Shown piece after piece: positions 1-45,087 of a DNA stretch of 45,087 nt. The position numbers and the translations under genes are program-made. The stretch comes from Thermoleophilia bacterium (lineage in GTDB: Bacteria > Actinomycetota > Thermoleophilia > Gaiellales > Gaiellaceae), in assembly GCA_026785685.1 (NCBI GenBank), contig JAJAZN010000238.1, positions 1 to 45,087 of the forward strand, read 5' to 3'. Under the pieces are notes generated by a model that was given only the letters and a program-made list of their open reading frames with translations, made no database searches and was not told the origin of the DNA. Each line of letters begins with the position of its first letter. Position 1 is the stretch's first letter.

Positions 1-1063
1 CGGGGTACGCGACGGGGTCCTCTATCGTCGTCAACTGCCGGGGGGGTGTGTTGAGCACTTCAACACAGGAATAGCGCGGCGGCGTCTGGCCCGCCCGGGG
101 CGGGCCGACGACGACGATCGCTCCGAACGGTTGCGAGATAGCATGTTCCAGGGCGGCGCGGCTGCGTGGCCACATGCCGAGCGCATCGAGAGACTCGGGA
201 GCCTCTCCCTGCGAGAGGATTCGCAGCGTGACCTTTTCCCCGTGTGTCGTCGGGAGGATTGCGATGCGCACGTCGATCGCTTCTCCGGCTCGCTTGATCG
301 AGACGCGCCCGTCCTGGGGGGCACGCCTCTCGGCGATATCGAGGCCCCCCATGATTTTGAGGCGGCTGGCCACGGCGGCGCCCTGCGTGCCGGCGATGGA
401 CGTCAGTTCCCGCATGACCCCGTCGACGCGAACGCGAACGAAGAGGCGTCGTTGCTGCGGCGTGAAGTGAATGGCGGCGGCGCCGAGGTCGAGAGCCTTT
501 GAGATAGCTCGGTTGATGAAGACGACCGCAGGCGTATCGTGGTTCAAGTCGAGGACGGTCGCGTCGTCCTCCGTCTCGGCGGCGCTCGTGACGACGTCCT
601 CGATGTCGATCGTGGCTTCGTCGTTCAGTTTCGTGATCGCGAGCTCGATCGCGTCGGGAGCTGCCACGCACACGCGCACGGGCATTCCGAGTGCGAGCCG
701 AAGGTCGTCCGAGAACATCACATTCGTCGGGTCGGAGACAGCGACGAGAACGTAGCCGTCGTCCATGATCTTGATCGGGATCGCCCCGTAGCGGCGGGCC
801 AGGATCTCCGGGAGGAGCATCGCCGCGTCGATCTCGATGGACGCGGAGTCGAGCTCCACGAAGTCGAGGTCATGCTGTTCGGCGAGAACGCGGGTGACCT
901 GCAACCGGGTCGCGAAACCGTTGGTGACGAGGATCTCGCCAAGACGAAGCTCCGGTTTCATCCGCTTCTCGAGCAGCGCGACCTCGAGCTGCTCCGGTGT
1001 AATCGCGCCGTCGCGCACAAGGAGAGTCCCGAGGGCCGGCCACGGGTTCCTGGCTGCTTCCAT
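1..1063 (-). CDS. GspE/PilB-type secretion ATPase, 3' truncated by window edge
   Basis: Minus-strand frame open from an ATG at 1063 to the window edge (354 codons), so it is absent from the ORF track. Residues ~8-150 resemble the MshEN/T2SSE N-terminal domain ('LGTLLVRDGAITPEQLEVAL', 'RLGEILVTNGFATRLQVTRV'). Then follows the conserved core 'GGLDIAERRAPQDGRVSIK' and 'LPTTHGEKVTLRILSQ', and at the edge 'TIEDPVAYP'. This is the hexameric ATPase family that powers type IV pilus assembly or type II secretion at the inner face of the membrane. Odd: the P-loop reads 'VVVGPPRAGQTPPR', with Gln where the essential Walker A Lys should be and without the usual TTTLY. The protein may not hydrolyse ATP, or may be a paralogue with a structural role. 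Walker B and the tetracysteine region lie outside the window. It is divergent from rimP. No clear Shine-Dalgarno sequence precedes the ATG, so the start is moderately certain. Confidence 0.85.
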   Translation of the reverse strand, partial: MEAARNPWPALGTLLVRDGAITPEQLEVALLEKRMKPELRLGEILVTNGFATRLQVTRVLAEQHDLDFVELDSASIEIDAAMLLPEILARRYGAIPIKIMDDGYVLVAVSDPTNVMFSDDLRLALGMPVRVCVAAPDAIELAITKLNDEATIDIEDVVTSAAETEDDATVLDLNHDTPAVVFINRAISKALDLGAAAIHFTPQQRRLFVRVRVDGVMRELTSIAGTQGAAVASRLKIMGGLDIAERRAPQDGRVSIKRAGEAIDVRIAILPTTHGEKVTLRILSQGEAPESLDALGMWPRSRAALEHAISQPFGAIVVVGPPRAGQTPPRYSCVEVLNTPPRQLTTIEDPVAYP

Positions 1064-1220
1064 GCTCGACGTATCGGCAGCGCAGTTCCCTGAGTTGAGG
1101 GATTCCGCTCGTTCGGGAGTGAGATCGGTGAAACTGACGGCGTGCACGCGTCGCGACCATCGGGCCAGGGCTGCTGATCGATCGGGCTGTGCGCACGGCC
1201 CGGTGTAGTCGAGACGGTGC

Positions 1221-1226
1221 TATCCT
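1221..1226 (+). promoter_or_regulatory. putative -10 box for the rimP-nusA operon
   Basis: TATCCT fits the TANNNT -10 pattern seen before many genes here. Initiation about 7 nt downstream would put the hairpin at 1253-1276 inside the 5' leader. No convincing -35 is visible. Confidence 0.35.
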
Positions 1227-1252
1227 TCGGAGACCGCATTTCAGGCTTGACG

Positions 1253-1278
1253 AAATGGGCGCAAGAGCGCCCATTTTT
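1253..1278 (+). promoter_or_regulatory. rimP leader hairpin with U-tract (attenuator-like)
   Basis: A perfect 10-bp stem (AAATGGGCGC / GCGCCCATTT) with an AAGA loop runs into TTTTTG, the architecture of an intrinsic terminator. The gene upstream is on the other strand, so this hairpin terminates nothing upstream. It sits between the probable promoter and rimP. Hairpins in this position are known before rimP-nusA operons in several phyla. NusA stimulates pausing and termination at such hairpins, so attenuation of its own operon is a reasonable inference. Confidence 0.65.
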
Positions 1279-1324
1279 GTTGAGGAAACGTCGTCTCGAG
1301 GCACGGGGAAACAGGTTGGCCGAC

Positions 1325-1756
1325 ATGCTCGCAACAGAACGGAAGCTCTCCCGGGACATCGTTCCGGCGGTCGAGCGCGCCGTCCCTGGGGTCGAGGTGC
1401 TCGCGGTCGAACTCCTCTCGCCGAGCAGGTTCTGCGTCTATGTCGATCACGCTGCCGGTGTCGACCACGCACTTTGCACACGAGTCACGGAGATCCTCTC
1501 GGACTATCGAGGCACGTACACGATCGACGTGTCCTCGCCGGGTCTCGATCGGCCCCTTCGCCGACCGGAGCATTTCCGGGCCGCGATCGGCCAGGACGTT
1601 CAGATTCGCACGGCCGGTGAGATCTCCGGCAAGAAGAAATTTCGCGGCCCGGTTGTGGCCGCGTCGGAACGGAGCCTCCGGATCGCCGACGGCGAAGCGG
1701 AGCTCGACATCCCGTACGACGCAATCGTCCGGGGCAACCTGATCGATGAGGGATAG
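1325..1756 (+). CDS. rimP: ribosome maturation factor RimP
   Basis: 143 aa, about the usual family length (~150). RimP helps assemble the 30S subunit, acting early in head-domain maturation in the cytoplasm. Family marks: 'VEVLAVELLSPSRFCVYVDH' in the N-terminal alpha/beta domain, the hallmark 'YTIDVSSPGLDRPLRRPEHF', and a C-terminal SH3-like barrel ending 'YDAIVRGNLI'. The track ORF opens at 1217, but that extension reads through the leader hairpin and has no family similarity, so the ATG at 1325 was chosen. It is first in the operon rimP-nusA-ylxR-infB, an order conserved across bacteria, with nusA starting 8 nt after its stop. Confidence 0.93.
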   Translation: MLATERKLSRDIVPAVERAVPGVEVLAVELLSPSRFCVYVDHAAGVDHALCTRVTEILSDYRGTYTIDVSSPGLDRPLRRPEHFRAAIGQDVQIRTAGEISGKKKFRGPVVAASERSLRIADGEAELDIPYDAIVRGNLIDEG

Positions 1757-1764
1757 GTGACGTC

Positions 1765-3162
1765 ATGACCGCTGAAATCATGGAAGGCATCCGCACGATC
1801 GAGCGCGAGAAGGGCATCGAGGCCGGCACGCTCGTGGCGGCGCTCGAGGACGCGCTGCTTGCTGCATACAAGAAGACGCCCGGCGCTTCCCGTCACGCCG
1901 AGGTGATCCTCGACGAGGAGGGCGACTTCAGGGTCTATTCGATTGAGATTCCAGCAGACCTCGAGGAGCGACTCGTCGAGGAAGCACGTGAGGCGGCGAT
2001 CGACGAGCTCGAGCGGATCGAGGAGGAGACGGGCGAGCGACAGCACACGCTGATCAGCGACGCCGACCTCGAGCTCGACTGGGCGCAGGTGCCGGAGGAG
2101 TTGATGGTGCGCGCTGACGCAACGCCCGAGGGCTTCGGACGGATCGCCGCCATGACGGCCAAGCAGGTCATCCAGCAGCGCATCCGCGAGGCAGAGCGCA
2201 TGATGATGTACGACGAGTACATCGATCGTCAGGGCGAGGTTGTCACGGGGATCGTGCAGCAGGCCGGTGATCGCAACAACGTGCTCGTCGATCTCGGTCG
2301 CGTCGAGGCGCTCCTGCCGCGGTCGGAGCAGGTCGACGGCGAGCGCTACGAGCAAGGCTCGCGGATCAAGGCCGTGATCACCGAGGTTCGATCTGGCACG
2401 AAGGGGCCGCAGGTGATCCTGTCGCGCCGCGACCCCGAGTTGATCAAGACTCTTTTCGAGCTCGAGGTTCCCGAGATCGCAGACGGCCTCGTGGAGATCC
2501 GTGGTGTCGCTCGAGAGCCGGGTTACCGCTCGAAGATCGCCGTTGAGTCGCACACGCAGGGCGTCGATCCAGTCGGTGCCTGTGTCGGGCCGCGCGGTTC
2601 GCGCGTCCGCATGGTCGTCTCGGAGTTGCGCGGCGAGAAAATCGACATCATCCCTTGGAACTCCGAGCCCGCTCGGTTCGTCGCAAAGGCTCTCTCGCCG
2701 GCCCGCGTGCGCGAGGTCTACATCGACGATGACACCCGCGAGGCGACGGTTGTCGTCCCCGATGACCAGCTCGCGCTCGCGATCGGCAAGGAGGGTCTCA
2801 ACGCCCGGCTTGCCGCGCGGCTCACCGGATGGAAGGTCGACATCCAGTCGGACACCGAGTTCGCAAAGGCCGAGGCGGAAGCCGCCTACGCCGGCGAGGA
2901 TGACACGCAGGAGTTCTCTGGACGTTGCGCAGCGATGCTTTCGAACGGCAAGCGCTGCCCGAACGCCGCGCTCCCGGGCTCGCACTACTGCGGTGTCCCG
3001 GCCCATCAGGAGCTCCATGGCACTGCTCCGCCGGCCGAGCTCCCCGAGGACGACGACGCGAACGAGATCGACGAGGTCATCGCAGATGGTGTCGTCGACG
3101 TCGCCGAGCCGGAGGCCGTGCTCGACGCGATCGCCGAGGAGGACGAGTCTCCTGACGCATGA
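1765..3162 (+). CDS. nusA: transcription factor NusA with C-terminal Cys/His extension
   Basis: 465 aa. NusA binds RNA polymerase and the nascent RNA and modulates pausing, termination and antitermination. Domains: RNAP-binding N-terminal domain (~1-130), S1 (~150-225, 'GEVVTGIVQQAGDRNNVLVD'), KH1 ('DPVGACVGPRGSRVRMVV') and KH2 ('LAIGKEGLNARLAARLTGWK'), ending near residue 370. No E. coli-type acidic repeats follow. Instead there is a C388-x9-C398-x10-C409-x4-H414 segment ('GRCAAMLSNGKRC', 'GSHYCGVPAH') that looks like a zinc knuckle, then an acidic tail. That segment is not part of textbook NusA. The start at 1765 follows a GGATAGGTG ribosome-binding site. The stop overlaps the ylxR start as ATGA, implying coupled translation. 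Confidence 0.96.
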   Translation: MTAEIMEGIRTIEREKGIEAGTLVAALEDALLAAYKKTPGASRHAEVILDEEGDFRVYSIEIPADLEERLVEEAREAAIDELERIEEETGERQHTLISDADLELDWAQVPEELMVRADATPEGFGRIAAMTAKQVIQQRIREAERMMMYDEYIDRQGEVVTGIVQQAGDRNNVLVDLGRVEALLPRSEQVDGERYEQGSRIKAVITEVRSGTKGPQVILSRRDPELIKTLFELEVPEIADGLVEIRGVAREPGYRSKIAVESHTQGVDPVGACVGPRGSRVRMVVSELRGEKIDIIPWNSEPARFVAKALSPARVREVYIDDDTREATVVVPDDQLALAIGKEGLNARLAARLTGWKVDIQSDTEFAKAEAEAAYAGEDDTQEFSGRCAAMLSNGKRCPNAALPGSHYCGVPAHQELHGTAPPAELPEDDDANEIDEVIADGVVDVAEPEAVLDAIAEEDESPDA

Positions 3163-3404
3163 AGGCCCCGCCGGAGAGGACGTGCGTGGGCTGTGGGCGC
3201 AAGTCGCCACAGTCGGAGCTCCTGCGTTTCGGCTCCGTCGACGGGCGGCTGACGGTCGGTCGTACGATCCCCGGCAGGGGTGTCTATACGTGCCGGAGGC
3301 TCGTGTGTTTCGAGCGAGCAGTCGCATCGCGCGGCTTCAGCAGGGTGCTTCGTCGCACGGTGCTCGTCGAGCCGGAACTCGCGCGCCACTACACTGACAG
3401 CTGA
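3159..3404 (+). CDS. ylxR: YlxR (RnpM) family RNA-binding protein
   Basis: 81 aa, typical of the DUF448/YlxR family. The N-terminus 'ERTCVGCGRKSPQSELLRF' and the 'GRGVYTCRRLVCFERAV' loop are family signatures; the second corresponds to the canonical GRGAY/W...C segment. In Bacillus the protein (RnpM) binds the RNase P RNA and tempers RNase P activity, and its nusA-infB position is near universal. Here it overlaps nusA by ATGA and infB by TGATG, so all three are translationally coupled. The Cys pairs may bind metal; this is not established from the sequence. Confidence 0.9.
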   Translation: MKAPPERTCVGCGRKSPQSELLRFGSVDGRLTVGRTIPGRGVYTCRRLVCFERAVASRGFSRVLRRTVLVEPELARHYTDS

Positions 3405-5404
3405 TGGCAGACGAACCCAACAAGCCAAGTCGCCCGATCCGCCCTCGTGGAGGCCCTTCCGGCCGGAAGCGCCGCGTCGTCATCGACGGTGGAAACACCC
3501 GCGGACGCGACGGTCGTCAGGCGCGCGATCGCGGCGCCTCACCGGAGACGCAGTCGAGGCAGCAGCCGGTTGCGACTCCGTCGGGACCGGTCACGGTTCC
3601 CTCGGGGGTCAGCGTCAAGGATCTGTCGGCTGCGCTTGGAATCACCGTCGTTCAGATCATCAAGATCATGATGGGTCTCGGCGAGATGGTCACCATCACG
3701 CAGTCTCTGACCGACGAGTCCGTGCTTCTCATTGCCACCGAGGTCGAACGCGAGGTCGTGATCAAGCACGCTGCGGACGACGACTCGGGGCCCGAGATCT
3801 TCGAGGACTCGGATGATGATCTCGCAGCGCGCCCGCCGGTGGTCACGATCATGGGTCACGTCGATCACGGCAAGACCACGCTGCTCGACGCGATCCGCGA
3901 GACGTCGGTGGTCGACACCGAGGCGGGCGGGATCACGCAGCACATCGGTGCCTATCAGGCCGTCCTCGACGGACGCCGGATCACGTTTCTCGATACCCCG
4001 GGCCATGAGGCTTTCACGGCCATGCGCGCCCGCGGTGCGAAGGTGACCGACATTGCGATCCTGGTCGTTGCGGCGGATGACGGAGTCATGCCGCAGACAC
4101 GCGAGTCGATCTCGCATGCACGCGCCGCCGGCGTGCCGATCGTCGTCGCGGTCAACAAGATCGACGTCCCGAACGCCAATCTCGACCGCGTCCGCTCCGA
4201 GCTCGCAACCGAAGGCCTGCAGCCCGAGGAGTGGGGCGGCACGACGCAGTTTGCCGAGGTCTCCGCAAAGCAGCGACTCAACCTCGACGAGCTGCTCGAG
4301 AAGCTCTTGCTCGTCGCCGACGCCGAGCTCGATCTCCGTGCCAATCCGTCCGTTGAAGCATCGGGCCCCATTATCGAATCACGCCTCGATGTCGGACGCG
4401 GCCCGGTCGCAACCATGCTCGTGCATCGCGGGACGTTGCGCGTGGGCGACGCAATCGTCGCGGGTGATGCGTCCGGCAAGGTGAGGGCGCTCTACGACTA
4501 CAAGGGCGAGAAGGTGAGGGAGGCGCGCCCAGGCGAGCCGGTCGAGATCCTCGGCTTCGATCGTCCGCCGCCTGCAGGCGAGCTCGCCCGCGTCGTCGAG
4601 CACGAGCGGCTCGCGAAGGACATCGCCCAGAAGAGGTCTGGACGCCTCCGGCGTGAGCAGCTCGCGCAGCGCTCGAAGCGCGGCGTTTCGCTGGAGAGCC
4701 TGTTCTCCCAGTTGCAGGAGGGCGTCGTTCAGGACCTCAACATCGTCCTCAAGGGCGACGTTCAGGGATCCGTCGAGGCATTGCTCGGCGAGCTCGGAAA
4801 GATCCAGCACTCCGAGGTGCGAGTCAACGTGATCCACACGGGCGTCGGAGGCATCACCGAGAACGACATCAACCTTGCGTCAGCATCGAACGCGCTCGCG
4901 ATCGGCTTCACCGTCCGACCGAGCGCCGAGGCGCGCGCACTCGCCGATCGCGAGGGCGTCGACGTCCGAACCTACCGCGTCATCTATCAGCTCACCGACG
5001 AGATCCAGCAGGCACTCGTCGGCATGCTCACCCCGGTGCAGACCGAGGAGACGTTGGGCGAGGCCGAGGTGCGCGCGCTGTTCAGGGTCTCGCGCCTGGG
5101 TACGATCGCAGGCTGCATGGTCACGACCGGCTCGATCCGGCGCAACGCACAGGTGCGTGTGGTGCGAGACGGCACGGAGATCTACGACACGTCGATCTCG
5201 CAGCTGAAGCGCTTCAAGGATGACGCGCGCGAGGTCACCGAGGGCTTCGAGTGCGGGATCCTACTCGAGGGATACAACGACCTCAAGGAGGGCGACATCC
5301 TCGAGGCCTACGAGACGAAACAGGTTGAGCGCACCGATCTGGCCGAGACCGTGGGCGCGCGGGCCTCCGTCGCCGATTCGGCTGACGACGCCGAAGACGA
5401 GTGA
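3404..5404 (+). CDS. infB: translation initiation factor IF-2
   Basis: 666 aa GTPase that brings fMet-tRNA to the 30S subunit and promotes subunit joining. After a short basic, disordered N-terminus (~1-65) comes an IF2_N-like helix domain ('SVKDLSAALGITVVQIIKIM'). The G domain follows: G1 'GHVDHGKTTLLD' near residue 150, G2 'GGITQHIGAY', G3 'DTPGHEAFTAMRARG' near 197, G4 'NKID' near 250. Domains II, III and IV follow ('LKGDVQGSVEALLGEL', 'GTIAGCMVTTGSIRRNAQVR'). The N-terminal extension is much shorter than in Streptomyces or Mycobacterium IF-2. The start ATG overlaps the ylxR stop. Confidence 0.97.
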   Translation: MADEPNKPSRPIRPRGGPSGRKRRVVIDGGNTRGRDGRQARDRGASPETQSRQQPVATPSGPVTVPSGVSVKDLSAALGITVVQIIKIMMGLGEMVTITQSLTDESVLLIATEVEREVVIKHAADDDSGPEIFEDSDDDLAARPPVVTIMGHVDHGKTTLLDAIRETSVVDTEAGGITQHIGAYQAVLDGRRITFLDTPGHEAFTAMRARGAKVTDIAILVVAADDGVMPQTRESISHARAAGVPIVVAVNKIDVPNANLDRVRSELATEGLQPEEWGGTTQFAEVSAKQRLNLDELLEKLLLVADAELDLRANPSVEASGPIIESRLDVGRGPVATMLVHRGTLRVGDAIVAGDASGKVRALYDYKGEKVREARPGEPVEILGFDRPPPAGELARVVEHERLAKDIAQKRSGRLRREQLAQRSKRGVSLESLFSQLQEGVVQDLNIVLKGDVQGSVEALLGELGKIQHSEVRVNVIHTGVGGITENDINLASASNALAIGFTVRPSAEARALADREGVDVRTYRVIYQLTDEIQQALVGMLTPVQTEETLGEAEVRALFRVSRLGTIAGCMVTTGSIRRNAQVRVVRDGTEIYDTSISQLKRFKDDAREVTEGFECGILLEGYNDLKEGDILEAYETKQVERTDLAETVGARASVADSADDAEDE

Positions 5405-5409
5405 CGGGA

Positions 5410-5426
5410 CCGGCCGTTTCGGCCGG
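5410..5426 (+). terminator. GC-rich stem-loop after infB
   Basis: A perfect 7-bp stem CCGGCCG / CGGCCGG with a TTT loop begins 6 nt after the infB stop. No U-tract follows, so it may only weaken read-through or protect the 3' end. The remaining ~100 nt up to ylxP show no further feature; a T-arm-like GGTTCGATC there has no tRNA around it. Confidence 0.35.
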
Positions 5427-5533
5427 CTGTCGCCCAGCGAGATCAGTGAGCTTCGGGGTGCTCGGGAGCACGTGGACGACCCGGGTTCGATCGTGGAGCA
5501 ACGAGCAACCGCTACGACCGGTTGAATAGGGCC

Positions 5534-5833
5534 ATGGCGACGGGCTTCATTGGCATCTACACGTTCGAGCTGCTCATCCCGGAGAGCCACTCGCTCAAGG
5601 AGAAGCGCATGATCCTCCGATCCGTCAAGGCGCAGTTGACCAACAGGGTCGCCTGCTCCATCGCGGAGGTCGATCACCACGACGTCTGGCAGCGATCGCG
5701 CCTCACCCTCGCGTGTGTGGCCCGCGAGGCGGGGGAAGCCGAGCGCCTGCTCGACACGGCGGAGCGGTGGCTCTTGACCCAGGGCTTCGAGCTGATCTCT
5801 CACGAGCGCGAGCTGGTGTCGCTCGATGACTAG
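5534..5833 (+). CDS. ylxP: DUF503 (YlxP) family protein
   Basis: 99 aa, standard length for DUF503. Family marks: 'GIYTFELLIPESHSLKEKRM', then 'ILRSVKAQLTNRVACSIAEV' and 'SRLTLACVAREAGEAERLLD', predicted to form a small alpha/beta fold. It is nearly always found between infB and rbfA. Its role is not established, though it is suspected to act in ribosome biogenesis. The track ORF opens at a TTG (5522); the ATG at 5534 is preferred because family members begin just before this strand. The stop lies 8 nt inside rbfA, so the two are coupled. Confidence 0.85.
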   Translation: MATGFIGIYTFELLIPESHSLKEKRMILRSVKAQLTNRVACSIAEVDHHDVWQRSRLTLACVAREAGEAERLLDTAERWLLTQGFELISHERELVSLDD

Positions 5834-6215
5834 GAATCCCTCACGATCGCCCCGGATGCGCCGTGTCGACGAGGCGATCAAGGCGGTCGTCTCCGAGACG
5901 ATCCCCACGCTGAAGGATCCACGGATCGGGTTCGTCACGGTGACGGGCGTCGTCACGACATCCGACCTGGCGCAGGCAACCGTTTGGTTGAGCGTCTACG
6001 GTGGCGAGAAGAGGCGGCAGGCGACGCTCACGGCGCTCGAGGGAGCGGCAGGCATCCTCCAGTCGAAGGTCAATCATGACCTTCGTTTGCGGAGGACTCC
6101 CCAGCTCATCTTCCAGTACGATCCGTCGGTCGAGGACGGTGTTCGGATGTCGAAGCTCATCGACGAGCTCGATCCAGGTCCCGAAGAGGTGACTGCCGGT
6201 GACGACGAAAAGTGA
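5826..6215 (+). CDS. rbfA: 30S ribosome-binding factor RbfA
   Basis: 129 aa. RbfA binds the immature 30S subunit near the 5' end of 16S rRNA and is needed for its maturation and cold growth. Seen: the start 'SRSPRMRRVDEAIKAVVSET', the KH-like core 'LKDPRIGFVTVTGVVTTSDL' with 'ATVWLSVYG', and the conserved tail 'LRLRRTPQLIFQYDPSVEDG'. It overlaps ylxP by 8 nt at the 5' end and nrnA by 17 nt at the 3' end. Confidence 0.94.
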   Translation: MTRNPSRSPRMRRVDEAIKAVVSETIPTLKDPRIGFVTVTGVVTTSDLAQATVWLSVYGGEKRRQATLTALEGAAGILQSKVNHDLRLRRTPQLIFQYDPSVEDGVRMSKLIDELDPGPEEVTAGDDEK

Positions 6216-7194
6216 GACCGCAGCGGTCGCGGATGCGCTTCGTGCGAACGATCGCTTCGTCGTTACCTCGCACGAGAATCCCGATGGGGATGCACTCGGT
6301 TCATTGCTCGCCACGCACCTCGCGCTCGTCGAGCTCGGGAAGGACAGCGTGATGGTTCTTGTCGGTGAGTCGCCGCTGCCCGGGGAGTACAGGTTCCTCG
6401 ACGTCGTCGGTGCTGGGCTTCTCCGAGTCATTCCAGAGGATCAGGCCGACCGGGTGCTCGTGGCCGTCGACTGCGCGCAGGAGACACGCCTGACGGACGC
6501 GCGACTGCTCGACGCGCCTCTGATCGTCAACATCGACCATCACCACGACAACACCCGGTTCGGTGGGGTCAATCTCGTTGCCGACGGCGCTTCGTCGACA
6601 GCCGAGGTGCTTGCGGACGTCTTCGCCGAGCTCGGGCTGTCTCTGACGCCGGCGATCGCCGAGGCTCTCTACACCGGGCTCGTCACCGATACGGGGCGAT
6701 TCCAGTACTCGAACACGACACCGAAGGCTCTCCACCTCGCAGCCGAGCTCGTCGAGGCGCGCGCAAACCCGAAGAGCGTCTTTCAGGCCGTCTACGAGTC
6801 CATGCCGTTTCCGAAGCTGAAGCTGCTCGCTCGCGCCCTCGAGCGCGCATCGCTCCACGCCGACGGTCGCGTCGTCATCTCCTATCTCGTTCGAGAAGAT
6901 TTCTCCGACGTCCACGCGCTGGAGCCGTACTCCGAAGGGATCATCGATATTCTGCGTGCCGTCGAGGGCGTCGAGCTCGCAGCGCTCATTCGGGAGCCGC
7001 CTCGAGATGACGGCCCGGCCCGGAAGGTCTCGCTCCGCTCGTCGACCGAGAGGGTGGACGTGTCCGCGATCGCCCGGAAGTCGAACGGGGGTGGGCATCG
7101 CCAGGCAGCGGGGTTCTCGAGCGATCTTCCGCTCAACGACGTGATCGCGTTCATCGTGGCCGAGTTCACTGCGCTCCCCGCCCCGGCTGCGTAA
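6199..7194 (+). CDS. nrnA: bifunctional oligoribonuclease / PAP phosphatase NrnA (DHH family)
   Basis: 331 aa DHH-DHHA1 phosphoesterase. It degrades short RNA oligonucleotides (nanoRNA) and dephosphorylates 3'-phosphoadenosine 5'-phosphate; some homologues also act on pGpG or pApA. Metal ligands are visible in 'SHENPDGDALGS' (~25-35), 'VLVAVDCAQ', 'VNIDHHHDN' (~113-121) and 'VTDTGRFQYSNT'. The DHHA1 substrate motif is 'NGGGHRQAAGF' near residue 300. It starts with GTG inside the end of rbfA. The cluster rbfA-nrnA-truB-ribF is conserved in actinobacteria and Firmicutes. If the cell uses c-di-GMP, as the RsiG-like protein at 42.4 kb hints, NrnA could clear the pGpG product; that is inference. 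Confidence 0.93.
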   Translation: MTTKSETAAVADALRANDRFVVTSHENPDGDALGSLLATHLALVELGKDSVMVLVGESPLPGEYRFLDVVGAGLLRVIPEDQADRVLVAVDCAQETRLTDARLLDAPLIVNIDHHHDNTRFGGVNLVADGASSTAEVLADVFAELGLSLTPAIAEALYTGLVTDTGRFQYSNTTPKALHLAAELVEARANPKSVFQAVYESMPFPKLKLLARALERASLHADGRVVISYLVREDFSDVHALEPYSEGIIDILRAVEGVELAALIREPPRDDGPARKVSLRSSTERVDVSAIARKSNGGGHRQAAGFSSDLPLNDVIAFIVAEFTALPAPAA

Positions 7195-7209
7195 GGTCGA
7201 ACTGACGTC

Positions 7210-8031
7210 ATGGCGATTCCCAAGGGACTCGATCCGACCGGCGTGATTCTCGTCGACAAGCCCGGTGGTCCTTCGTCGTTCGCCGTCCTCGCGGGCGTGC
7301 GGGCCCGGACACGGGCGAAGACGGGTCACGCCGGGACACTGGATCCGTTTGCCACAGGCCTCCTGCTGTTGTTGTCCGGTAGGGCAACTAGGCTGGCTTC
7401 ATGTTTCGTCGGGCTCCCCAAGCGCTACCTCACGGATGTCGACCTGTCGTACCGGACAACAACGGGCGATCCCGAAGGATCGCCGCTCGGGTCGCACGAG
7501 CCGCCAAGCCTTGCGGAGCTAGAGGCGTCGCTCGCGGCCCTCCGTGGTGACGTCGAGCTACCGATCCCAGCGGCCTCCGCTGTGAAGATCGATGGTGAGC
7601 GCGCCTACCGTCTGCATCGCAAGGGCATCGCGGTCGAGATGCCCATGCGTCGCTCGCGCGTCGATGCGCTCGACGTCATCGCGTATTCAGACGGCATCGC
7701 GACGCTCGATGTCGCCGTTAGCTCGGGGACATATGTCCGTTCCATCGCGGACGTGCTCGGCGGGCATTGCAAGGCGCTGCGGCGAACGGAGGTCGGACCG
7801 TTCACGATCGCCGAGGCGGACGCCGAGCGGGTGGTGCCGCTCGAGGAGGCACTCGGACGCGTCGGGCTGACGCTCGCGGAAGCCGATGCCGACCGCAGAA
7901 GCCGGGCAGACGGCGATCGCAGTCGGGCGGCGGCACAGGCGGCACTCCAAGCTGCGGAGCTCGGGACGGAGCCGGTGGCGGCGCAGTCCGTTGCGAAAGG
8001 CGAGCCCGCGGCAGAGGCCGAAGCCCTCTGA
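7210..8031 (+). CDS. truB: tRNA pseudouridine(55) synthase TruB
   Basis: 273 aa. It converts U55 in the tRNA T-loop to pseudouridine. The catalytic Asp is D45 in 'KTGHAGTLDPFATGLL'. Other motifs are 'GVILVDKPGGPSSF', 'IPAASAVKIDGERAYRLHRKG' and 'VAVSSGTYVRSIADVLG'. A low-complexity Ala/Arg/Glu tail of about 50 residues follows the catalytic domain where a PUA domain is found in some homologues; no PUA motif is evident. Its TGA overlaps the ribF ATG (TGATG). Confidence 0.95.
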   Translation: MAIPKGLDPTGVILVDKPGGPSSFAVLAGVRARTRAKTGHAGTLDPFATGLLLLLSGRATRLASCFVGLPKRYLTDVDLSYRTTTGDPEGSPLGSHEPPSLAELEASLAALRGDVELPIPAASAVKIDGERAYRLHRKGIAVEMPMRRSRVDALDVIAYSDGIATLDVAVSSGTYVRSIADVLGGHCKALRRTEVGPFTIAEADAERVVPLEEALGRVGLTLAEADADRRSRADGDRSRAAAQAALQAAELGTEPVAAQSVAKGEPAAEAEAL

Positions 8032-8894
8032 TGCGCATCGTGTCCGCCCCCGGGCAGCTCGACCGGCAACCGCGTGCGGTTGCGATCGGTACCTTCGACG
8101 GCGTCCACCGAGGGCATCGGAGCACCGTCCAGGCGGCGATCGACACGGGTCTCGCGCCCACGGTGATCACGTTCGATCCGCATCCACGAATCGCCCTCGG
8201 GAACCACGTCGAGCTGATCTCGACGCTCGAGCGACGGCTCGAGCTGCTCGGAGAGGCCGGGGTGGAGGCGACGCTGATTGCGTCCTTCACCCCGGAGCTG
8301 ATGTCGCTCGAGCCGGAGGTATTTGCGGAGCGGTACCTGCGCGGGATCGGTGTGGAGGCCGTTGCGGCGGGTGAGAACTTCCGGTTCGGGGCGCGTCGCC
8401 GCGGCGCCCTCACGATGCTGGAGAGGCTCGGCTTCGAGATCCTCGAGGTCGAGATGGTCCCGGGCGTCTCGTCGTCCGCGATCCGGCAGGCACTCCAGGA
8501 GGGTGACGTTTGCGGGGCGGCGGCCATGCTCGGCCGGCCCTATGAGCTCGACGGGATCGTCGTAGCCGGCGATCAGCGTGGCGGCACTCTCGGGTACCCG
8601 ACGGCGAACCTCGCTCTCGATCCGCACTCCGTGTGCCCGCGCTACGGCATTTACGCGGGCGCGGCTCTCGACCACCGTGCAGCACTCTCGATCGGCACGA
8701 ACCCGCATTACGGCGGAACCGAGCGGCGAATCGAGCCATACCTGCTCGACTTCGAGGGAGACCTCTACGGGAAGCGACTCGTCGTCGAGGTATGGGAGCG
8801 CCTCAGAAACGAGATGGTCTTCGACTCGGAGGAAGACCTCGTCGCCCAGATCGGCCGCGATGTCGAGGCAACGCGCGCGGCGACCCGGCCGTGA
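8031..8894 (+). CDS. ribF: bifunctional riboflavin kinase / FAD synthetase
   Basis: 287 aa. It phosphorylates riboflavin to FMN and adenylates FMN to FAD. The N-terminal nucleotidyltransferase has 'AVAIGTFDGVHRGH' and the C-terminal end of that domain 'VSSSAIRQALQEGDV'. The riboflavin-kinase barrel has 'GGTLGYPTANLALDPHSVCP' and 'LSIGTNPHYGG', ending with 'EIVVEVWERLRNE'-like 'LVVEVWERLRNEMVF'. The track ORF opens at 7767 inside truB; the ATG at 8031 gives the normal family N-terminus and a TGATG overlap with truB. It ends the operon; the next gene is convergent. Confidence 0.95.
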   Translation: MRIVSAPGQLDRQPRAVAIGTFDGVHRGHRSTVQAAIDTGLAPTVITFDPHPRIALGNHVELISTLERRLELLGEAGVEATLIASFTPELMSLEPEVFAERYLRGIGVEAVAAGENFRFGARRRGALTMLERLGFEILEVEMVPGVSSSAIRQALQEGDVCGAAAMLGRPYELDGIVVAGDQRGGTLGYPTANLALDPHSVCPRYGIYAGAALDHRAALSIGTNPHYGGTERRIEPYLLDFEGDLYGKRLVVEVWERLRNEMVFDSEEDLVAQIGRDVEATRAATRP

Positions 8895-8912
8895 CGAGCG
8901 CCTGACGTGCTG

Positions 8913-9878
8913 CTACCGAGGCGTGATCGCCTCGGGGTTGGCGACCCCGACCGGCGTGCCCACGGCGAACGCGTCGAGCTGAGAGAACGCTTCCGCGAAG
9001 TAGCTCTCGTACGTCTCCCACGTGACGTACCCGATGTGCGGGGTTGCGAGGACGGACGGGCGGCGGAGAATCGGATCGCCGATGGCCGGCTCGTCGGCGA
9101 AGACGTCGAGTGCAGCCCGACCCGGGCGTCCCAACGCGAGAGCCGCATCGAGTGCGCCCGCCTGGATCAGGCCGGCGCGCGCGGTGTTGACGAGCAACGC
9201 ATCGGGCTTCATCGCCGCGAGATGCCGCGGCGCCACGATCCCGCGCGTCTCCGGAGCGAGCTTGAGCTGCAGGCTGACGACGTCCGAGCGTGCGAAGAGC
9301 GCCTCGAGATCCGGCTCCGGCTCGTGGCCGTCCGACTCCGCCCGCGAGAGCGACCCCTCACGACCCCAGGCGAGCACGTGCATCCCGAGCGCGTGTCCGT
9401 AGCGCGCCACGAGCGCCCCAATCGCTCCGTACCCGACGACGCCGAGCGTCCTCCCGTTGAGCTCGAAGCCGACAGTCGTCTGCCAGGTGCCCGCCCTCAG
9501 GGCGACCGCGTCCTCGACGATCCCGCGCGACGAGGCGAGAATCAGCGCCAGCGTCAACTCGGCGGGGGCGTACGGTGACCCGCGGCCGTTACAGACGACG
9601 ATTCCACGCTCGGTGCACGCCGCCAGGTCGAGGTGAGGCATGCCGCGGCCCGTCTGGCAGATGAGTCGCAGCCGTGGAAGCAGATCGAGAAGGGCCGCAT
9701 CCACGGGTGTTCGCTCGCGAATGAGCACGAGCGCCTCCGCATCGCCGATCTGTGCGGCTCGCTCGGCGACTGTGGTGGGCCGCACGGCGTGGACGACGAT
9801 CTCGTGCCGCGCGGCGGTGGCGAAGCAGCGCAACCGCTCGACCGCCCGCTGGTAGTCCTCCATCACGACGACGCGCAT
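8913..9878 (-). CDS. D-isomer-specific 2-hydroxyacid dehydrogenase family protein
   Basis: 321 aa NAD-dependent dehydrogenase interconverting 2-hydroxy acids and 2-keto acids. The Rossmann motif is 'LGVVGYGAIGALVARYGHAL' (~146-165). The catalytic triad follows family positions: Arg in 'LLVNTARAGLIQ', Glu in 'DVFADEPA', His in 'ATPHIGYVTWETYE'. Substrate is not predictable; it looks closer to the phosphoglycerate/hydroxypyruvate reductase-like group lacking an ACT domain. It interrupts the usual ribF-rpsO neighbourhood as a minus-strand insertion. It has its own -10 box (AGCCTA on the plus strand, read TAGGCT) ending 6 nt before the ATG, so it is probably leaderless. Confidence 0.88.
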   Translation of the reverse strand: MRVVVMEDYQRAVERLRCFATAARHEIVVHAVRPTTVAERAAQIGDAEALVLIRERTPVDAALLDLLPRLRLICQTGRGMPHLDLAACTERGIVVCNGRGSPYAPAELTLALILASSRGIVEDAVALRAGTWQTTVGFELNGRTLGVVGYGAIGALVARYGHALGMHVLAWGREGSLSRAESDGHEPEPDLEALFARSDVVSLQLKLAPETRGIVAPRHLAAMKPDALLVNTARAGLIQAGALDAALALGRPGRAALDVFADEPAIGDPILRRPSVLATPHIGYVTWETYESYFAEAFSQLDAFAVGTPVGVANPEAITPR

Positions 9879-9884
9879 CGTCCG

Positions 9885-9890
9885 AGCCTA
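9885..9890 (-). promoter_or_regulatory. leaderless -10 box for 2-hydroxyacid dehydrogenase
   Basis: TAGGCT on the minus strand, 6 nt upstream of the ATG at 9878, with no Shine-Dalgarno sequence. This predicts initiation at or next to the start codon. Confidence 0.5.
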
Positions 9891-9946
9891 GACGATCATC
9901 GGTGGCGCGCGAACAACCCGCCCAGAGCCGTTGAATCGCGCATGGA

Positions 9947-9955
9947 TGCTACGAT
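9947..9955 (+). promoter_or_regulatory. extended -10 promoter for rpsO
   Basis: TGCTACGAT matches an extended -10 (TGN-TANNNT). It would give a leader of about 75 nt before the rpsO ribosome-binding site. No good -35 at 17 bp is seen, which is tolerable for extended -10 promoters. Confidence 0.4.
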
Positions 9956-10035
9956 CTCGTCGGACCCTCTCTCGGCTGGCCGTGTCTTCCTTCACGCCGC
10001 GCTTGGAGTGTGGAATCTCAACACAAGGAGGACGC

Positions 10036-10305
10036 ATGCCCCTCACCAAGGAAGTCAAGCAGGAACTGATCGAGAAGCACGGCCGCACGTCGACCGACAC
10101 GGGCTCGCCCGAGGTCCAGGTCGCGATGCTGACAAAGCGCATCAACGACCTCACCGAGCACCTTCGGACACACTCGAAGGATCACCACTCGCGTCGCGGT
10201 CTGTTGAAGCTCGTCGGGCGCCGTCGCCGGTTCCTCACGTACATGCAGAAGAACGACCTCGAGGGCTATCGCGCCCTCATCAAGGAACTGGGCCTGCGCC
10301 GCTAG
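10036..10305 (+). CDS. rpsO: 30S ribosomal protein S15
   Basis: 89 aa, exactly the family length. It binds 16S rRNA helices 20-22 and forms bridge B4. Hallmarks: '[20 protein letters not shown]', '[20 protein letters not shown]' and '[20 protein letters not shown]'. The track ORF starts at 9931, but the AAGGAGG at 10025-10031 sets the start at the ATG at 10036. rpsO-pnp order is conserved in most bacteria. Confidence 0.97.
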
Positions 10306-10327
10306 GTCGAAGGATCTCGGCACACGT

Positions 10328-10351
10328 CCCACCGGCGGGAGGTGGGTGTTT
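10328..10351 (+). terminator. hairpin between rpsO and pnp
   Basis: CCCACC / GGTGGG pair across a 7-nt loop, followed by TGTTTG. It is a weak terminator or RNA-processing hairpin in the 122-nt rpsO-pnp spacer. In other bacteria the leader of pnp carries a processing hairpin used for autoregulation, so this element could serve that role. Confidence 0.35.
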
Positions 10352-10427
10352 GATCGAGCCGTGCACGGTTGCGCGGTTGGCTCAAACTTCCACCTTCCGA
10401 AAAGAGAAAGAAGGAAGGAACACACAT

Positions 10428-12869
10428 ATGAGCATCGCAACCGGGCGTCAAGCCACGGTGTCGATCGAGATCGGTGGTCAGGAGATCACCTTCGAGACCG
10501 GCAAGCTCGCGAAGCAGGCCGACGGCGCAGTCGTCGTCCGCTCCGGCGACACGATGATCCTCGCGACGGCCGTCGGCCGGCAGGAGGCCCGCCCTGACGC
10601 GGACTTCTTCCCGCTCACGATAGACGTCGAGGAGCGGATGTACGCCGCGGGAAAGATCCCTGGCGGCTTCTTCAAGCGCGAGGGGAAGGCGTCCGAGCGG
10701 GCGACCCTCACCGCGCGGATGATCGACCGCCCGATCCGGCCGCTCTGGCCGAAGGGCTTCCGCAACGAGGTGCAGGTCATCTGCACCGTCCTCTCTGCGG
10801 ACATGGTTCACGGGCACGACGTGCTCTGCATCAACGGCGCGTCTGCCGCTCTTGCCATCTCACCGCTGCCGTTCCTCGGCCCGGTCGGGGCGGTTCGCGT
10901 GGCGCGCATCGACGGCGAGCTCGTCGTCAACCCGACGCTGCAGGAGGCGGACGAGGATTCCGATCTCGACCTGATCGTCGTCGGCACGCGTGACGCCCTG
11001 ACGATGATCGAAGCCGGCGCGGATCAGGTTCCCGAGGACACGATGTTGCTCGCGTTCGAGCTCGCTCACACCGAGATCAAGCGCATCTGCGACGTGATCG
11101 ACGATCTGCGCGAGCAGGTCGGCAAGCCGAAGTGGGTCGATCCGGCCCTCACCGCCGAGCTCGAGGCGACGCACGGCGACGCGATCTGGAAGCGCATCCA
11201 GGAGCAGGGCCTCAAGGCAGCCGAGGCGATCGTCGGTGAGATCGTCGACGAGGTCTGCCCCGACGTCACCCTCGACTCCACCGAGAACGACATGGTGCGC
11301 GAGATGCAGGTCAAGGGCGGCCTCACACTGGTGCTCGACAAGCAGCGACTCGTTGCTGTCGAGGGCCCGGTGCGTGAGCAGTTCGAGGCCCAGCTGCGGT
11401 CACTGACCGAGGCCGAGTCGGACACGAAGTACCTCAAGTCGCGCAAGCGCGGGATGCTCATCGACAGCATCGTCGCGGGTGTCAACCTGCCGTTCCCGAG
11501 CTCCGATGGAGACGCGGAAGGCAAGGATCAGACGACCAAGACGTGGGTCAAGAAGGCGGCCGACGCGGTCTACAAGGACATCGTCCGCAAGAACATCGCG
11601 GTTGACAAGCGACGCCTTGACGGCCGTGGCACGGAGGAGATCCGCCCGATCAACGTCGAGGTCGGTTTCGCCCCGCGCACGCACGGCTCGGGCCTTTTCA
11701 CCCGCGGCGAGACGCAGATCCTCACGCTCTGCACCCTCGGCACGGCGAAGGAAGGTCAGCGGATCGACGACCTCTCCCTCGAGCAGGATCGCCACTACAT
11801 CCACCACTACAACTTCCCGCCCTACTCGGTCGGAGAGACAGGGTTCATGCGGGGGCCGAAGCGCCGCGACATCGGTCACGGTGCGCTCGCGCAGAGGGCA
11901 CTCGAGGCGGTTGTCCCGGGTCCCGAGGAGTTCCCGTACACGATTCGTCTCGTCTCGGAGACGCTCGAGTCGAACGGGTCGTCGTCGATGGGATCGGTCT
12001 GCGGCTCGACGATGTCGATGATGGATGCCGGTGTGCCGATCAAGGCTCCGGTCTCCGGTATCGCCATGGGCCTCGTCAAGGAGGGCGACGACTACGTCAT
12101 CCTTACCGACATCCAGGGCGCCGAGGATCACCTCGGTGACATGGACTTCAAGGTCGCCGGGACAGAGACGGGCATCACTGCTCTGCAGATGGACATCAAG
12201 ATCACGGGCGTCACGCAGGACATCATGCGCGACGCGCTCCAGCAGGCGAAGCGGGCACGCACGGAGATCCTCGCCAAGATGGCAGAGGCGATCTCCGAGC
12301 CGCGTGCCGAACTCGCCGATCACGCGCCGCGCATCTCGTCCGTGCAGATCAACCCGGAGTTCATCGGCATGGTGATCGGCAAAGGCGGCGAGACGATCCG
12401 TGGCCTCGAGTCGGACTACGACGTGCAGATCGACATCGGTGAAGACGGCACGATCCTCGTCTACGCGACCGAGGGCACGAAGGGTGACGCTGCTGTCGCT
12501 GCGATCACCGCGCTCACGAAGTCACCCGAGGTGGGTGACACCTACACGGGCAAGGTCGTCAAGACGACCGAGTTCGGTGCCTTCGTCGAGCTGAAGAAGG
12601 GCACGGACGGCCTGCTCCACGTCTCGAACGTCGGGCCTGGCCGCGTCGCGCACATCGAGGACGTCATGGCTCGTGGCGACGTCGTCGATGTGATCGTGCA
12701 GGAGGTCGACAAGGACCGGGGCCGTATCGGCCTCAAGCTTGTCGCGAAGCACGAGGGCGGCGGGCTCGTGATGCCCGACGTTCTGATCGAGCGGGCGAAG
12801 GACGCCCCGCCGCGTGAGCCGCGCCCGCCGCGCGACGACCGTGGTGGCCGCGACCGAACCCGGCGCTAG
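10428..12869 (+). CDS. pnp: polyribonucleotide nucleotidyltransferase (PNPase)
   Basis: 813 aa 3'-5' phosphorolytic exoribonuclease. Two RNase PH domains are present; the second begins with '[15 protein letters not shown]' and contains '[12 protein letters not shown]' and the active-site region '[20 protein letters not shown]'. KH ('[20 protein letters not shown]') and S1 ('[20 protein letters not shown]') domains follow. At 813 aa it is ~100 residues longer than E. coli PNPase; part of the excess lies in the linker before the second PH domain ('[18 protein letters not shown]'). The track ORF opens at 9633; the ATG at 10428 follows an AAGGAAGGAA ribosome-binding site and is correct. Together with RNase J, RNase Y and NrnA this window encodes much of the RNA decay machinery. 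Confidence 0.96.
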
Positions 12870-12879
12870 ACGATCTCGG

Positions 12880-12919
12880 CTGTGGGCTCGCGGTGGAAGA
12901 GCGTACCGCGAGCCCACAG
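12880..12919 (+). terminator. strong hairpin after pnp
   Basis: A perfect 15-bp inverted repeat (CTGTGGGCTCGCGGT / ACCGCGAGCCCACAG) around a 10-nt loop starts 10 nt after the pnp stop. There is no immediate U-tract; T-rich sequence appears ~15 nt later. It probably terminates pnp transcription or protects the mRNA 3' end. Confidence 0.6.
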
Positions 12920-13158
12920 ACTCATCGCCTAGCCTTTCCTTTCTGGGGAAGAGCAAAATCCCTGAAGGAAGAGCAACGTCTTCGCGCGGCTCTGTTGCGC
13001 CCCGATATCGGGGATGACACGACCGGCACCAAGTTCCTGCATCCCGGATTCCGGCTACCCCTTTCAGGGGGTTGGTGCTGTGCCGATGATCTCCGATCAC
13101 TCGTACGAGGCATACGCCTCGCGGTTGTCGGTGGTTTGGTGCGAAACGGAGGTTTCAG
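12920..13158 (+). other. non-coding structured stretch upstream of the collagen-like gene
   Basis: No plausible gene is seen. The stretch is less GC-rich and holds several inverted repeats: the palindrome CCCCGATATCGGGG (13000-13013); a long-range stem GCACCAA / TTGGTGC (13026-13032 with 13072-13078) enclosing CCGG-ATT-CCGG and CCCC-TTTCA-GGGG hairpins; and CGAGGC-ATAC-GCCTCG (13106-13121). 'GAAGAGCAA' occurs twice (near 12949 and 12969). It may be a structured 5' leader or a small RNA. No known riboswitch consensus was recognised. Confidence 0.4.
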
Positions 13159-13806
13159 ATGCGCCTGGTTCGTCGTTTGACCTATGCCAATGTTGCGGCC
13201 ACGCTCGCGCTGTTCTTTGCCCTCGGCGGTACGGCTGTCGCGGGCGCGAAGCTGCTGATCACCGGAGCCGATGTCAAGAACCACTCCCTGACCGGCGTCG
13301 AAATCAAGGACGGCTCACTCGGGCTCAAAACCCTGAGCACTGCCGCCCGTACGACGCTGAAGGGGAACAGGGGCCCCCGCGGCATCCCGGGCTCGACCGG
13401 GCTACCCGGGGCAGCCGGACCGCAGGGTAGCGCCGGCCCACAAGGGCCTCCGGGCGCGGGTGTCGCGACCGCCAGCGCCACCGGAGCAGACGTCGCCGAC
13501 TACCAGAACTACGCGCCGCTTGCCACCGCTCAGCTCACGGTCGGAGGCGACTACGTGGGCTTCACCACCTTTACCGTTCACAACACCGGCACTGAATCCG
13601 AGTACCTCAACTGCGGCTTCAGGTTCGACGGCAACCTGATCGGGGCCGCAGGCGTCGATACGACCCCGGGCACAACGGTGACTACTACCTCCGTCGGAGC
13701 GTTCAATGCTCCGAACTCGGGATCGCTCGAGTTCCTGTGCGTCGGCAACGGCAACACGACCTACGACATCTCCGACGTCGAGATGCGGATCCACAACCTT
13801 GGCTGA
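13159..13806 (+). CDS. secreted collagen-like repeat protein
   Basis: 215 aa. The N-terminus 'YANVAATLALFFALGGTAVAG' is a signal peptide or membrane anchor typical of a large family of actinobacterial (notably Thermoleophilia) surface proteins. It is followed by the common 'ITGADVKNHSLTGVEIKDGSL' segment. Residues ~69-101 are eleven Gly-X-Y triplets ('GPRGIPGSTGLPGAAGPQG'). The C-terminal ~110 residues are beta-rich with two Cys and no recognised domain. It is probably a trimeric extracellular protein; the function is unknown. GGAGG six nt before the ATG fixes the start. Neighbouring genes suggest an accessory island. Confidence 0.8.
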   Translation: MRLVRRLTYANVAATLALFFALGGTAVAGAKLLITGADVKNHSLTGVEIKDGSLGLKTLSTAARTTLKGNRGPRGIPGSTGLPGAAGPQGSAGPQGPPGAGVATASATGADVADYQNYAPLATAQLTVGGDYVGFTTFTVHNTGTESEYLNCGFRFDGNLIGAAGVDTTPGTTVTTTSVGAFNAPNSGSLEFLCVGNGNTTYDISDVEMRIHNLG

Positions 13807-13817
13807 GCCTGCTGGAG

Positions 13818-13875
13818 CCGGGGACGCCGGTTCGCGGCTACTCCATGCCGGAAACGTCGGCGCAGCTGTCCCCGG
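13818..13875 (+). repeat. inverted repeat after the collagen-like gene
   Basis: CCGGGGAC (13818-13825) and GTCCCCGG (13868-13875) are perfect complements around a 42-nt loop. It could act as a transcript end structure; no U-tract follows. Confidence 0.25.
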
Positions 13876-13899
13876 AGCGAATGAAAGCGTGAATCGAAG

Positions 13900-14844
13900 A
13901 TGAGATCGTTGCTCGGTCGTGGAAGCCGCAGCGCATCGGTGGAGTCGGATCAGCCGGGACGAACCCCTCGGTCGGACGGGAGCGGTCTCCGCTCTCGAAT
14001 GAGCGAGGGCTGTCTCGGGACACCGACTCATTCAAAGCCGATGCACTCCAACTGCGGCTCCCTCGACCGAGAGACACCCGAGACCCAGCTGACGCGACGG
14101 CGTCTGGTCGGCGCAGGACTTCTGGCAATGGGCACCGCCACCCTGGTACGTGCTCACGCCGCCAGAGCAAGCTCCGAGATCAGCGTCTGGGGCCTCGATC
14201 CCGACGGAGGCCACGAGGCCTGCGACTGCACGGCCTGCGGTGCCTGCCGGGCGCACGCGCTCAACAAGATCTTCGCAAGCGCCGCCGACGCCGACGCTGG
14301 GCGAGCACACCCGTACTGCAAGTGCACCGTGGCCGAGCTGAGCTCCGTGAAGCCGCACGTCTACAGTGCGCTCTTCGGCGACGGCGGCCGTGAGCGACGA
14401 TCGGTCGATCGGCGCTGGCAGTGGGTTCAGGCGGCACTTGCAGCCGCCGCGCCCATCCCAACCCGCATGGCTGACGCGCCCTCCGTCGACAACCGAGCGA
14501 ATGATCGGAACGGGGCGCGCGTCCCACTGGGCACCGCAGCCACCCCTACAATCCGCGCGGCCTGGATCCGACGGATCGCTCCACGGCGCCGGGAGCTCTT
14601 CGTGCAGCTCGACACGGCCTCTGTGGTCGAGGCCGAGATCAGGCTCACTCGGTACCGAACGACGCTCGTCAGGCGCCATGTCCCGAAGGTGAATGGACGC
14701 CAGATACTTCGGATTCCGATCCCGGTCAAGGTCACGCGCGGTCCGGCCCAGCTCGAGGTCTGGTTCCGAGACGCAACCGCAGGGAGAAAAAACACCGCAC
14801 GCCGGCTGCTCAGTGTGCCGGCAAAGCAGGCTCCCGAGCGCTGA
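13900..14844 (+). CDS. Tat-exported Cys-rich protein, unknown function
   Basis: Up to 314 aa. A twin-arginine signal is visible: 'LTRRRLVGAGLLAMGTATLV' followed by 'HAARA'. Just after cleavage lies a Cys cluster 'EACDCTACGACRAHALNKIF', completed by 'AHPYCKCTV', giving six Cys as CxCxxCxxC...CxC. The latter half resembles the metal-binding 'HPxCxC' ends seen in phage Mu gpF-like proteins, but overall similarity is too slight to name it. The C-terminal half (~200-310) is basic and beta-rich. The start is uncertain: ATG 13999 and ATG 14041 are in frame, and 14041 would give a normal-length Tat n-region. Tat export suggests folding with metal in the cytoplasm before secretion; this is inference. 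Confidence 0.65.
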   Translation: MRSLLGRGSRSASVESDQPGRTPRSDGSGLRSRMSEGCLGTPTHSKPMHSNCGSLDRETPETQLTRRRLVGAGLLAMGTATLVRAHAARASSEISVWGLDPDGGHEACDCTACGACRAHALNKIFASAADADAGRAHPYCKCTVAELSSVKPHVYSALFGDGGRERRSVDRRWQWVQAALAAAAPIPTRMADAPSVDNRANDRNGARVPLGTAATPTIRAAWIRRIAPRRRELFVQLDTASVVEAEIRLTRYRTTLVRRHVPKVNGRQILRIPIPVKVTRGPAQLEVWFRDATAGRKNTARRLLSVPAKQAPER

Positions 14845-14974
14845 CCGCCGCCGCTCGGACCCGCAGAGACGACGTCGCGACCCTCGATCTCGGGGAGCCG
14901 TTGATCTTCGATCTGGAAACCGTCGCTGTCGAGCGAGCGAACCCGACAGGAGCCGCTCCCTCATACTGAGCGGC

Positions 14975-15154
14975 ATGGATGACGAGCGCCCTCCGATCTG
15001 TCCCGTCTGCGGCGTGACGATGATCCCGGCTGCGCTCAGTGCACGGGAGGCGCAGGCGGGAGACTGGATCTGTTCGGAATGTGAGGAGACCAGCGAGTCC
15101 GACGCGACGTGGGGTTCATCCGACGCTCGGAACGGTGACCGTACTGTGCGTTGA
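14975..15154 (+). CDS. small zinc-ribbon protein
   Basis: 59 aa, read from the ATG at 14975 inside a longer track ORF whose upstream part is a shadow. Two CxxC knuckles ('CPVCGVTMIP' and 'WICSECEET') would bind one zinc. CATACT ending 7 nt before the ATG fits a leaderless start. It overlaps the convergent nitrilase 3' end by 39 nt. No function can be assigned; it might equally be a spurious ORF, but the paired CxxC motifs argue for a gene. Confidence 0.5.
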   Translation: MDDERPPICPVCGVTMIPAALSAREAQAGDWICSECEETSESDATWGSSDARNGDRTVR

Positions 15155-16111
15155 GAGTTCAGGCTGCCGACTCGCCGACGCTGGCTCCGACTGGCCGCTC
15201 GGGAGTTTCGGCAGCAGCGTGTCCTCTCGGCCGTAGTGGCCGATAGCGTCGAAGAGACGCTTTGCGTGGAGACCGATCCGGAGGTCGCAGTCCGCGATCA
15301 CGATGCCCTCCGCGCCGTACAACGGACCGGCGATCACCTCTCCGTTCGACGGCTCGACGATGACGGCGCCGCCACGCCCGAAGATCTCCTTGCCCTCCGG
15401 GAGCGGTAACGGGAAGTCGGGCGGGAAGGCGGAGGCAGGAATGAACTGCGGAACGGCGACCACGAACGCGCCCGACTCGATCGCGACGTGACGCATCGTC
15501 GCCTGCCAGCCGTCCGAAGAGTCTGCGTTGGGGGCTACCCAGATCTGCGGGCCGCCGCGGTACACCGCGGCACGGGCAAGCGGCATGCGGTTCTCCCAGC
15601 AGATGAGACCGCCAACTCGCCCGACGGGCGTGTCGACCACGTCGAGGTCGTCGCCTGCGCCGATTCCGTGAAACAGACGCTCGTGGTGAGTCGGCATCAG
15701 TTTGCGGTGCCGTGAGAGCAGGCCGCCGGGCCCGAGCAGGAGAAGCGTGTTGTAGAGCGTGCCGGGGCGTTCCGACTCGCGTTCGTTGACGCCGATCGCG
15801 CAGACGAGGTCATGACGACGACACGCCTCGACGAGCTCGTCGACGAGCGATCCCGGAACGTCGATCGAGCTCGCCCACATCCGCTCCCAGAGCTCGTCGA
15901 GCCCCTTCGACCCGTCCATCCCCGCGGCGGCCGCGGCCCACGCGTTCGACGGGTAGAGCGAGACGAACGTCTCGGGCAGCACGGCGAGTTGGGCACCTGC
16001 CTCGGCGACGTCGGCGAGGAGGTCAATCGCCTTCGCGATCGATGCCTCGGCATTGAGGATCACCGGTGTCGCCTGGACGGCGGCGATCCGAACGGTGGGA
16101 AACGCGGTCAT
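15116..16111 (-). CDS. nitrilase / cyanide hydratase family carbon-nitrogen hydrolase
   Basis: 331 aa. It hydrolyses nitriles to carboxylic acids and ammonia. The Glu-Lys-Cys triad is E47 ('AVLPETFVSLYPSNAW'), K137 ('RHRKLMPTHHERLFHGIG') and C171 ('GGLICWENRMPLARAA'). The sequence 'GPQIWVAPNADSSDGW' and 'MRHVAIESGAFVVAVPQF' place it in the true nitrilase branch rather than amidases. The track ORF begins at 16144, but AGGAGG seven nt before the ATG at 16111 sets the start. It is divergent from the M16 protease gene. Natural substrate is unknown; aliphatic or aromatic nitriles cannot be told apart from the sequence. Confidence 0.88.
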   Translation of the reverse strand: MTAFPTVRIAAVQATPVILNAEASIAKAIDLLADVAEAGAQLAVLPETFVSLYPSNAWAAAAAGMDGSKGLDELWERMWASSIDVPGSLVDELVEACRRHDLVCAIGVNERESERPGTLYNTLLLLGPGGLLSRHRKLMPTHHERLFHGIGAGDDLDVVDTPVGRVGGLICWENRMPLARAAVYRGGPQIWVAPNADSSDGWQATMRHVAIESGAFVVAVPQFIPASAFPPDFPLPLPEGKEIFGRGGAVIVEPSNGEVIAGPLYGAEGIVIADCDLRIGLHAKRLFDAIGHYGREDTLLPKLPSGQSEPASASRQPELSTHSTVTVPSVG

Positions 16112-16232
16112 CGAGCCTCCTGTTCTACGAGCGCCAAGCCGCAAGCACTCTCACACTATCGTGCTCTCCCGAATCCCGGTCGTCGAGAACCCGGTCCGGG
16201 CGTTCTCAGGGCACCACACCCGCACCCGCGAT

Positions 16233-16238
16233 TAGGGT
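16233..16238 (+). promoter_or_regulatory. leaderless -10 box for M16 peptidase
   Basis: TAGGGT ends 7 nt before the GTG start at 16246, with no Shine-Dalgarno sequence. This fits the recurrent leaderless pattern of the window. Confidence 0.5.
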
Positions 16239-16245
16239 GCAGAAC

Positions 16246-17532
16246 GTGAAACCCCATCAACTGACAACCCTCCCCGGCGGCGAGCGTGTGATCACCGAGC
16301 GCATCGATGGCGTGCGTTCGGCAGCGGTCGGCCTCTGGATCGGGGCCGGCTCGCGCGATGAGCCCCTCGCCAAGGCCGGGGTCTCGCACTTCATCGAGCA
16401 CCTGCTCTTCAAGGGGACGGACCGGTACGACGCCGTCAAGATCGCCGAGCTATTCGACACGATGGGGGGAGAGCTCAACGCCGCGACGTCGCGCGAGACG
16501 ACCGTCGTCTACACGCGCGTCCCGGACGATCACCTCGATGTCGCGCTCGAGGTGATGACGGACATGGTGTTCGCTCCCTCGCTGACCGACATCGACTCGG
16601 AGCGTGAGGTGGTGCTCGAGGAGATCGCGATGGTCGACGACAACCCGCAGGACCTCGTCCACGATCTCGCCGCCGAAGCCGTGTTCGGCGACCACCCGCT
16701 CGGCCGCCCGGTGATCGGCAGGGCCGACGTGATCTCCTCGATCTCACGGCGATCGCTGCTGGGCTATCACCGGAGCGCCTACAAGGGCGCGAATGTCGTG
16801 CTCGCTGCCGCGGGCAACGTCGATCACAAGAGGATCGTCGCCGCGCTCCGGAAGAGTCGAAAAGGGGCGGACGCACCGGTGGTCGCGCTTCCCCGCAAGC
16901 CTGCCGGCCGGATCGCGACTCCCGGCGTCCGGTTCCTGAAGAAGAACACCGAGCAGTACCACGTCTGTCTCGCCGGCCCCGGGATCCGCCGGGATGACCC
17001 CCGCCGCTACGCCTCGGCGCTGCTCGACGCCATCCTCGGCGGCTCGGCGTCCTCGCGACTCTTCCAGGAGATCCGGGAGAAGCGCGGCATGGCGTACTCC
17101 GTCTACAGCTACGGCTCGCAGTATCTCGACGCCGGTCAGATCGGCATCTACGTCGGCACCCGAGAGGAGAACCTACGGGAGTGCCTCGACGTGATCGGAG
17201 CCGAGTTGCGCGACGTCGGCGCCGGCAATCTCAGGAACGGGGAGCTCGAGCGCGCGAAGGAGAACATGAAGGGTCGGCTGCTGCTCTCGCTCGAGTCCAC
17301 GTCAGCACGGATGAGTCGGCTGGGCAAGGCCGTCGTGATGGGAACGGAGATTCTGCCGATCGAGGAGATCGAGCGCAAGATCGTTGCCGTCACAGAGGAC
17401 GATGTAGCGGCACTCGCCCGCGATCTCTACACGCCAGAGCTCCTCTCGGCGGCGGGGATCGGCCCGAGCGAGAAGCGCTTCCGGACGGCCGTGCAGCGCC
17501 TCAACCCCTCGGCCGTCGAGCGTGCGACATGA
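16246..17532 (+). CDS. M16 family zinc metallopeptidase
   Basis: 428 aa, the size of single-chain bacterial M16B proteases related to mitochondrial processing peptidase beta. The inverted zinc motif HxxEH is H48-F-I-E-H52 in 'AGVSHFIEHLLFKGT', with the distal Glu in 'SEREVVLEEIAMVDD'. The second, non-catalytic half carries the substrate-binding 'EIREKRGMAYSVYSYGSQY'. The natural substrate is unknown. The GTG at 16246 was chosen because it gives the standard 'QLTTLPGGERVITER' N-terminus and lies just after a -10 box; the track extension to 16066 is non-homologous. Position after pnp and before dapB is conserved in actinobacteria. The stop overlaps dapB (ATGA). Confidence 0.92.
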   Translation: MKPHQLTTLPGGERVITERIDGVRSAAVGLWIGAGSRDEPLAKAGVSHFIEHLLFKGTDRYDAVKIAELFDTMGGELNAATSRETTVVYTRVPDDHLDVALEVMTDMVFAPSLTDIDSEREVVLEEIAMVDDNPQDLVHDLAAEAVFGDHPLGRPVIGRADVISSISRRSLLGYHRSAYKGANVVLAAAGNVDHKRIVAALRKSRKGADAPVVALPRKPAGRIATPGVRFLKKNTEQYHVCLAGPGIRRDDPRRYASALLDAILGGSASSRLFQEIREKRGMAYSVYSYGSQYLDAGQIGIYVGTREENLRECLDVIGAELRDVGAGNLRNGELERAKENMKGRLLLSLESTSARMSRLGKAVVMGTEILPIEEIERKIVAVTEDDVAALARDLYTPELLSAAGIGPSEKRFRTAVQRLNPSAVERAT

Positions 17533-18167
17533 GAGTCCTCGTCTTCGGCCGCGAGGGCAAAGTAGGCGCCGTCCTGATGCGGTCGCTCGCCGCGGCCGGT
17601 CACGACGTTCGCGGAGTGGAGGTCGGCGAACCGGTCGACCTCAAAGGCATCGAGGCGGCGGTCGACTTCACGACGCCGGCTGCAGTTCTCGGTAATGCGC
17701 TCGCTGCGCTCGCGGCCGGGGTCCCGTGCGTGATCGGCACCACCGGGCTCGGCGACGACGATCTCGTGCAGCTCGACCGACAGGCGCGCGATCTGAAAAC
17801 GCAGTGCTTCGTGGCAGCGAACTTCGCGCTCGGTGCCGTGCTGATGATGCGATTCGCAGCGGAGGCTGCGCGCTCGTTCCCACAGGCGGAGATCATCGAG
17901 CTCCACGCAGACACGAAGCTCGATACGCCGTCGGGGACGGCGAAGGCGACCGCCGCCGGGATGGGCGGCGACGTCCCGATCCACTCCGTCCGGCTCCCCG
18001 GTCTCGTTGCTCATCAGGAGGTGATCCTCGGCGGACTGGGGGAGACGCTGACGATCCGCCACGACACGACCTCGCGCGAGGCGTTCGTACCGGGCGTGCT
18101 GCTCGCGCTCGATCGCGTCCGTGGACTTCCTCACGGACTTACGTTCAGCCTCGACAAGCTCCTGTAG
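17529..18167 (+). CDS. dapB: 4-hydroxy-tetrahydrodipicolinate reductase
   Basis: 212 aa NAD(P)H-dependent enzyme of lysine/diaminopimelate biosynthesis, reducing the DapA product. Nucleotide motif 'VFGREGKVGAVLMRSL' at the N-terminus; 'VDFTTPAAVLGN' and 'GTTGLGDDDL'; catalytic region 'EIIELHADTKLDTPSGTAKA'. The usual HHxxK reads H-A-D-T-K: the proton-donor His and the Lys are kept and the second His is Ala. It is 30-50 residues shorter than typical DapB because the N-terminal domain is compact; this is known in some actinobacterial relatives. Start overlaps the M16 stop. dapA follows after a convergent mscL. Confidence 0.92.
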   Translation: MRVLVFGREGKVGAVLMRSLAAAGHDVRGVEVGEPVDLKGIEAAVDFTTPAAVLGNALAALAAGVPCVIGTTGLGDDDLVQLDRQARDLKTQCFVAANFALGAVLMMRFAAEAARSFPQAEIIELHADTKLDTPSGTAKATAAGMGGDVPIHSVRLPGLVAHQEVILGGLGETLTIRHDTTSREAFVPGVLLALDRVRGLPHGLTFSLDKLL

Positions 18168-18173
18168 AGCGGC

Positions 18174-18551
18174 CTACGACCGCGCTCCGAGCGCTGTGAG
18201 GAGCTCCTGATGGCGCCGCTCCTCGTCGGAGATCGGCTCGCCCTCGCCGCCGTTCGCCCGCCGCGCGGCGATCGCGTCCATCGGCTTGACGACGAACAGG
18301 AAGACGGCTGCTGCAACGGCAACGAAGGTGATCATCGACGTGATGAAGGCGCCGTAGCGAAAGACCGCGTCGTTGATCGTGAACGTGAGATCGCTGAAGT
18401 CGGGCTTACCGATGATCATCGCGATGATCGGCATGATCAGGTCGTTCACGAGAGAGCTCACGACGGCCGCGAACGCAAGGCCGATCACGAAGGCAACGGC
18501 CAGGCTGACGATGTTGCCCTTCATCAGGAAATCTCGGAACTCGCGCAGCAT
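18174..18551 (-). CDS. mscL: large-conductance mechanosensitive channel MscL
   Basis: 125 aa, typical length. A homopentameric membrane channel that opens on membrane tension during hypo-osmotic shock. TM1 is 'NIVSLAVAFVIGLAFAAVVS' with the N-terminal 'EFRDFLMKGN', followed by the periplasmic loop and TM2 'FITSMITFVAVAAAVFLFVV'. The cytoplasmic helix carries 'EERRHQELLTALGARS'. AAGGAGG lies five nt before the ATG. It sits antisense between dapB and dapA, genes usually collinear in actinobacteria, so it appears inserted. Confidence 0.95.
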   Translation of the reverse strand: MLREFRDFLMKGNIVSLAVAFVIGLAFAAVVSSLVNDLIMPIIAMIIGKPDFSDLTFTINDAVFRYGAFITSMITFVAVAAAVFLFVVKPMDAIAARRANGGEGEPISDEERRHQELLTALGARS

Positions 18552-18609
18552 GACGCCTCCTTGGCTCGGGTGGGTTCAGCCTTGAGTCATAGCGCAGGGC
18601 GATCAGGGT

Positions 18610-18615
18610 TACAAT
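18610..18615 (+). promoter_or_regulatory. leaderless -10 box for dapA
   Basis: TACAAT ends 6 nt before the ATG at 18622. No Shine-Dalgarno sequence is present. A TTGAGT upstream is too far away (22 bp) to be a standard -35. Confidence 0.5.
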
Positions 18616-18621
18616 CGCCGG

Positions 18622-19503
18622 ATGCTCGGCGAGGTTCTCACCGCAATCGCTACGCCGTTCGCGGCAGACGGTTCGGTCGAGCTCGAGCGGTTCCGGGCGC
18701 TCTGCCGTCATCTCGTCGAGAACGGCTCCGACGGCGTGGTCGTGACCGGGACGACGGGCGAGGCTCCGACGCTCTCTGACGACGAGCGGTTCGCGCTCTA
18801 CGAGGTCGCCCTCGACGAGATCGGCTCGACGCACACGGTCGTCGCCGGAACGGGCACGTACGACACGGCACATTCGGTGCATCTCACGGAGCGGGCGCAC
18901 GAGATCGGCGTCCACGGCTTCCTCGTCGTGACGCCGTACTACAACAAGCCGCCCCAGCGCGGGATCGTGGCGCACGTCGAGACGATCGCGGCTGTCACCG
19001 ATCGGCCGGTCGTGTTCTATGACATCCCCAGCCGCGTGGTCGTCGATGCGGAGCCCGGAACGATCTCGGCGCTCGCGGCGATCGAGAACGTCCGTGGCGT
19101 CAAGCAGGCGAAGCCATCGCTCGATGCTGCCCGCCATGTCGTCGCGTGCGACCTCGATCTCTACGCCGGTGACGACGATCTCGTCCATCCGTTCCTGGAG
19201 GTTGGAGGCGTCGGGGGAATCTGCGTGCACACCCACGTTGTCGGGCCGCAGGTCAAGGAGATGATCACGCGGTATCGCGACGGAGAGACCGAGGAGGCAC
19301 GTCGGATCGACGAGCAGCTTCGTCCTGCGATCGACCTCCTCCGCGTGCAGACGAACCCCATCGCGATCAAGACGGCGATGAACCTGCTCGGCCACGAGCT
19401 TGGCGGCTTCCGGCTCCCGCTCGTCGAGGCGACGCCCGAGGAGGAAGCTGCCGTCCGCAGCTGCCTCGAGCGGCTCGGGTTGCTGCAGCCGATCGCGGCC
19501 TGA
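18622..19503 (+). CDS. dapA: 4-hydroxy-tetrahydrodipicolinate synthase
   Basis: 293 aa class I aldolase that condenses pyruvate with aspartate semialdehyde. TIM-barrel motifs: 'GVVVTGTTGEAPTLSDDER' (TTGE, 44-47), 'FLVVTPYYNKPPQRG', catalytic Tyr133 in 'FYDIPSR' (more often YNVPGR), and Schiff-base Lys161 in 'VRGVKQAKPS'. Substitutions in these loops (YDIPSR, KQAK) are slightly divergent, so a related aldolase/lyase of the DapA superfamily cannot be excluded. However, the dapB-dapA-rnj context supports the lysine/DAP role. Its transcript is probably leaderless. Confidence 0.9.
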   Translation: MLGEVLTAIATPFAADGSVELERFRALCRHLVENGSDGVVVTGTTGEAPTLSDDERFALYEVALDEIGSTHTVVAGTGTYDTAHSVHLTERAHEIGVHGFLVVTPYYNKPPQRGIVAHVETIAAVTDRPVVFYDIPSRVVVDAEPGTISALAAIENVRGVKQAKPSLDAARHVVACDLDLYAGDDDLVHPFLEVGGVGGICVHTHVVGPQVKEMITRYRDGETEEARRIDEQLRPAIDLLRVQTNPIAIKTAMNLLGHELGGFRLPLVEATPEEEAAVRSCLERLGLLQPIAA

Positions 19504-19551
19504 CGGGATCGAGGTCCGGGCGACAGGCCGAAGCCTGGCGCCACCTACCCG

Positions 19552-19557
19552 TACACT
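19552..19557 (+). promoter_or_regulatory. leaderless -10 box for rnj
   Basis: TACACT ends 8 nt before the ATG at 19566, without a Shine-Dalgarno sequence. Confidence 0.5.
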
Positions 19558-19565
19558 GCGCCACG

Positions 19566-21215
19566 ATGAGCGACACACTCCGCATCATTCCGCTCGGTGG
19601 GCTCGGCGAGGTCGGGAAGAACATGACCCTGTACGAGTTCGACGGACAGCGGATCCTGATCGACGCAGGGCTCGCCTTCCCGCGTGACGAGCACCTCGGC
19701 GTCGACCTCGTGCTCCCCGACTTCTCGCATCTCGAAGATCGCCCGCTGCTCGCGATCGTGCTCACGCACGGCCACGAGGATCACGTCGGCGCACTGCCTT
19801 ACGTCTTGCGCGAGGTCGAGGCCGGCCAGGTGATCGGCACCAAGCTGACGCTCGCGATGGTGAAGTCGAAACTCGACGAACACAAGCTCGGCGCGTCGAC
19901 GACCCTGCGCGAGGCGGATCCCGACGGGGACGGGATCCAGCTCGGCCCGTTCAAGCTCGAGTTCGTCCGGATGGCCCACTCGATTCCCGACTGCGTCGCC
20001 ATCGTGGTCGAGACGCCCGCGGGTCGGGTGCTCCACACGGGCGACTGGAAGCTCGACCACACCCCCGTCGACGGGCTCAAGACCGACGTGGGCAAGCTCG
20101 CCTCGCTGGGCAATCGCGGCATCGACCTGATGCTCGGCGACTCGACCAATGCGGAGCGCCCGGGCATGACGGGCTCGGAGCGCCTCGTGGGAGAGGCTTT
20201 CCGGCAGCTGATCCCGATGCGCACCGGCCGGATCCTCGTGGCGAGCTTCGCATCGAATATCCATCGCATGCAGCAAGCGGCGGAAGTCGCATTCGAGAAC
20301 GACCGCAAGGTGGCGCTCGTGGGGCGCTCGATGGTCAAGAACATGAATATCGCCCGGAACCTCGGCTACGTGAACCTGCCGGAGGACTCGCTGATCTCTC
20401 CCAAGGAGGCAATGAATCTCGCGCCCGATCGGGTCATGTTCCTCTGCACAGGCAGTCAGGGCGAGCCGATGTCCGCACTCACGCGGATCGCCTACGGCGA
20501 TCACCAGAACGTCGAGGTCGAGCGCGGCGATACCGTGATCATCTCGGCGAAGCCAGTCCCCGGGAACGAGCTTCACGTTCACGACTCGATCAACCGCCTG
20601 GCGCGTCTCGGAGCCGAGGTTCTGCACGAGGAGATCGCACCGGTCCATGTCTCGGGCCATGCCTGCTCCGAGGAGCTGCGAACCCTGCTCGCCCTGGTGC
20701 GGCCGAAAGCGTTGATGCCGATCCACGGCGAGTATCGAATGCTCGCTGCCCACGCGAAGCTCGGCCGCGATGCCGGCATTCCGGCCAACGCAATCGTGAT
20801 CGCCGAGAACGGCTCCGTCGTCGAGCTCACCCCCCGCGGGGTCGCCATCGTCGATCAGATCCCCGCAGGCGTCACGTTCGTCGACGGCCTCGGCGTCGGT
20901 GACGTCCAGGATGTCGCGCTCCGCGACCGGCGCCGGCTCTCCGAGGACGGTGTGCTGATCATCGTCACCACGGTCGCCCTCTCCGACGGAGGCGAGATCG
21001 CACCGCCCGAGCTGATCTTCCGTGGGTTCGGCGACGACGAGGAGCTGCTCGAGGAGTTGCGTGACGAGGCCGATCGGATTGCGGAGGAGCTCGCGGAGGA
21101 CGGTATTACCGAGATCAAGCTCCTGCAGGAGCACATGCACGACGGGATCGCCAAGCTCGTGTACTCACGCACCCGTCGGCGCCCGATGATCCTGCCCGTG
21201 GTGATCGAAGTCTGA
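19566..21215 (+). CDS. rnj: ribonuclease J
   Basis: 549 aa metallo-beta-lactamase/beta-CASP ribonuclease with 5'-3' exonuclease and endonuclease activity in mRNA decay and rRNA maturation. Start 'LRIIPLGGLGEVGKNMTLYE'; zinc motif H68-G-H-E-D-H73; 'GDSTNAERPGMTGSER'; beta-CASP 'RILVASFASNIHRMQQAAE', 'FLCTGSQGEPMSALTRIA' and 'HVSGHACSEELRTLLALVRP'. A short C-terminal domain follows (~445-549). Coexistence with RNase Y (37 kb) is notable, since many actinobacteria instead pair RNase J with RNase E. The downstream gene starts 2 nt after its stop. Confidence 0.95.
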   Translation: MSDTLRIIPLGGLGEVGKNMTLYEFDGQRILIDAGLAFPRDEHLGVDLVLPDFSHLEDRPLLAIVLTHGHEDHVGALPYVLREVEAGQVIGTKLTLAMVKSKLDEHKLGASTTLREADPDGDGIQLGPFKLEFVRMAHSIPDCVAIVVETPAGRVLHTGDWKLDHTPVDGLKTDVGKLASLGNRGIDLMLGDSTNAERPGMTGSERLVGEAFRQLIPMRTGRILVASFASNIHRMQQAAEVAFENDRKVALVGRSMVKNMNIARNLGYVNLPEDSLISPKEAMNLAPDRVMFLCTGSQGEPMSALTRIAYGDHQNVEVERGDTVIISAKPVPGNELHVHDSINRLARLGAEVLHEEIAPVHVSGHACSEELRTLLALVRPKALMPIHGEYRMLAAHAKLGRDAGIPANAIVIAENGSVVELTPRGVAIVDQIPAGVTFVDGLGVGDVQDVALRDRRRLSEDGVLIIVTTVALSDGGEIAPPELIFRGFGDDEELLEELRDEADRIAEELAEDGITEIKLLQEHMHDGIAKLVYSRTRRRPMILPVVIEV

Positions 21216-21217
21216 GC

Positions 21218-21769
21218 ATGACGACGCCACCGCAACCCGGGTGGTGTGACGTGATCTCCGAGTATGCCGCGACCGAGCAGACCGCTCGGAGGCTCACGGA
21301 GCAACTCCGCGCTTGCGAGGCTGCGGCTCTCGCGTTCTGTCGGCTGCTCGAGAAGTGGCATCGTGGAGATGCGATCCCCGCGACGGCCGGCGGTCGTGAG
21401 GCGGCTCTCCGCCATGCCGCAGACCGGATCGAGACGGCTCTGGCCGGGCTCGAGGCTCCACTCTCGCGCTACCTCCTCGAGCTCGAGCCGGAGCGGGCAG
21501 AGGGGCGCTCCTGGTATGGCGGGCCCGGCGCGGGAGAACTCGTCGAGTGGCGCCCTGTCCTCGACCGGGCAGGAGTCCACGCGTGTCCGAACCGTGTCGC
21601 GGCGGCCTACCTCGAGCTGGCGGTGCTGGTTCGCGCGCTCGAGGGACTCGCGGACGCGGCGCGCCTCGACAGCGCGCCGGACAGATCGTCGCTCTGGGCA
21701 GGCCTCTTCGACCTGCGCGACACGCTCCTCGGCTCGACCGTCGACGACCTCCGCGTCCTCGCCGCCTGA
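21218..21769 (+). CDS. conserved-looking hypothetical protein downstream of rnj
   Basis: 183 aa, not recognised. Predicted mainly alpha-helical, with Leu/Ala-rich amphipathic stretches ('EQTARRLTEQLRACEAAALA', 'VAAAYLELAVLVRALEGLAD') around a less helical centre containing 'GRSWYGGPGAGELVEWRPVL'. Three Cys are present (10, 33 and near 124). No signal peptide or membrane segment. It starts 2 nt after the rnj stop, so it is co-transcribed and may assist RNA metabolism; that is only context-based. Confidence 0.65.
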   Translation: MTTPPQPGWCDVISEYAATEQTARRLTEQLRACEAAALAFCRLLEKWHRGDAIPATAGGREAALRHAADRIETALAGLEAPLSRYLLELEPERAEGRSWYGGPGAGELVEWRPVLDRAGVHACPNRVAAAYLELAVLVRALEGLADAARLDSAPDRSSLWAGLFDLRDTLLGSTVDDLRVLAA

Positions 21770-21802
21770 GCTCGGTGGCCGGCTTCAGCCGGTCGCCCGG
21801 GT

Positions 21803-21808
21803 TACCCT
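21803..21808 (+). promoter_or_regulatory. leaderless -10 box for ribokinase
   Basis: TACCCT ends 7 nt before the ATG at 21816, no Shine-Dalgarno sequence. Confidence 0.45.
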
Positions 21809-21815
21809 GGTGTGG

Positions 21816-22633
21816 ATGCTCGCTCCCAGGATCACGGTCGTCGGCTCGATCAACCTCGATCTCGTCGTGCGCTGCCACACGCTGCCACGACCAGGAGAGA
21901 CGATCAGCGGCGCGACCTTCGAGCGCTTCCCGGGTGGCAAGGGCGCGAATCAGGCTGTTGCCTGCGCGCGCCTCGGCGCGACGGTGCGAATGGTCGGAGC
22001 CGTGGGCCGCGACGCATTCGCGGACGAAGCGCTCGCCGGGCTCCGCGACGCAGGAGTCGAGCTCGACCTACGAGCGGTCGACGCGCCCACCGGAATCGCG
22101 CTGATCACGGTCGACGCGGAGGGTGAGACCACGATCGTCGTCTCACCTGGAGCGAATGCTCGCCTCGAGGACTTCGAGCTTCCCCCGGCGGACGCCGTGC
22201 TCTGCCAGCAGGAGATCCCCGACGAGGCGGTCGTCGCCGCCTGGGAGCAGGCATCTGGATTGTTCTGCCTCAACGCCGCACCGGCGCGCCGGATCGCCGT
22301 TAACCCCGACCTGGCGATCGTCAATCGCTTCGAGCATGATGCGCTCGCACGCACAGACGGGCTCGTGGCACTGACGCTCGGCGCGGAGGGAGCGGTGCTG
22401 CTCGAGGATGGGGAGGAGGTTGCGCGCGCGAAACCTCCGTGCGTCGACGTCGTGACGGCACCGCGGCGGGCGACGCGTTCGCCGCGTGCCTCGTCGTCTC
22501 GCTCCTCGAGGGCCGAGACGAGGAGGAGGCTTTGTTCCGTGCCTGCGCTGCCGGCGCGCTCGCCGTCTCGCGCCTCGGCGCTCAACCGTCGCTCCCGACG
22601 GCGGCAGAGATCGACGCGATACTCCGCCCATGA
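21816..22633 (+). pseudogene. rbsK: ribokinase-like PfkB sugar kinase, frameshifted
   Basis: The N-terminal ~212 residues read in one frame: 'RITVVGSINLDLVVRCHTLP', 'FERFPGGKGANQAVACARLG', 'LTLGAEGAVLLEDGEEVARA'. The C-terminal end is in another frame: 'DGTAAGDAFAACLVVSLLEG' through 'AAEIDAILRP'. The switch is near 22452-22454, where 'gtcgtgacggc' appears to have lost one base relative to an expected 'gtcgt(n)gacggc'. With one base restored the gene is 819 nt, an exact 272-codon frame plus stop. The lost part includes the catalytic-base Asp and anion hole (AAGDAF), so the product as read would be inactive. The restored stop overlaps the nucleoside hydrolase start as ATGA. Either a recent mutation or a sequencing/assembly error; no slippery site suggests programmed frameshifting. 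Confidence 0.85.
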
Positions 22634-23568
22634 GCACAACGCCCCCCGCCATTCCGATCATCCTCGACTGCGATCCCGGGCACGACGACGCGATCGCGCT
22701 CCTGCTCACGCTCGCGAGCCCCGAGGTCGAGTTGCTCGGCGTCACGACCGTGCACGGCAACCAGACCCTCGAGAAGACGACCGCGAACGCACTGCGTGTC
22801 CTCGACCTCGTGGAGCGCGGTGACGTCTCCGTTGCCGCTGGCGCGGATCGCCCGCTCGTTCGCGACCTCACGGTTGCGTCCCACGTCCACGGCGAGAGTG
22901 GTCTCGACGGCCCCACACTTCCGCCGGCCGGACGAGCCGCGCTCGATGAGCACGCCGTCGACTACATGGAGCGCACCATCGCCGCGAGCGCCGTGCCAGT
23001 GACGCTCGTTCCCACAGGTCCGTTGACGAACATCGCGCTCCTTCTCGAACGAACGGGCGGCGCCAACGTCGAGCGGATCGTCTTGATGGGTGGCGCCATC
23101 GCCGAGGGGAACATGACGCCGGCAGCGGAGTTCAACATCTGGGCCGACCCCGAGGCCGCGCAGGTCGTCTTCTCGGCCCCGATCGCGACAACGATGATCG
23201 GGCTCGACGTCACGCACAGAGCCGTCACCACTCCTGCACTGCAGGAACGCCTCGCCGCGACGGGGCCGGTTGGAGCATTCGTCGCCGATCTGGTCGCATT
23301 CTTCGCCGTCTACCACCGGGAGACGTATGGGTGGGACGGTGCGCCGATCCATGACGCGGTCGCCGTGGCGCACGTGATTCGCCCGGGGCTCGTGACCACG
23401 GTCGACCGCAATGTCGAGGTCGAGCTCGGCTCCGAGCTCTGTCGCGGTCGGACGGTCGTCGATCTGTGGCGAAGGACAGGAGGACTGCCAAATGCAGACG
23501 TTGGTGTCGACCTCGACGACGTCGGATTCTTCGAGCTACTCGTCGAACGGATCGGGAGGTTGCCATGA
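22630..23568 (+). CDS. nucleoside hydrolase (IUNH family)
   Basis: 312 aa. It cleaves ribonucleosides to ribose and base. Calcium/active-site motif 'ILDCDPGHDDAIALL' (12-26), 'TVHGNQTLEKTTANALRVL', 'NIALLLERTGG', 'GNMTPAAEFNIWADPEAA' and the catalytic 'GAPIHDAVAVAHVIRP'. Purine or pyrimidine preference (RihA/B/C-like) cannot be set from sequence. The start overlaps the ribokinase 3' end (ATGA) and its stop overlaps ppa. The ribose released would be the ribokinase substrate, and the base could feed apt at 44 kb; the BMP transporter at 27.5 kb could supply nucleosides. Confidence 0.93.
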   Translation: MSTTPPAIPIILDCDPGHDDAIALLLTLASPEVELLGVTTVHGNQTLEKTTANALRVLDLVERGDVSVAAGADRPLVRDLTVASHVHGESGLDGPTLPPAGRAALDEHAVDYMERTIAASAVPVTLVPTGPLTNIALLLERTGGANVERIVLMGGAIAEGNMTPAAEFNIWADPEAAQVVFSAPIATTMIGLDVTHRAVTTPALQERLAATGPVGAFVADLVAFFAVYHRETYGWDGAPIHDAVAVAHVIRPGLVTTVDRNVEVELGSELCRGRTVVDLWRRTGGLPNADVGVDLDDVGFFELLVERIGRLP

Positions 23569-24041
23569 GTGATGTCGTCGTTTTCGTCGAAGTGCCGTCG
23601 GGGTCGCGGAACAAGTACGAGCTGGACGAGGAGCTCGGTGGGATCGTGCTGGACCGAAGGCTCTTCACCTCGATGAGCTATCCGGCCGACTATGGCTTCA
23701 TCGAGGGCACGATGGGGGAGGACGGCGACCCGCTCGATGCGCTCGTCCTCGTTGGCGAGCCGACGTTTCCCGGCTGCCGGATCCGCGTGCGCGTTGTCGG
23801 TGTCTTCCACATGACCGACGAGAAAGGCCCCGACGAGAAGGTAATCTGCGTTCCGCTCAAGGACCCCGCGTGGATGCGCGTGAGTGACATCCACGACATC
23901 CCGCCCGAGTTCCGCGACGAGATCGAGCACTTCTTCCAGGTCTACAAGGATCTCGAGGAGGGAAAGACCGAGACCCGTGGATTCGGGAATCGCGCCGATG
24001 CCGAGCTGATCATCGAGCGGGCGCGCGCCCGGGCCTCTTGA
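23565..24041 (+). CDS. ppa: inorganic pyrophosphatase (family I)
   Basis: 158 aa soluble Mg-dependent enzyme hydrolysing pyrophosphate to phosphate. Motifs: 'EVPSGSRNKYELDEELGGIV', 'SYPADYGFIEGTMGEDGDPL' (DGDPLD metal site), 'DEKVICVPLKDP' and 'FFQVYKDLEEGK'. Start at the ATG overlapping the nucleoside hydrolase stop (ATGA); the track extension to 23466 is inside that gene. Its place in a salvage operon fits pulling PPi-releasing phosphoribosyl transfer forward. Confidence 0.96.
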   Translation: MSDVVVFVEVPSGSRNKYELDEELGGIVLDRRLFTSMSYPADYGFIEGTMGEDGDPLDALVLVGEPTFPGCRIRVRVVGVFHMTDEKGPDEKVICVPLKDPAWMRVSDIHDIPPEFRDEIEHFFQVYKDLEEGKTETRGFGNRADAELIIERARARAS

Positions 24042-24066
24042 TCCTTTACACCGTTCAAGGTACCAT
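24038..24066 (+). promoter_or_regulatory. vapBC promoter (-35 TTGATC, -10 TACCAT)
   Basis: TTGATC (24038-24043), 17 bp, TACCAT (24061-24066), then 6 nt to the vapB ATG. It is the clearest two-box promoter in the window, predicts a leaderless mRNA, and overlaps the last codons of ppa. VapBC complexes usually repress such promoters; no clear operator repeat was identified. Confidence 0.6.
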
Positions 24067-24072
24067 TCCACC

Positions 24073-24339
24073 ATGGCGTTGAACATCAAGGATCCGGAGA
24101 CCGAGCGTCTCGCGACCGAGCTCGCCGCGCTAACCGGTGAGACGAAGACCCGCGCCGTCAGGGTCGCGCTCGAGGAACGAGCGGAGCGGCTCGGGCACCG
24201 CGAGAGTGCCGGAGCACGGATGCTGCGAGTGCTGGAGGAGGAGATCTGGCCGCAGATTCCGGCGGAGCTGCGAGGGCGCCCGCCGTTGAGCAAAGCCGAA
24301 CGTGAGGCGATCCTCGGCTACGGCCCGGATGGCGTGTGA
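24073..24339 (+). CDS. vapB: VapB-type antitoxin (PSK/Rv0623-like)
   Basis: 88 aa. The N-terminus 'MALNIKDPETERLATELAAL' followed by 'TGETKTRAVRVALEERAERL' is the ribbon-helix-helix-like DNA-binding region of the PSK-type antitoxin family common in actinobacteria. The C-terminal part ('RGRPPLSKAEREAILGYG') would wrap the toxin and occupy its active site. It overlaps vapC by GTGA, the usual coupled arrangement, and has its own leaderless promoter. Confidence 0.9.
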   Translation: MALNIKDPETERLATELAALTGETKTRAVRVALEERAERLGHRESAGARMLRVLEEEIWPQIPAELRGRPPLSKAEREAILGYGPDGV

Positions 24340-24722
24340 TTCTCGACTCGTCCGCCGTCGTTGCCGTTGTGCTCGGGGAGGCCGGATATGAAGTGCTGCG
24401 TCAGAGGATCGTGCGTGCTGCTTCGGTCGGGATAGGAGCTCCAACGCTGCTCGAAAGCGAGCTCGTGCTGACCGGCCGAATGGGGGAGGCAGCAAGAGCG
24501 CAACTTCTCACTCTCGTGACGGATGGGAACGTCGCCGTCCTCCCGTTCGACGAGGAGCACTGGCGCGAGGCTGGCAGCGCCTTCCTTCGCTTCGGCAAAG
24601 GGCGGCACCCGGCCGGGCTGAACTACGGCGATTGCATGACCTACGCGACAGCGCGGCTCGCTCACGAACCACTCCTCTGTCTCGGCAACGACTTCGCGCA
24701 GACGGATATCGAGCTCGCATAG
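24336..24722 (+). CDS. vapC: VapC PIN-domain ribonuclease toxin
   Basis: 128 aa PIN-domain endoribonuclease. Acidic metal-binding residues: D4 ('MILDSSAVVAVVLGE'), E40/E42 ('TLLESELVL'), D99 ('LNYGDCMTYATA') and D119 ('CLGNDFAQTDIEL'). The set is complete, so it should be active. VapC toxins cut specific RNAs, often initiator tRNA or the 23S sarcin-ricin loop; the target is not predictable. The GTG start overlaps the vapB stop. Confidence 0.92.
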   Translation: MILDSSAVVAVVLGEAGYEVLRQRIVRAASVGIGAPTLLESELVLTGRMGEAARAQLLTLVTDGNVAVLPFDEEHWREAGSAFLRFGKGRHPAGLNYGDCMTYATARLAHEPLLCLGNDFAQTDIELA

Positions 24723-24750
24723 CCAGGGTTCGCCCGTCAGCGCAAGGCGA

Positions 24751-25119
24751 CTACACCGTCCGACCGACCTTCAGCCCGAACCAGACGGCGACAAGCCCTG
24801 CGGCGAGCGTCCCCAAGGCGTTCAGCCCGGCCTGCGCCGCGTGACCTTCCTCGAGCAGCCGGTACGTGTCGAGCGAGAACGTCGAGAACGTCGTGTAGGC
24901 GCCGAGAAACCCGGTGACGACGGCCGCGCGCACCCATGACTCCTCGAATCGCGGTTCGAGCGCCTCGACGGCGAAGCCGGTCAGGAACGCTCCCGTGATG
25001 TTGACCACGAGGATGCCCCAGGGGAAGGCCCCGGCTCGGCGGCCGACGAGCTCGTCCAGTCCGTAACGCGCCACCGCACCCAGTGCGCCGGCAACGGCGA
25101 TCCCGATCACGACAGGCAT
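24751..25119 (-). CDS. crcB: CrcB/Fluc fluoride ion channel
   Basis: 122 aa, normal length for a Fluc subunit; four membrane helices. Motifs: 'GALGAVARYGLDEL', 'FPWGILVVNITGAFLTGF' (Asn pore residue) and 'GFLGAYTTFSTFSLDTYRL' (the Phe-box and central sodium site region). It exports toxic fluoride as a dual-topology dimer. The track ORF reaches 25410 by running into ftsK; the ATG at 25119 follows TATCCT by 6 nt and gives the family N-terminus. Only one crcB copy is present here, consistent with a homodimer. Confidence 0.94.
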   Translation of the reverse strand: MPVVIGIAVAGALGAVARYGLDELVGRRAGAFPWGILVVNITGAFLTGFAVEALEPRFEESWVRAAVVTGFLGAYTTFSTFSLDTYRLLEEGHAAQAGLNALGTLAAGLVAVWFGLKVGRTV

Positions 25120-25125
25120 GTGCGG

Positions 25126-25131
25126 AGGATA
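25126..25131 (-). promoter_or_regulatory. leaderless -10 box for crcB
   Basis: TATCCT on the minus strand ends 6 nt before the crcB ATG. No fluoride-riboswitch leader can exist between them. Confidence 0.5.
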
Positions 25132-25161
25132 CGGGACGCTGCCGCAGAAGCTGCAAGCCCA

Positions 25162-27426
25162 ATGCCTCGTACAAGCAAGAAGCCCGCGCGTCGGGCCACA
25201 CGTACGCCGCGCGCGACGTCGAGACCACGTTCGGCTGCCAAGCCACGTACCTCTGCCCGCGCGGCTACCCGGACGGCAAAGACCCGATCGCATCACCATC
25301 CCGAACTGTGGGGACTCGGGATGGTCGCGGTCGGTGCCTTCCTCGCCACGCTGCTGTGGCTCGGCTGGGACGGTGGTGCGGTCGGCGAGAAGACCGCTGA
25401 CGGGCTCCATCGCGCCTTCGGGGCTGCGTCCTACGTCGTTCCGCTGGTTCTCCTCGGCCTGGGCGGGCTCATGCTCGTGCGCAGCAAGATCGTCGACCTG
25501 AAGCCCTTCCGCACCGGTCTCGTGATCGGCGCCTTCGGCCTCATGCTCGCGCTCGGACGCGACCAGGGCGGGATGATCGGAGGTGGTCTCGCGAGCGGCC
25601 TCGCGAACTTCGTGGGCGAGACGGGCGTGCTCATCGTCGGTATCGCGCTCGTCCTTGCCGGCACGCTGCTCTTCACCGGCGGCTCGGCCGGCGCGATCCT
25701 CCGGACCTCAGGCGGCGCCATGCGGCGCGCAGGCGGGGCGGCGCGGCGATCGTTCGACGGTTTCGAGATGCCCGACTTCGGTGGCTCGGACGACCTCGAC
25801 GACGACTTCGACGAGGTGGAGCAGCGCAAGCCGATCGTCGATGCTGCGAAGGCCTATCCGGACGTGATCGAGCCGATCGCGACGTCCGCGGAGTCACCGC
25901 AGCTCGTCATGCACTCCGACGAGCGCGCTCCCGATGCAGTGACTGCCGGCGACGCCTACGAGGAGATCGCGTTCGACAGCGCCACGGGTGTCGAGTATCG
26001 CCTGCCGGACAGGGCGCTTCTCAAGCCCTCACCGGCCGTGAAGGGCGACGGCGGTGTGCAGAGCGCGAAGACCGCCGAGCAGCTCGTGCAGACGTTGTCG
26101 CACTTCGGGGTCGATGCCACGATCGTCGGTCAGATCGCCGGCCCCCGGGTCGTGCGCTACGAGCTCCAGCTCGCGCCCGGAACGAAGGTCTCGAAGGTCG
26201 CAGGGCTCAAGGACGACCTCTCGTACGCGCTCGCCACGACCGAGATTCGCATTCTTGCCCCGATCCCCGGCAAGCAGGCGGTGGGAGTCGAAGTACCGAA
26301 CCTCTCGCCGAAGCTCGTCACGCTCGGTGACATCTTTGGAGACATGCCCGGCCAGGCGAGCCCGCTCTCAGTGTGGCTCGGCAAGGACATTTCGGGCAAC
26401 GCCGTGTGGACAGACCTGGCGCGCATGCCGCACCTCCTGATTGCCGGGACAACTGGCTCGGGTAAGTCGGGCTGTATCAACACGCTCCTCACGTCGATCC
26501 TTCTCCGCTCGACGCCGGATGAGGTCCGGATGATCCTGATCGACCCGAAGCGGATCGAGCTCAACTACTACGTGTCGATTCCGCACCTGCTGACGCCGGT
26601 CGTCTCTAACCCCAAGGAAGCCTCCGCCGTCCTGCAGAACGTGGTGGCCGAGATGGAGCGCCGCTACGAGCGGCTCTCGATTATCCGGGCGCGGAACCTG
26701 CCCGAGGCGAACCGCACCTTCAAGGCACGTGGAGAGGAGCCCCTTCCGTATCTCCTCGTGGTGATCGACGAGCTCGCCGACCTGATGATGGTCTCGCCCC
26801 AGGCTGTGGAGGACGCGATCATCCGGCTGGCCCAGAAGTCGCGCGCGGTTGGCATCCACCTCGTGCTCGCAACACAACGACCGTCGGTCGACGTGATCAC
26901 GGGCATGATCAAGGCGAACGTCCCTTCGAGGATCGCGTTCGCCGTCTCGAGCCAGACGGCCTCCCGCGTGATCCTCGACACCTCCGGAGCGGAGAGCCTG
27001 CTCGGGCAGGGCGACATGCTTTTCAAGCCCCTCGGCACCTCGCGGATGCAGCGCGTCCAGGGCGCCTACGTTGCCGAGGAGGAGGTCGCGATGGTGGTCG
27101 AGCAGTGTCGCCGGCAGCGAGGACAGGTCCTCGACGAGAGCCTCCTGGAAGCACCGGAGACGTTCGCGGACGAGATGGCGGACGGAGGCCACGGCGAGTT
27201 CGATCCGGACGAGGATCCGTTGCTCGACAAGGCGACCGAGATCGTCGTCCAGACGCAGACCGCATCCGTCTCTCTCATCCAGCGTCGTCTGCGGGTCGGG
27301 TACACGCGCGCCGGACGTCTGATCGACATGCTCGAGCGTCGAGGCGTGATCTCCGGCTACGAGGGTTCGAAGCCGCGGCGCGTGTTGATCGAGCCGTCCG
27401 ACCTGCAAAGGATTTCCTCGGACTGA
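25162..27426 (+). CDS. ftsK: FtsK/SpoIIIE DNA translocase
   Basis: 754 aa. It pumps chromosomal DNA across the closing septum and helps dimer resolution. A basic N-terminus (~1-45) is followed by four membrane helices (~50-185, e.g. 'LGMVAVGAFLATLLWLGW'), an acidic linker, the alpha domain ('VVRYELQLAPGTKVSKVAGL'), and the RecA-like motor. The motor has Walker A 'IAGTTGSGKSGCINTLL' near residue 430 and Walker B 'LLVVIDELADLMM' near 530. The C-terminal gamma winged helix reads the polar DNA sequence ('LIQRRLRVGYTRAGRLIDML'). Start uncertain: GTG 25120 is in frame but abuts crcB; ATG 25162 was preferred. Neither has a clear Shine-Dalgarno sequence. Confidence 0.94.
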   Translation: MPRTSKKPARRATRTPRATSRPRSAAKPRTSARAATRTAKTRSHHHPELWGLGMVAVGAFLATLLWLGWDGGAVGEKTADGLHRAFGAASYVVPLVLLGLGGLMLVRSKIVDLKPFRTGLVIGAFGLMLALGRDQGGMIGGGLASGLANFVGETGVLIVGIALVLAGTLLFTGGSAGAILRTSGGAMRRAGGAARRSFDGFEMPDFGGSDDLDDDFDEVEQRKPIVDAAKAYPDVIEPIATSAESPQLVMHSDERAPDAVTAGDAYEEIAFDSATGVEYRLPDRALLKPSPAVKGDGGVQSAKTAEQLVQTLSHFGVDATIVGQIAGPRVVRYELQLAPGTKVSKVAGLKDDLSYALATTEIRILAPIPGKQAVGVEVPNLSPKLVTLGDIFGDMPGQASPLSVWLGKDISGNAVWTDLARMPHLLIAGTTGSGKSGCINTLLTSILLRSTPDEVRMILIDPKRIELNYYVSIPHLLTPVVSNPKEASAVLQNVVAEMERRYERLSIIRARNLPEANRTFKARGEEPLPYLLVVIDELADLMMVSPQAVEDAIIRLAQKSRAVGIHLVLATQRPSVDVITGMIKANVPSRIAFAVSSQTASRVILDTSGAESLLGQGDMLFKPLGTSRMQRVQGAYVAEEEVAMVVEQCRRQRGQVLDESLLEAPETFADEMADGGHGEFDPDEDPLLDKATEIVVQTQTASVSLIQRRLRVGYTRAGRLIDMLERRGVISGYEGSKPRRVLIEPSDLQRISSD

Positions 27427-27508
27427 ACACGTCGCTTACAACTTCCCGTTACGATCATTCGTCAAATAGAGGGAAGAGTTGGCAAACGACGAGTTTCAGG
27501 AGGATGGA

Positions 27509-28534
27509 GTGAGGAATCACAAGTTGAGGGCGCTGCTCACCGGCAGCATCGCGATCGTGTTGGTAGCAGCGGTCGCCGGAACCGGACTTGCGGCGGGCGG
27601 CAAGAAGGCGGCTGCAGGCGACACGTGTCTCGTCACCGACGTCGGTGGCCTGAACGACCGAAGTTTCAACCAGCTTGCCAACAAGGGTCGGCTCGATGGT
27701 GGGAAGGCGCTCGGCGTCAAGACGTCTGTGCTGCAGTCGTCGAAGGAGTCGGATTACATTCCCAACCTCCTCTCGTGCGTCCAGAGCGGAGCTGACCTGA
27801 CGATCGGCGTCGGCTTCCTCATGGCCGAGGCGGTCAACACGGTCGCGACGCGGTTCCCGAGCAGCAAGTTCGCGATCATCGACTACCGCTTCCAGGATCT
27901 CGCGGGCAAGCCGGCGAACACGCGCGGCATCCTCTTCCGTGAGCAGGAGGCCGGATACCTCTCAGGCTGGCTCGCGATCAAGACACTCATGTCGCAGAAG
28001 AAGCCGCTCGTGATCGGTGCCGTCGGTGGGTTCAAGATCCCGCCGGTCGACCGCTACATGGCGGGCTACAAGGCTGGCGCACAGGCCGCCAACCCGAAGG
28101 CCAAGGTGCTGCTCGGCTATGCGCAGAGCTTCACGGATCAGAGCAAGTGCAAGGAGCTGTCGCTCAACCACATCGCCGAGGGCTCGCAGGTCGAGTTCGG
28201 TGTTGCCGGCTCGTGCGGTCTCGGCTCCCTGTCTGCCGCGAAGGACAAGGGTCTCTGGGGCATCGGTGTCGACGCCGACCAGGGCTACCTCGGCGCGCAC
28301 ATGCTGACGAGCGCCGTCAAGCGTGTCGATGTCGGTGTCTCTCGCACCATGAAGCAGGCGAAGACCGGCACGTTCAAGGGCTTCGGCAACACGATCTTCT
28401 CGGTCCGCTCCGGTGGTATCGGACTCGGCAAGGTCTCGCCGAAGGTCCCGAAGGCGATCATCGCTGCCGAGAAGGTGCTCGAGAACAAAATCCGCACCGG
28501 CAAGGTGAAGGGCATTCCGACCGAAGTGAAGTAA
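27509..28534 (+). CDS. BMP-family nucleoside-binding protein of ABC transporter
   Basis: 341 aa. A Sec signal peptide is seen at the N-terminus ('RALLTGSIAIVLVAAVAGTG'), then the BMP (PF02608) fold: 'LVTDVGGLNDRSFNQLANKG', 'ADLTIGVGFLMAEAVNTVA', 'FREQEAGYLSGWLAIKTL', 'VGGFKIPPVDRYMAGYKAGA' and 'GIGVDADQGYL'. No lipobox Cys follows the signal, unlike most BmpA/PnrA/Med lipoproteins, so it may be freely secreted or anchored by an uncleaved helix. The GTG at 27509 was chosen because AGGAGG lies 5 nt upstream; the TTG at 27479 opens the track ORF. It precedes the ABC components, separated by a terminator, so it can be made in excess. Confidence 0.92.
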   Translation: MRNHKLRALLTGSIAIVLVAAVAGTGLAAGGKKAAAGDTCLVTDVGGLNDRSFNQLANKGRLDGGKALGVKTSVLQSSKESDYIPNLLSCVQSGADLTIGVGFLMAEAVNTVATRFPSSKFAIIDYRFQDLAGKPANTRGILFREQEAGYLSGWLAIKTLMSQKKPLVIGAVGGFKIPPVDRYMAGYKAGAQAANPKAKVLLGYAQSFTDQSKCKELSLNHIAEGSQVEFGVAGSCGLGSLSAAKDKGLWGIGVDADQGYLGAHMLTSAVKRVDVGVSRTMKQAKTGTFKGFGNTIFSVRSGGIGLGKVSPKVPKAIIAAEKVLENKIRTGKVKGIPTEVK

Positions 28535-28555
28535 TCGTCGATTCGAACGAAACGT

Positions 28556-28588
28556 GATGAGGGCGGGCCAGCAGGCCCGCCCTTCATC
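28556..28588 (+). terminator. Rho-independent-like terminator after bmp gene
   Basis: Nine-bp stem GGGCGGGCC / GGCCCGCCC with loop AGCA, extended by TGA/TCA pairs with one bulge, followed by TTCATCGTTCTC. It separates the binding-protein gene from the ATPase gene. Confidence 0.7.
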
Positions 28589-28649
28589 GTTCTCGGGTGC
28601 TGCGAGAGCATCGGGGCAGACATCTGGGCACGTCGCCCGCCGGGAACCG

Positions 28650-28655
28650 TAGAAT
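28650..28655 (+). promoter_or_regulatory. -10 box for the ABC ATPase-permease operon
   Basis: TAGAAT ends 9 nt before the ATG at 28665; no Shine-Dalgarno sequence. It fits a leaderless or near-leaderless transcript starting after the bmp terminator. Confidence 0.5.
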
Positions 28656-28664
28656 CGTCGCTCG

Positions 28665-30200
28665 ATGACCGACGCGGCTCCCACGGTGCTCGAGATGCGC
28701 CACATCACGAAGCGTTTTCCCGGCACCGTCGCCAACGATGATGTGAGCTTCGATCTCCGTAAGGGAGAGGTGCATGCTCTCCTCGGCGAGAACGGCGCCG
28801 GCAAGTCGACCCTCATGAACATCCTCTACGGGCTGTACCACCCGGACGAGGGTGAGATCAGGATCGCCGACAAGCAGGTTCAGCTCGGATCGCCGAGTGC
28901 CGCGATCGAGGCGGGCGTGGGAATGGTGCACCAGCACTTCATGCTGATCCCCGTGATGACCGTCGCAGAGAACATCGTGCTCGGGGACGAGCCGCGACAC
29001 GCGGACGTCTTCCTCGACATCGGCGAGGCAAACGAGCGGGTCCGGGAGATCTCCGATCGCTTCGGGCTCGCCGTCGATCCGAAGGCGAGAATTGAGGACA
29101 TCACGGTGGGGCAGCAACAGCGCGTCGAGATCCTGAAGGCGCTCTACCGCAACGCCGACATCCTGGTGCTCGATGAGCCGACCGCCGTGCTCACGCCCCA
29201 GGAGTCAGGCGAGCTCTTCGGGATCGTCAGAGGCCTGACAGAGCAGGGCAAGTCGATCATCTTCATCAGCCACAAGCTGAACGAAGTGACGGAGATCGCT
29301 GACCGCATCACGGTGCTGCGGCGCGGCAAGATGATCGACACGATTCCCGCCGCCGGAGCAACAGAGGAGAGTCTCGCAACGCTGATGGTCGGTCGCGAGG
29401 TGACGCTCCGCGTGGACAAGAACCCGTCGAACCCGACGGACACGCTGCTCGAGGTGCGGGATCTGCATGTGTTCGACGATCGCGGAATCGAGAAGGTTCG
29501 AGGCATCTCGCTCGACATCCGTGCAGGCGAAATCGTAGGCCTCGCCGGGATCGACGGTAACGGGCAAACCGAGCTGATCGACGCGATGACGGGCCTCCGC
29601 CGAGCGGCGTCGGGAACCGTGACGGTCTCCGGGGAAGACGTGACGACCGCGAGTGCACACGGGCACTTCGAGGCGGGGCTTGGTCACATTCCCGAGGATC
29701 GGCAGCGACGAGGGCTCGTGCTCGAATTTTCGATCGCCGAGAACTTTGCCCTACACGACTACCAGCGCACGCCCGACTCCCGTTTCGGATGGCTGTTCCC
29801 CGCACGTCTGATAGAGCGAGGCGCGCGTCTGATCAAGGAGTACGACGTTCGAGGCGGCGGCCCACACACGCGTGCAGGCGGCCTCTCCGGCGGCAACCAG
29901 CAGAAGGTCGTGCTCGCACGCGAGATCGACCGCGACCCGCAGGCGCTCATCGCGGCGCAGCCCACCCGTGGTCTCGACGTGGGAGCAATCGAGTTCGTGC
30001 ACCGCCGGCTCGTCGAGGAGCGGGACGAGGGCCGCGCGATCCTCTTGGTATCCCTCGAGCTGGACGAGGTGCTTTCGCTTTCCGACCGGATTCTCGTCAT
30101 CTACGAGGGCGAGATCGTCGGCGAGTTCACGCCGGACGCAACCGAGGAGGAGCTCGGGGTCGCGATGACCGGCGGCGGACGCGGGGAGGAGGCGGCGTGA
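28665..30200 (+). CDS. nucleoside ABC transporter, double ATPase subunit
   Basis: 511 aa with two ABC domains in one chain, like NupO/RbsA. Domain 1: Walker A 'ALLGENGAGKSTLMNILYGL', signature 'ITVGQQQRVEILKALYR', Walker B 'ADILVLDEPTAVLTPQE'. Domain 2: Walker A region 'VGLAGIDGNGQTELIDAMTG' without the Lys, signature 'LSGGNQQKVVLAREIDR', Walker B region 'ALIAAQPTRGLDVGA' where the catalytic Glu is Gln. Degenerate second sites are usual in BMP-linked ATPases. It energises uptake of nucleosides through the two permeases encoded next; the GTGA overlap with the first implies coupling. Confidence 0.94.
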   Translation: MTDAAPTVLEMRHITKRFPGTVANDDVSFDLRKGEVHALLGENGAGKSTLMNILYGLYHPDEGEIRIADKQVQLGSPSAAIEAGVGMVHQHFMLIPVMTVAENIVLGDEPRHADVFLDIGEANERVREISDRFGLAVDPKARIEDITVGQQQRVEILKALYRNADILVLDEPTAVLTPQESGELFGIVRGLTEQGKSIIFISHKLNEVTEIADRITVLRRGKMIDTIPAAGATEESLATLMVGREVTLRVDKNPSNPTDTLLEVRDLHVFDDRGIEKVRGISLDIRAGEIVGLAGIDGNGQTELIDAMTGLRRAASGTVTVSGEDVTTASAHGHFEAGLGHIPEDRQRRGLVLEFSIAENFALHDYQRTPDSRFGWLFPARLIERGARLIKEYDVRGGGPHTRAGGLSGGNQQKVVLAREIDRDPQALIAAQPTRGLDVGAIEFVHRRLVEERDEGRAILLVSLELDEVLSLSDRILVIYEGEIVGEFTPDATEEELGVAMTGGGRGEEAA

Positions 30201-31414
30201 GCGATCTCGATCAACCACCGGTAGGGGCGCCTGTGGATCCGTCGGGGCTCGGACCCGAGGTTCGTCAGCCATGGCTCGAGCGGTATGACGTCGCGGCCAA
30301 GGCGGGGGGCCTGGTCGCACCTGTCCTGACCGCACTCCTTGCCTTCGCGGTCGGCGGTCTCGTCGTCCTCATCACAACGGGCAAGAACCCGCTTGCGACC
30401 TACAGAGCCATCTTCGAGGGCGCCGGGTTCAACTGGTTCCTTCCCTGGGTACAAGGGACAGAACGCCAGGCGGCGGCGTTCAACATGCAACAGACTCTGA
30501 TCATCACGACGACGCTCGTGCTGACCGGCCTCGCCGTCGCGTTCGCCTTTCGCTGTGGCCTCTTCAACATCGGAGGTCAGGGGCAATACATCACGGGGGC
30601 GATCTTTGCCGTCTGGATCGGATCGTCGTTCGAGGGATTGAACCCGTTCATCCATGTCGTCTTCGCCGCGGTTGCGGGTGCGCTGTGCGGGGCGCTGTGG
30701 GCAGGGATCGCGGGAATACTCAAGGCGACGGTCGGAGCGCACGAGGTGATCTCGACGATCATGCTCAACTGGATTGCGATCTGGATCGGCGTCTTCCTGT
30801 TCGGTCTCGGCGGGCCGCTCCAGAACGATCGGCAGGAGTTCGTACCGGTCTCGAACGACATCGTCGAGGGCGCGAAGCTCCCCGTCTTCTGGGGTGATCC
30901 GGTCTTCCAGGGCCTGCACATCGGCTTCTTCGTTGCCATCGCAGGGCTCATTATCTACTGGCTCATCCTCAGTCGCACGACGCTCGGCTACGGGGTCAAG
31001 GCCGTCGGATTCAACCCGGAAGCGGCGCGCTACGGCGGAATCAACGTTCCGCGCAACTACTTCCTGGCCATGGCTATTTCGGGCGCGTTCGCCGGGGTTG
31101 CAGGCGCAATGGACATTCTCGGTTGGCAATTCAGGCTCGGGCAGGACACCGTGCAGCAGGCGACGATCGCCTTCGTCGGTATCGCCGTCGCCCTCCTCGG
31201 GCGCAACACCGCGATCGGCGTTGCACTCGCCGCGCTCCTCTTCGGCGGACTCCTTACCGGGACGTCGACCCGCAACCTCGACCCGGAGATCTTCCGTCCC
31301 GAACTCGCCTCGAACCTGACGCTCCTCATCCAGGGTCTCGTCGTCCTCTTCGTCGGGGCCGACGTCATCGTGCTCTGGTTGATGTCCCGCGTCCGACGGA
31401 GGAAGCCCGCATGA
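30197..31414 (+). CDS. nucleoside ABC transporter permease 1
   Basis: 405 aa membrane protein of the BPD_transp_2 family (NupP/YufP-like). About eight to ten hydrophobic segments are seen, e.g. 'LVAPVLTALLAFAVGGLVVL' and 'GLHIGFFVAIAGLIIYWLIL'. Family motifs are 'CGLFNIGGQGQYITGAIFAV' and 'LSRTTLGYGVKAVGFNPEAA' (the cytoplasmic EAA-like coupling loop). The ~35-residue Pro/Asp-rich N-terminus is cytoplasmic. The GTG at 30197 overlaps the ATPase stop; the track ORF start at 29789 is a shadow extension. Confidence 0.92.
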   Translation: MSDLDQPPVGAPVDPSGLGPEVRQPWLERYDVAAKAGGLVAPVLTALLAFAVGGLVVLITTGKNPLATYRAIFEGAGFNWFLPWVQGTERQAAAFNMQQTLIITTTLVLTGLAVAFAFRCGLFNIGGQGQYITGAIFAVWIGSSFEGLNPFIHVVFAAVAGALCGALWAGIAGILKATVGAHEVISTIMLNWIAIWIGVFLFGLGGPLQNDRQEFVPVSNDIVEGAKLPVFWGDPVFQGLHIGFFVAIAGLIIYWLILSRTTLGYGVKAVGFNPEAARYGGINVPRNYFLAMAISGAFAGVAGAMDILGWQFRLGQDTVQQATIAFVGIAVALLGRNTAIGVALAALLFGGLLTGTSTRNLDPEIFRPELASNLTLLIQGLVVLFVGADVIVLWLMSRVRRRKPA

Positions 31415-32613
31415 CCTCGATTGCCCTTCCGATCGCCGCGCGTGCGCCACGCGGCCTTCGGGCCGTCGCATGGATCGGGATTGCACTAGGCCTCATCGGG
31501 TGCTGGATCGCACTGCCGCCGATCACAGCCCGATCGTGGGTGTGGAGCCTTGTCGTCTGCCTGATCGCCGTGATGCTCGGGATCGGTGTTCTCATCCGCG
31601 GCGAGCGACGATTCGGCGCCTTCGCAATCGCCTCAGGGGTGCTCGGGTTCACCGTCGGCTACCTCGCGACGCTCTCCGGTGTCGGCAAGCTCGAGACCGT
31701 TGTCGTCTGGTCGGCGTTGATCGCCTCGACGCTTCGGTTTGCCACGCCGCTCGTGTTCGCTGCGATCGGCGGCATGTTCTCCGAGCGCTCGGGCGTGACG
31801 AACATCGGCCTCGAGGGGATGATGTTGATCGGAGCGTTCTTCGGGATCCTCGGCGCCGACAAGTTCGGCACCTGGTGGCTAGGCCTGCTCACTGCGATTG
31901 CCGCCGGCGCAGTGACCGCGCTCCTCCATGCTGTCCTGTCGATTCATCTTCGTGCTGATCAGATCATCGGCGGTACTGCGATCAATTTCCTCGCACTCGG
32001 TCTGACGGGCTACCTCTACATCGACATCTACGGGGCCGAAGGCACGCCGACCGATATCTCCGGCATCCCCTCGGTCAACCTCGGGTTCCTCGACAGCTTC
32101 TCGTTCTTCGACGTGATCTTCGGTGATCTCAATCTGATGATCTGGTTCGCCGTGATCCTGATCCCCCTCTCCTGGGTCGTCCTCTTCAAGACCCCGCTCG
32201 GACTGAGGATCCGTGCCGTGGGAGAGCACCCCAAGGCGGCCGATACGGTCGGGATCTCGGTGTACGGGATCCGCTACGGCGCCGTGATCCTCTCGGGCAT
32301 GCTCGCCGCCTGCGGTGGCGCGTACCTGTCGATCGGCTTCCTCAACTCGTTCAACGAGAACATGACGGCCGGCCGTGGGTTCATTGCCCTCGCGGCCGTC
32401 ATCTTCGGCAACTGGCGCCCCTTCGGCGCTGCCGCGGCCTGTCTCCTCTTTGGCTTCTCCAGTGCGCTCGCACAGCGGCTCCCCGAGTACTCGGACTCCG
32501 CGGCGGTGCTCTTCCAGGCATTGCCGTACGTGCTCACGCTCATCGCGGTCGCAGGTGGCGTCGGACGCTCGATCCCGCCGGCCGCCGTGGGCCGCCCCTA
32601 CAAGAAATCCTGA
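31411..32613 (+). CDS. nucleoside ABC transporter permease 2
   Basis: 400 aa, partner of permease 1 (NupQ/YufQ-like). Core motifs 'ERSGVTNIGLEGMMLIGAFF', 'HLRADQIIGGTAINFLALGL', 'TPLGLRIRAVGEHPKAADTV' and 'GRGFIALAAVIFGNWRPFGA'. An additional N-terminal hydrophobic region of ~100 residues (three helices) precedes the core, making it longer than the usual ~310 aa. It overlaps permease 1 by ATGA and the next small gene by TGATG. Confidence 0.92.
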   Translation: MTSIALPIAARAPRGLRAVAWIGIALGLIGCWIALPPITARSWVWSLVVCLIAVMLGIGVLIRGERRFGAFAIASGVLGFTVGYLATLSGVGKLETVVVWSALIASTLRFATPLVFAAIGGMFSERSGVTNIGLEGMMLIGAFFGILGADKFGTWWLGLLTAIAAGAVTALLHAVLSIHLRADQIIGGTAINFLALGLTGYLYIDIYGAEGTPTDISGIPSVNLGFLDSFSFFDVIFGDLNLMIWFAVILIPLSWVVLFKTPLGLRIRAVGEHPKAADTVGISVYGIRYGAVILSGMLAACGGAYLSIGFLNSFNENMTAGRGFIALAAVIFGNWRPFGAAAACLLFGFSSALAQRLPEYSDSAAVLFQALPYVLTLIAVAGGVGRSIPPAAVGRPYKKS

Positions 32614-32936
32614 TGGGAAGCGGGCGTGCAGCATGGTCCGTCGTTCTCGGCGCGGTCTCCGCCGTCACCCTCCCGGCTGCAATCGCAGCAACCCGATACT
32701 CGAGCTCGTACGATCTCCTGCACGCCGGCTTCGCCATTCCTCTGGCGATCCTGACGGGCATCGGGGCGCTCGTTCTTGCGCGGAATGCCCGAGCACTCGA
32801 CCGGGCGACTCTCGGCGCCACCGAGAGCGTCAAGGCTGCGGCGTGGGGTCGCGTCCTCGGCGTCGTCGGCCTCGGTATAGCCGTCTCGGCGACAATCGCG
32901 GTCGCGGTCTACGGCGTCCTGACCGCGGCCGACTAG
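32613..32936 (+). CDS. small membrane protein, unknown
   Basis: 107 aa, not recognised. Three hydrophobic stretches: ~8-26, ~38-55 ('AGFAIPLAILTGIGALVLA') and ~80-103 ('VLGVVGLGIAVSATIAVAVY'). It overlaps the permease 2 stop by TGATG, so it is translated with the transporter. It may be an accessory subunit or an unrelated membrane protein; it lacks charged motifs that would suggest an enzyme. Confidence 0.7.
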   Translation: MGSGRAAWSVVLGAVSAVTLPAAIAATRYSSSYDLLHAGFAIPLAILTGIGALVLARNARALDRATLGATESVKAAAWGRVLGVVGLGIAVSATIAVAVYGVLTAAD

Positions 32937-32978
32937 CGACGTCAGGTCGGCTGCAACCGAGGTTGTTGCCGTGTCGTC

Positions 32979-32984
32979 TACACT
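32979..32984 (+). promoter_or_regulatory. leaderless -10 box for the RodZ-like gene
   Basis: TACACT ends 8 nt before the GTG at 32993. This is the same -10 sequence and spacing as before rnj. Confidence 0.5.
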
Positions 32985-32992
32985 GCGTCTCC

Positions 32993-33673
32993 GTGTTCGA
33001 GATCGGCTCAAGCCTGCGCGAAGCTCGCACGCGCCAGGGGTTCGACTTCACCGAGATGGAGTTTCGAACCAAGGTGCGCGCGAAGTATCTCCGTGCGCTC
33101 GAAGCGGAACAGTTCGAGCAGCTCCCCGGGCACACCTACATCAAGGGCTTTCTGCGCACGTACGCGGAATCACTGGGCATGGATGGCCAGCTCTACGTCG
33201 ACGAGTACAACTCGCGCTACGTGGTCGGTGAGGAGCAGCGGCCCCTGCGCCCGCGGCGGGTTCCGACGCAGTCACGCCACCAGCGCCCGCATCGGGAATC
33301 GCGACTCGTTGTTATCGCCGTGACGGCAATGATTCTCCTCACGGCACTCGTGATTGCGGCCTGGAAGTTCGGCGACACAACGGAGCCGAAGGTGCAGGGC
33401 GTTAACGTCCCGTCCAAGCCGACCGCGGCTGCCGTTGCGAAGGGCGTGTCAGTCACTGCTGTGCGCGGCGCGTCGTTCATGGAGGTTCGTGCAGCGTCTG
33501 GTGCGCGCAAGGCGCTCTACCGTGGCACGCTCGAGCGCGGGCAGGTGAAGCGGTTCGCTGCCCAGAAGCTCACGATCACGCTCACCTCGCCGAGGAACGT
33601 GATCGTTCGCGTGGCGGGCGTCCGGATGAAGGTTCCAGCGAGCGGTCAGCTGACTCTTCCTCGCAGCTCTTGA
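32993..33673 (+). CDS. RodZ-like HTH-transmembrane protein
   Basis: 226 aa. A helix-turn-helix of the HTH_25 type ('IGSSLREARTRQGFDFTEME', 'YIKGFLRTYAESLGM') occupies ~1-70. A basic linker, one membrane helix (~103-124, 'LVVIAVTAMILLTALVIAAW'), and an extracellular beta-rich domain resembling the RodZ C-terminal/DUF4115 domain follow. RodZ proteins link MreB or envelope machinery to the membrane; no mreB is in the window. In actinobacteria such genes often precede cinA/recA or ftsK. GTG 32993 is just after a -10 box; the track start at 32375 lies inside the permease gene. Its stop overlaps the cinA TTG start (TTGA). Confidence 0.85.
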   Translation: MFEIGSSLREARTRQGFDFTEMEFRTKVRAKYLRALEAEQFEQLPGHTYIKGFLRTYAESLGMDGQLYVDEYNSRYVVGEEQRPLRPRRVPTQSRHQRPHRESRLVVIAVTAMILLTALVIAAWKFGDTTEPKVQGVNVPSKPTAAAVAKGVSVTAVRGASFMEVRAASGARKALYRGTLERGQVKRFAAQKLTITLTSPRNVIVRVAGVRMKVPASGQLTLPRSS

Positions 33674-34920
33674 GTCGTCCCCGCGTCGCCATCGTTGTCA
33701 CGGGCAGCGAACTCGTACGCGGCGAACGGACTGACCTCAACGGCCCGTTCTTCGCGCAGGAGGCTCTGCGCCTCGGTCTCCAGCCGTCACGGATCACGAT
33801 CGTCGGTGACGATCCCGCCGATCTCGAAACGGCCTTGCGGGAGGGCATGGATCGTGACGTCTGTCTCGTCTCCGGCGGGCTTGGCCCAACGCATGACGAC
33901 CGGACGATCGAGCTCGTCGCACGGGTATCCGGACGATCGCTCGAGGTCGACGAAGAGCTCGAGCGGGAGATCGAGGCCGTCTCTCGTCGCTTCGCCGAGA
34001 GGATGAAGCGGGACTACGCCGACTTCTCGTCCGGGGTTCGCAAGCAGGCGACGCTCCCTGCCGGCGCGCTCTCACTCGGCATCGCCGGCACCGCGCCCGG
34101 TGTCGTCCTCGACATGGGCTCGTGCGTCGTCGTCGTGCTCCCAGGGCCGCCGCGCGAGCTGCAGGAGCTGTGGCCACGTGCGCTCGCCTCGCCGCCCCTG
34201 CAAGCGGTTCTTGCACGAACCAAGCGTCCAAGTCGCCGGGTCGCGCGGCTGTACGGCGTGAGCGAGTCGCTCGTTGCGAAGTCTCTCGCCGACGCCGGGG
34301 GTGACGGCGACGGCGTCGAGGTGACAATCTGTGCGCGCGATTTCGAGATCCACGTCGATCTGGTCGTCGAGCCGGGCGTGGAAGCTCGCGCCGACGAGCT
34401 CGAGGCGGCATTTCTCGAACCCATCGGCGACTTCCTCTTCGGGAGAGACGAGCGATCGATCGAGCACCTCGTGCTCGATGCGTGCCGCGCCAGAGGTCTC
34501 ACTCTCGGAGCCGCCGAGTCATGCACCGGCGGGCTGGTCTCCAAGCGCCTCACCGACGTGGCGGGGAGCAGTGACGTCTTCCGCGGCAGTGTCGTCGCCT
34601 ACGCGAACGAGACAAAGCAGGGGCTGCTCGGCGTGCCGGCGGGGCTTCTGGAGCAGCATGGTGCGGTGTCGGCGGAGGTCGCCGAGTCGCTCGCACATGG
34701 AGCTCGTGAGCACCTCGGCGTCGATGTCGCGATCTCGGTCACCGGTGTGGCGGGTCCGGGAGGGGGCACGCCCGAGAAGCCTGTTGGCCTCGTCTACCTC
34801 CACGCGGTCGGGCCCATGGGGGAGATCCCGTTTCGGATCGAACTCCCCGGCGGCCGCGACGTGATCCGTTCCCGCGCGGCCGTCGCAGCTCTGCATCTCC
34901 TGCGTCGTCTGCTTTCCTAG
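33670..34920 (+). CDS. cinA: CinA family protein (MoCF domain plus PncC amidase domain)
   Basis: 416 aa. The N-terminal MoCF/COG1058 domain has 'AIVVTGSELVRGERTDLNGP' and 'VCLVSGGLGPTHDDRTIELV' and corresponds to ADP-ribose pyrophosphatase-type activity. The C-terminal PncC domain hydrolyses nicotinamide mononucleotide: 'GAAESCTGGLVSKRLTDVAG', 'VFRGSVVAYANETKQGLLGV' and 'SVTGVAGPGGGTPEKPVGLV'. CinA is competence-induced in Streptococcus and conserved next to recA in many phyla, as here. The TTG start overlapping the RodZ-like stop is the only start giving the 'RVAIVVTGSEL' N-terminus. Confidence 0.93.
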   Translation: MSRPRVAIVVTGSELVRGERTDLNGPFFAQEALRLGLQPSRITIVGDDPADLETALREGMDRDVCLVSGGLGPTHDDRTIELVARVSGRSLEVDEELEREIEAVSRRFAERMKRDYADFSSGVRKQATLPAGALSLGIAGTAPGVVLDMGSCVVVVLPGPPRELQELWPRALASPPLQAVLARTKRPSRRVARLYGVSESLVAKSLADAGGDGDGVEVTICARDFEIHVDLVVEPGVEARADELEAAFLEPIGDFLFGRDERSIEHLVLDACRARGLTLGAAESCTGGLVSKRLTDVAGSSDVFRGSVVAYANETKQGLLGVPAGLLEQHGAVSAEVAESLAHGAREHLGVDVAISVTGVAGPGGGTPEKPVGLVYLHAVGPMGEIPFRIELPGGRDVIRSRAAVAALHLLRRLLS

Positions 34921-35017
34921 TGCGCCCCGAGGGCGCAGTTGCGGCACAGACCCGGCTCACTCTCGACACCCGATCCGGGCTAGCGTCGGAGGCATGCAGG
35001 AACGCGCACGCGTGACA

Positions 35018-35031
35018 CGAACATATGTTTG
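35018..35031 (+). promoter_or_regulatory. LexA operator (SOS box) of recA
   Basis: CGAACATATGTTTG differs at one position from the palindromic gram-positive/actinobacterial LexA consensus CGAAC-N4-GTTCG. It overlaps the likely recA promoter (TATTAC at 35032-35037). LexA binding would repress recA until DNA damage. Confidence 0.75.
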
Positions 35032-35099
35032 TATTACGTCCGACGGACATGCTTACCTACAGGGTCGAAATCAGCGGAACGACGAGGAGGAATGACGAG

Positions 35100-36191
35100 A
35101 TGAATCGCGAGGAAGCGCTCGACGTCGCGCTCGGCCAGATCGAGCGACAGTTCGGAAAGGGCTCGGTCATGCGCATGAGCGACCAGGCCCAGGTCGCGAT
35201 CGGGGCGGTGTCGACCGGATCGCTCTCGCTCGATATGGCACTCGGGATCGGCGGCCTGCCTCGTGGTCGTGTCGTCGAGGTCTTCGGCCCGGAATCCTCG
35301 GGGAAGACGACGCTCGTCTACCACGTCATCGCCGAAGCCCAGCGGCGTGGCGGCATCTGCGCGTTCATCGACGCCGAGCATGCGATGGATCCCCAGTACG
35401 CGCGGCGGATCGGCGTCAACATCGACGATCTCCTCGTCTCGCAGCCGGATACAGGAGAGCAGGCGCTCGAGATCTGCGAGTTGCTCGTTCGCTCGGGCGC
35501 GGTCGACGTCGTTGCGATCGACTCTGTCGCGGCGCTCACGCCCAAGGCCGAGATCGAGGGCGAGATGGGGGATAGTCACGTCGGTCTTCAGGCTCGCCTG
35601 ATGAGCCAGGCGCTCCGCAAGTTGGCGGGCACGCTCAACCGCACCGACACGATCTGCCTGTTCACGAACCAGTTGCGCGAGAAGATCGGTGTCATGTTCG
35701 GTTCTCCCGAGACGACGCCGGGCGGCCGCGCGTTGAAGTTTTACGCGTCGGTCAGGCTCGACATCCGTCGCATCGAGACGCTCAAAGACGGCGCCGAGGC
35801 GTACGGCAACCGCGTGCGCGTCAAGGTGGTCAAGAACAAGGTTGCGCCGCCCTTCAAGCAGGCCGAGTTCGACATCATCTACGGCAGCGGCATCTCCTGG
35901 GAAGGCACGGTTCTCGACGTCGGGATCGAGCGGAAGGTCGTTCAGAAGGCCGGCTCGTACTTCAGCTTCGGAGACGAGCGGCTGGGGCAGGGGCGTCAGA
36001 ACGCAACGGCGTTCCTCGGCGAGCATCCCGACCTCGTCCAGCAGATCCTCGCGCGGATCCAGGCAGAAGCCCCGCCCGAGCAGGTCGTCTCGGCACGGCT
36101 CCTGCCCCAGGCAGAGGGCACAGTGAACGCCGACGTAACGCCGATCGAGGACGACGAGGTAGCGACCGAGAGGGTTCAGGTCGAGGCCTAA
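35100..36191 (+). CDS. recA: recombinase RecA
   Basis: 363 aa ATP-dependent strand-exchange protein that also triggers LexA self-cleavage. N-terminus '[20 protein letters not shown]', Walker A '[15 protein letters not shown]' (~63-77), '[17 protein letters not shown]', Walker B region '[20 protein letters not shown]', L1/L2 loops '[20 protein letters not shown]' and '[20 protein letters not shown]'. No intein. GAGGAGG nine nt before the ATG at 35100 sets the start; the track ORF's start at 35025 lies inside the LexA box and is not used. The leader holds the SOS box, and recX follows after 21 nt. Confidence 0.98.
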
Positions 36192-36212
36192 ACGCGAACT
36201 CCCGCGAGCGCG

Positions 36213-36821
36213 ATGGCTGACGATACCCGGGCACCCGTTGTCACAGCCCTTCGCGCTCGCGGGAAGGATCGCGTCGAGATAGATCTCGACGGTCACCTAT
36301 GGCGCGTCGTGCCGACGGAGGCAGTGTTCGCGGTCTCTCTCTCGGTTGGGCGTGTACTCGATCGTACGACCGCCCGCGCGCTCGGGCGCGAGCTGCGGAA
36401 ACTCGAGGCGCAGGCTCTGGCGCTGCGGGCGCTGCGGGCGCGTGATCACACAGTCGCGTCACTCGAGCGACGACTCACGGAGCGGGGTGCGCCCCCCAGC
36501 CTTCGGCGTGAGACGCTGGATGCAGTACAGCGCGCCGGACTCGTCGACGATCACCGCTTCGCGCGCAAACGTTCCAGCCTCCTCGCGAAACGAGGGGCCG
36601 GGAACGAGCTGATCGTCGACGACCTCGAGCGGCAGGGCGTCGCGGACGACGACATCCGCGCCGCGCTCGTGGCACTCGAGCCCGAGTCGGCCCGGGCTAT
36701 GCGGATCGCCGAAGTGCGGGGAAGGACGCCAAAGACAGCGCGCTACCTTGCCTCGAAGGGCTTTTCCGAGGAGTCGCTCGAAGCGCTCGTTGCAGACCTG
36801 TCCGCGGACGCTATAGACTAG
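36213..36821 (+). CDS. recX: RecX regulatory protein
   Basis: 202 aa. RecX caps RecA filaments and inhibits strand exchange. It is built of three-helix repeats: 'ALALRALRARDHTVASLERR', 'AVQRAGLVDDHRFARKRSSL' and 'TPKTARYLASKGFSEESLEA'; the region 'GNELIVDDLERQGVADDDIR' is the second repeat. An N-terminal ~60-residue beta-like extension ('EIDLDGHLWRVVPTEAVFAV') is commonly present in gram-positive RecX. The gene lies 21 nt after recA and is probably co-transcribed, hence SOS-controlled. Its 3' end contains a likely promoter for rny. Confidence 0.9.
   Translation: MADDTRAPVVTALRARGKDRVEIDLDGHLWRVVPTEAVFAVSLSVGRVLDRTTARALGRELRKLEAQALALRALRARDHTVASLERRLTERGAPPSLRRETLDAVQRAGLVDDHRFARKRSSLLAKRGAGNELIVDDLERQGVADDDIRAALVALEPESARAMRIAEVRGRTPKTARYLASKGFSEESLEALVADLSADAID
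36790..36819 (+). promoter_or_regulatory. putative promoter for rny inside the recX 3' end
   Basis: TTGCAG (36790-36795) with TATAGA at 16 bp or TAGACT at 18 bp. Initiation would fall near 36825, just after the recX stop, leaving a ~235-nt leader before rny. Confidence 0.5.
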
Positions 36822-37061
36822 GAGTGCTTCATCCGAACATTTGACCTGCACAGAGCGCATTCCCGAAAACCGGCTGATCCAGTGACCACTCACCATCTGA
36901 CCTCATCGAGCGTTGCGACCACCGCAGACCCGCGGAGGGAAGCCCGACCGAGATAGACCCTGCTGTACGACCGGTTGACCGGGAGACCGCCAGTGCAGGC
37001 GGTGTCCGGATGTGAGCGACCGCGGCGATAGCCGCGTGACAACCCCCACCCGGGAGCGTCC
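36822..37061 (+). promoter_or_regulatory. long structured 5' leader candidate of rny
   Basis: 240 nt without a plausible gene. It holds hairpins ACCGCC-AGTGCA-GGCGGT (near 36986-37003), CGCGGC-GATA-GCCGCG (near 37021-37036), CCGC/GCGG (near 36922-36935) and CCGG-TTGA-CCGG (36971-36982). CCTGC near 36960 could pair with GCAGG near 36995 in competition with the first hairpin. 'GGGAGCG' before the ATG is the ribosome-binding site. Not matched to a known riboswitch by eye. Autoregulation of RNase Y through leader cleavage is a possible role; this is inference. Confidence 0.4.
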
Positions 37062-38594
37062 ATGCTCACAGTCGTCGCAGCCCTGATCGGAATCACAGTC
37101 GGAGCCATCGGGCTGTGGGTGTGGCTTCGCACAGTGAGCACGTCACGCCTTCGACTGGCCGAGGATCAACGACGCGCGCTTCTCACCGACACCGAGCGCG
37201 AGGCCGAGACCACTCGCCGGGAGGCGCAGATCGAAGCTCGCGAGCACGCCGTGCAGCTGCGGGCAGACCTCGAAAGTGAGTTGCAAGAGTCTCGAGTGCA
37301 GATGGCTAAAGCCGAGGCGCGGATGCAGCAACAGGAGTCCGAGATCGAGGTCAAGAGCGAGGAGCTCACGCACCGCGAGCAGGGCATTACCGATCGTGAG
37401 ATCCACACCAAGCAGCTCCAGGAGCAGCTCAAGGCGGGGAGCGACCAGATGCTGCGGGAGCTCGAGCGCGTCGGTGGCCTGACGCTCGGTGACGCGCGCG
37501 CGCAGTTGCTCGAACGGTCAGAGGATCTCGTCCGACACGAGCTCGCGCGGACAGTGAGGCAACTCGACGAGGAGGCTCGCACGGATGCGAAGCGAAAGGC
37601 GCGCGCTCTCGTCGCAGACGCTCTCCAACGCGTCGCCGCGAGCCATACCGCCGAAACGACCGTCAGTGTCGTCGAGCTGGCATCGGACGACATGAAAGGT
37701 CGCATCATCGGGCGAGAAGGGCGCAACATTCGCGCGCTCGAGCACCTCACCGGCGTGGACTTCATCATCGACGATACCCCGCACGCGGTCGTGCTCTCCT
37801 CCTTCGACGGTCTCCGGCGAGAGCTCGCGCGGATGACGCTTCAGAAGCTGATCGAGGACGGACGGATCCATCCCGCCCGAATCGAGGAGATGTACTACCT
37901 CTCCAAGGCGGAGCTCGAGGATCAGGTGCGCCTGGCGGGCGAACAGGCCGTCTTCGAGGCGAACTGCGGCGAGTTCCACGAGGAGCTGGTGAACATCCTC
38001 GGGCGATTGCGGTATCGCACGAGCTACGGTCAGAACGTCCTCAAGCACACCCTGGAAGTCGTGCACCTTGCGGGAATCATGGCCGCCGAACTCGGAGCGT
38101 CCGTAAAGACGGCTCGTCGGGCGGCCCTGCTTCACGACATCGGGAAGGCGATGACGCACGAGGTGGAGGGGACGCATGCAGCCGTCTCGGGCATGCTTGC
38201 CCGCCGCTACGGTGAGTCGGAGGGCGTTGTTCATGCCGTCGAGGCGCATCACTACGAGGTGCAGCCGCAGACGGTCGAGGCGGTTCTCCTTATCTCGGCC
38301 GACGCGATCTCCGCCTCGCGGCCCGGTGCCCGCGGTGAAAGCCTCGAGCACTACATCAAGAGGCTCTCGTCGCTCGAGGAAATCGCAACGGCGAAGCCCG
38401 GCGTCGCGAAGGCCTATGCGCTTCAGGCAGGACGGGAGATCCGCGTCATCGTCGAGCCGACCGAAGTGGACGACGACGCAGCAGCCCTCCTCTCGCACGA
38501 GATTGCGCGTCAGATCGAAGATCAGCTCGAGTACCCCGGCCAGGTCAAGGTGATCGTGATCCGCGAAAGCCGTGCAATCGAGATCGCACACTAG
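37062..38594 (+). CDS. rny: ribonuclease Y
   Basis: 510 aa membrane-anchored endoribonuclease that initiates mRNA decay. One N-terminal membrane helix ('VVAALIGITVGAIGLWVWL'), a long coiled coil (~25-195), a KH domain ('MKGRIIGREGRNIRALEHLT', ~205-265), and an HD domain with 'ARRAALLHDIGKAMTHEVEG' near residue 355 and 'VHAVEAHHYEVQPQTVEAVL'. All expected domains are complete. The start is the ATG after GGGAG. It follows recA-recX as in many actinobacteria lacking RNase E at this locus. It and RNase J would form a Firmicutes-like decay system. Confidence 0.96.
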   Translation: MLTVVAALIGITVGAIGLWVWLRTVSTSRLRLAEDQRRALLTDTEREAETTRREAQIEAREHAVQLRADLESELQESRVQMAKAEARMQQQESEIEVKSEELTHREQGITDREIHTKQLQEQLKAGSDQMLRELERVGGLTLGDARAQLLERSEDLVRHELARTVRQLDEEARTDAKRKARALVADALQRVAASHTAETTVSVVELASDDMKGRIIGREGRNIRALEHLTGVDFIIDDTPHAVVLSSFDGLRRELARMTLQKLIEDGRIHPARIEEMYYLSKAELEDQVRLAGEQAVFEANCGEFHEELVNILGRLRYRTSYGQNVLKHTLEVVHLAGIMAAELGASVKTARRAALLHDIGKAMTHEVEGTHAAVSGMLARRYGESEGVVHAVEAHHYEVQPQTVEAVLLISADAISASRPGARGESLEHYIKRLSSLEEIATAKPGVAKAYALQAGREIRVIVEPTEVDDDAAALLSHEIARQIEDQLEYPGQVKVIVIRESRAIEIAH

Positions 38595-38597
38595 GAT
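38592..38597 (+). promoter_or_regulatory. leaderless -10 box for the thioesterase gene
   Basis: TAGGAT overlaps the rny stop codon and ends 6 nt before the ATG at 38604. No Shine-Dalgarno sequence. Confidence 0.45.
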
Positions 38598-38603
38598 CTG
38601 CCC

Positions 38604-39005
38604 ATGACCGATCTCCTCGACGAATCAGCCTCGCCACTCGACGCAGCCATTGGCCTCGTCGCAGTGGAACTGCTGGACGACTCGGTGGTGTTGCGTTTAG
38701 ACCCGTCTGCCGTCGCGCTCGGCGATAGCGTTGCGCGACCGTTTCTCCACGGCGGAACGCTGGCGACGTGCGTCGACACTGCCGGTTGGTATGCGCTCGA
38801 GCACACGAGCCCCGGCGGCTGGATTGCCGTCGATCTCCGCTGCGACTTCCTTCGCCTGGCGGCGCCCGAGCCGCACCGCGTGGTTGCACGGACGTTGCAC
38901 GCCGGCCGAACGCTCGGGACTGCCGACGTCGAGATCACCCCCTGGGACAATCCCGAGCGGCTGATTGCCGTCGGGCGCGCACGGTTCATTCGGCCTCGCA
39001 CCTGA
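38604..39005 (+). CDS. PaaI-like hotdog-fold thioesterase
   Basis: 133 aa single hotdog domain. The helix segment 'ARPFLHGGTLATCVDTAGWY' has the HGG motif and Asp that place the catalytic/CoA region of PaaI-type acyl-CoA thioesterases, followed by 'WIAVDLRCDFLRLAAP' and 'RTLGTADVEITPWDN' strands. It likely hydrolyses an acyl- or aryl-CoA as a homotetramer in the cytoplasm. No catabolic operon surrounds it, so the substrate is unknown. Confidence 0.85.
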   Translation: MTDLLDESASPLDAAIGLVAVELLDDSVVLRLDPSAVALGDSVARPFLHGGTLATCVDTAGWYALEHTSPGGWIAVDLRCDFLRLAAPEPHRVVARTLHAGRTLGTADVEITPWDNPERLIAVGRARFIRPRT

Positions 39006-39030
39006 CAGCGGTCGACGACAAGGGTAGAGT
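39002..39030 (+). promoter_or_regulatory. promoter of GH99-like gene (-35 CTGACA, -10 TAGAGT)
   Basis: CTGACA (39002-39007), 17-bp spacer, TAGAGT (39025-39030), then 10 nt to a TTG start codon. The -35 overlaps the thioesterase stop. Confidence 0.55.
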
Positions 39031-39040
39031 CTCGCCGACC

Positions 39041-40042
39041 TTGCGGCGTACCCTGGGACTCCTGGTGGCGGTACTCACGATCGCGGCGCTCCTCTCGAGC
39101 GGTGCCAACTCGCGTACCGTCATGTCGGGTGCACCGGACGTCGGCGGCGTGGGGGAGGTGGCGATCTTCTACTACCCCTGGTATGCCACAGAGCGCCGCG
39201 ACGGGCAGTGGCAGCACTGGCAGCAAAACGGCAACGTCCCCCCGACGCAGGTCGCGTCCGGGTGGTTCCCGGCGCGCGGCCCGTATTCCTCATCCGACGT
39301 CTCGGTCGTTCGCGCGCAGATGCGCGAGATCGCAGCGACGGGCGTCCAGACCGTGATCGTCTCCTGGTGGGGAGCGGGTTCCGCAGAGGCAGCGAGGCTG
39401 CCGATGGTTTCCCGTCTGGCGCGTGAGGTCGGGCTCGTGGTTGCGTTGCACGTGGAGCCGTTCGCGGGACGAGCGCCAGCGGCGCTCGAGGCGGACGTCA
39501 ACGACTTCAAGGAGGCCGGGATCACCGACTTCTACCTCTACGACTCGACGCTGACGGCGGACGCTGACTGGGCCGCTCTCACCAAACGTCTTTCGGGAGT
39601 TCGACTCTTCGCGAACACGAGCCTGCCCGGGAAGGCTCGCGCCGGCGGCTTCGACGGGCTCTACACCTACGATGTAAACCTCTACGACGGAAGTTCGTTC
39701 CCCCGAATCTGCGCGTCTGCCCGGCGGCTGGGACTGGTCTGCGCGCCCTCGGTAGGTCCCGGGTATAACGCCGTTCGGGCGACGGGCGACGTGCGTGTCC
39801 GAGGACGGAGCCAGGGGAGAACGTACGACCGGATGTGGCGAGGCGCAGTCCGAGCCGAGGCCGACGTCGTCACGATCACGAGCTACAACGAGTGGCACGA
39901 GGGAACCCAGATCGAACCGGCGCGGAACGTCGGAAGGCCGTACGGTTCCTACGAGGGCGCCTATGCGCTCACGGGAGCGGCAGCCGAACGTGCCTACATC
40001 GATCGAACGGCGATGTGGGTCAAGCGCTACCGGACGCCGTAG
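39041..40042 (+). CDS. secreted GH99-like glycoside hydrolase
   Basis: 333 aa. From the TTG at 39041 the product begins with a signal peptide ('RRTLGLLVAVLTIAALLSSG'). The mature part opens with 'EVAIFYYPWYATERRDGQWQ', followed by 'TGVQTVIVSWWGAG' and ends with 'VVTITSYNEWHEGTQIEPA', the signatures of the GH99 (endo-alpha-mannosidase/mannanase) and related WbsX-like TIM-barrel family. It would act outside the cell on mannose-containing or similar glycans. Exact specificity cannot be judged. The track ORF starts at 38768 in the shadow of the thioesterase. The TTG choice is supported by the signal peptide and by the promoter 10 nt upstream. Confidence 0.82.
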   Translation: MRRTLGLLVAVLTIAALLSSGANSRTVMSGAPDVGGVGEVAIFYYPWYATERRDGQWQHWQQNGNVPPTQVASGWFPARGPYSSSDVSVVRAQMREIAATGVQTVIVSWWGAGSAEAARLPMVSRLAREVGLVVALHVEPFAGRAPAALEADVNDFKEAGITDFYLYDSTLTADADWAALTKRLSGVRLFANTSLPGKARAGGFDGLYTYDVNLYDGSSFPRICASARRLGLVCAPSVGPGYNAVRATGDVRVRGRSQGRTYDRMWRGAVRAEADVVTITSYNEWHEGTQIEPARNVGRPYGSYEGAYALTGAAAERAYIDRTAMWVKRYRTP

Positions 40043-40052
40043 GGGGCCGTTG

Positions 40053-40622
40053 CTAGTAGAGCGCGGCAGCGAGACGCCGCCGGTAGGTCGTCGTCAATTG
40101 GTCGTCCGGCCCAAGACGCTCGAACAGCGCCACAGCGATGTCGCGTAAGCGTTCGCGATCGCTCGGCGCGGCATCCGGGACCGCCTCGACGATCCACCGT
40201 AGCGCGCTCTCCGTGTCGCCCGCGTCAAGCGCGTCAACAACCTCGGGCAGCTTCCCCGAAGCGCGCAACTCATCGACGAGCGCGTCGGCACGCGGCGGTG
40301 CGAGCAGGTCGTCGAGGAACATGTCCAGAGCGGCACGCGATCGCACACCGGTGAACTGCGCAACGACGCGGCCGTCCCGGAAGGCCTTCACTGCGGGGAT
40401 ACCGCTGACCGAGTACGTCTCGGAGAGACCGGGGTTGGCATCCACGTCGACCTTGACGAGGGCGACTTCGTCCCCACGATCCTCGACGGCAGCCTCGATC
40501 ACCGGGGCGAGTGCATGACACGGTTGGCACCAGTCGGCCCAGAAGTCGACAAGTACCGCCTGGGTCGATGACCGGGCGATGACTTCGTGCTCGAAGGTTT
40601 CCTCGGTGGCTTCGACGGGCAT
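40053..40622 (-). CDS. thioredoxin-TPR co-chaperone-like protein (YbbN/CnoX-like)
   Basis: 189 aa. Residues 1-105 are a thioredoxin fold with active site W31-C-Q-P-C35 in 'VLVDFWADWCQPCHALAPVI' and the cis-Pro loop 'YSVSGIPAVKAFRDG'. The C-terminal ~80 residues are helical and resemble the TPR-like tail of YbbN/CnoX, which guards proteins from oxidation and hands them to chaperones. CQPC instead of CGPC will shift redox potential; YbbN-type proteins often have altered sites. It follows the HutF-like gene with a TGATG overlap on the minus strand. Confidence 0.87.
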   Translation of the reverse strand: MPVEATEETFEHEVIARSSTQAVLVDFWADWCQPCHALAPVIEAAVEDRGDEVALVKVDVDANPGLSETYSVSGIPAVKAFRDGRVVAQFTGVRSRAALDMFLDDLLAPPRADALVDELRASGKLPEVVDALDAGDTESALRWIVEAVPDAAPSDRERLRDIAVALFERLGPDDQLTTTYRRRLAAALY

Positions 40623-41641
40623 CAGGAGATCTCCGAAGCGACGACGTCAGCGGCGCATCCCGCGATGAGCGCCGCCGGAACATGCTCTGCGGCGACGCCG
40701 GCGAGCGATCGGTGGCCGACGTCGATGTGGATCGGAGCCCAGCTCGAGAGACCCAGGGCCGCAGCACCGTCGCTCGTACCGATCCCGAGCAGGTCTTCCG
40801 TCAAGATCACGCCCCGCGTCCCGGTCTGCCTCCGCGCAATTCCCTCGAGCTCACGGAGCTCCTCGAGCGGGTCAACGCGCATGTTCGAGTCCGAGCCGAT
40901 ACACAGGGGGATCGACCGCTCCCGAATCGCCGAGACGCTGAGAAACCCGTCACCGAGATCCGCCTCGGTCGTCGGACAGGCGCAGATACGGGCCCCCGTG
41001 GCAGCGAGGTGATCGAGCTCCTGGTCGTTCGCGTGGGTTGCGTGAATGATCGTCGTCAGGGGCGTCAGGCAGCCGGTGTCGGCAAGAAGCTCGATGGGGC
41101 GGCAGTCGTGCTCGTCCAGGCATTCCTGGATCTCTCGCGGCTGCTCATCTGCGTGAATGTGGAGCGGGAGTCCCTCACGCGCCGCGTAGGCGCCGATCTC
41201 CTCGAGCCACGGGCGCGAGCAGGCACGAACGGAGTGGGGGGCGACCCCGACCGCTATCCCTGCCTCCCGCAGCGCCTCCACCTCTGTGAGATACGCGGCG
41301 ACTGACGACTGACGCATTCGCGCGAGGCCACCGCGCTCGTAGGCGACATGGAGGAGGACAATCGCGATGCCTACCTCGGTCGCCGCCTCGGCGGCGGCAA
41401 ACGCCTCGGGCGCGCCCAGATAGTGAAACTCACCGACCGCTGTGTAGCCGGCGGCCAGCATCTCGCGGTACACCTCGGCGTAGTGGACTCGGATCGAGTC
41501 CGGCGTCGCGCGATCGGCCTCCTCGAGCATCCCCTCCCGCCACGTCCAGAAGTCGGTTCCTGCGGCTCGTACGCGGAGTGCCCGCTGAAACGAGTGGCTG
41601 TGGCTGTTCACGAACCCGGGAAGTGAGAGGTTGGCGGTCAC
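40622..41641 (-). CDS. hutF: formimidoylglutamate deiminase-like amidohydrolase (HutF family)
   Basis: 339 aa from the GTG at 41641. The start 'LSLPGFVNSHSHSFQRALR' with 'TDFWTWREGML' and 'MLAAGYTAVGEFHYLG' is characteristic of HutF. Zinc ligands: HSH, 'LPLHIHADEQPREIQECLDE', 'TTIIHATHANDQELD' and 'LCIGSDSNMRVDPLEELREL'. HutF converts N-formimidoyl-glutamate to N-formyl-glutamate and ammonia in histidine breakdown; no other hut gene is in the window. It lacks the ~50 N-terminal residues of the small beta domain found in typical (~450 aa) HutF. The GTG follows TAGCGT by 8 nt, which supports this short start over the track start at 41755. Confidence 0.8.
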   Translation of the reverse strand: MTANLSLPGFVNSHSHSFQRALRVRAAGTDFWTWREGMLEEADRATPDSIRVHYAEVYREMLAAGYTAVGEFHYLGAPEAFAAAEAATEVGIAIVLLHVAYERGGLARMRQSSVAAYLTEVEALREAGIAVGVAPHSVRACSRPWLEEIGAYAAREGLPLHIHADEQPREIQECLDEHDCRPIELLADTGCLTPLTTIIHATHANDQELDHLAATGARICACPTTEADLGDGFLSVSAIRERSIPLCIGSDSNMRVDPLEELRELEGIARRQTGTRGVILTEDLLGIGTSDGAAALGLSSWAPIHIDVGHRSLAGVAAEHVPAALIAGCAADVVASEIS

Positions 41642-41649
41642 GAAACCCG

Positions 41650-41655
41650 ACGCTA
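41650..41655 (-). promoter_or_regulatory. leaderless -10 box for hutF-trx operon
   Basis: TAGCGT on the minus strand ends 8 nt before the GTG at 41641. Confidence 0.4.
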
Positions 41656-41691
41656 CCACCAGCAGATGCTCGGGCGTCCGGGTCAAGCCTC

Positions 41692-41697
41692 TACTCT
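41692..41697 (+). promoter_or_regulatory. -10 box for pgsA
   Basis: TACTCT ends 9 nt before the ATG at 41707. A GGAGG immediately abuts the ATG and is too close to work as a standard Shine-Dalgarno site. This promoter lies back-to-back with that of hutF in a 65-bp gap. Confidence 0.45.
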
Positions 41698-41706
41698 TGC
41701 TGGAGG

Positions 41707-42255
41707 ATGGAACCGCGTACCGTGTCCGCCCCTGTGCGGCAGATCCCGAACGCACTCACGCTGCTGCGCTTCGCGGCGATACCGCTGTTCATCTGGCTCC
41801 TGCTCGACGAGAGGACAGGCCCCAGTTGGTCGGCCGGAATCGTCTTCGGCCTGGCCGCATTCACCGACCAGCTCGACGGGTACCTGGCACGACGATGGCG
41901 TGTCGAGTCCCGGTTCGGCAAGGTCGCTGACCCTCTCGCTGATCGACTCATGATCGACACGGCGGTTGTCCTCCTCGTCGCCCTCGACCGGCTGCCGTGG
42001 ATCGCGCTGATCATCCTCGTACGCGACCTCATCCTCGTCGGGGGGTACACGTTCGTCGTTCCCAAGAACTACGAGCTCGAGGTCTCCCGTCTCGGGAAGA
42101 TCGCGACCTGGGGGCTGTACGTGTCGATCGGTCTCGTTCTCGTCACGAGCGAAGGTACCGTGTGGCCGATCGTCTGCTTCTGGATCAACCTCTTCCTTGC
42201 AGTGATCGCCGCAGGGCAGTACATCCTCAAGGCTCGCAAGACGCTTCCGCGCTAG
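41707..42255 (+). CDS. pgsA: CDP-diacylglycerol-glycerol-3-phosphate 3-phosphatidyltransferase-like
   Basis: 182 aa integral membrane CDP-alcohol phosphatidyltransferase. The family active-site motif DxxDG-x2-AR-x8-9-G-x3-D-x3-D is complete in 'TDQLDGYLARRWRVESRFGK' plus 'VADPLADRLM'. The N-terminus 'IPNALTLLRFAAIPLFIWLL' is typical of PgsA. It makes phosphatidylglycerol phosphate (or another CDP-alcohol product) in the membrane. In Mycobacterium a pgsA homologue lies just upstream of garA and ftsR; the same neighbourhood is seen here. Confidence 0.88.
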   Translation: MEPRTVSAPVRQIPNALTLLRFAAIPLFIWLLLDERTGPSWSAGIVFGLAAFTDQLDGYLARRWRVESRFGKVADPLADRLMIDTAVVLLVALDRLPWIALIILVRDLILVGGYTFVVPKNYELEVSRLGKIATWGLYVSIGLVLVTSEGTVWPIVCFWINLFLAVIAAGQYILKARKTLPR

Positions 42256-42381
42256 AGCAGCGTGCAGGGAGACGGCCCTGAAGCGCGAAATCCTCCTCTG
42301 GGAAACAAAGCCTCAAGCTGAGGTCGACCCCTTCGCTACGCTACTTCTTCGCACACCGTACTCCCGACCGGAAAGGCGCCC

Positions 42382-42846
42382 GTGGAAACGCTCCCCGACC
42401 TGCTGCCGCTCTCCGATGACGAGCTGGCGGCGCTGCGCGCCCGACTCGAAGGGAGCGAGGACGACGTCTCCCGCCGGCGCCGCCTGCTTCACGGCCGGAT
42501 TGACATTCTCAGGGCCGAGCGAACGGCAAGGCTGAAGGCGCAGGTCGCCGCCGGCAGCTTCCAGACGCATTCGCCCACGTCGCTCGAACGGCCGCTGTAT
42601 GCCGGTACCGGCGAGATCTCGGCCGACGCCGATCTCGAGCCGCTGCCCGACCTCGCGAGCATGGACGACGACGCACTCTGGGCCGAGATTCGCCGTCTCG
42701 AAACGGAGGAGGACGATATCTCCCTCAACCGGCGTGTGTTGCATGCCCAGATCGACATCGTCTCAGCCGAACGGTCGAAGCGCTCGCGGGCAGGCGAGCA
42801 CGTCGACGCACGCGATCTAGGGTCGATCCTCGGCGGAGGCCAATGA
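42382..42846 (+). CDS. RsiG-like protein with two c-di-GMP-binding-type motifs
   Basis: 154 aa, two similar halves (~9-51 and ~94-136), each predicted to be one long helical pair. Each half carries E-x3-S-x2-R-x3-H-x3-D: E26-S30-R33-H37-D41 and E110-S114-R117-H121-D125. This matches the E-x3-S-x2-R-x3-Q-x3-D motif, present twice in Streptomyces RsiG, the anti-sigma factor that holds sigma WhiG only when loaded with c-di-GMP; here His replaces Gln in both copies. The linker (~58-88) is low-complexity. By homology it may be a c-di-GMP-dependent anti-sigma factor, but no sigma gene is in the window. The GTG start follows GGAAAGG; the stop overlaps garA (ATGA). The 126-nt gap upstream holds only a CCTCA-AGC-TGAGG hairpin near 42313. 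Confidence 0.7.
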   Translation: METLPDLLPLSDDELAALRARLEGSEDDVSRRRRLLHGRIDILRAERTARLKAQVAAGSFQTHSPTSLERPLYAGTGEISADADLEPLPDLASMDDDALWAEIRRLETEEDDISLNRRVLHAQIDIVSAERSKRSRAGEHVDARDLGSILGGGQ

Positions 42847-43292
42847 GCCATATCTATTGCCCGGAGTGCGGCTTTCAGAATCCGGAGGCGGCGTCATACT
42901 GCTCGCGGTGCGGTGCGTTGCTGATGCGCGAGAGTGCCGGCGAGACGACGCTCAGCCTCGGCCCAGATGAGATCGACGCCACGCCCGAGGCGCCGACGGG
43001 ACCGGCGCTCGTCGTCCGATCGGGCGGCGGTAGGGCCGGTGAGAGCTTCGAGGCGATCGGGGCACACGCACTCATCGGTCGCTCGCCCGAGTGCGACGTC
43101 TTCCTTGACGACGTCACCGTCTCGCGCCGTCACGCCGAGCTTGTCGGGGAGGGCGCGACCTACGTGATTCGCGACCTCGGCAGCCTGAACGGCACCTTCG
43201 TCAACAAGCATCGGATCGAGAGCACGGTTCTCGAGGACGACGACGAGGTGCAGATCGGAAAGTACCGAATGACGTTCCTTCTCCGCCGATGA
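42843..43292 (+). CDS. garA: GarA-like FHA-domain protein with N-terminal zinc ribbon
   Basis: 149 aa. The FHA domain (~55-147: 'IGRSPECDVFLDDVTVSRRH', 'VIRDLGSLNGTFVNKHRI', 'DDEVQIGKYRMTFLL') is close to mycobacterial GarA, which inhibits or activates TCA-cycle and glutamate enzymes according to phosphorylation by PknB/PknG. The phosphorylation motif ETT of GarA is matched by 'GETTLSL' at 33-39. Unlike GarA it begins with a zinc ribbon, C6xxC9...C20xxC23 ('IYCPECGFQNPEAASYCSRC'). Kinase genes are not in the window. It overlaps both its neighbours (ATGA), so it is translated with the RsiG-like and FtsR-like proteins. Confidence 0.87.
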   Translation: MSHIYCPECGFQNPEAASYCSRCGALLMRESAGETTLSLGPDEIDATPEAPTGPALVVRSGGGRAGESFEAIGAHALIGRSPECDVFLDDVTVSRRHAELVGEGATYVIRDLGSLNGTFVNKHRIESTVLEDDDEVQIGKYRMTFLLRR

Positions 43293-43984
43293 CAACGACG
43301 CCGACACCCGAAACGAGCCCGGCCGAGCGCCTGCACACGATCGGCGCGGTCTGTGAACGGCTGCGCGACGAGTTTCCCGATATCTCGATCTCCAAGATTC
43401 GCTACCTCGAAGATCAGGGCCTGCTCCAGCCGAGCCGCACGCGGGGCGGCTACCGGCTCTTCTCCGAGACGGACGTCGAGCGTCTGATCACGATCCTGCG
43501 ACTCCAGCGCGACGAGTTCCTGCCGCTACGGGTGATCAAGGAGGAGCTGCGGGCGCCGACCGCCGACCGTGCGAAACGTCGCGCCGCCGGCCTGCGTGGC
43601 CAGGAAGAGGAGATCGACATGGCCGAGCTCTGTGAGCGCGCCGGTATCTCGGCGGAGTTTGCGCGGCAACTCGAGGACTTCAGCTTGCTCGCGCCCCGCA
43701 TCGAGGCGGGGGATCGTCTCTACCGCGAGAGCGAGGCCGACATCGCGCTCGCCTGCGCCCGGATTGCACGGCACGGCATCGATGCGCGGCATCTCCGCGC
43801 GTTTCGGACGGCTGCAGGACGCCAGTCGGCCCTGCTCGAGCAGATCGTCGCTCCGGCGCTGCGCTCACGGAACCCCGAGCGACGTTCAGCGGCGCTCGAG
43901 GACCTCGAGAACCTCGCGGGCGTTGCTCGGGAGCTCTCGCAACTCCTCCTCACACGAGACCTCAAGGAAGTGGCCGAACGATGA
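43289..43984 (+). CDS. ftsR: MerR-family regulator, FtsR-like
   Basis: 231 aa. N-terminal MerR winged helix: 'IGAVCERLRDEFPDISISKI', 'RYLEDQGLLQPSRTRGGYRL' and 'RLQRDEFLPLRVIKEEL'. It has no metal-binding Cys cluster and a long C-terminal half containing a second HTH-like segment ('CERAGISAEFARQLEDFSLL'). This matches the Rv1828/FtsR group, which activates ftsZ in corynebacteria and is always next to garA. It would bind DNA as a dimer and act on cell-division genes outside the window. Overlaps garA and apt by ATGA. Confidence 0.85.
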   Translation: MTTTPTPETSPAERLHTIGAVCERLRDEFPDISISKIRYLEDQGLLQPSRTRGGYRLFSETDVERLITILRLQRDEFLPLRVIKEELRAPTADRAKRRAAGLRGQEEEIDMAELCERAGISAEFARQLEDFSLLAPRIEAGDRLYRESEADIALACARIARHGIDARHLRAFRTAAGRQSALLEQIVAPALRSRNPERRSAALEDLENLAGVARELSQLLLTRDLKEVAER

Positions 43985-44505
43985 CCGAGCTTGATTTGAC
44001 CACGTTCATCCGGGACGTTCCGGACTTCCCGAGCAAAGGCATCCTCTTCAAGGATGTGATGCCGCTGCTCGCCGACCCTGCGGCGTTTCGCGAGTCGATC
44101 GATCGGCTAGCGGCGTGGGCGGGACCGAGAGCGCCTGACGTGATCCTCGGCGCCGAAGCACGCGGCTTCATCTTCGGTGGAGCGCTGGCATACGCGCTCG
44201 GTTGCGGGTTCGTCACTGCGAGAAAGCCGGGCAAGCTGCCATGGACGACAGTGGAGGCGAGCTACGACCTCGAGTACGGAACCGATGCGCTCCAGGTTCA
44301 TGTCGACGCCATCGAAAAGGGAGCACGCGTGATCGTCCTCGACGACGTGCTTGCGACCGGCGGAACGGCACGGGCGAAGATCGACCTCGTCAACCAGCTC
44401 GGTGGTCAGGTCGTCGGAGCACTCTTTCTGATCGAGCTCTCGTTCCTGCACGGCCGCGATCGGATCGCTGGTACCGACGTGCACGCGCTGATCGACTACT
44501 CCTAG
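43981..44505 (+). CDS. apt: adenine phosphoribosyltransferase
   Basis: 174 aa, standard Apt length. It makes AMP from adenine and PRPP. Start region 'IRDVPDFPSKGILFKDVMPL' is highly characteristic; 'ILGAEARGFIFGGALAYALG', 'RKPGKLPWTTVEASYDLEYG' (flexible loop) and the PRPP motif 'VIVLDDVLATGGTARAKIDL' near 118 are complete. Apt would salvage adenine released by the nucleoside hydrolase encoded at 22.6 kb. Coupled to ftsR by ATGA. Confidence 0.95.
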   Translation: MTELDLTTFIRDVPDFPSKGILFKDVMPLLADPAAFRESIDRLAAWAGPRAPDVILGAEARGFIFGGALAYALGCGFVTARKPGKLPWTTVEASYDLEYGTDALQVHVDAIEKGARVIVLDDVLATGGTARAKIDLVNQLGGQVVGALFLIELSFLHGRDRIAGTDVHALIDYS

Positions 44506-44558
44506 GGCGGCCCCTGTTCCCTGGGTGGAGGGATCATTGCTCGAGAGAAGGAGTGCCG

Positions 44559-44753
44559 ATGAAGAAGGACATGGACGCGACGATCTCGAGAGAGGCTCGG
44601 AGAGCGGACGCCACTGCACTCCTCCTCCGCCACTGCCTCTCCGTCGGAACCGCGGAGAACCGGGTTCCGGCGAGGATACGACTGGATGAGGCAGTCGGAC
44701 CTGCGTTTGCACATCGGCTCGTGACGAGTCTGCTGGCGCACAGCCGCCGCTAG
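44559..44753 (+). CDS. small hypothetical protein
   Basis: 64 aa read from the ATG at 44559 after AAGGAG with a 5-nt spacer; the upstream part of the track ORF is a shadow of apt. Sequence is helical and basic ('TISREARRADATALLLRHCL', 'FAHRLVTSLLAHSRR'). Not recognised. The good ribosome-binding site is the main support for it being a gene. Confidence 0.5.
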   Translation: MKKDMDATISREARRADATALLLRHCLSVGTAENRVPARIRLDEAVGPAFAHRLVTSLLAHSRR

Positions 44754-44764
44754 CGAAGGCTCAT

Positions 44765-44941
44765 CTAGCCGCGGGTGCGGACGAACAGAAAGATCAGGAA
44801 CGAGCTGACGAGCGAGACGAGCAGCGCACTTCCCTTTTGGATGTCGAGGGCAACCATCCCGAAGGTCATGACGACGAAGAACAGGAGCGCCCAGAGAAAC
44901 GACTGGACGCCTCGATCGATGCTCGGCATGCGCAGGTGCAC
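44765..44941 (-). CDS. small membrane protein (DUF4229-like size), unknown
   Basis: 58 aa from the GTG at 44941. Two membrane helices ('FLWALLFFVVMTFGMVALDI' and 'GSALLVSLVSSFLIFLFV') with a short polar turn, ending 'RTRG'. The GTG follows TATCAT by 6 nt. ATG 44929 is an alternative; the track start at 45034 adds a non-hydrophobic leader without support. Function unknown. Confidence 0.6.
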   Translation of the reverse strand: MHLRMPSIDRGVQSFLWALLFFVVMTFGMVALDIQKGSALLVSLVSSFLIFLFVRTRG

Positions 44942-44947
44942 AGCAGA

Positions 44948-44953
44948 ATGATA
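44948..44953 (-). promoter_or_regulatory. leaderless -10 box for small membrane protein
   Basis: TATCAT on the minus strand, 6 nt before the GTG at 44941. Confidence 0.4.
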
Positions 44954-44998
44954 GCCGGGCAGCGGGACGGTCGGGGCGAGAACATCACGTGCCGGACC

Positions 44999-45019
44999 AA
45001 AAAAATTCACCGAGCCGGT
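44999..45019 (-). terminator. possible terminator for an upstream minus-strand gene
   Basis: Read on the minus strand: ACCG-GCT-CGGT hairpin, GAA, then seven T. The stem is only 4 bp, but a T7 tract is rare in this GC-rich sequence. It would end a gene lying beyond the right edge. The last ~65 nt of the window show nothing else. Confidence 0.3.
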
Positions 45020-45087
45020 TGCGCTTTCGTCCACTCAACCCATTGACCTTCCGCTTCCGCGTACGGCCTCCGTGCTGAGCTTCGACC

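What the first reader, a model, noticed from the sequence alone, without database searches (positions are those of the whole stretch)
36822..37061. 240-nt structured leader between recX and rny
A promoter-like pair in recX (TTGCAG / TATAGA) would create a long leader with several stable hairpins and an alternative CCTGC/GCAGG pairing. RNases often autoregulate through their leaders, and this one fits no riboswitch I recognise.
Basis: partly seen in the sequence, partly recalled or inferred. Interest (0 to 1): 0.5.

Follow-up and report, generated by a model that had tools for sequence, protein, structure and literature searches.

The report
Conserved structured leader of RNase Y
The 240 bases between recX and the gene for the RNA-cutting enzyme RNase Y are an evolutionarily conserved, folded messenger-RNA leader with its own promoter; it is in no RNA family library, it disappears whenever the RNase Y gene is lost, and it probably sets how much RNase Y the cell makes.

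Summary
The window is from a Thermoleophilia-like MAG. About 60 distinct recX-rny spacers from the same family are 190-290 nt long and nearly all begin with the same promoter at the end of recX (window TTGCAG 36790-36795 and TAGACT 36814-36819, not TATAGA). The leader folds better than shuffles (window z -3.1). A structure-blind alignment of 29 leaders supports a long-range closing helix (P1) and a downstream hairpin (H2) by compensatory changes. Rfam has no match. Genomes that lost rny lost the leader too. The promoter/5'-arm signature occurs once per genome, only before rny, with one off-target hit in 199 genomes. A genuine 6S RNA lies elsewhere.

The best explanation is a cis-acting leader controlling RNase Y level, probably by autoregulation through its AU-rich 5' end, as in B. 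subtilis; that step is inferred. A new feature is a short reading frame in the apical region (GTG 36882 to TAG 36956): start and in-frame stop are kept across genera, but it has no Shine-Dalgarno sequence and no amino-acid constraint. General sequestration of the rny ribosome-binding site was tested and not supported. No transcript has been mapped.

The parts
36790..36795 (+). -35 element TTGCAG, inside the 3' end of recX
   Evidence: TTG kept at this fixed distance in 84-89% (per base) of 62 distinct leaders of the family; the position was not used to select them
36814..36819 (+). -10 element TAGACT (TAGGAT/TACGAT in relatives), 18-nt spacer, overlapping the recX stop
   Evidence: the hexamer list was part of the search, so its own conservation is partly circular
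36822..37061 (+). structured 5' leader of rny; RNA start inferred about 5-8 nt after the -10, not mapped
   Evidence: fold z -3.10; conserved length and architecture
36825..36835 (+). P1, 5' strand (TGCTTCATCCG)
   Evidence: pairs with 37007-37018; helix 1 (88.9-92.9% of cells paired, 3-4 pairs with changes on both sides)
37007..37018 (+). P1, 3' strand (CGGATG-T-GAGCG, one bulged base)
36845..36851 (+). P2, 5' strand CCTGCAC; CCTGC invariant in the 29-leader alignment
36993..36999 (+). P2, 3' strand GTGCAGG (partner of CCTGCAC)
36860..36873 (+). P3, 5' strand (TTCCCG..AACCGG; TTTCCGAATCG in relatives)
   Evidence: helix 3, 69% of cells paired (weakest helix)
36971..36985 (+). P3, 3' strand (CCGGTT..CGGGAG; CGATTCGGGA in relatives)
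36882..36956 (+). candidate short upstream reading frame, GTG to TAG, 24 codons (MTTHHLTSSSVATTADPRREARPR), in the apical region
   Evidence: start and in-frame stop kept in 51 of 56 leaders against 17 and 20 in the other frames, genus level p = 0.0003; no SD; no coding substitution pattern
37021..37036 (+). H2 hairpin CGCGGC-GATA-GCCGCG, after P1; no T run follows
   Evidence: 93.5% of cells paired, 6 of 7 pairs with compensatory changes
37052..37056 (+). Shine-Dalgarno GGGAG of rny
   Evidence: an SD was found in 66 of 70 leaders
37062..38594 (+). rny, RNase Y, the gene that the leader precedes
   Evidence: Pfam PF12072, HD, KH

Best explanation
This is the 5' untranslated leader of the rny mRNA, transcribed from its own promoter at the end of recX, and it acts in cis to set the level of RNase Y. 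Shown by sequence: a conserved promoter, a conserved length, a long-range closing helix (P1, with P2 and a weaker P3) that brings the AU-rich first 50 nt close to the ribosome-binding region, a second GC-rich hairpin, and strict coupling to the presence of rny. Inferred: when free RNase Y is plentiful it cuts the U-rich single-stranded loops of the first 50 nt next to helices. The mRNA is then degraded and rny output falls, as shown for the 164-nt rny leader of B. subtilis. The closing helix would protect the mRNA or present the cut site. Ribosome traffic on the short upstream frame may tune this.
For: Spacer of about 190-290 nt kept in the family, whereas recX is followed within about 30-110 nt by another gene where rny is absent. 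Promoter conserved in nearly every leader. Covariation on a structure-blind alignment: 90.9% of cells paired against 35-46% when slid, 26 cells changed on both sides against 5.5 in shuffles. Native 5' arms pair better with their own 3' half than with that of other genera, 13 of 16 genera, p = 0.0027; control with the middle region p = 0.58. MFE z mean -1.5 over 70 leaders. Signature once per genome at rny in 18 genomes, one off-target hit, reversed-pattern control zero in 199 genomes. Rny-less genomes of the same family, confirmed by PF12072, have no leader. First 50 nt 50% AU against 27% beyond nt 130. B. subtilis precedent with cleavages mainly in the first 50 nt (PMC10303841).
Against: No transcript start, expression or cleavage data for any of these organisms. 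P2 and P3 are less well supported than P1 and H2, and the closing stem is not visible in about ten leaders with a shorter architecture or in genus g15. These are GC-rich MAG sequences in which stable folds are common. RNase Y prefers AU-rich single strands, and this leader has only short ones.
Confidence: 0.6

Rival explanations
1. Ribosome-mediated control: the short upstream frame is translated, and where ribosomes start, pause or stop decides which helices form (P3 against alternatives). This sets translation of rny here, and transcription past a terminator in related orders. The peptide sequence itself would not matter.
For: The first ATG/GTG of the apical region is followed by an in-frame stop in 51 of 56 leaders (17 and 20 in the other frames), genus level p = 0.0003. 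ORF with start and stop in 89% of leaders against 25% in shuffles. Lengths vary between genera (mostly 11-30 codons) yet stay in frame. GGAGG inside the region in 47% against 13%. In L015, L016 and L019 the leader ends in an intrinsic terminator before rny.
Against: No Shine-Dalgarno before any of 56 starts. No codon-position or conservative-substitution signal in seven genera. Shared ancestry inflates counts. A structural motif such as NTGA could mimic a start codon.
Confidence: 0.25
2. Independent regulatory RNA of the 6S or Ms1 type that happens to lie upstream of rny.
For: Long hairpin-like closing stem with a large apical loop, own promoter, about 230 nt; in other orders the RNA ends in an intrinsic terminator before rny.
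Against: A probable real 6S RNA (RF00013, E 1.9e-7) lies elsewhere in the same genome and in relatives. No Rfam match here. The RNA is lost whenever rny is lost. No terminator in the window's leader.
Confidence: 0.07
3. Metabolite- or protein-binding switch acting by hiding the rny Shine-Dalgarno.
For: Perfect TCCTAC(G)/(C)GTAGGA hairpins over the SD in L118, L124, L127, L129, L140, L143 and L145, and short CCTCC/GGAGG hairpins in some others; invariant CCTGC could be a binding site.
Against: Across 66 leaders the SD is slightly more accessible than with shuffled leaders (0.37 against 0.30). No riboswitch family matches. The leader precedes rny only and no metabolic gene.
Confidence: 0.08

Closest known systems
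B. subtilis rny 5' UTR autoregulation (Korobeinikova et al. 2023, PMC10303841)
   Same: Same gene; long leader (164 nt there, about 236 nt here); AU-rich first 50 nt; gene product is an endonuclease that cuts its own leader.
   Different: No conserved long-range helix or upstream frame is described in the passages read; the B. subtilis leader is AU-rich; here nothing has been measured and no sequence similarity was shown.
rne5, RNase E 5' UTR element (Rfam RF00040) of gammaproteobacteria
   Same: Structured long leader of the main decay-initiating endonuclease gene, used for autoregulation (from knowledge; the contrast is discussed in PMC10303841).
   Different: No Rfam match; different enzyme family and different structure.
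6S RNA (RF00013) and actinobacterial Ms1
   Same: About 200 nt or more, long closing stem and large internal region.
   Different: The genome has a separate 6S; this RNA is tied to rny. Ms1 is described next to HAD-hydrolase genes (PMC9130861).
uORF-bearing structured leaders, e.g. Corynebacterium ilvB-II (PMC10272879, abstract start only)
   Same: Conserved leader region with a short frame upstream of the gene.
   Different: Here no conservation of the peptide and no SD before the frame.

Membership tests
cis-acting mRNA leader of rny | Own promoter upstream, conserved in relatives | tested here: met
cis-acting mRNA leader of rny | Conserved secondary structure with compensatory changes | tested here: met
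   (P1 and H2 strong, P2 and P3 weaker)
cis-acting mRNA leader of rny | Present only with the gene | tested here: met
cis-acting mRNA leader of rny | Changes expression of rny | not testable with these tools
   needs reporter fusions
rne5 (RF00040) | Covariance-model match | tested here: not met
   no Rfam match at gathering score; nothing but a chance snoRNA at E up to 10
6S RNA (RF00013) | Covariance-model match at this place | tested here: not met
   the only match in G000 is at C319:3479-3637
RNase Y autoregulation as in B. subtilis | AU-rich 5' 50 nt of the leader | tested here: met
   50% AU against 27%; relative enrichment only, 76% in B. subtilis
RNase Y autoregulation as in B. subtilis | RNase Y cleavage in the leader | not testable with these tools
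   needs RNase Y depletion and 5'-end mapping
leader-peptide attenuator | Short frame with start and in-frame stop kept across genera | tested here: met
leader-peptide attenuator | Selection on the peptide sequence | tested here: not met
leader-peptide attenuator | Ribosome-binding site before the frame | tested here: not met
   0 of 56
SD-sequestering riboswitch | SD more paired than chance across the family | tested here: not met
   a subgroup has perfect hairpins over the SD

The most novel reading that the evidence does not exclude
RNase Y synthesis in these bacteria is governed by a structured leader that reads translation itself: ribosomes on an SD-less upstream frame of irrelevant peptide sequence, closed in by a long-range helix, decide whether the leader is exposed to RNase Y and whether rny is expressed. 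That would couple the RNA-decay enzyme to ribosome availability. In sister orders the corresponding leader ends in a terminator.
Probability: 0.22. Interest if true: 0.68.

Novelty: new member of a known kind. Interest (0 to 1): 0.5.

Why it matters
How bacteria set the amount of their main mRNA-cutting enzyme is known in detail for E. coli (RNase E) and partly for B. subtilis (RNase Y). A conserved, structured leader on rny in a deep actinomycetotal lineage whose genomes encode both RNase Y and RNase E/G would show that such control arose repeatedly. It supplies an RNA family absent from Rfam, with testable helices and a natural knock-out series, because some genera lost gene and leader together.

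Tried and rejected
6S RNA: rejected, the genome has its own. Known riboswitch or Rfam family: none. General SD sequestration: rejected by accessibility test. Intrinsic terminator in the window's leader: none. A start-stop element ATGTGA in the 3' strand of P1: present in the window but lost in relatives (GTGTGA, GTGGGC, ATGAGC), so dropped. Selection on the upstream peptide: not found. RNAalifold on the whole MAFFT alignment found only H2, because the apical region does not align; P1 was therefore counted on that same alignment with a named structure. Covariance model R1, built from the two arms with the apical region left out, was too weak for genome searches (best E 0.002; matches mostly to the 3' half), so its lists were not used as evidence. 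Duplex swap tests on P1 alone or P2 alone were not significant at genus level; only the combined arm was.

Full report
Check of the observation. The spacer 36822-37061 lies exactly between recX (36213-36821) and rny (37062-38594); Pfam confirms both. As RNA it folds at -92.6 kcal/mol, z -3.10 against dinucleotide shuffles. Rfam has no family there, at gathering score or at E up to 10 apart from a chance snoRNA match.

Relatives. The window is contig 238 of a MAG whose nearest public rny loci are Thermoleophilia and unclassified Actinomycetota MAGs. I fetched rny upstream regions from about 75 genomes of the same family. recX is followed by a 190-290 nt spacer and rny in nearly all of them. Sixty-two distinct spacers were aligned. 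They share a promoter at the recX end: TTG at a fixed place (84-89% per base) and TAGGAT/TACGAT/TAGACT 18 nt after the -35 hexamer. The -10 hexamer list was used in the search, so its conservation is partly circular; the -35 was not used. The start of the RNA (about 36825) is inferred.

Structure. After the promoter come GCTTCATCCG, an invariant CCTGC and a TTTCCGAA block. The 3' part of the leader holds the complements (CGGATG-T-GAGC, GTGCAGG or variants, CGATTCGG), then a GC-rich hairpin H2, GACAACC and the Shine-Dalgarno. On MAFFT alignment A1 (29 leaders, no structure used) P1 and H2 together give 90.9% paired cells against 35-46% for slid partners, and 26 doubly changed cells against 5.5 in shuffles. 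On the arms alone (18 leaders, chosen because their arms aligned) four helices give 83% against 31-41%. A swap test independent of alignment shows that 5' arms pair better with their own 3' half than with those of other genera (42 of 50 leaders, 13 of 16 genera, p = 0.0027), while pairing with the middle region shows no such preference (p = 0.58). The 50 leaders of that test were those with the long architecture; over all 70 leaders the genus-level result was not significant (p = 0.18). P1 or P2 alone did not reach significance at genus level. About ten leaders, from L118 to L145, and genus g15 lack the long closing stem by this measure. Seven leaders of that shorter form instead carry a perfect TCCTAC(G)/(C)GTAGGA hairpin over the rny SD. 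Over all 66 leaders with an SD the site is not more hidden than in shuffled leaders, so SD sequestration is not the general rule.

Tied to rny. A pattern made of the promoter and 5' arm was scanned over 199 genomes of the class. It hit 18 genomes of the family, each once and in the rny leader, plus one off-target hit in G037; the reversed-pattern control gave none. In genus g11, part of g20 and single members of g39 and g18, rny is absent (RNase_Y_N 0 of 8). In the eight of those genomes whose recX end could be read cleanly, recX is followed within about 30-110 nt by miaB or other genes and the leader is gone. Genus g20 contains both states. This points to a cis-acting element. A probable 6S RNA sits elsewhere in the window's genome (C319:3479-3637, E 1.9e-7, slightly under the gathering score) and in relatives, so the 6S idea is rejected.

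A short upstream frame. In most leaders a GTG, ATG or TTG about 50-75 nt after the -10 opens a frame of about 11-30 codons that closes before nt 155. In the window it is GTG 36882 to TAG 36956. Starts with in-frame stops occur in 89% of leaders against 25% of shuffles. Taking simply the first ATG/GTG, the in-frame stop is present in 51 of 56, and in 17 and 20 for the other two frames; at genus level 17 of 22 favour the frame, p = 0.0003. Two results weigh against a normal leader peptide: no substitution pattern of coding sequence in seven genera, and no SD-like sequence before any of the 56 starts. In family f2 of the same order a frame at the matching place can also be read (ATG at -165 in L195, TTG or ATG in L193, L194 and L197). 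My reading is that the frame is probably real as a start-stop unit while the peptide is irrelevant; translation is unproven.

Other orders of the class. In L015, L016 and L019 the region before rny has a TTGAC(A/T)-N18-TA promoter, about 215-240 nt of leader and then an intrinsic terminator before rny. Members of f3 have short hairpin leaders. Leader control of rny may therefore be old in the class and realised in different ways; homology of these forms was not shown.

Mechanism. B. subtilis RNase Y autoregulates by cutting its own mRNA, mainly in the AU-rich first 50 nt of a 164-nt leader and in the first codons (PMC10303841). Here the first 50 nt are 50% AU against 27% beyond nt 130 and form U-rich internal loops beside helices. 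I therefore favour RNase Y-dependent turnover, gated by the closing helix, as the mechanism. Shown: promoter, structure, coupling to rny. Inferred: cleavage, autoregulation, any role of the upstream frame.

Verdict. A real, conserved structured leader family not in Rfam, of a known functional kind (leaders of RNA-decay endonuclease genes). Confidence is about 0.85 that it is a functional cis-acting leader and 0.6 for the whole statement with autoregulation. The paper library covers only open-licence papers, so an earlier description elsewhere cannot be excluded.

Noticed in passing
G000:C319:3479-3637 (locus L234), outside the window: Probable 6S RNA of this lineage, below Rfam's gathering score (43.6 against 46.4 bits) in the window's genome but above it in three relatives.
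   Followed up: partly
L015 2142-2404, L016 2149-2414, L019 2005-2290: Sigma-70-type promoter, about 215-240 nt leader and intrinsic terminator directly upstream of rny in other Thermoleophilia-like genomes: a possible transcription attenuator for RNase Y.
   Followed up: partly
genera g11, g20 (part), G061, G023; loci L154-L165: rny has been lost in several lineages, together with its leader; every genome tested, with or without rny, has RNase E/G (one only a fragment).
   Followed up: partly
36934-36938 in the window, and the apical region of relatives: GGAGG inside the apical region in 47% of leaders against 13% in shuffles; it falls in several reading frames, so Arg codons do not explain it. 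Possible partner of CCTCC near the rny SD, or an internal SD.
   Followed up: no
L195, L196 (family f2), about 155-175 nt before rny: CCTGCAAATGCAGG hairpin followed by AGGAG and an ATG frame in the rny leader: a variant with a normal SD before a short frame.
   Followed up: partly
L200-L207 (family f3, genus g36): Short (about 85 nt) rny leaders with one hairpin, followed by a T run in L202.
   Followed up: no
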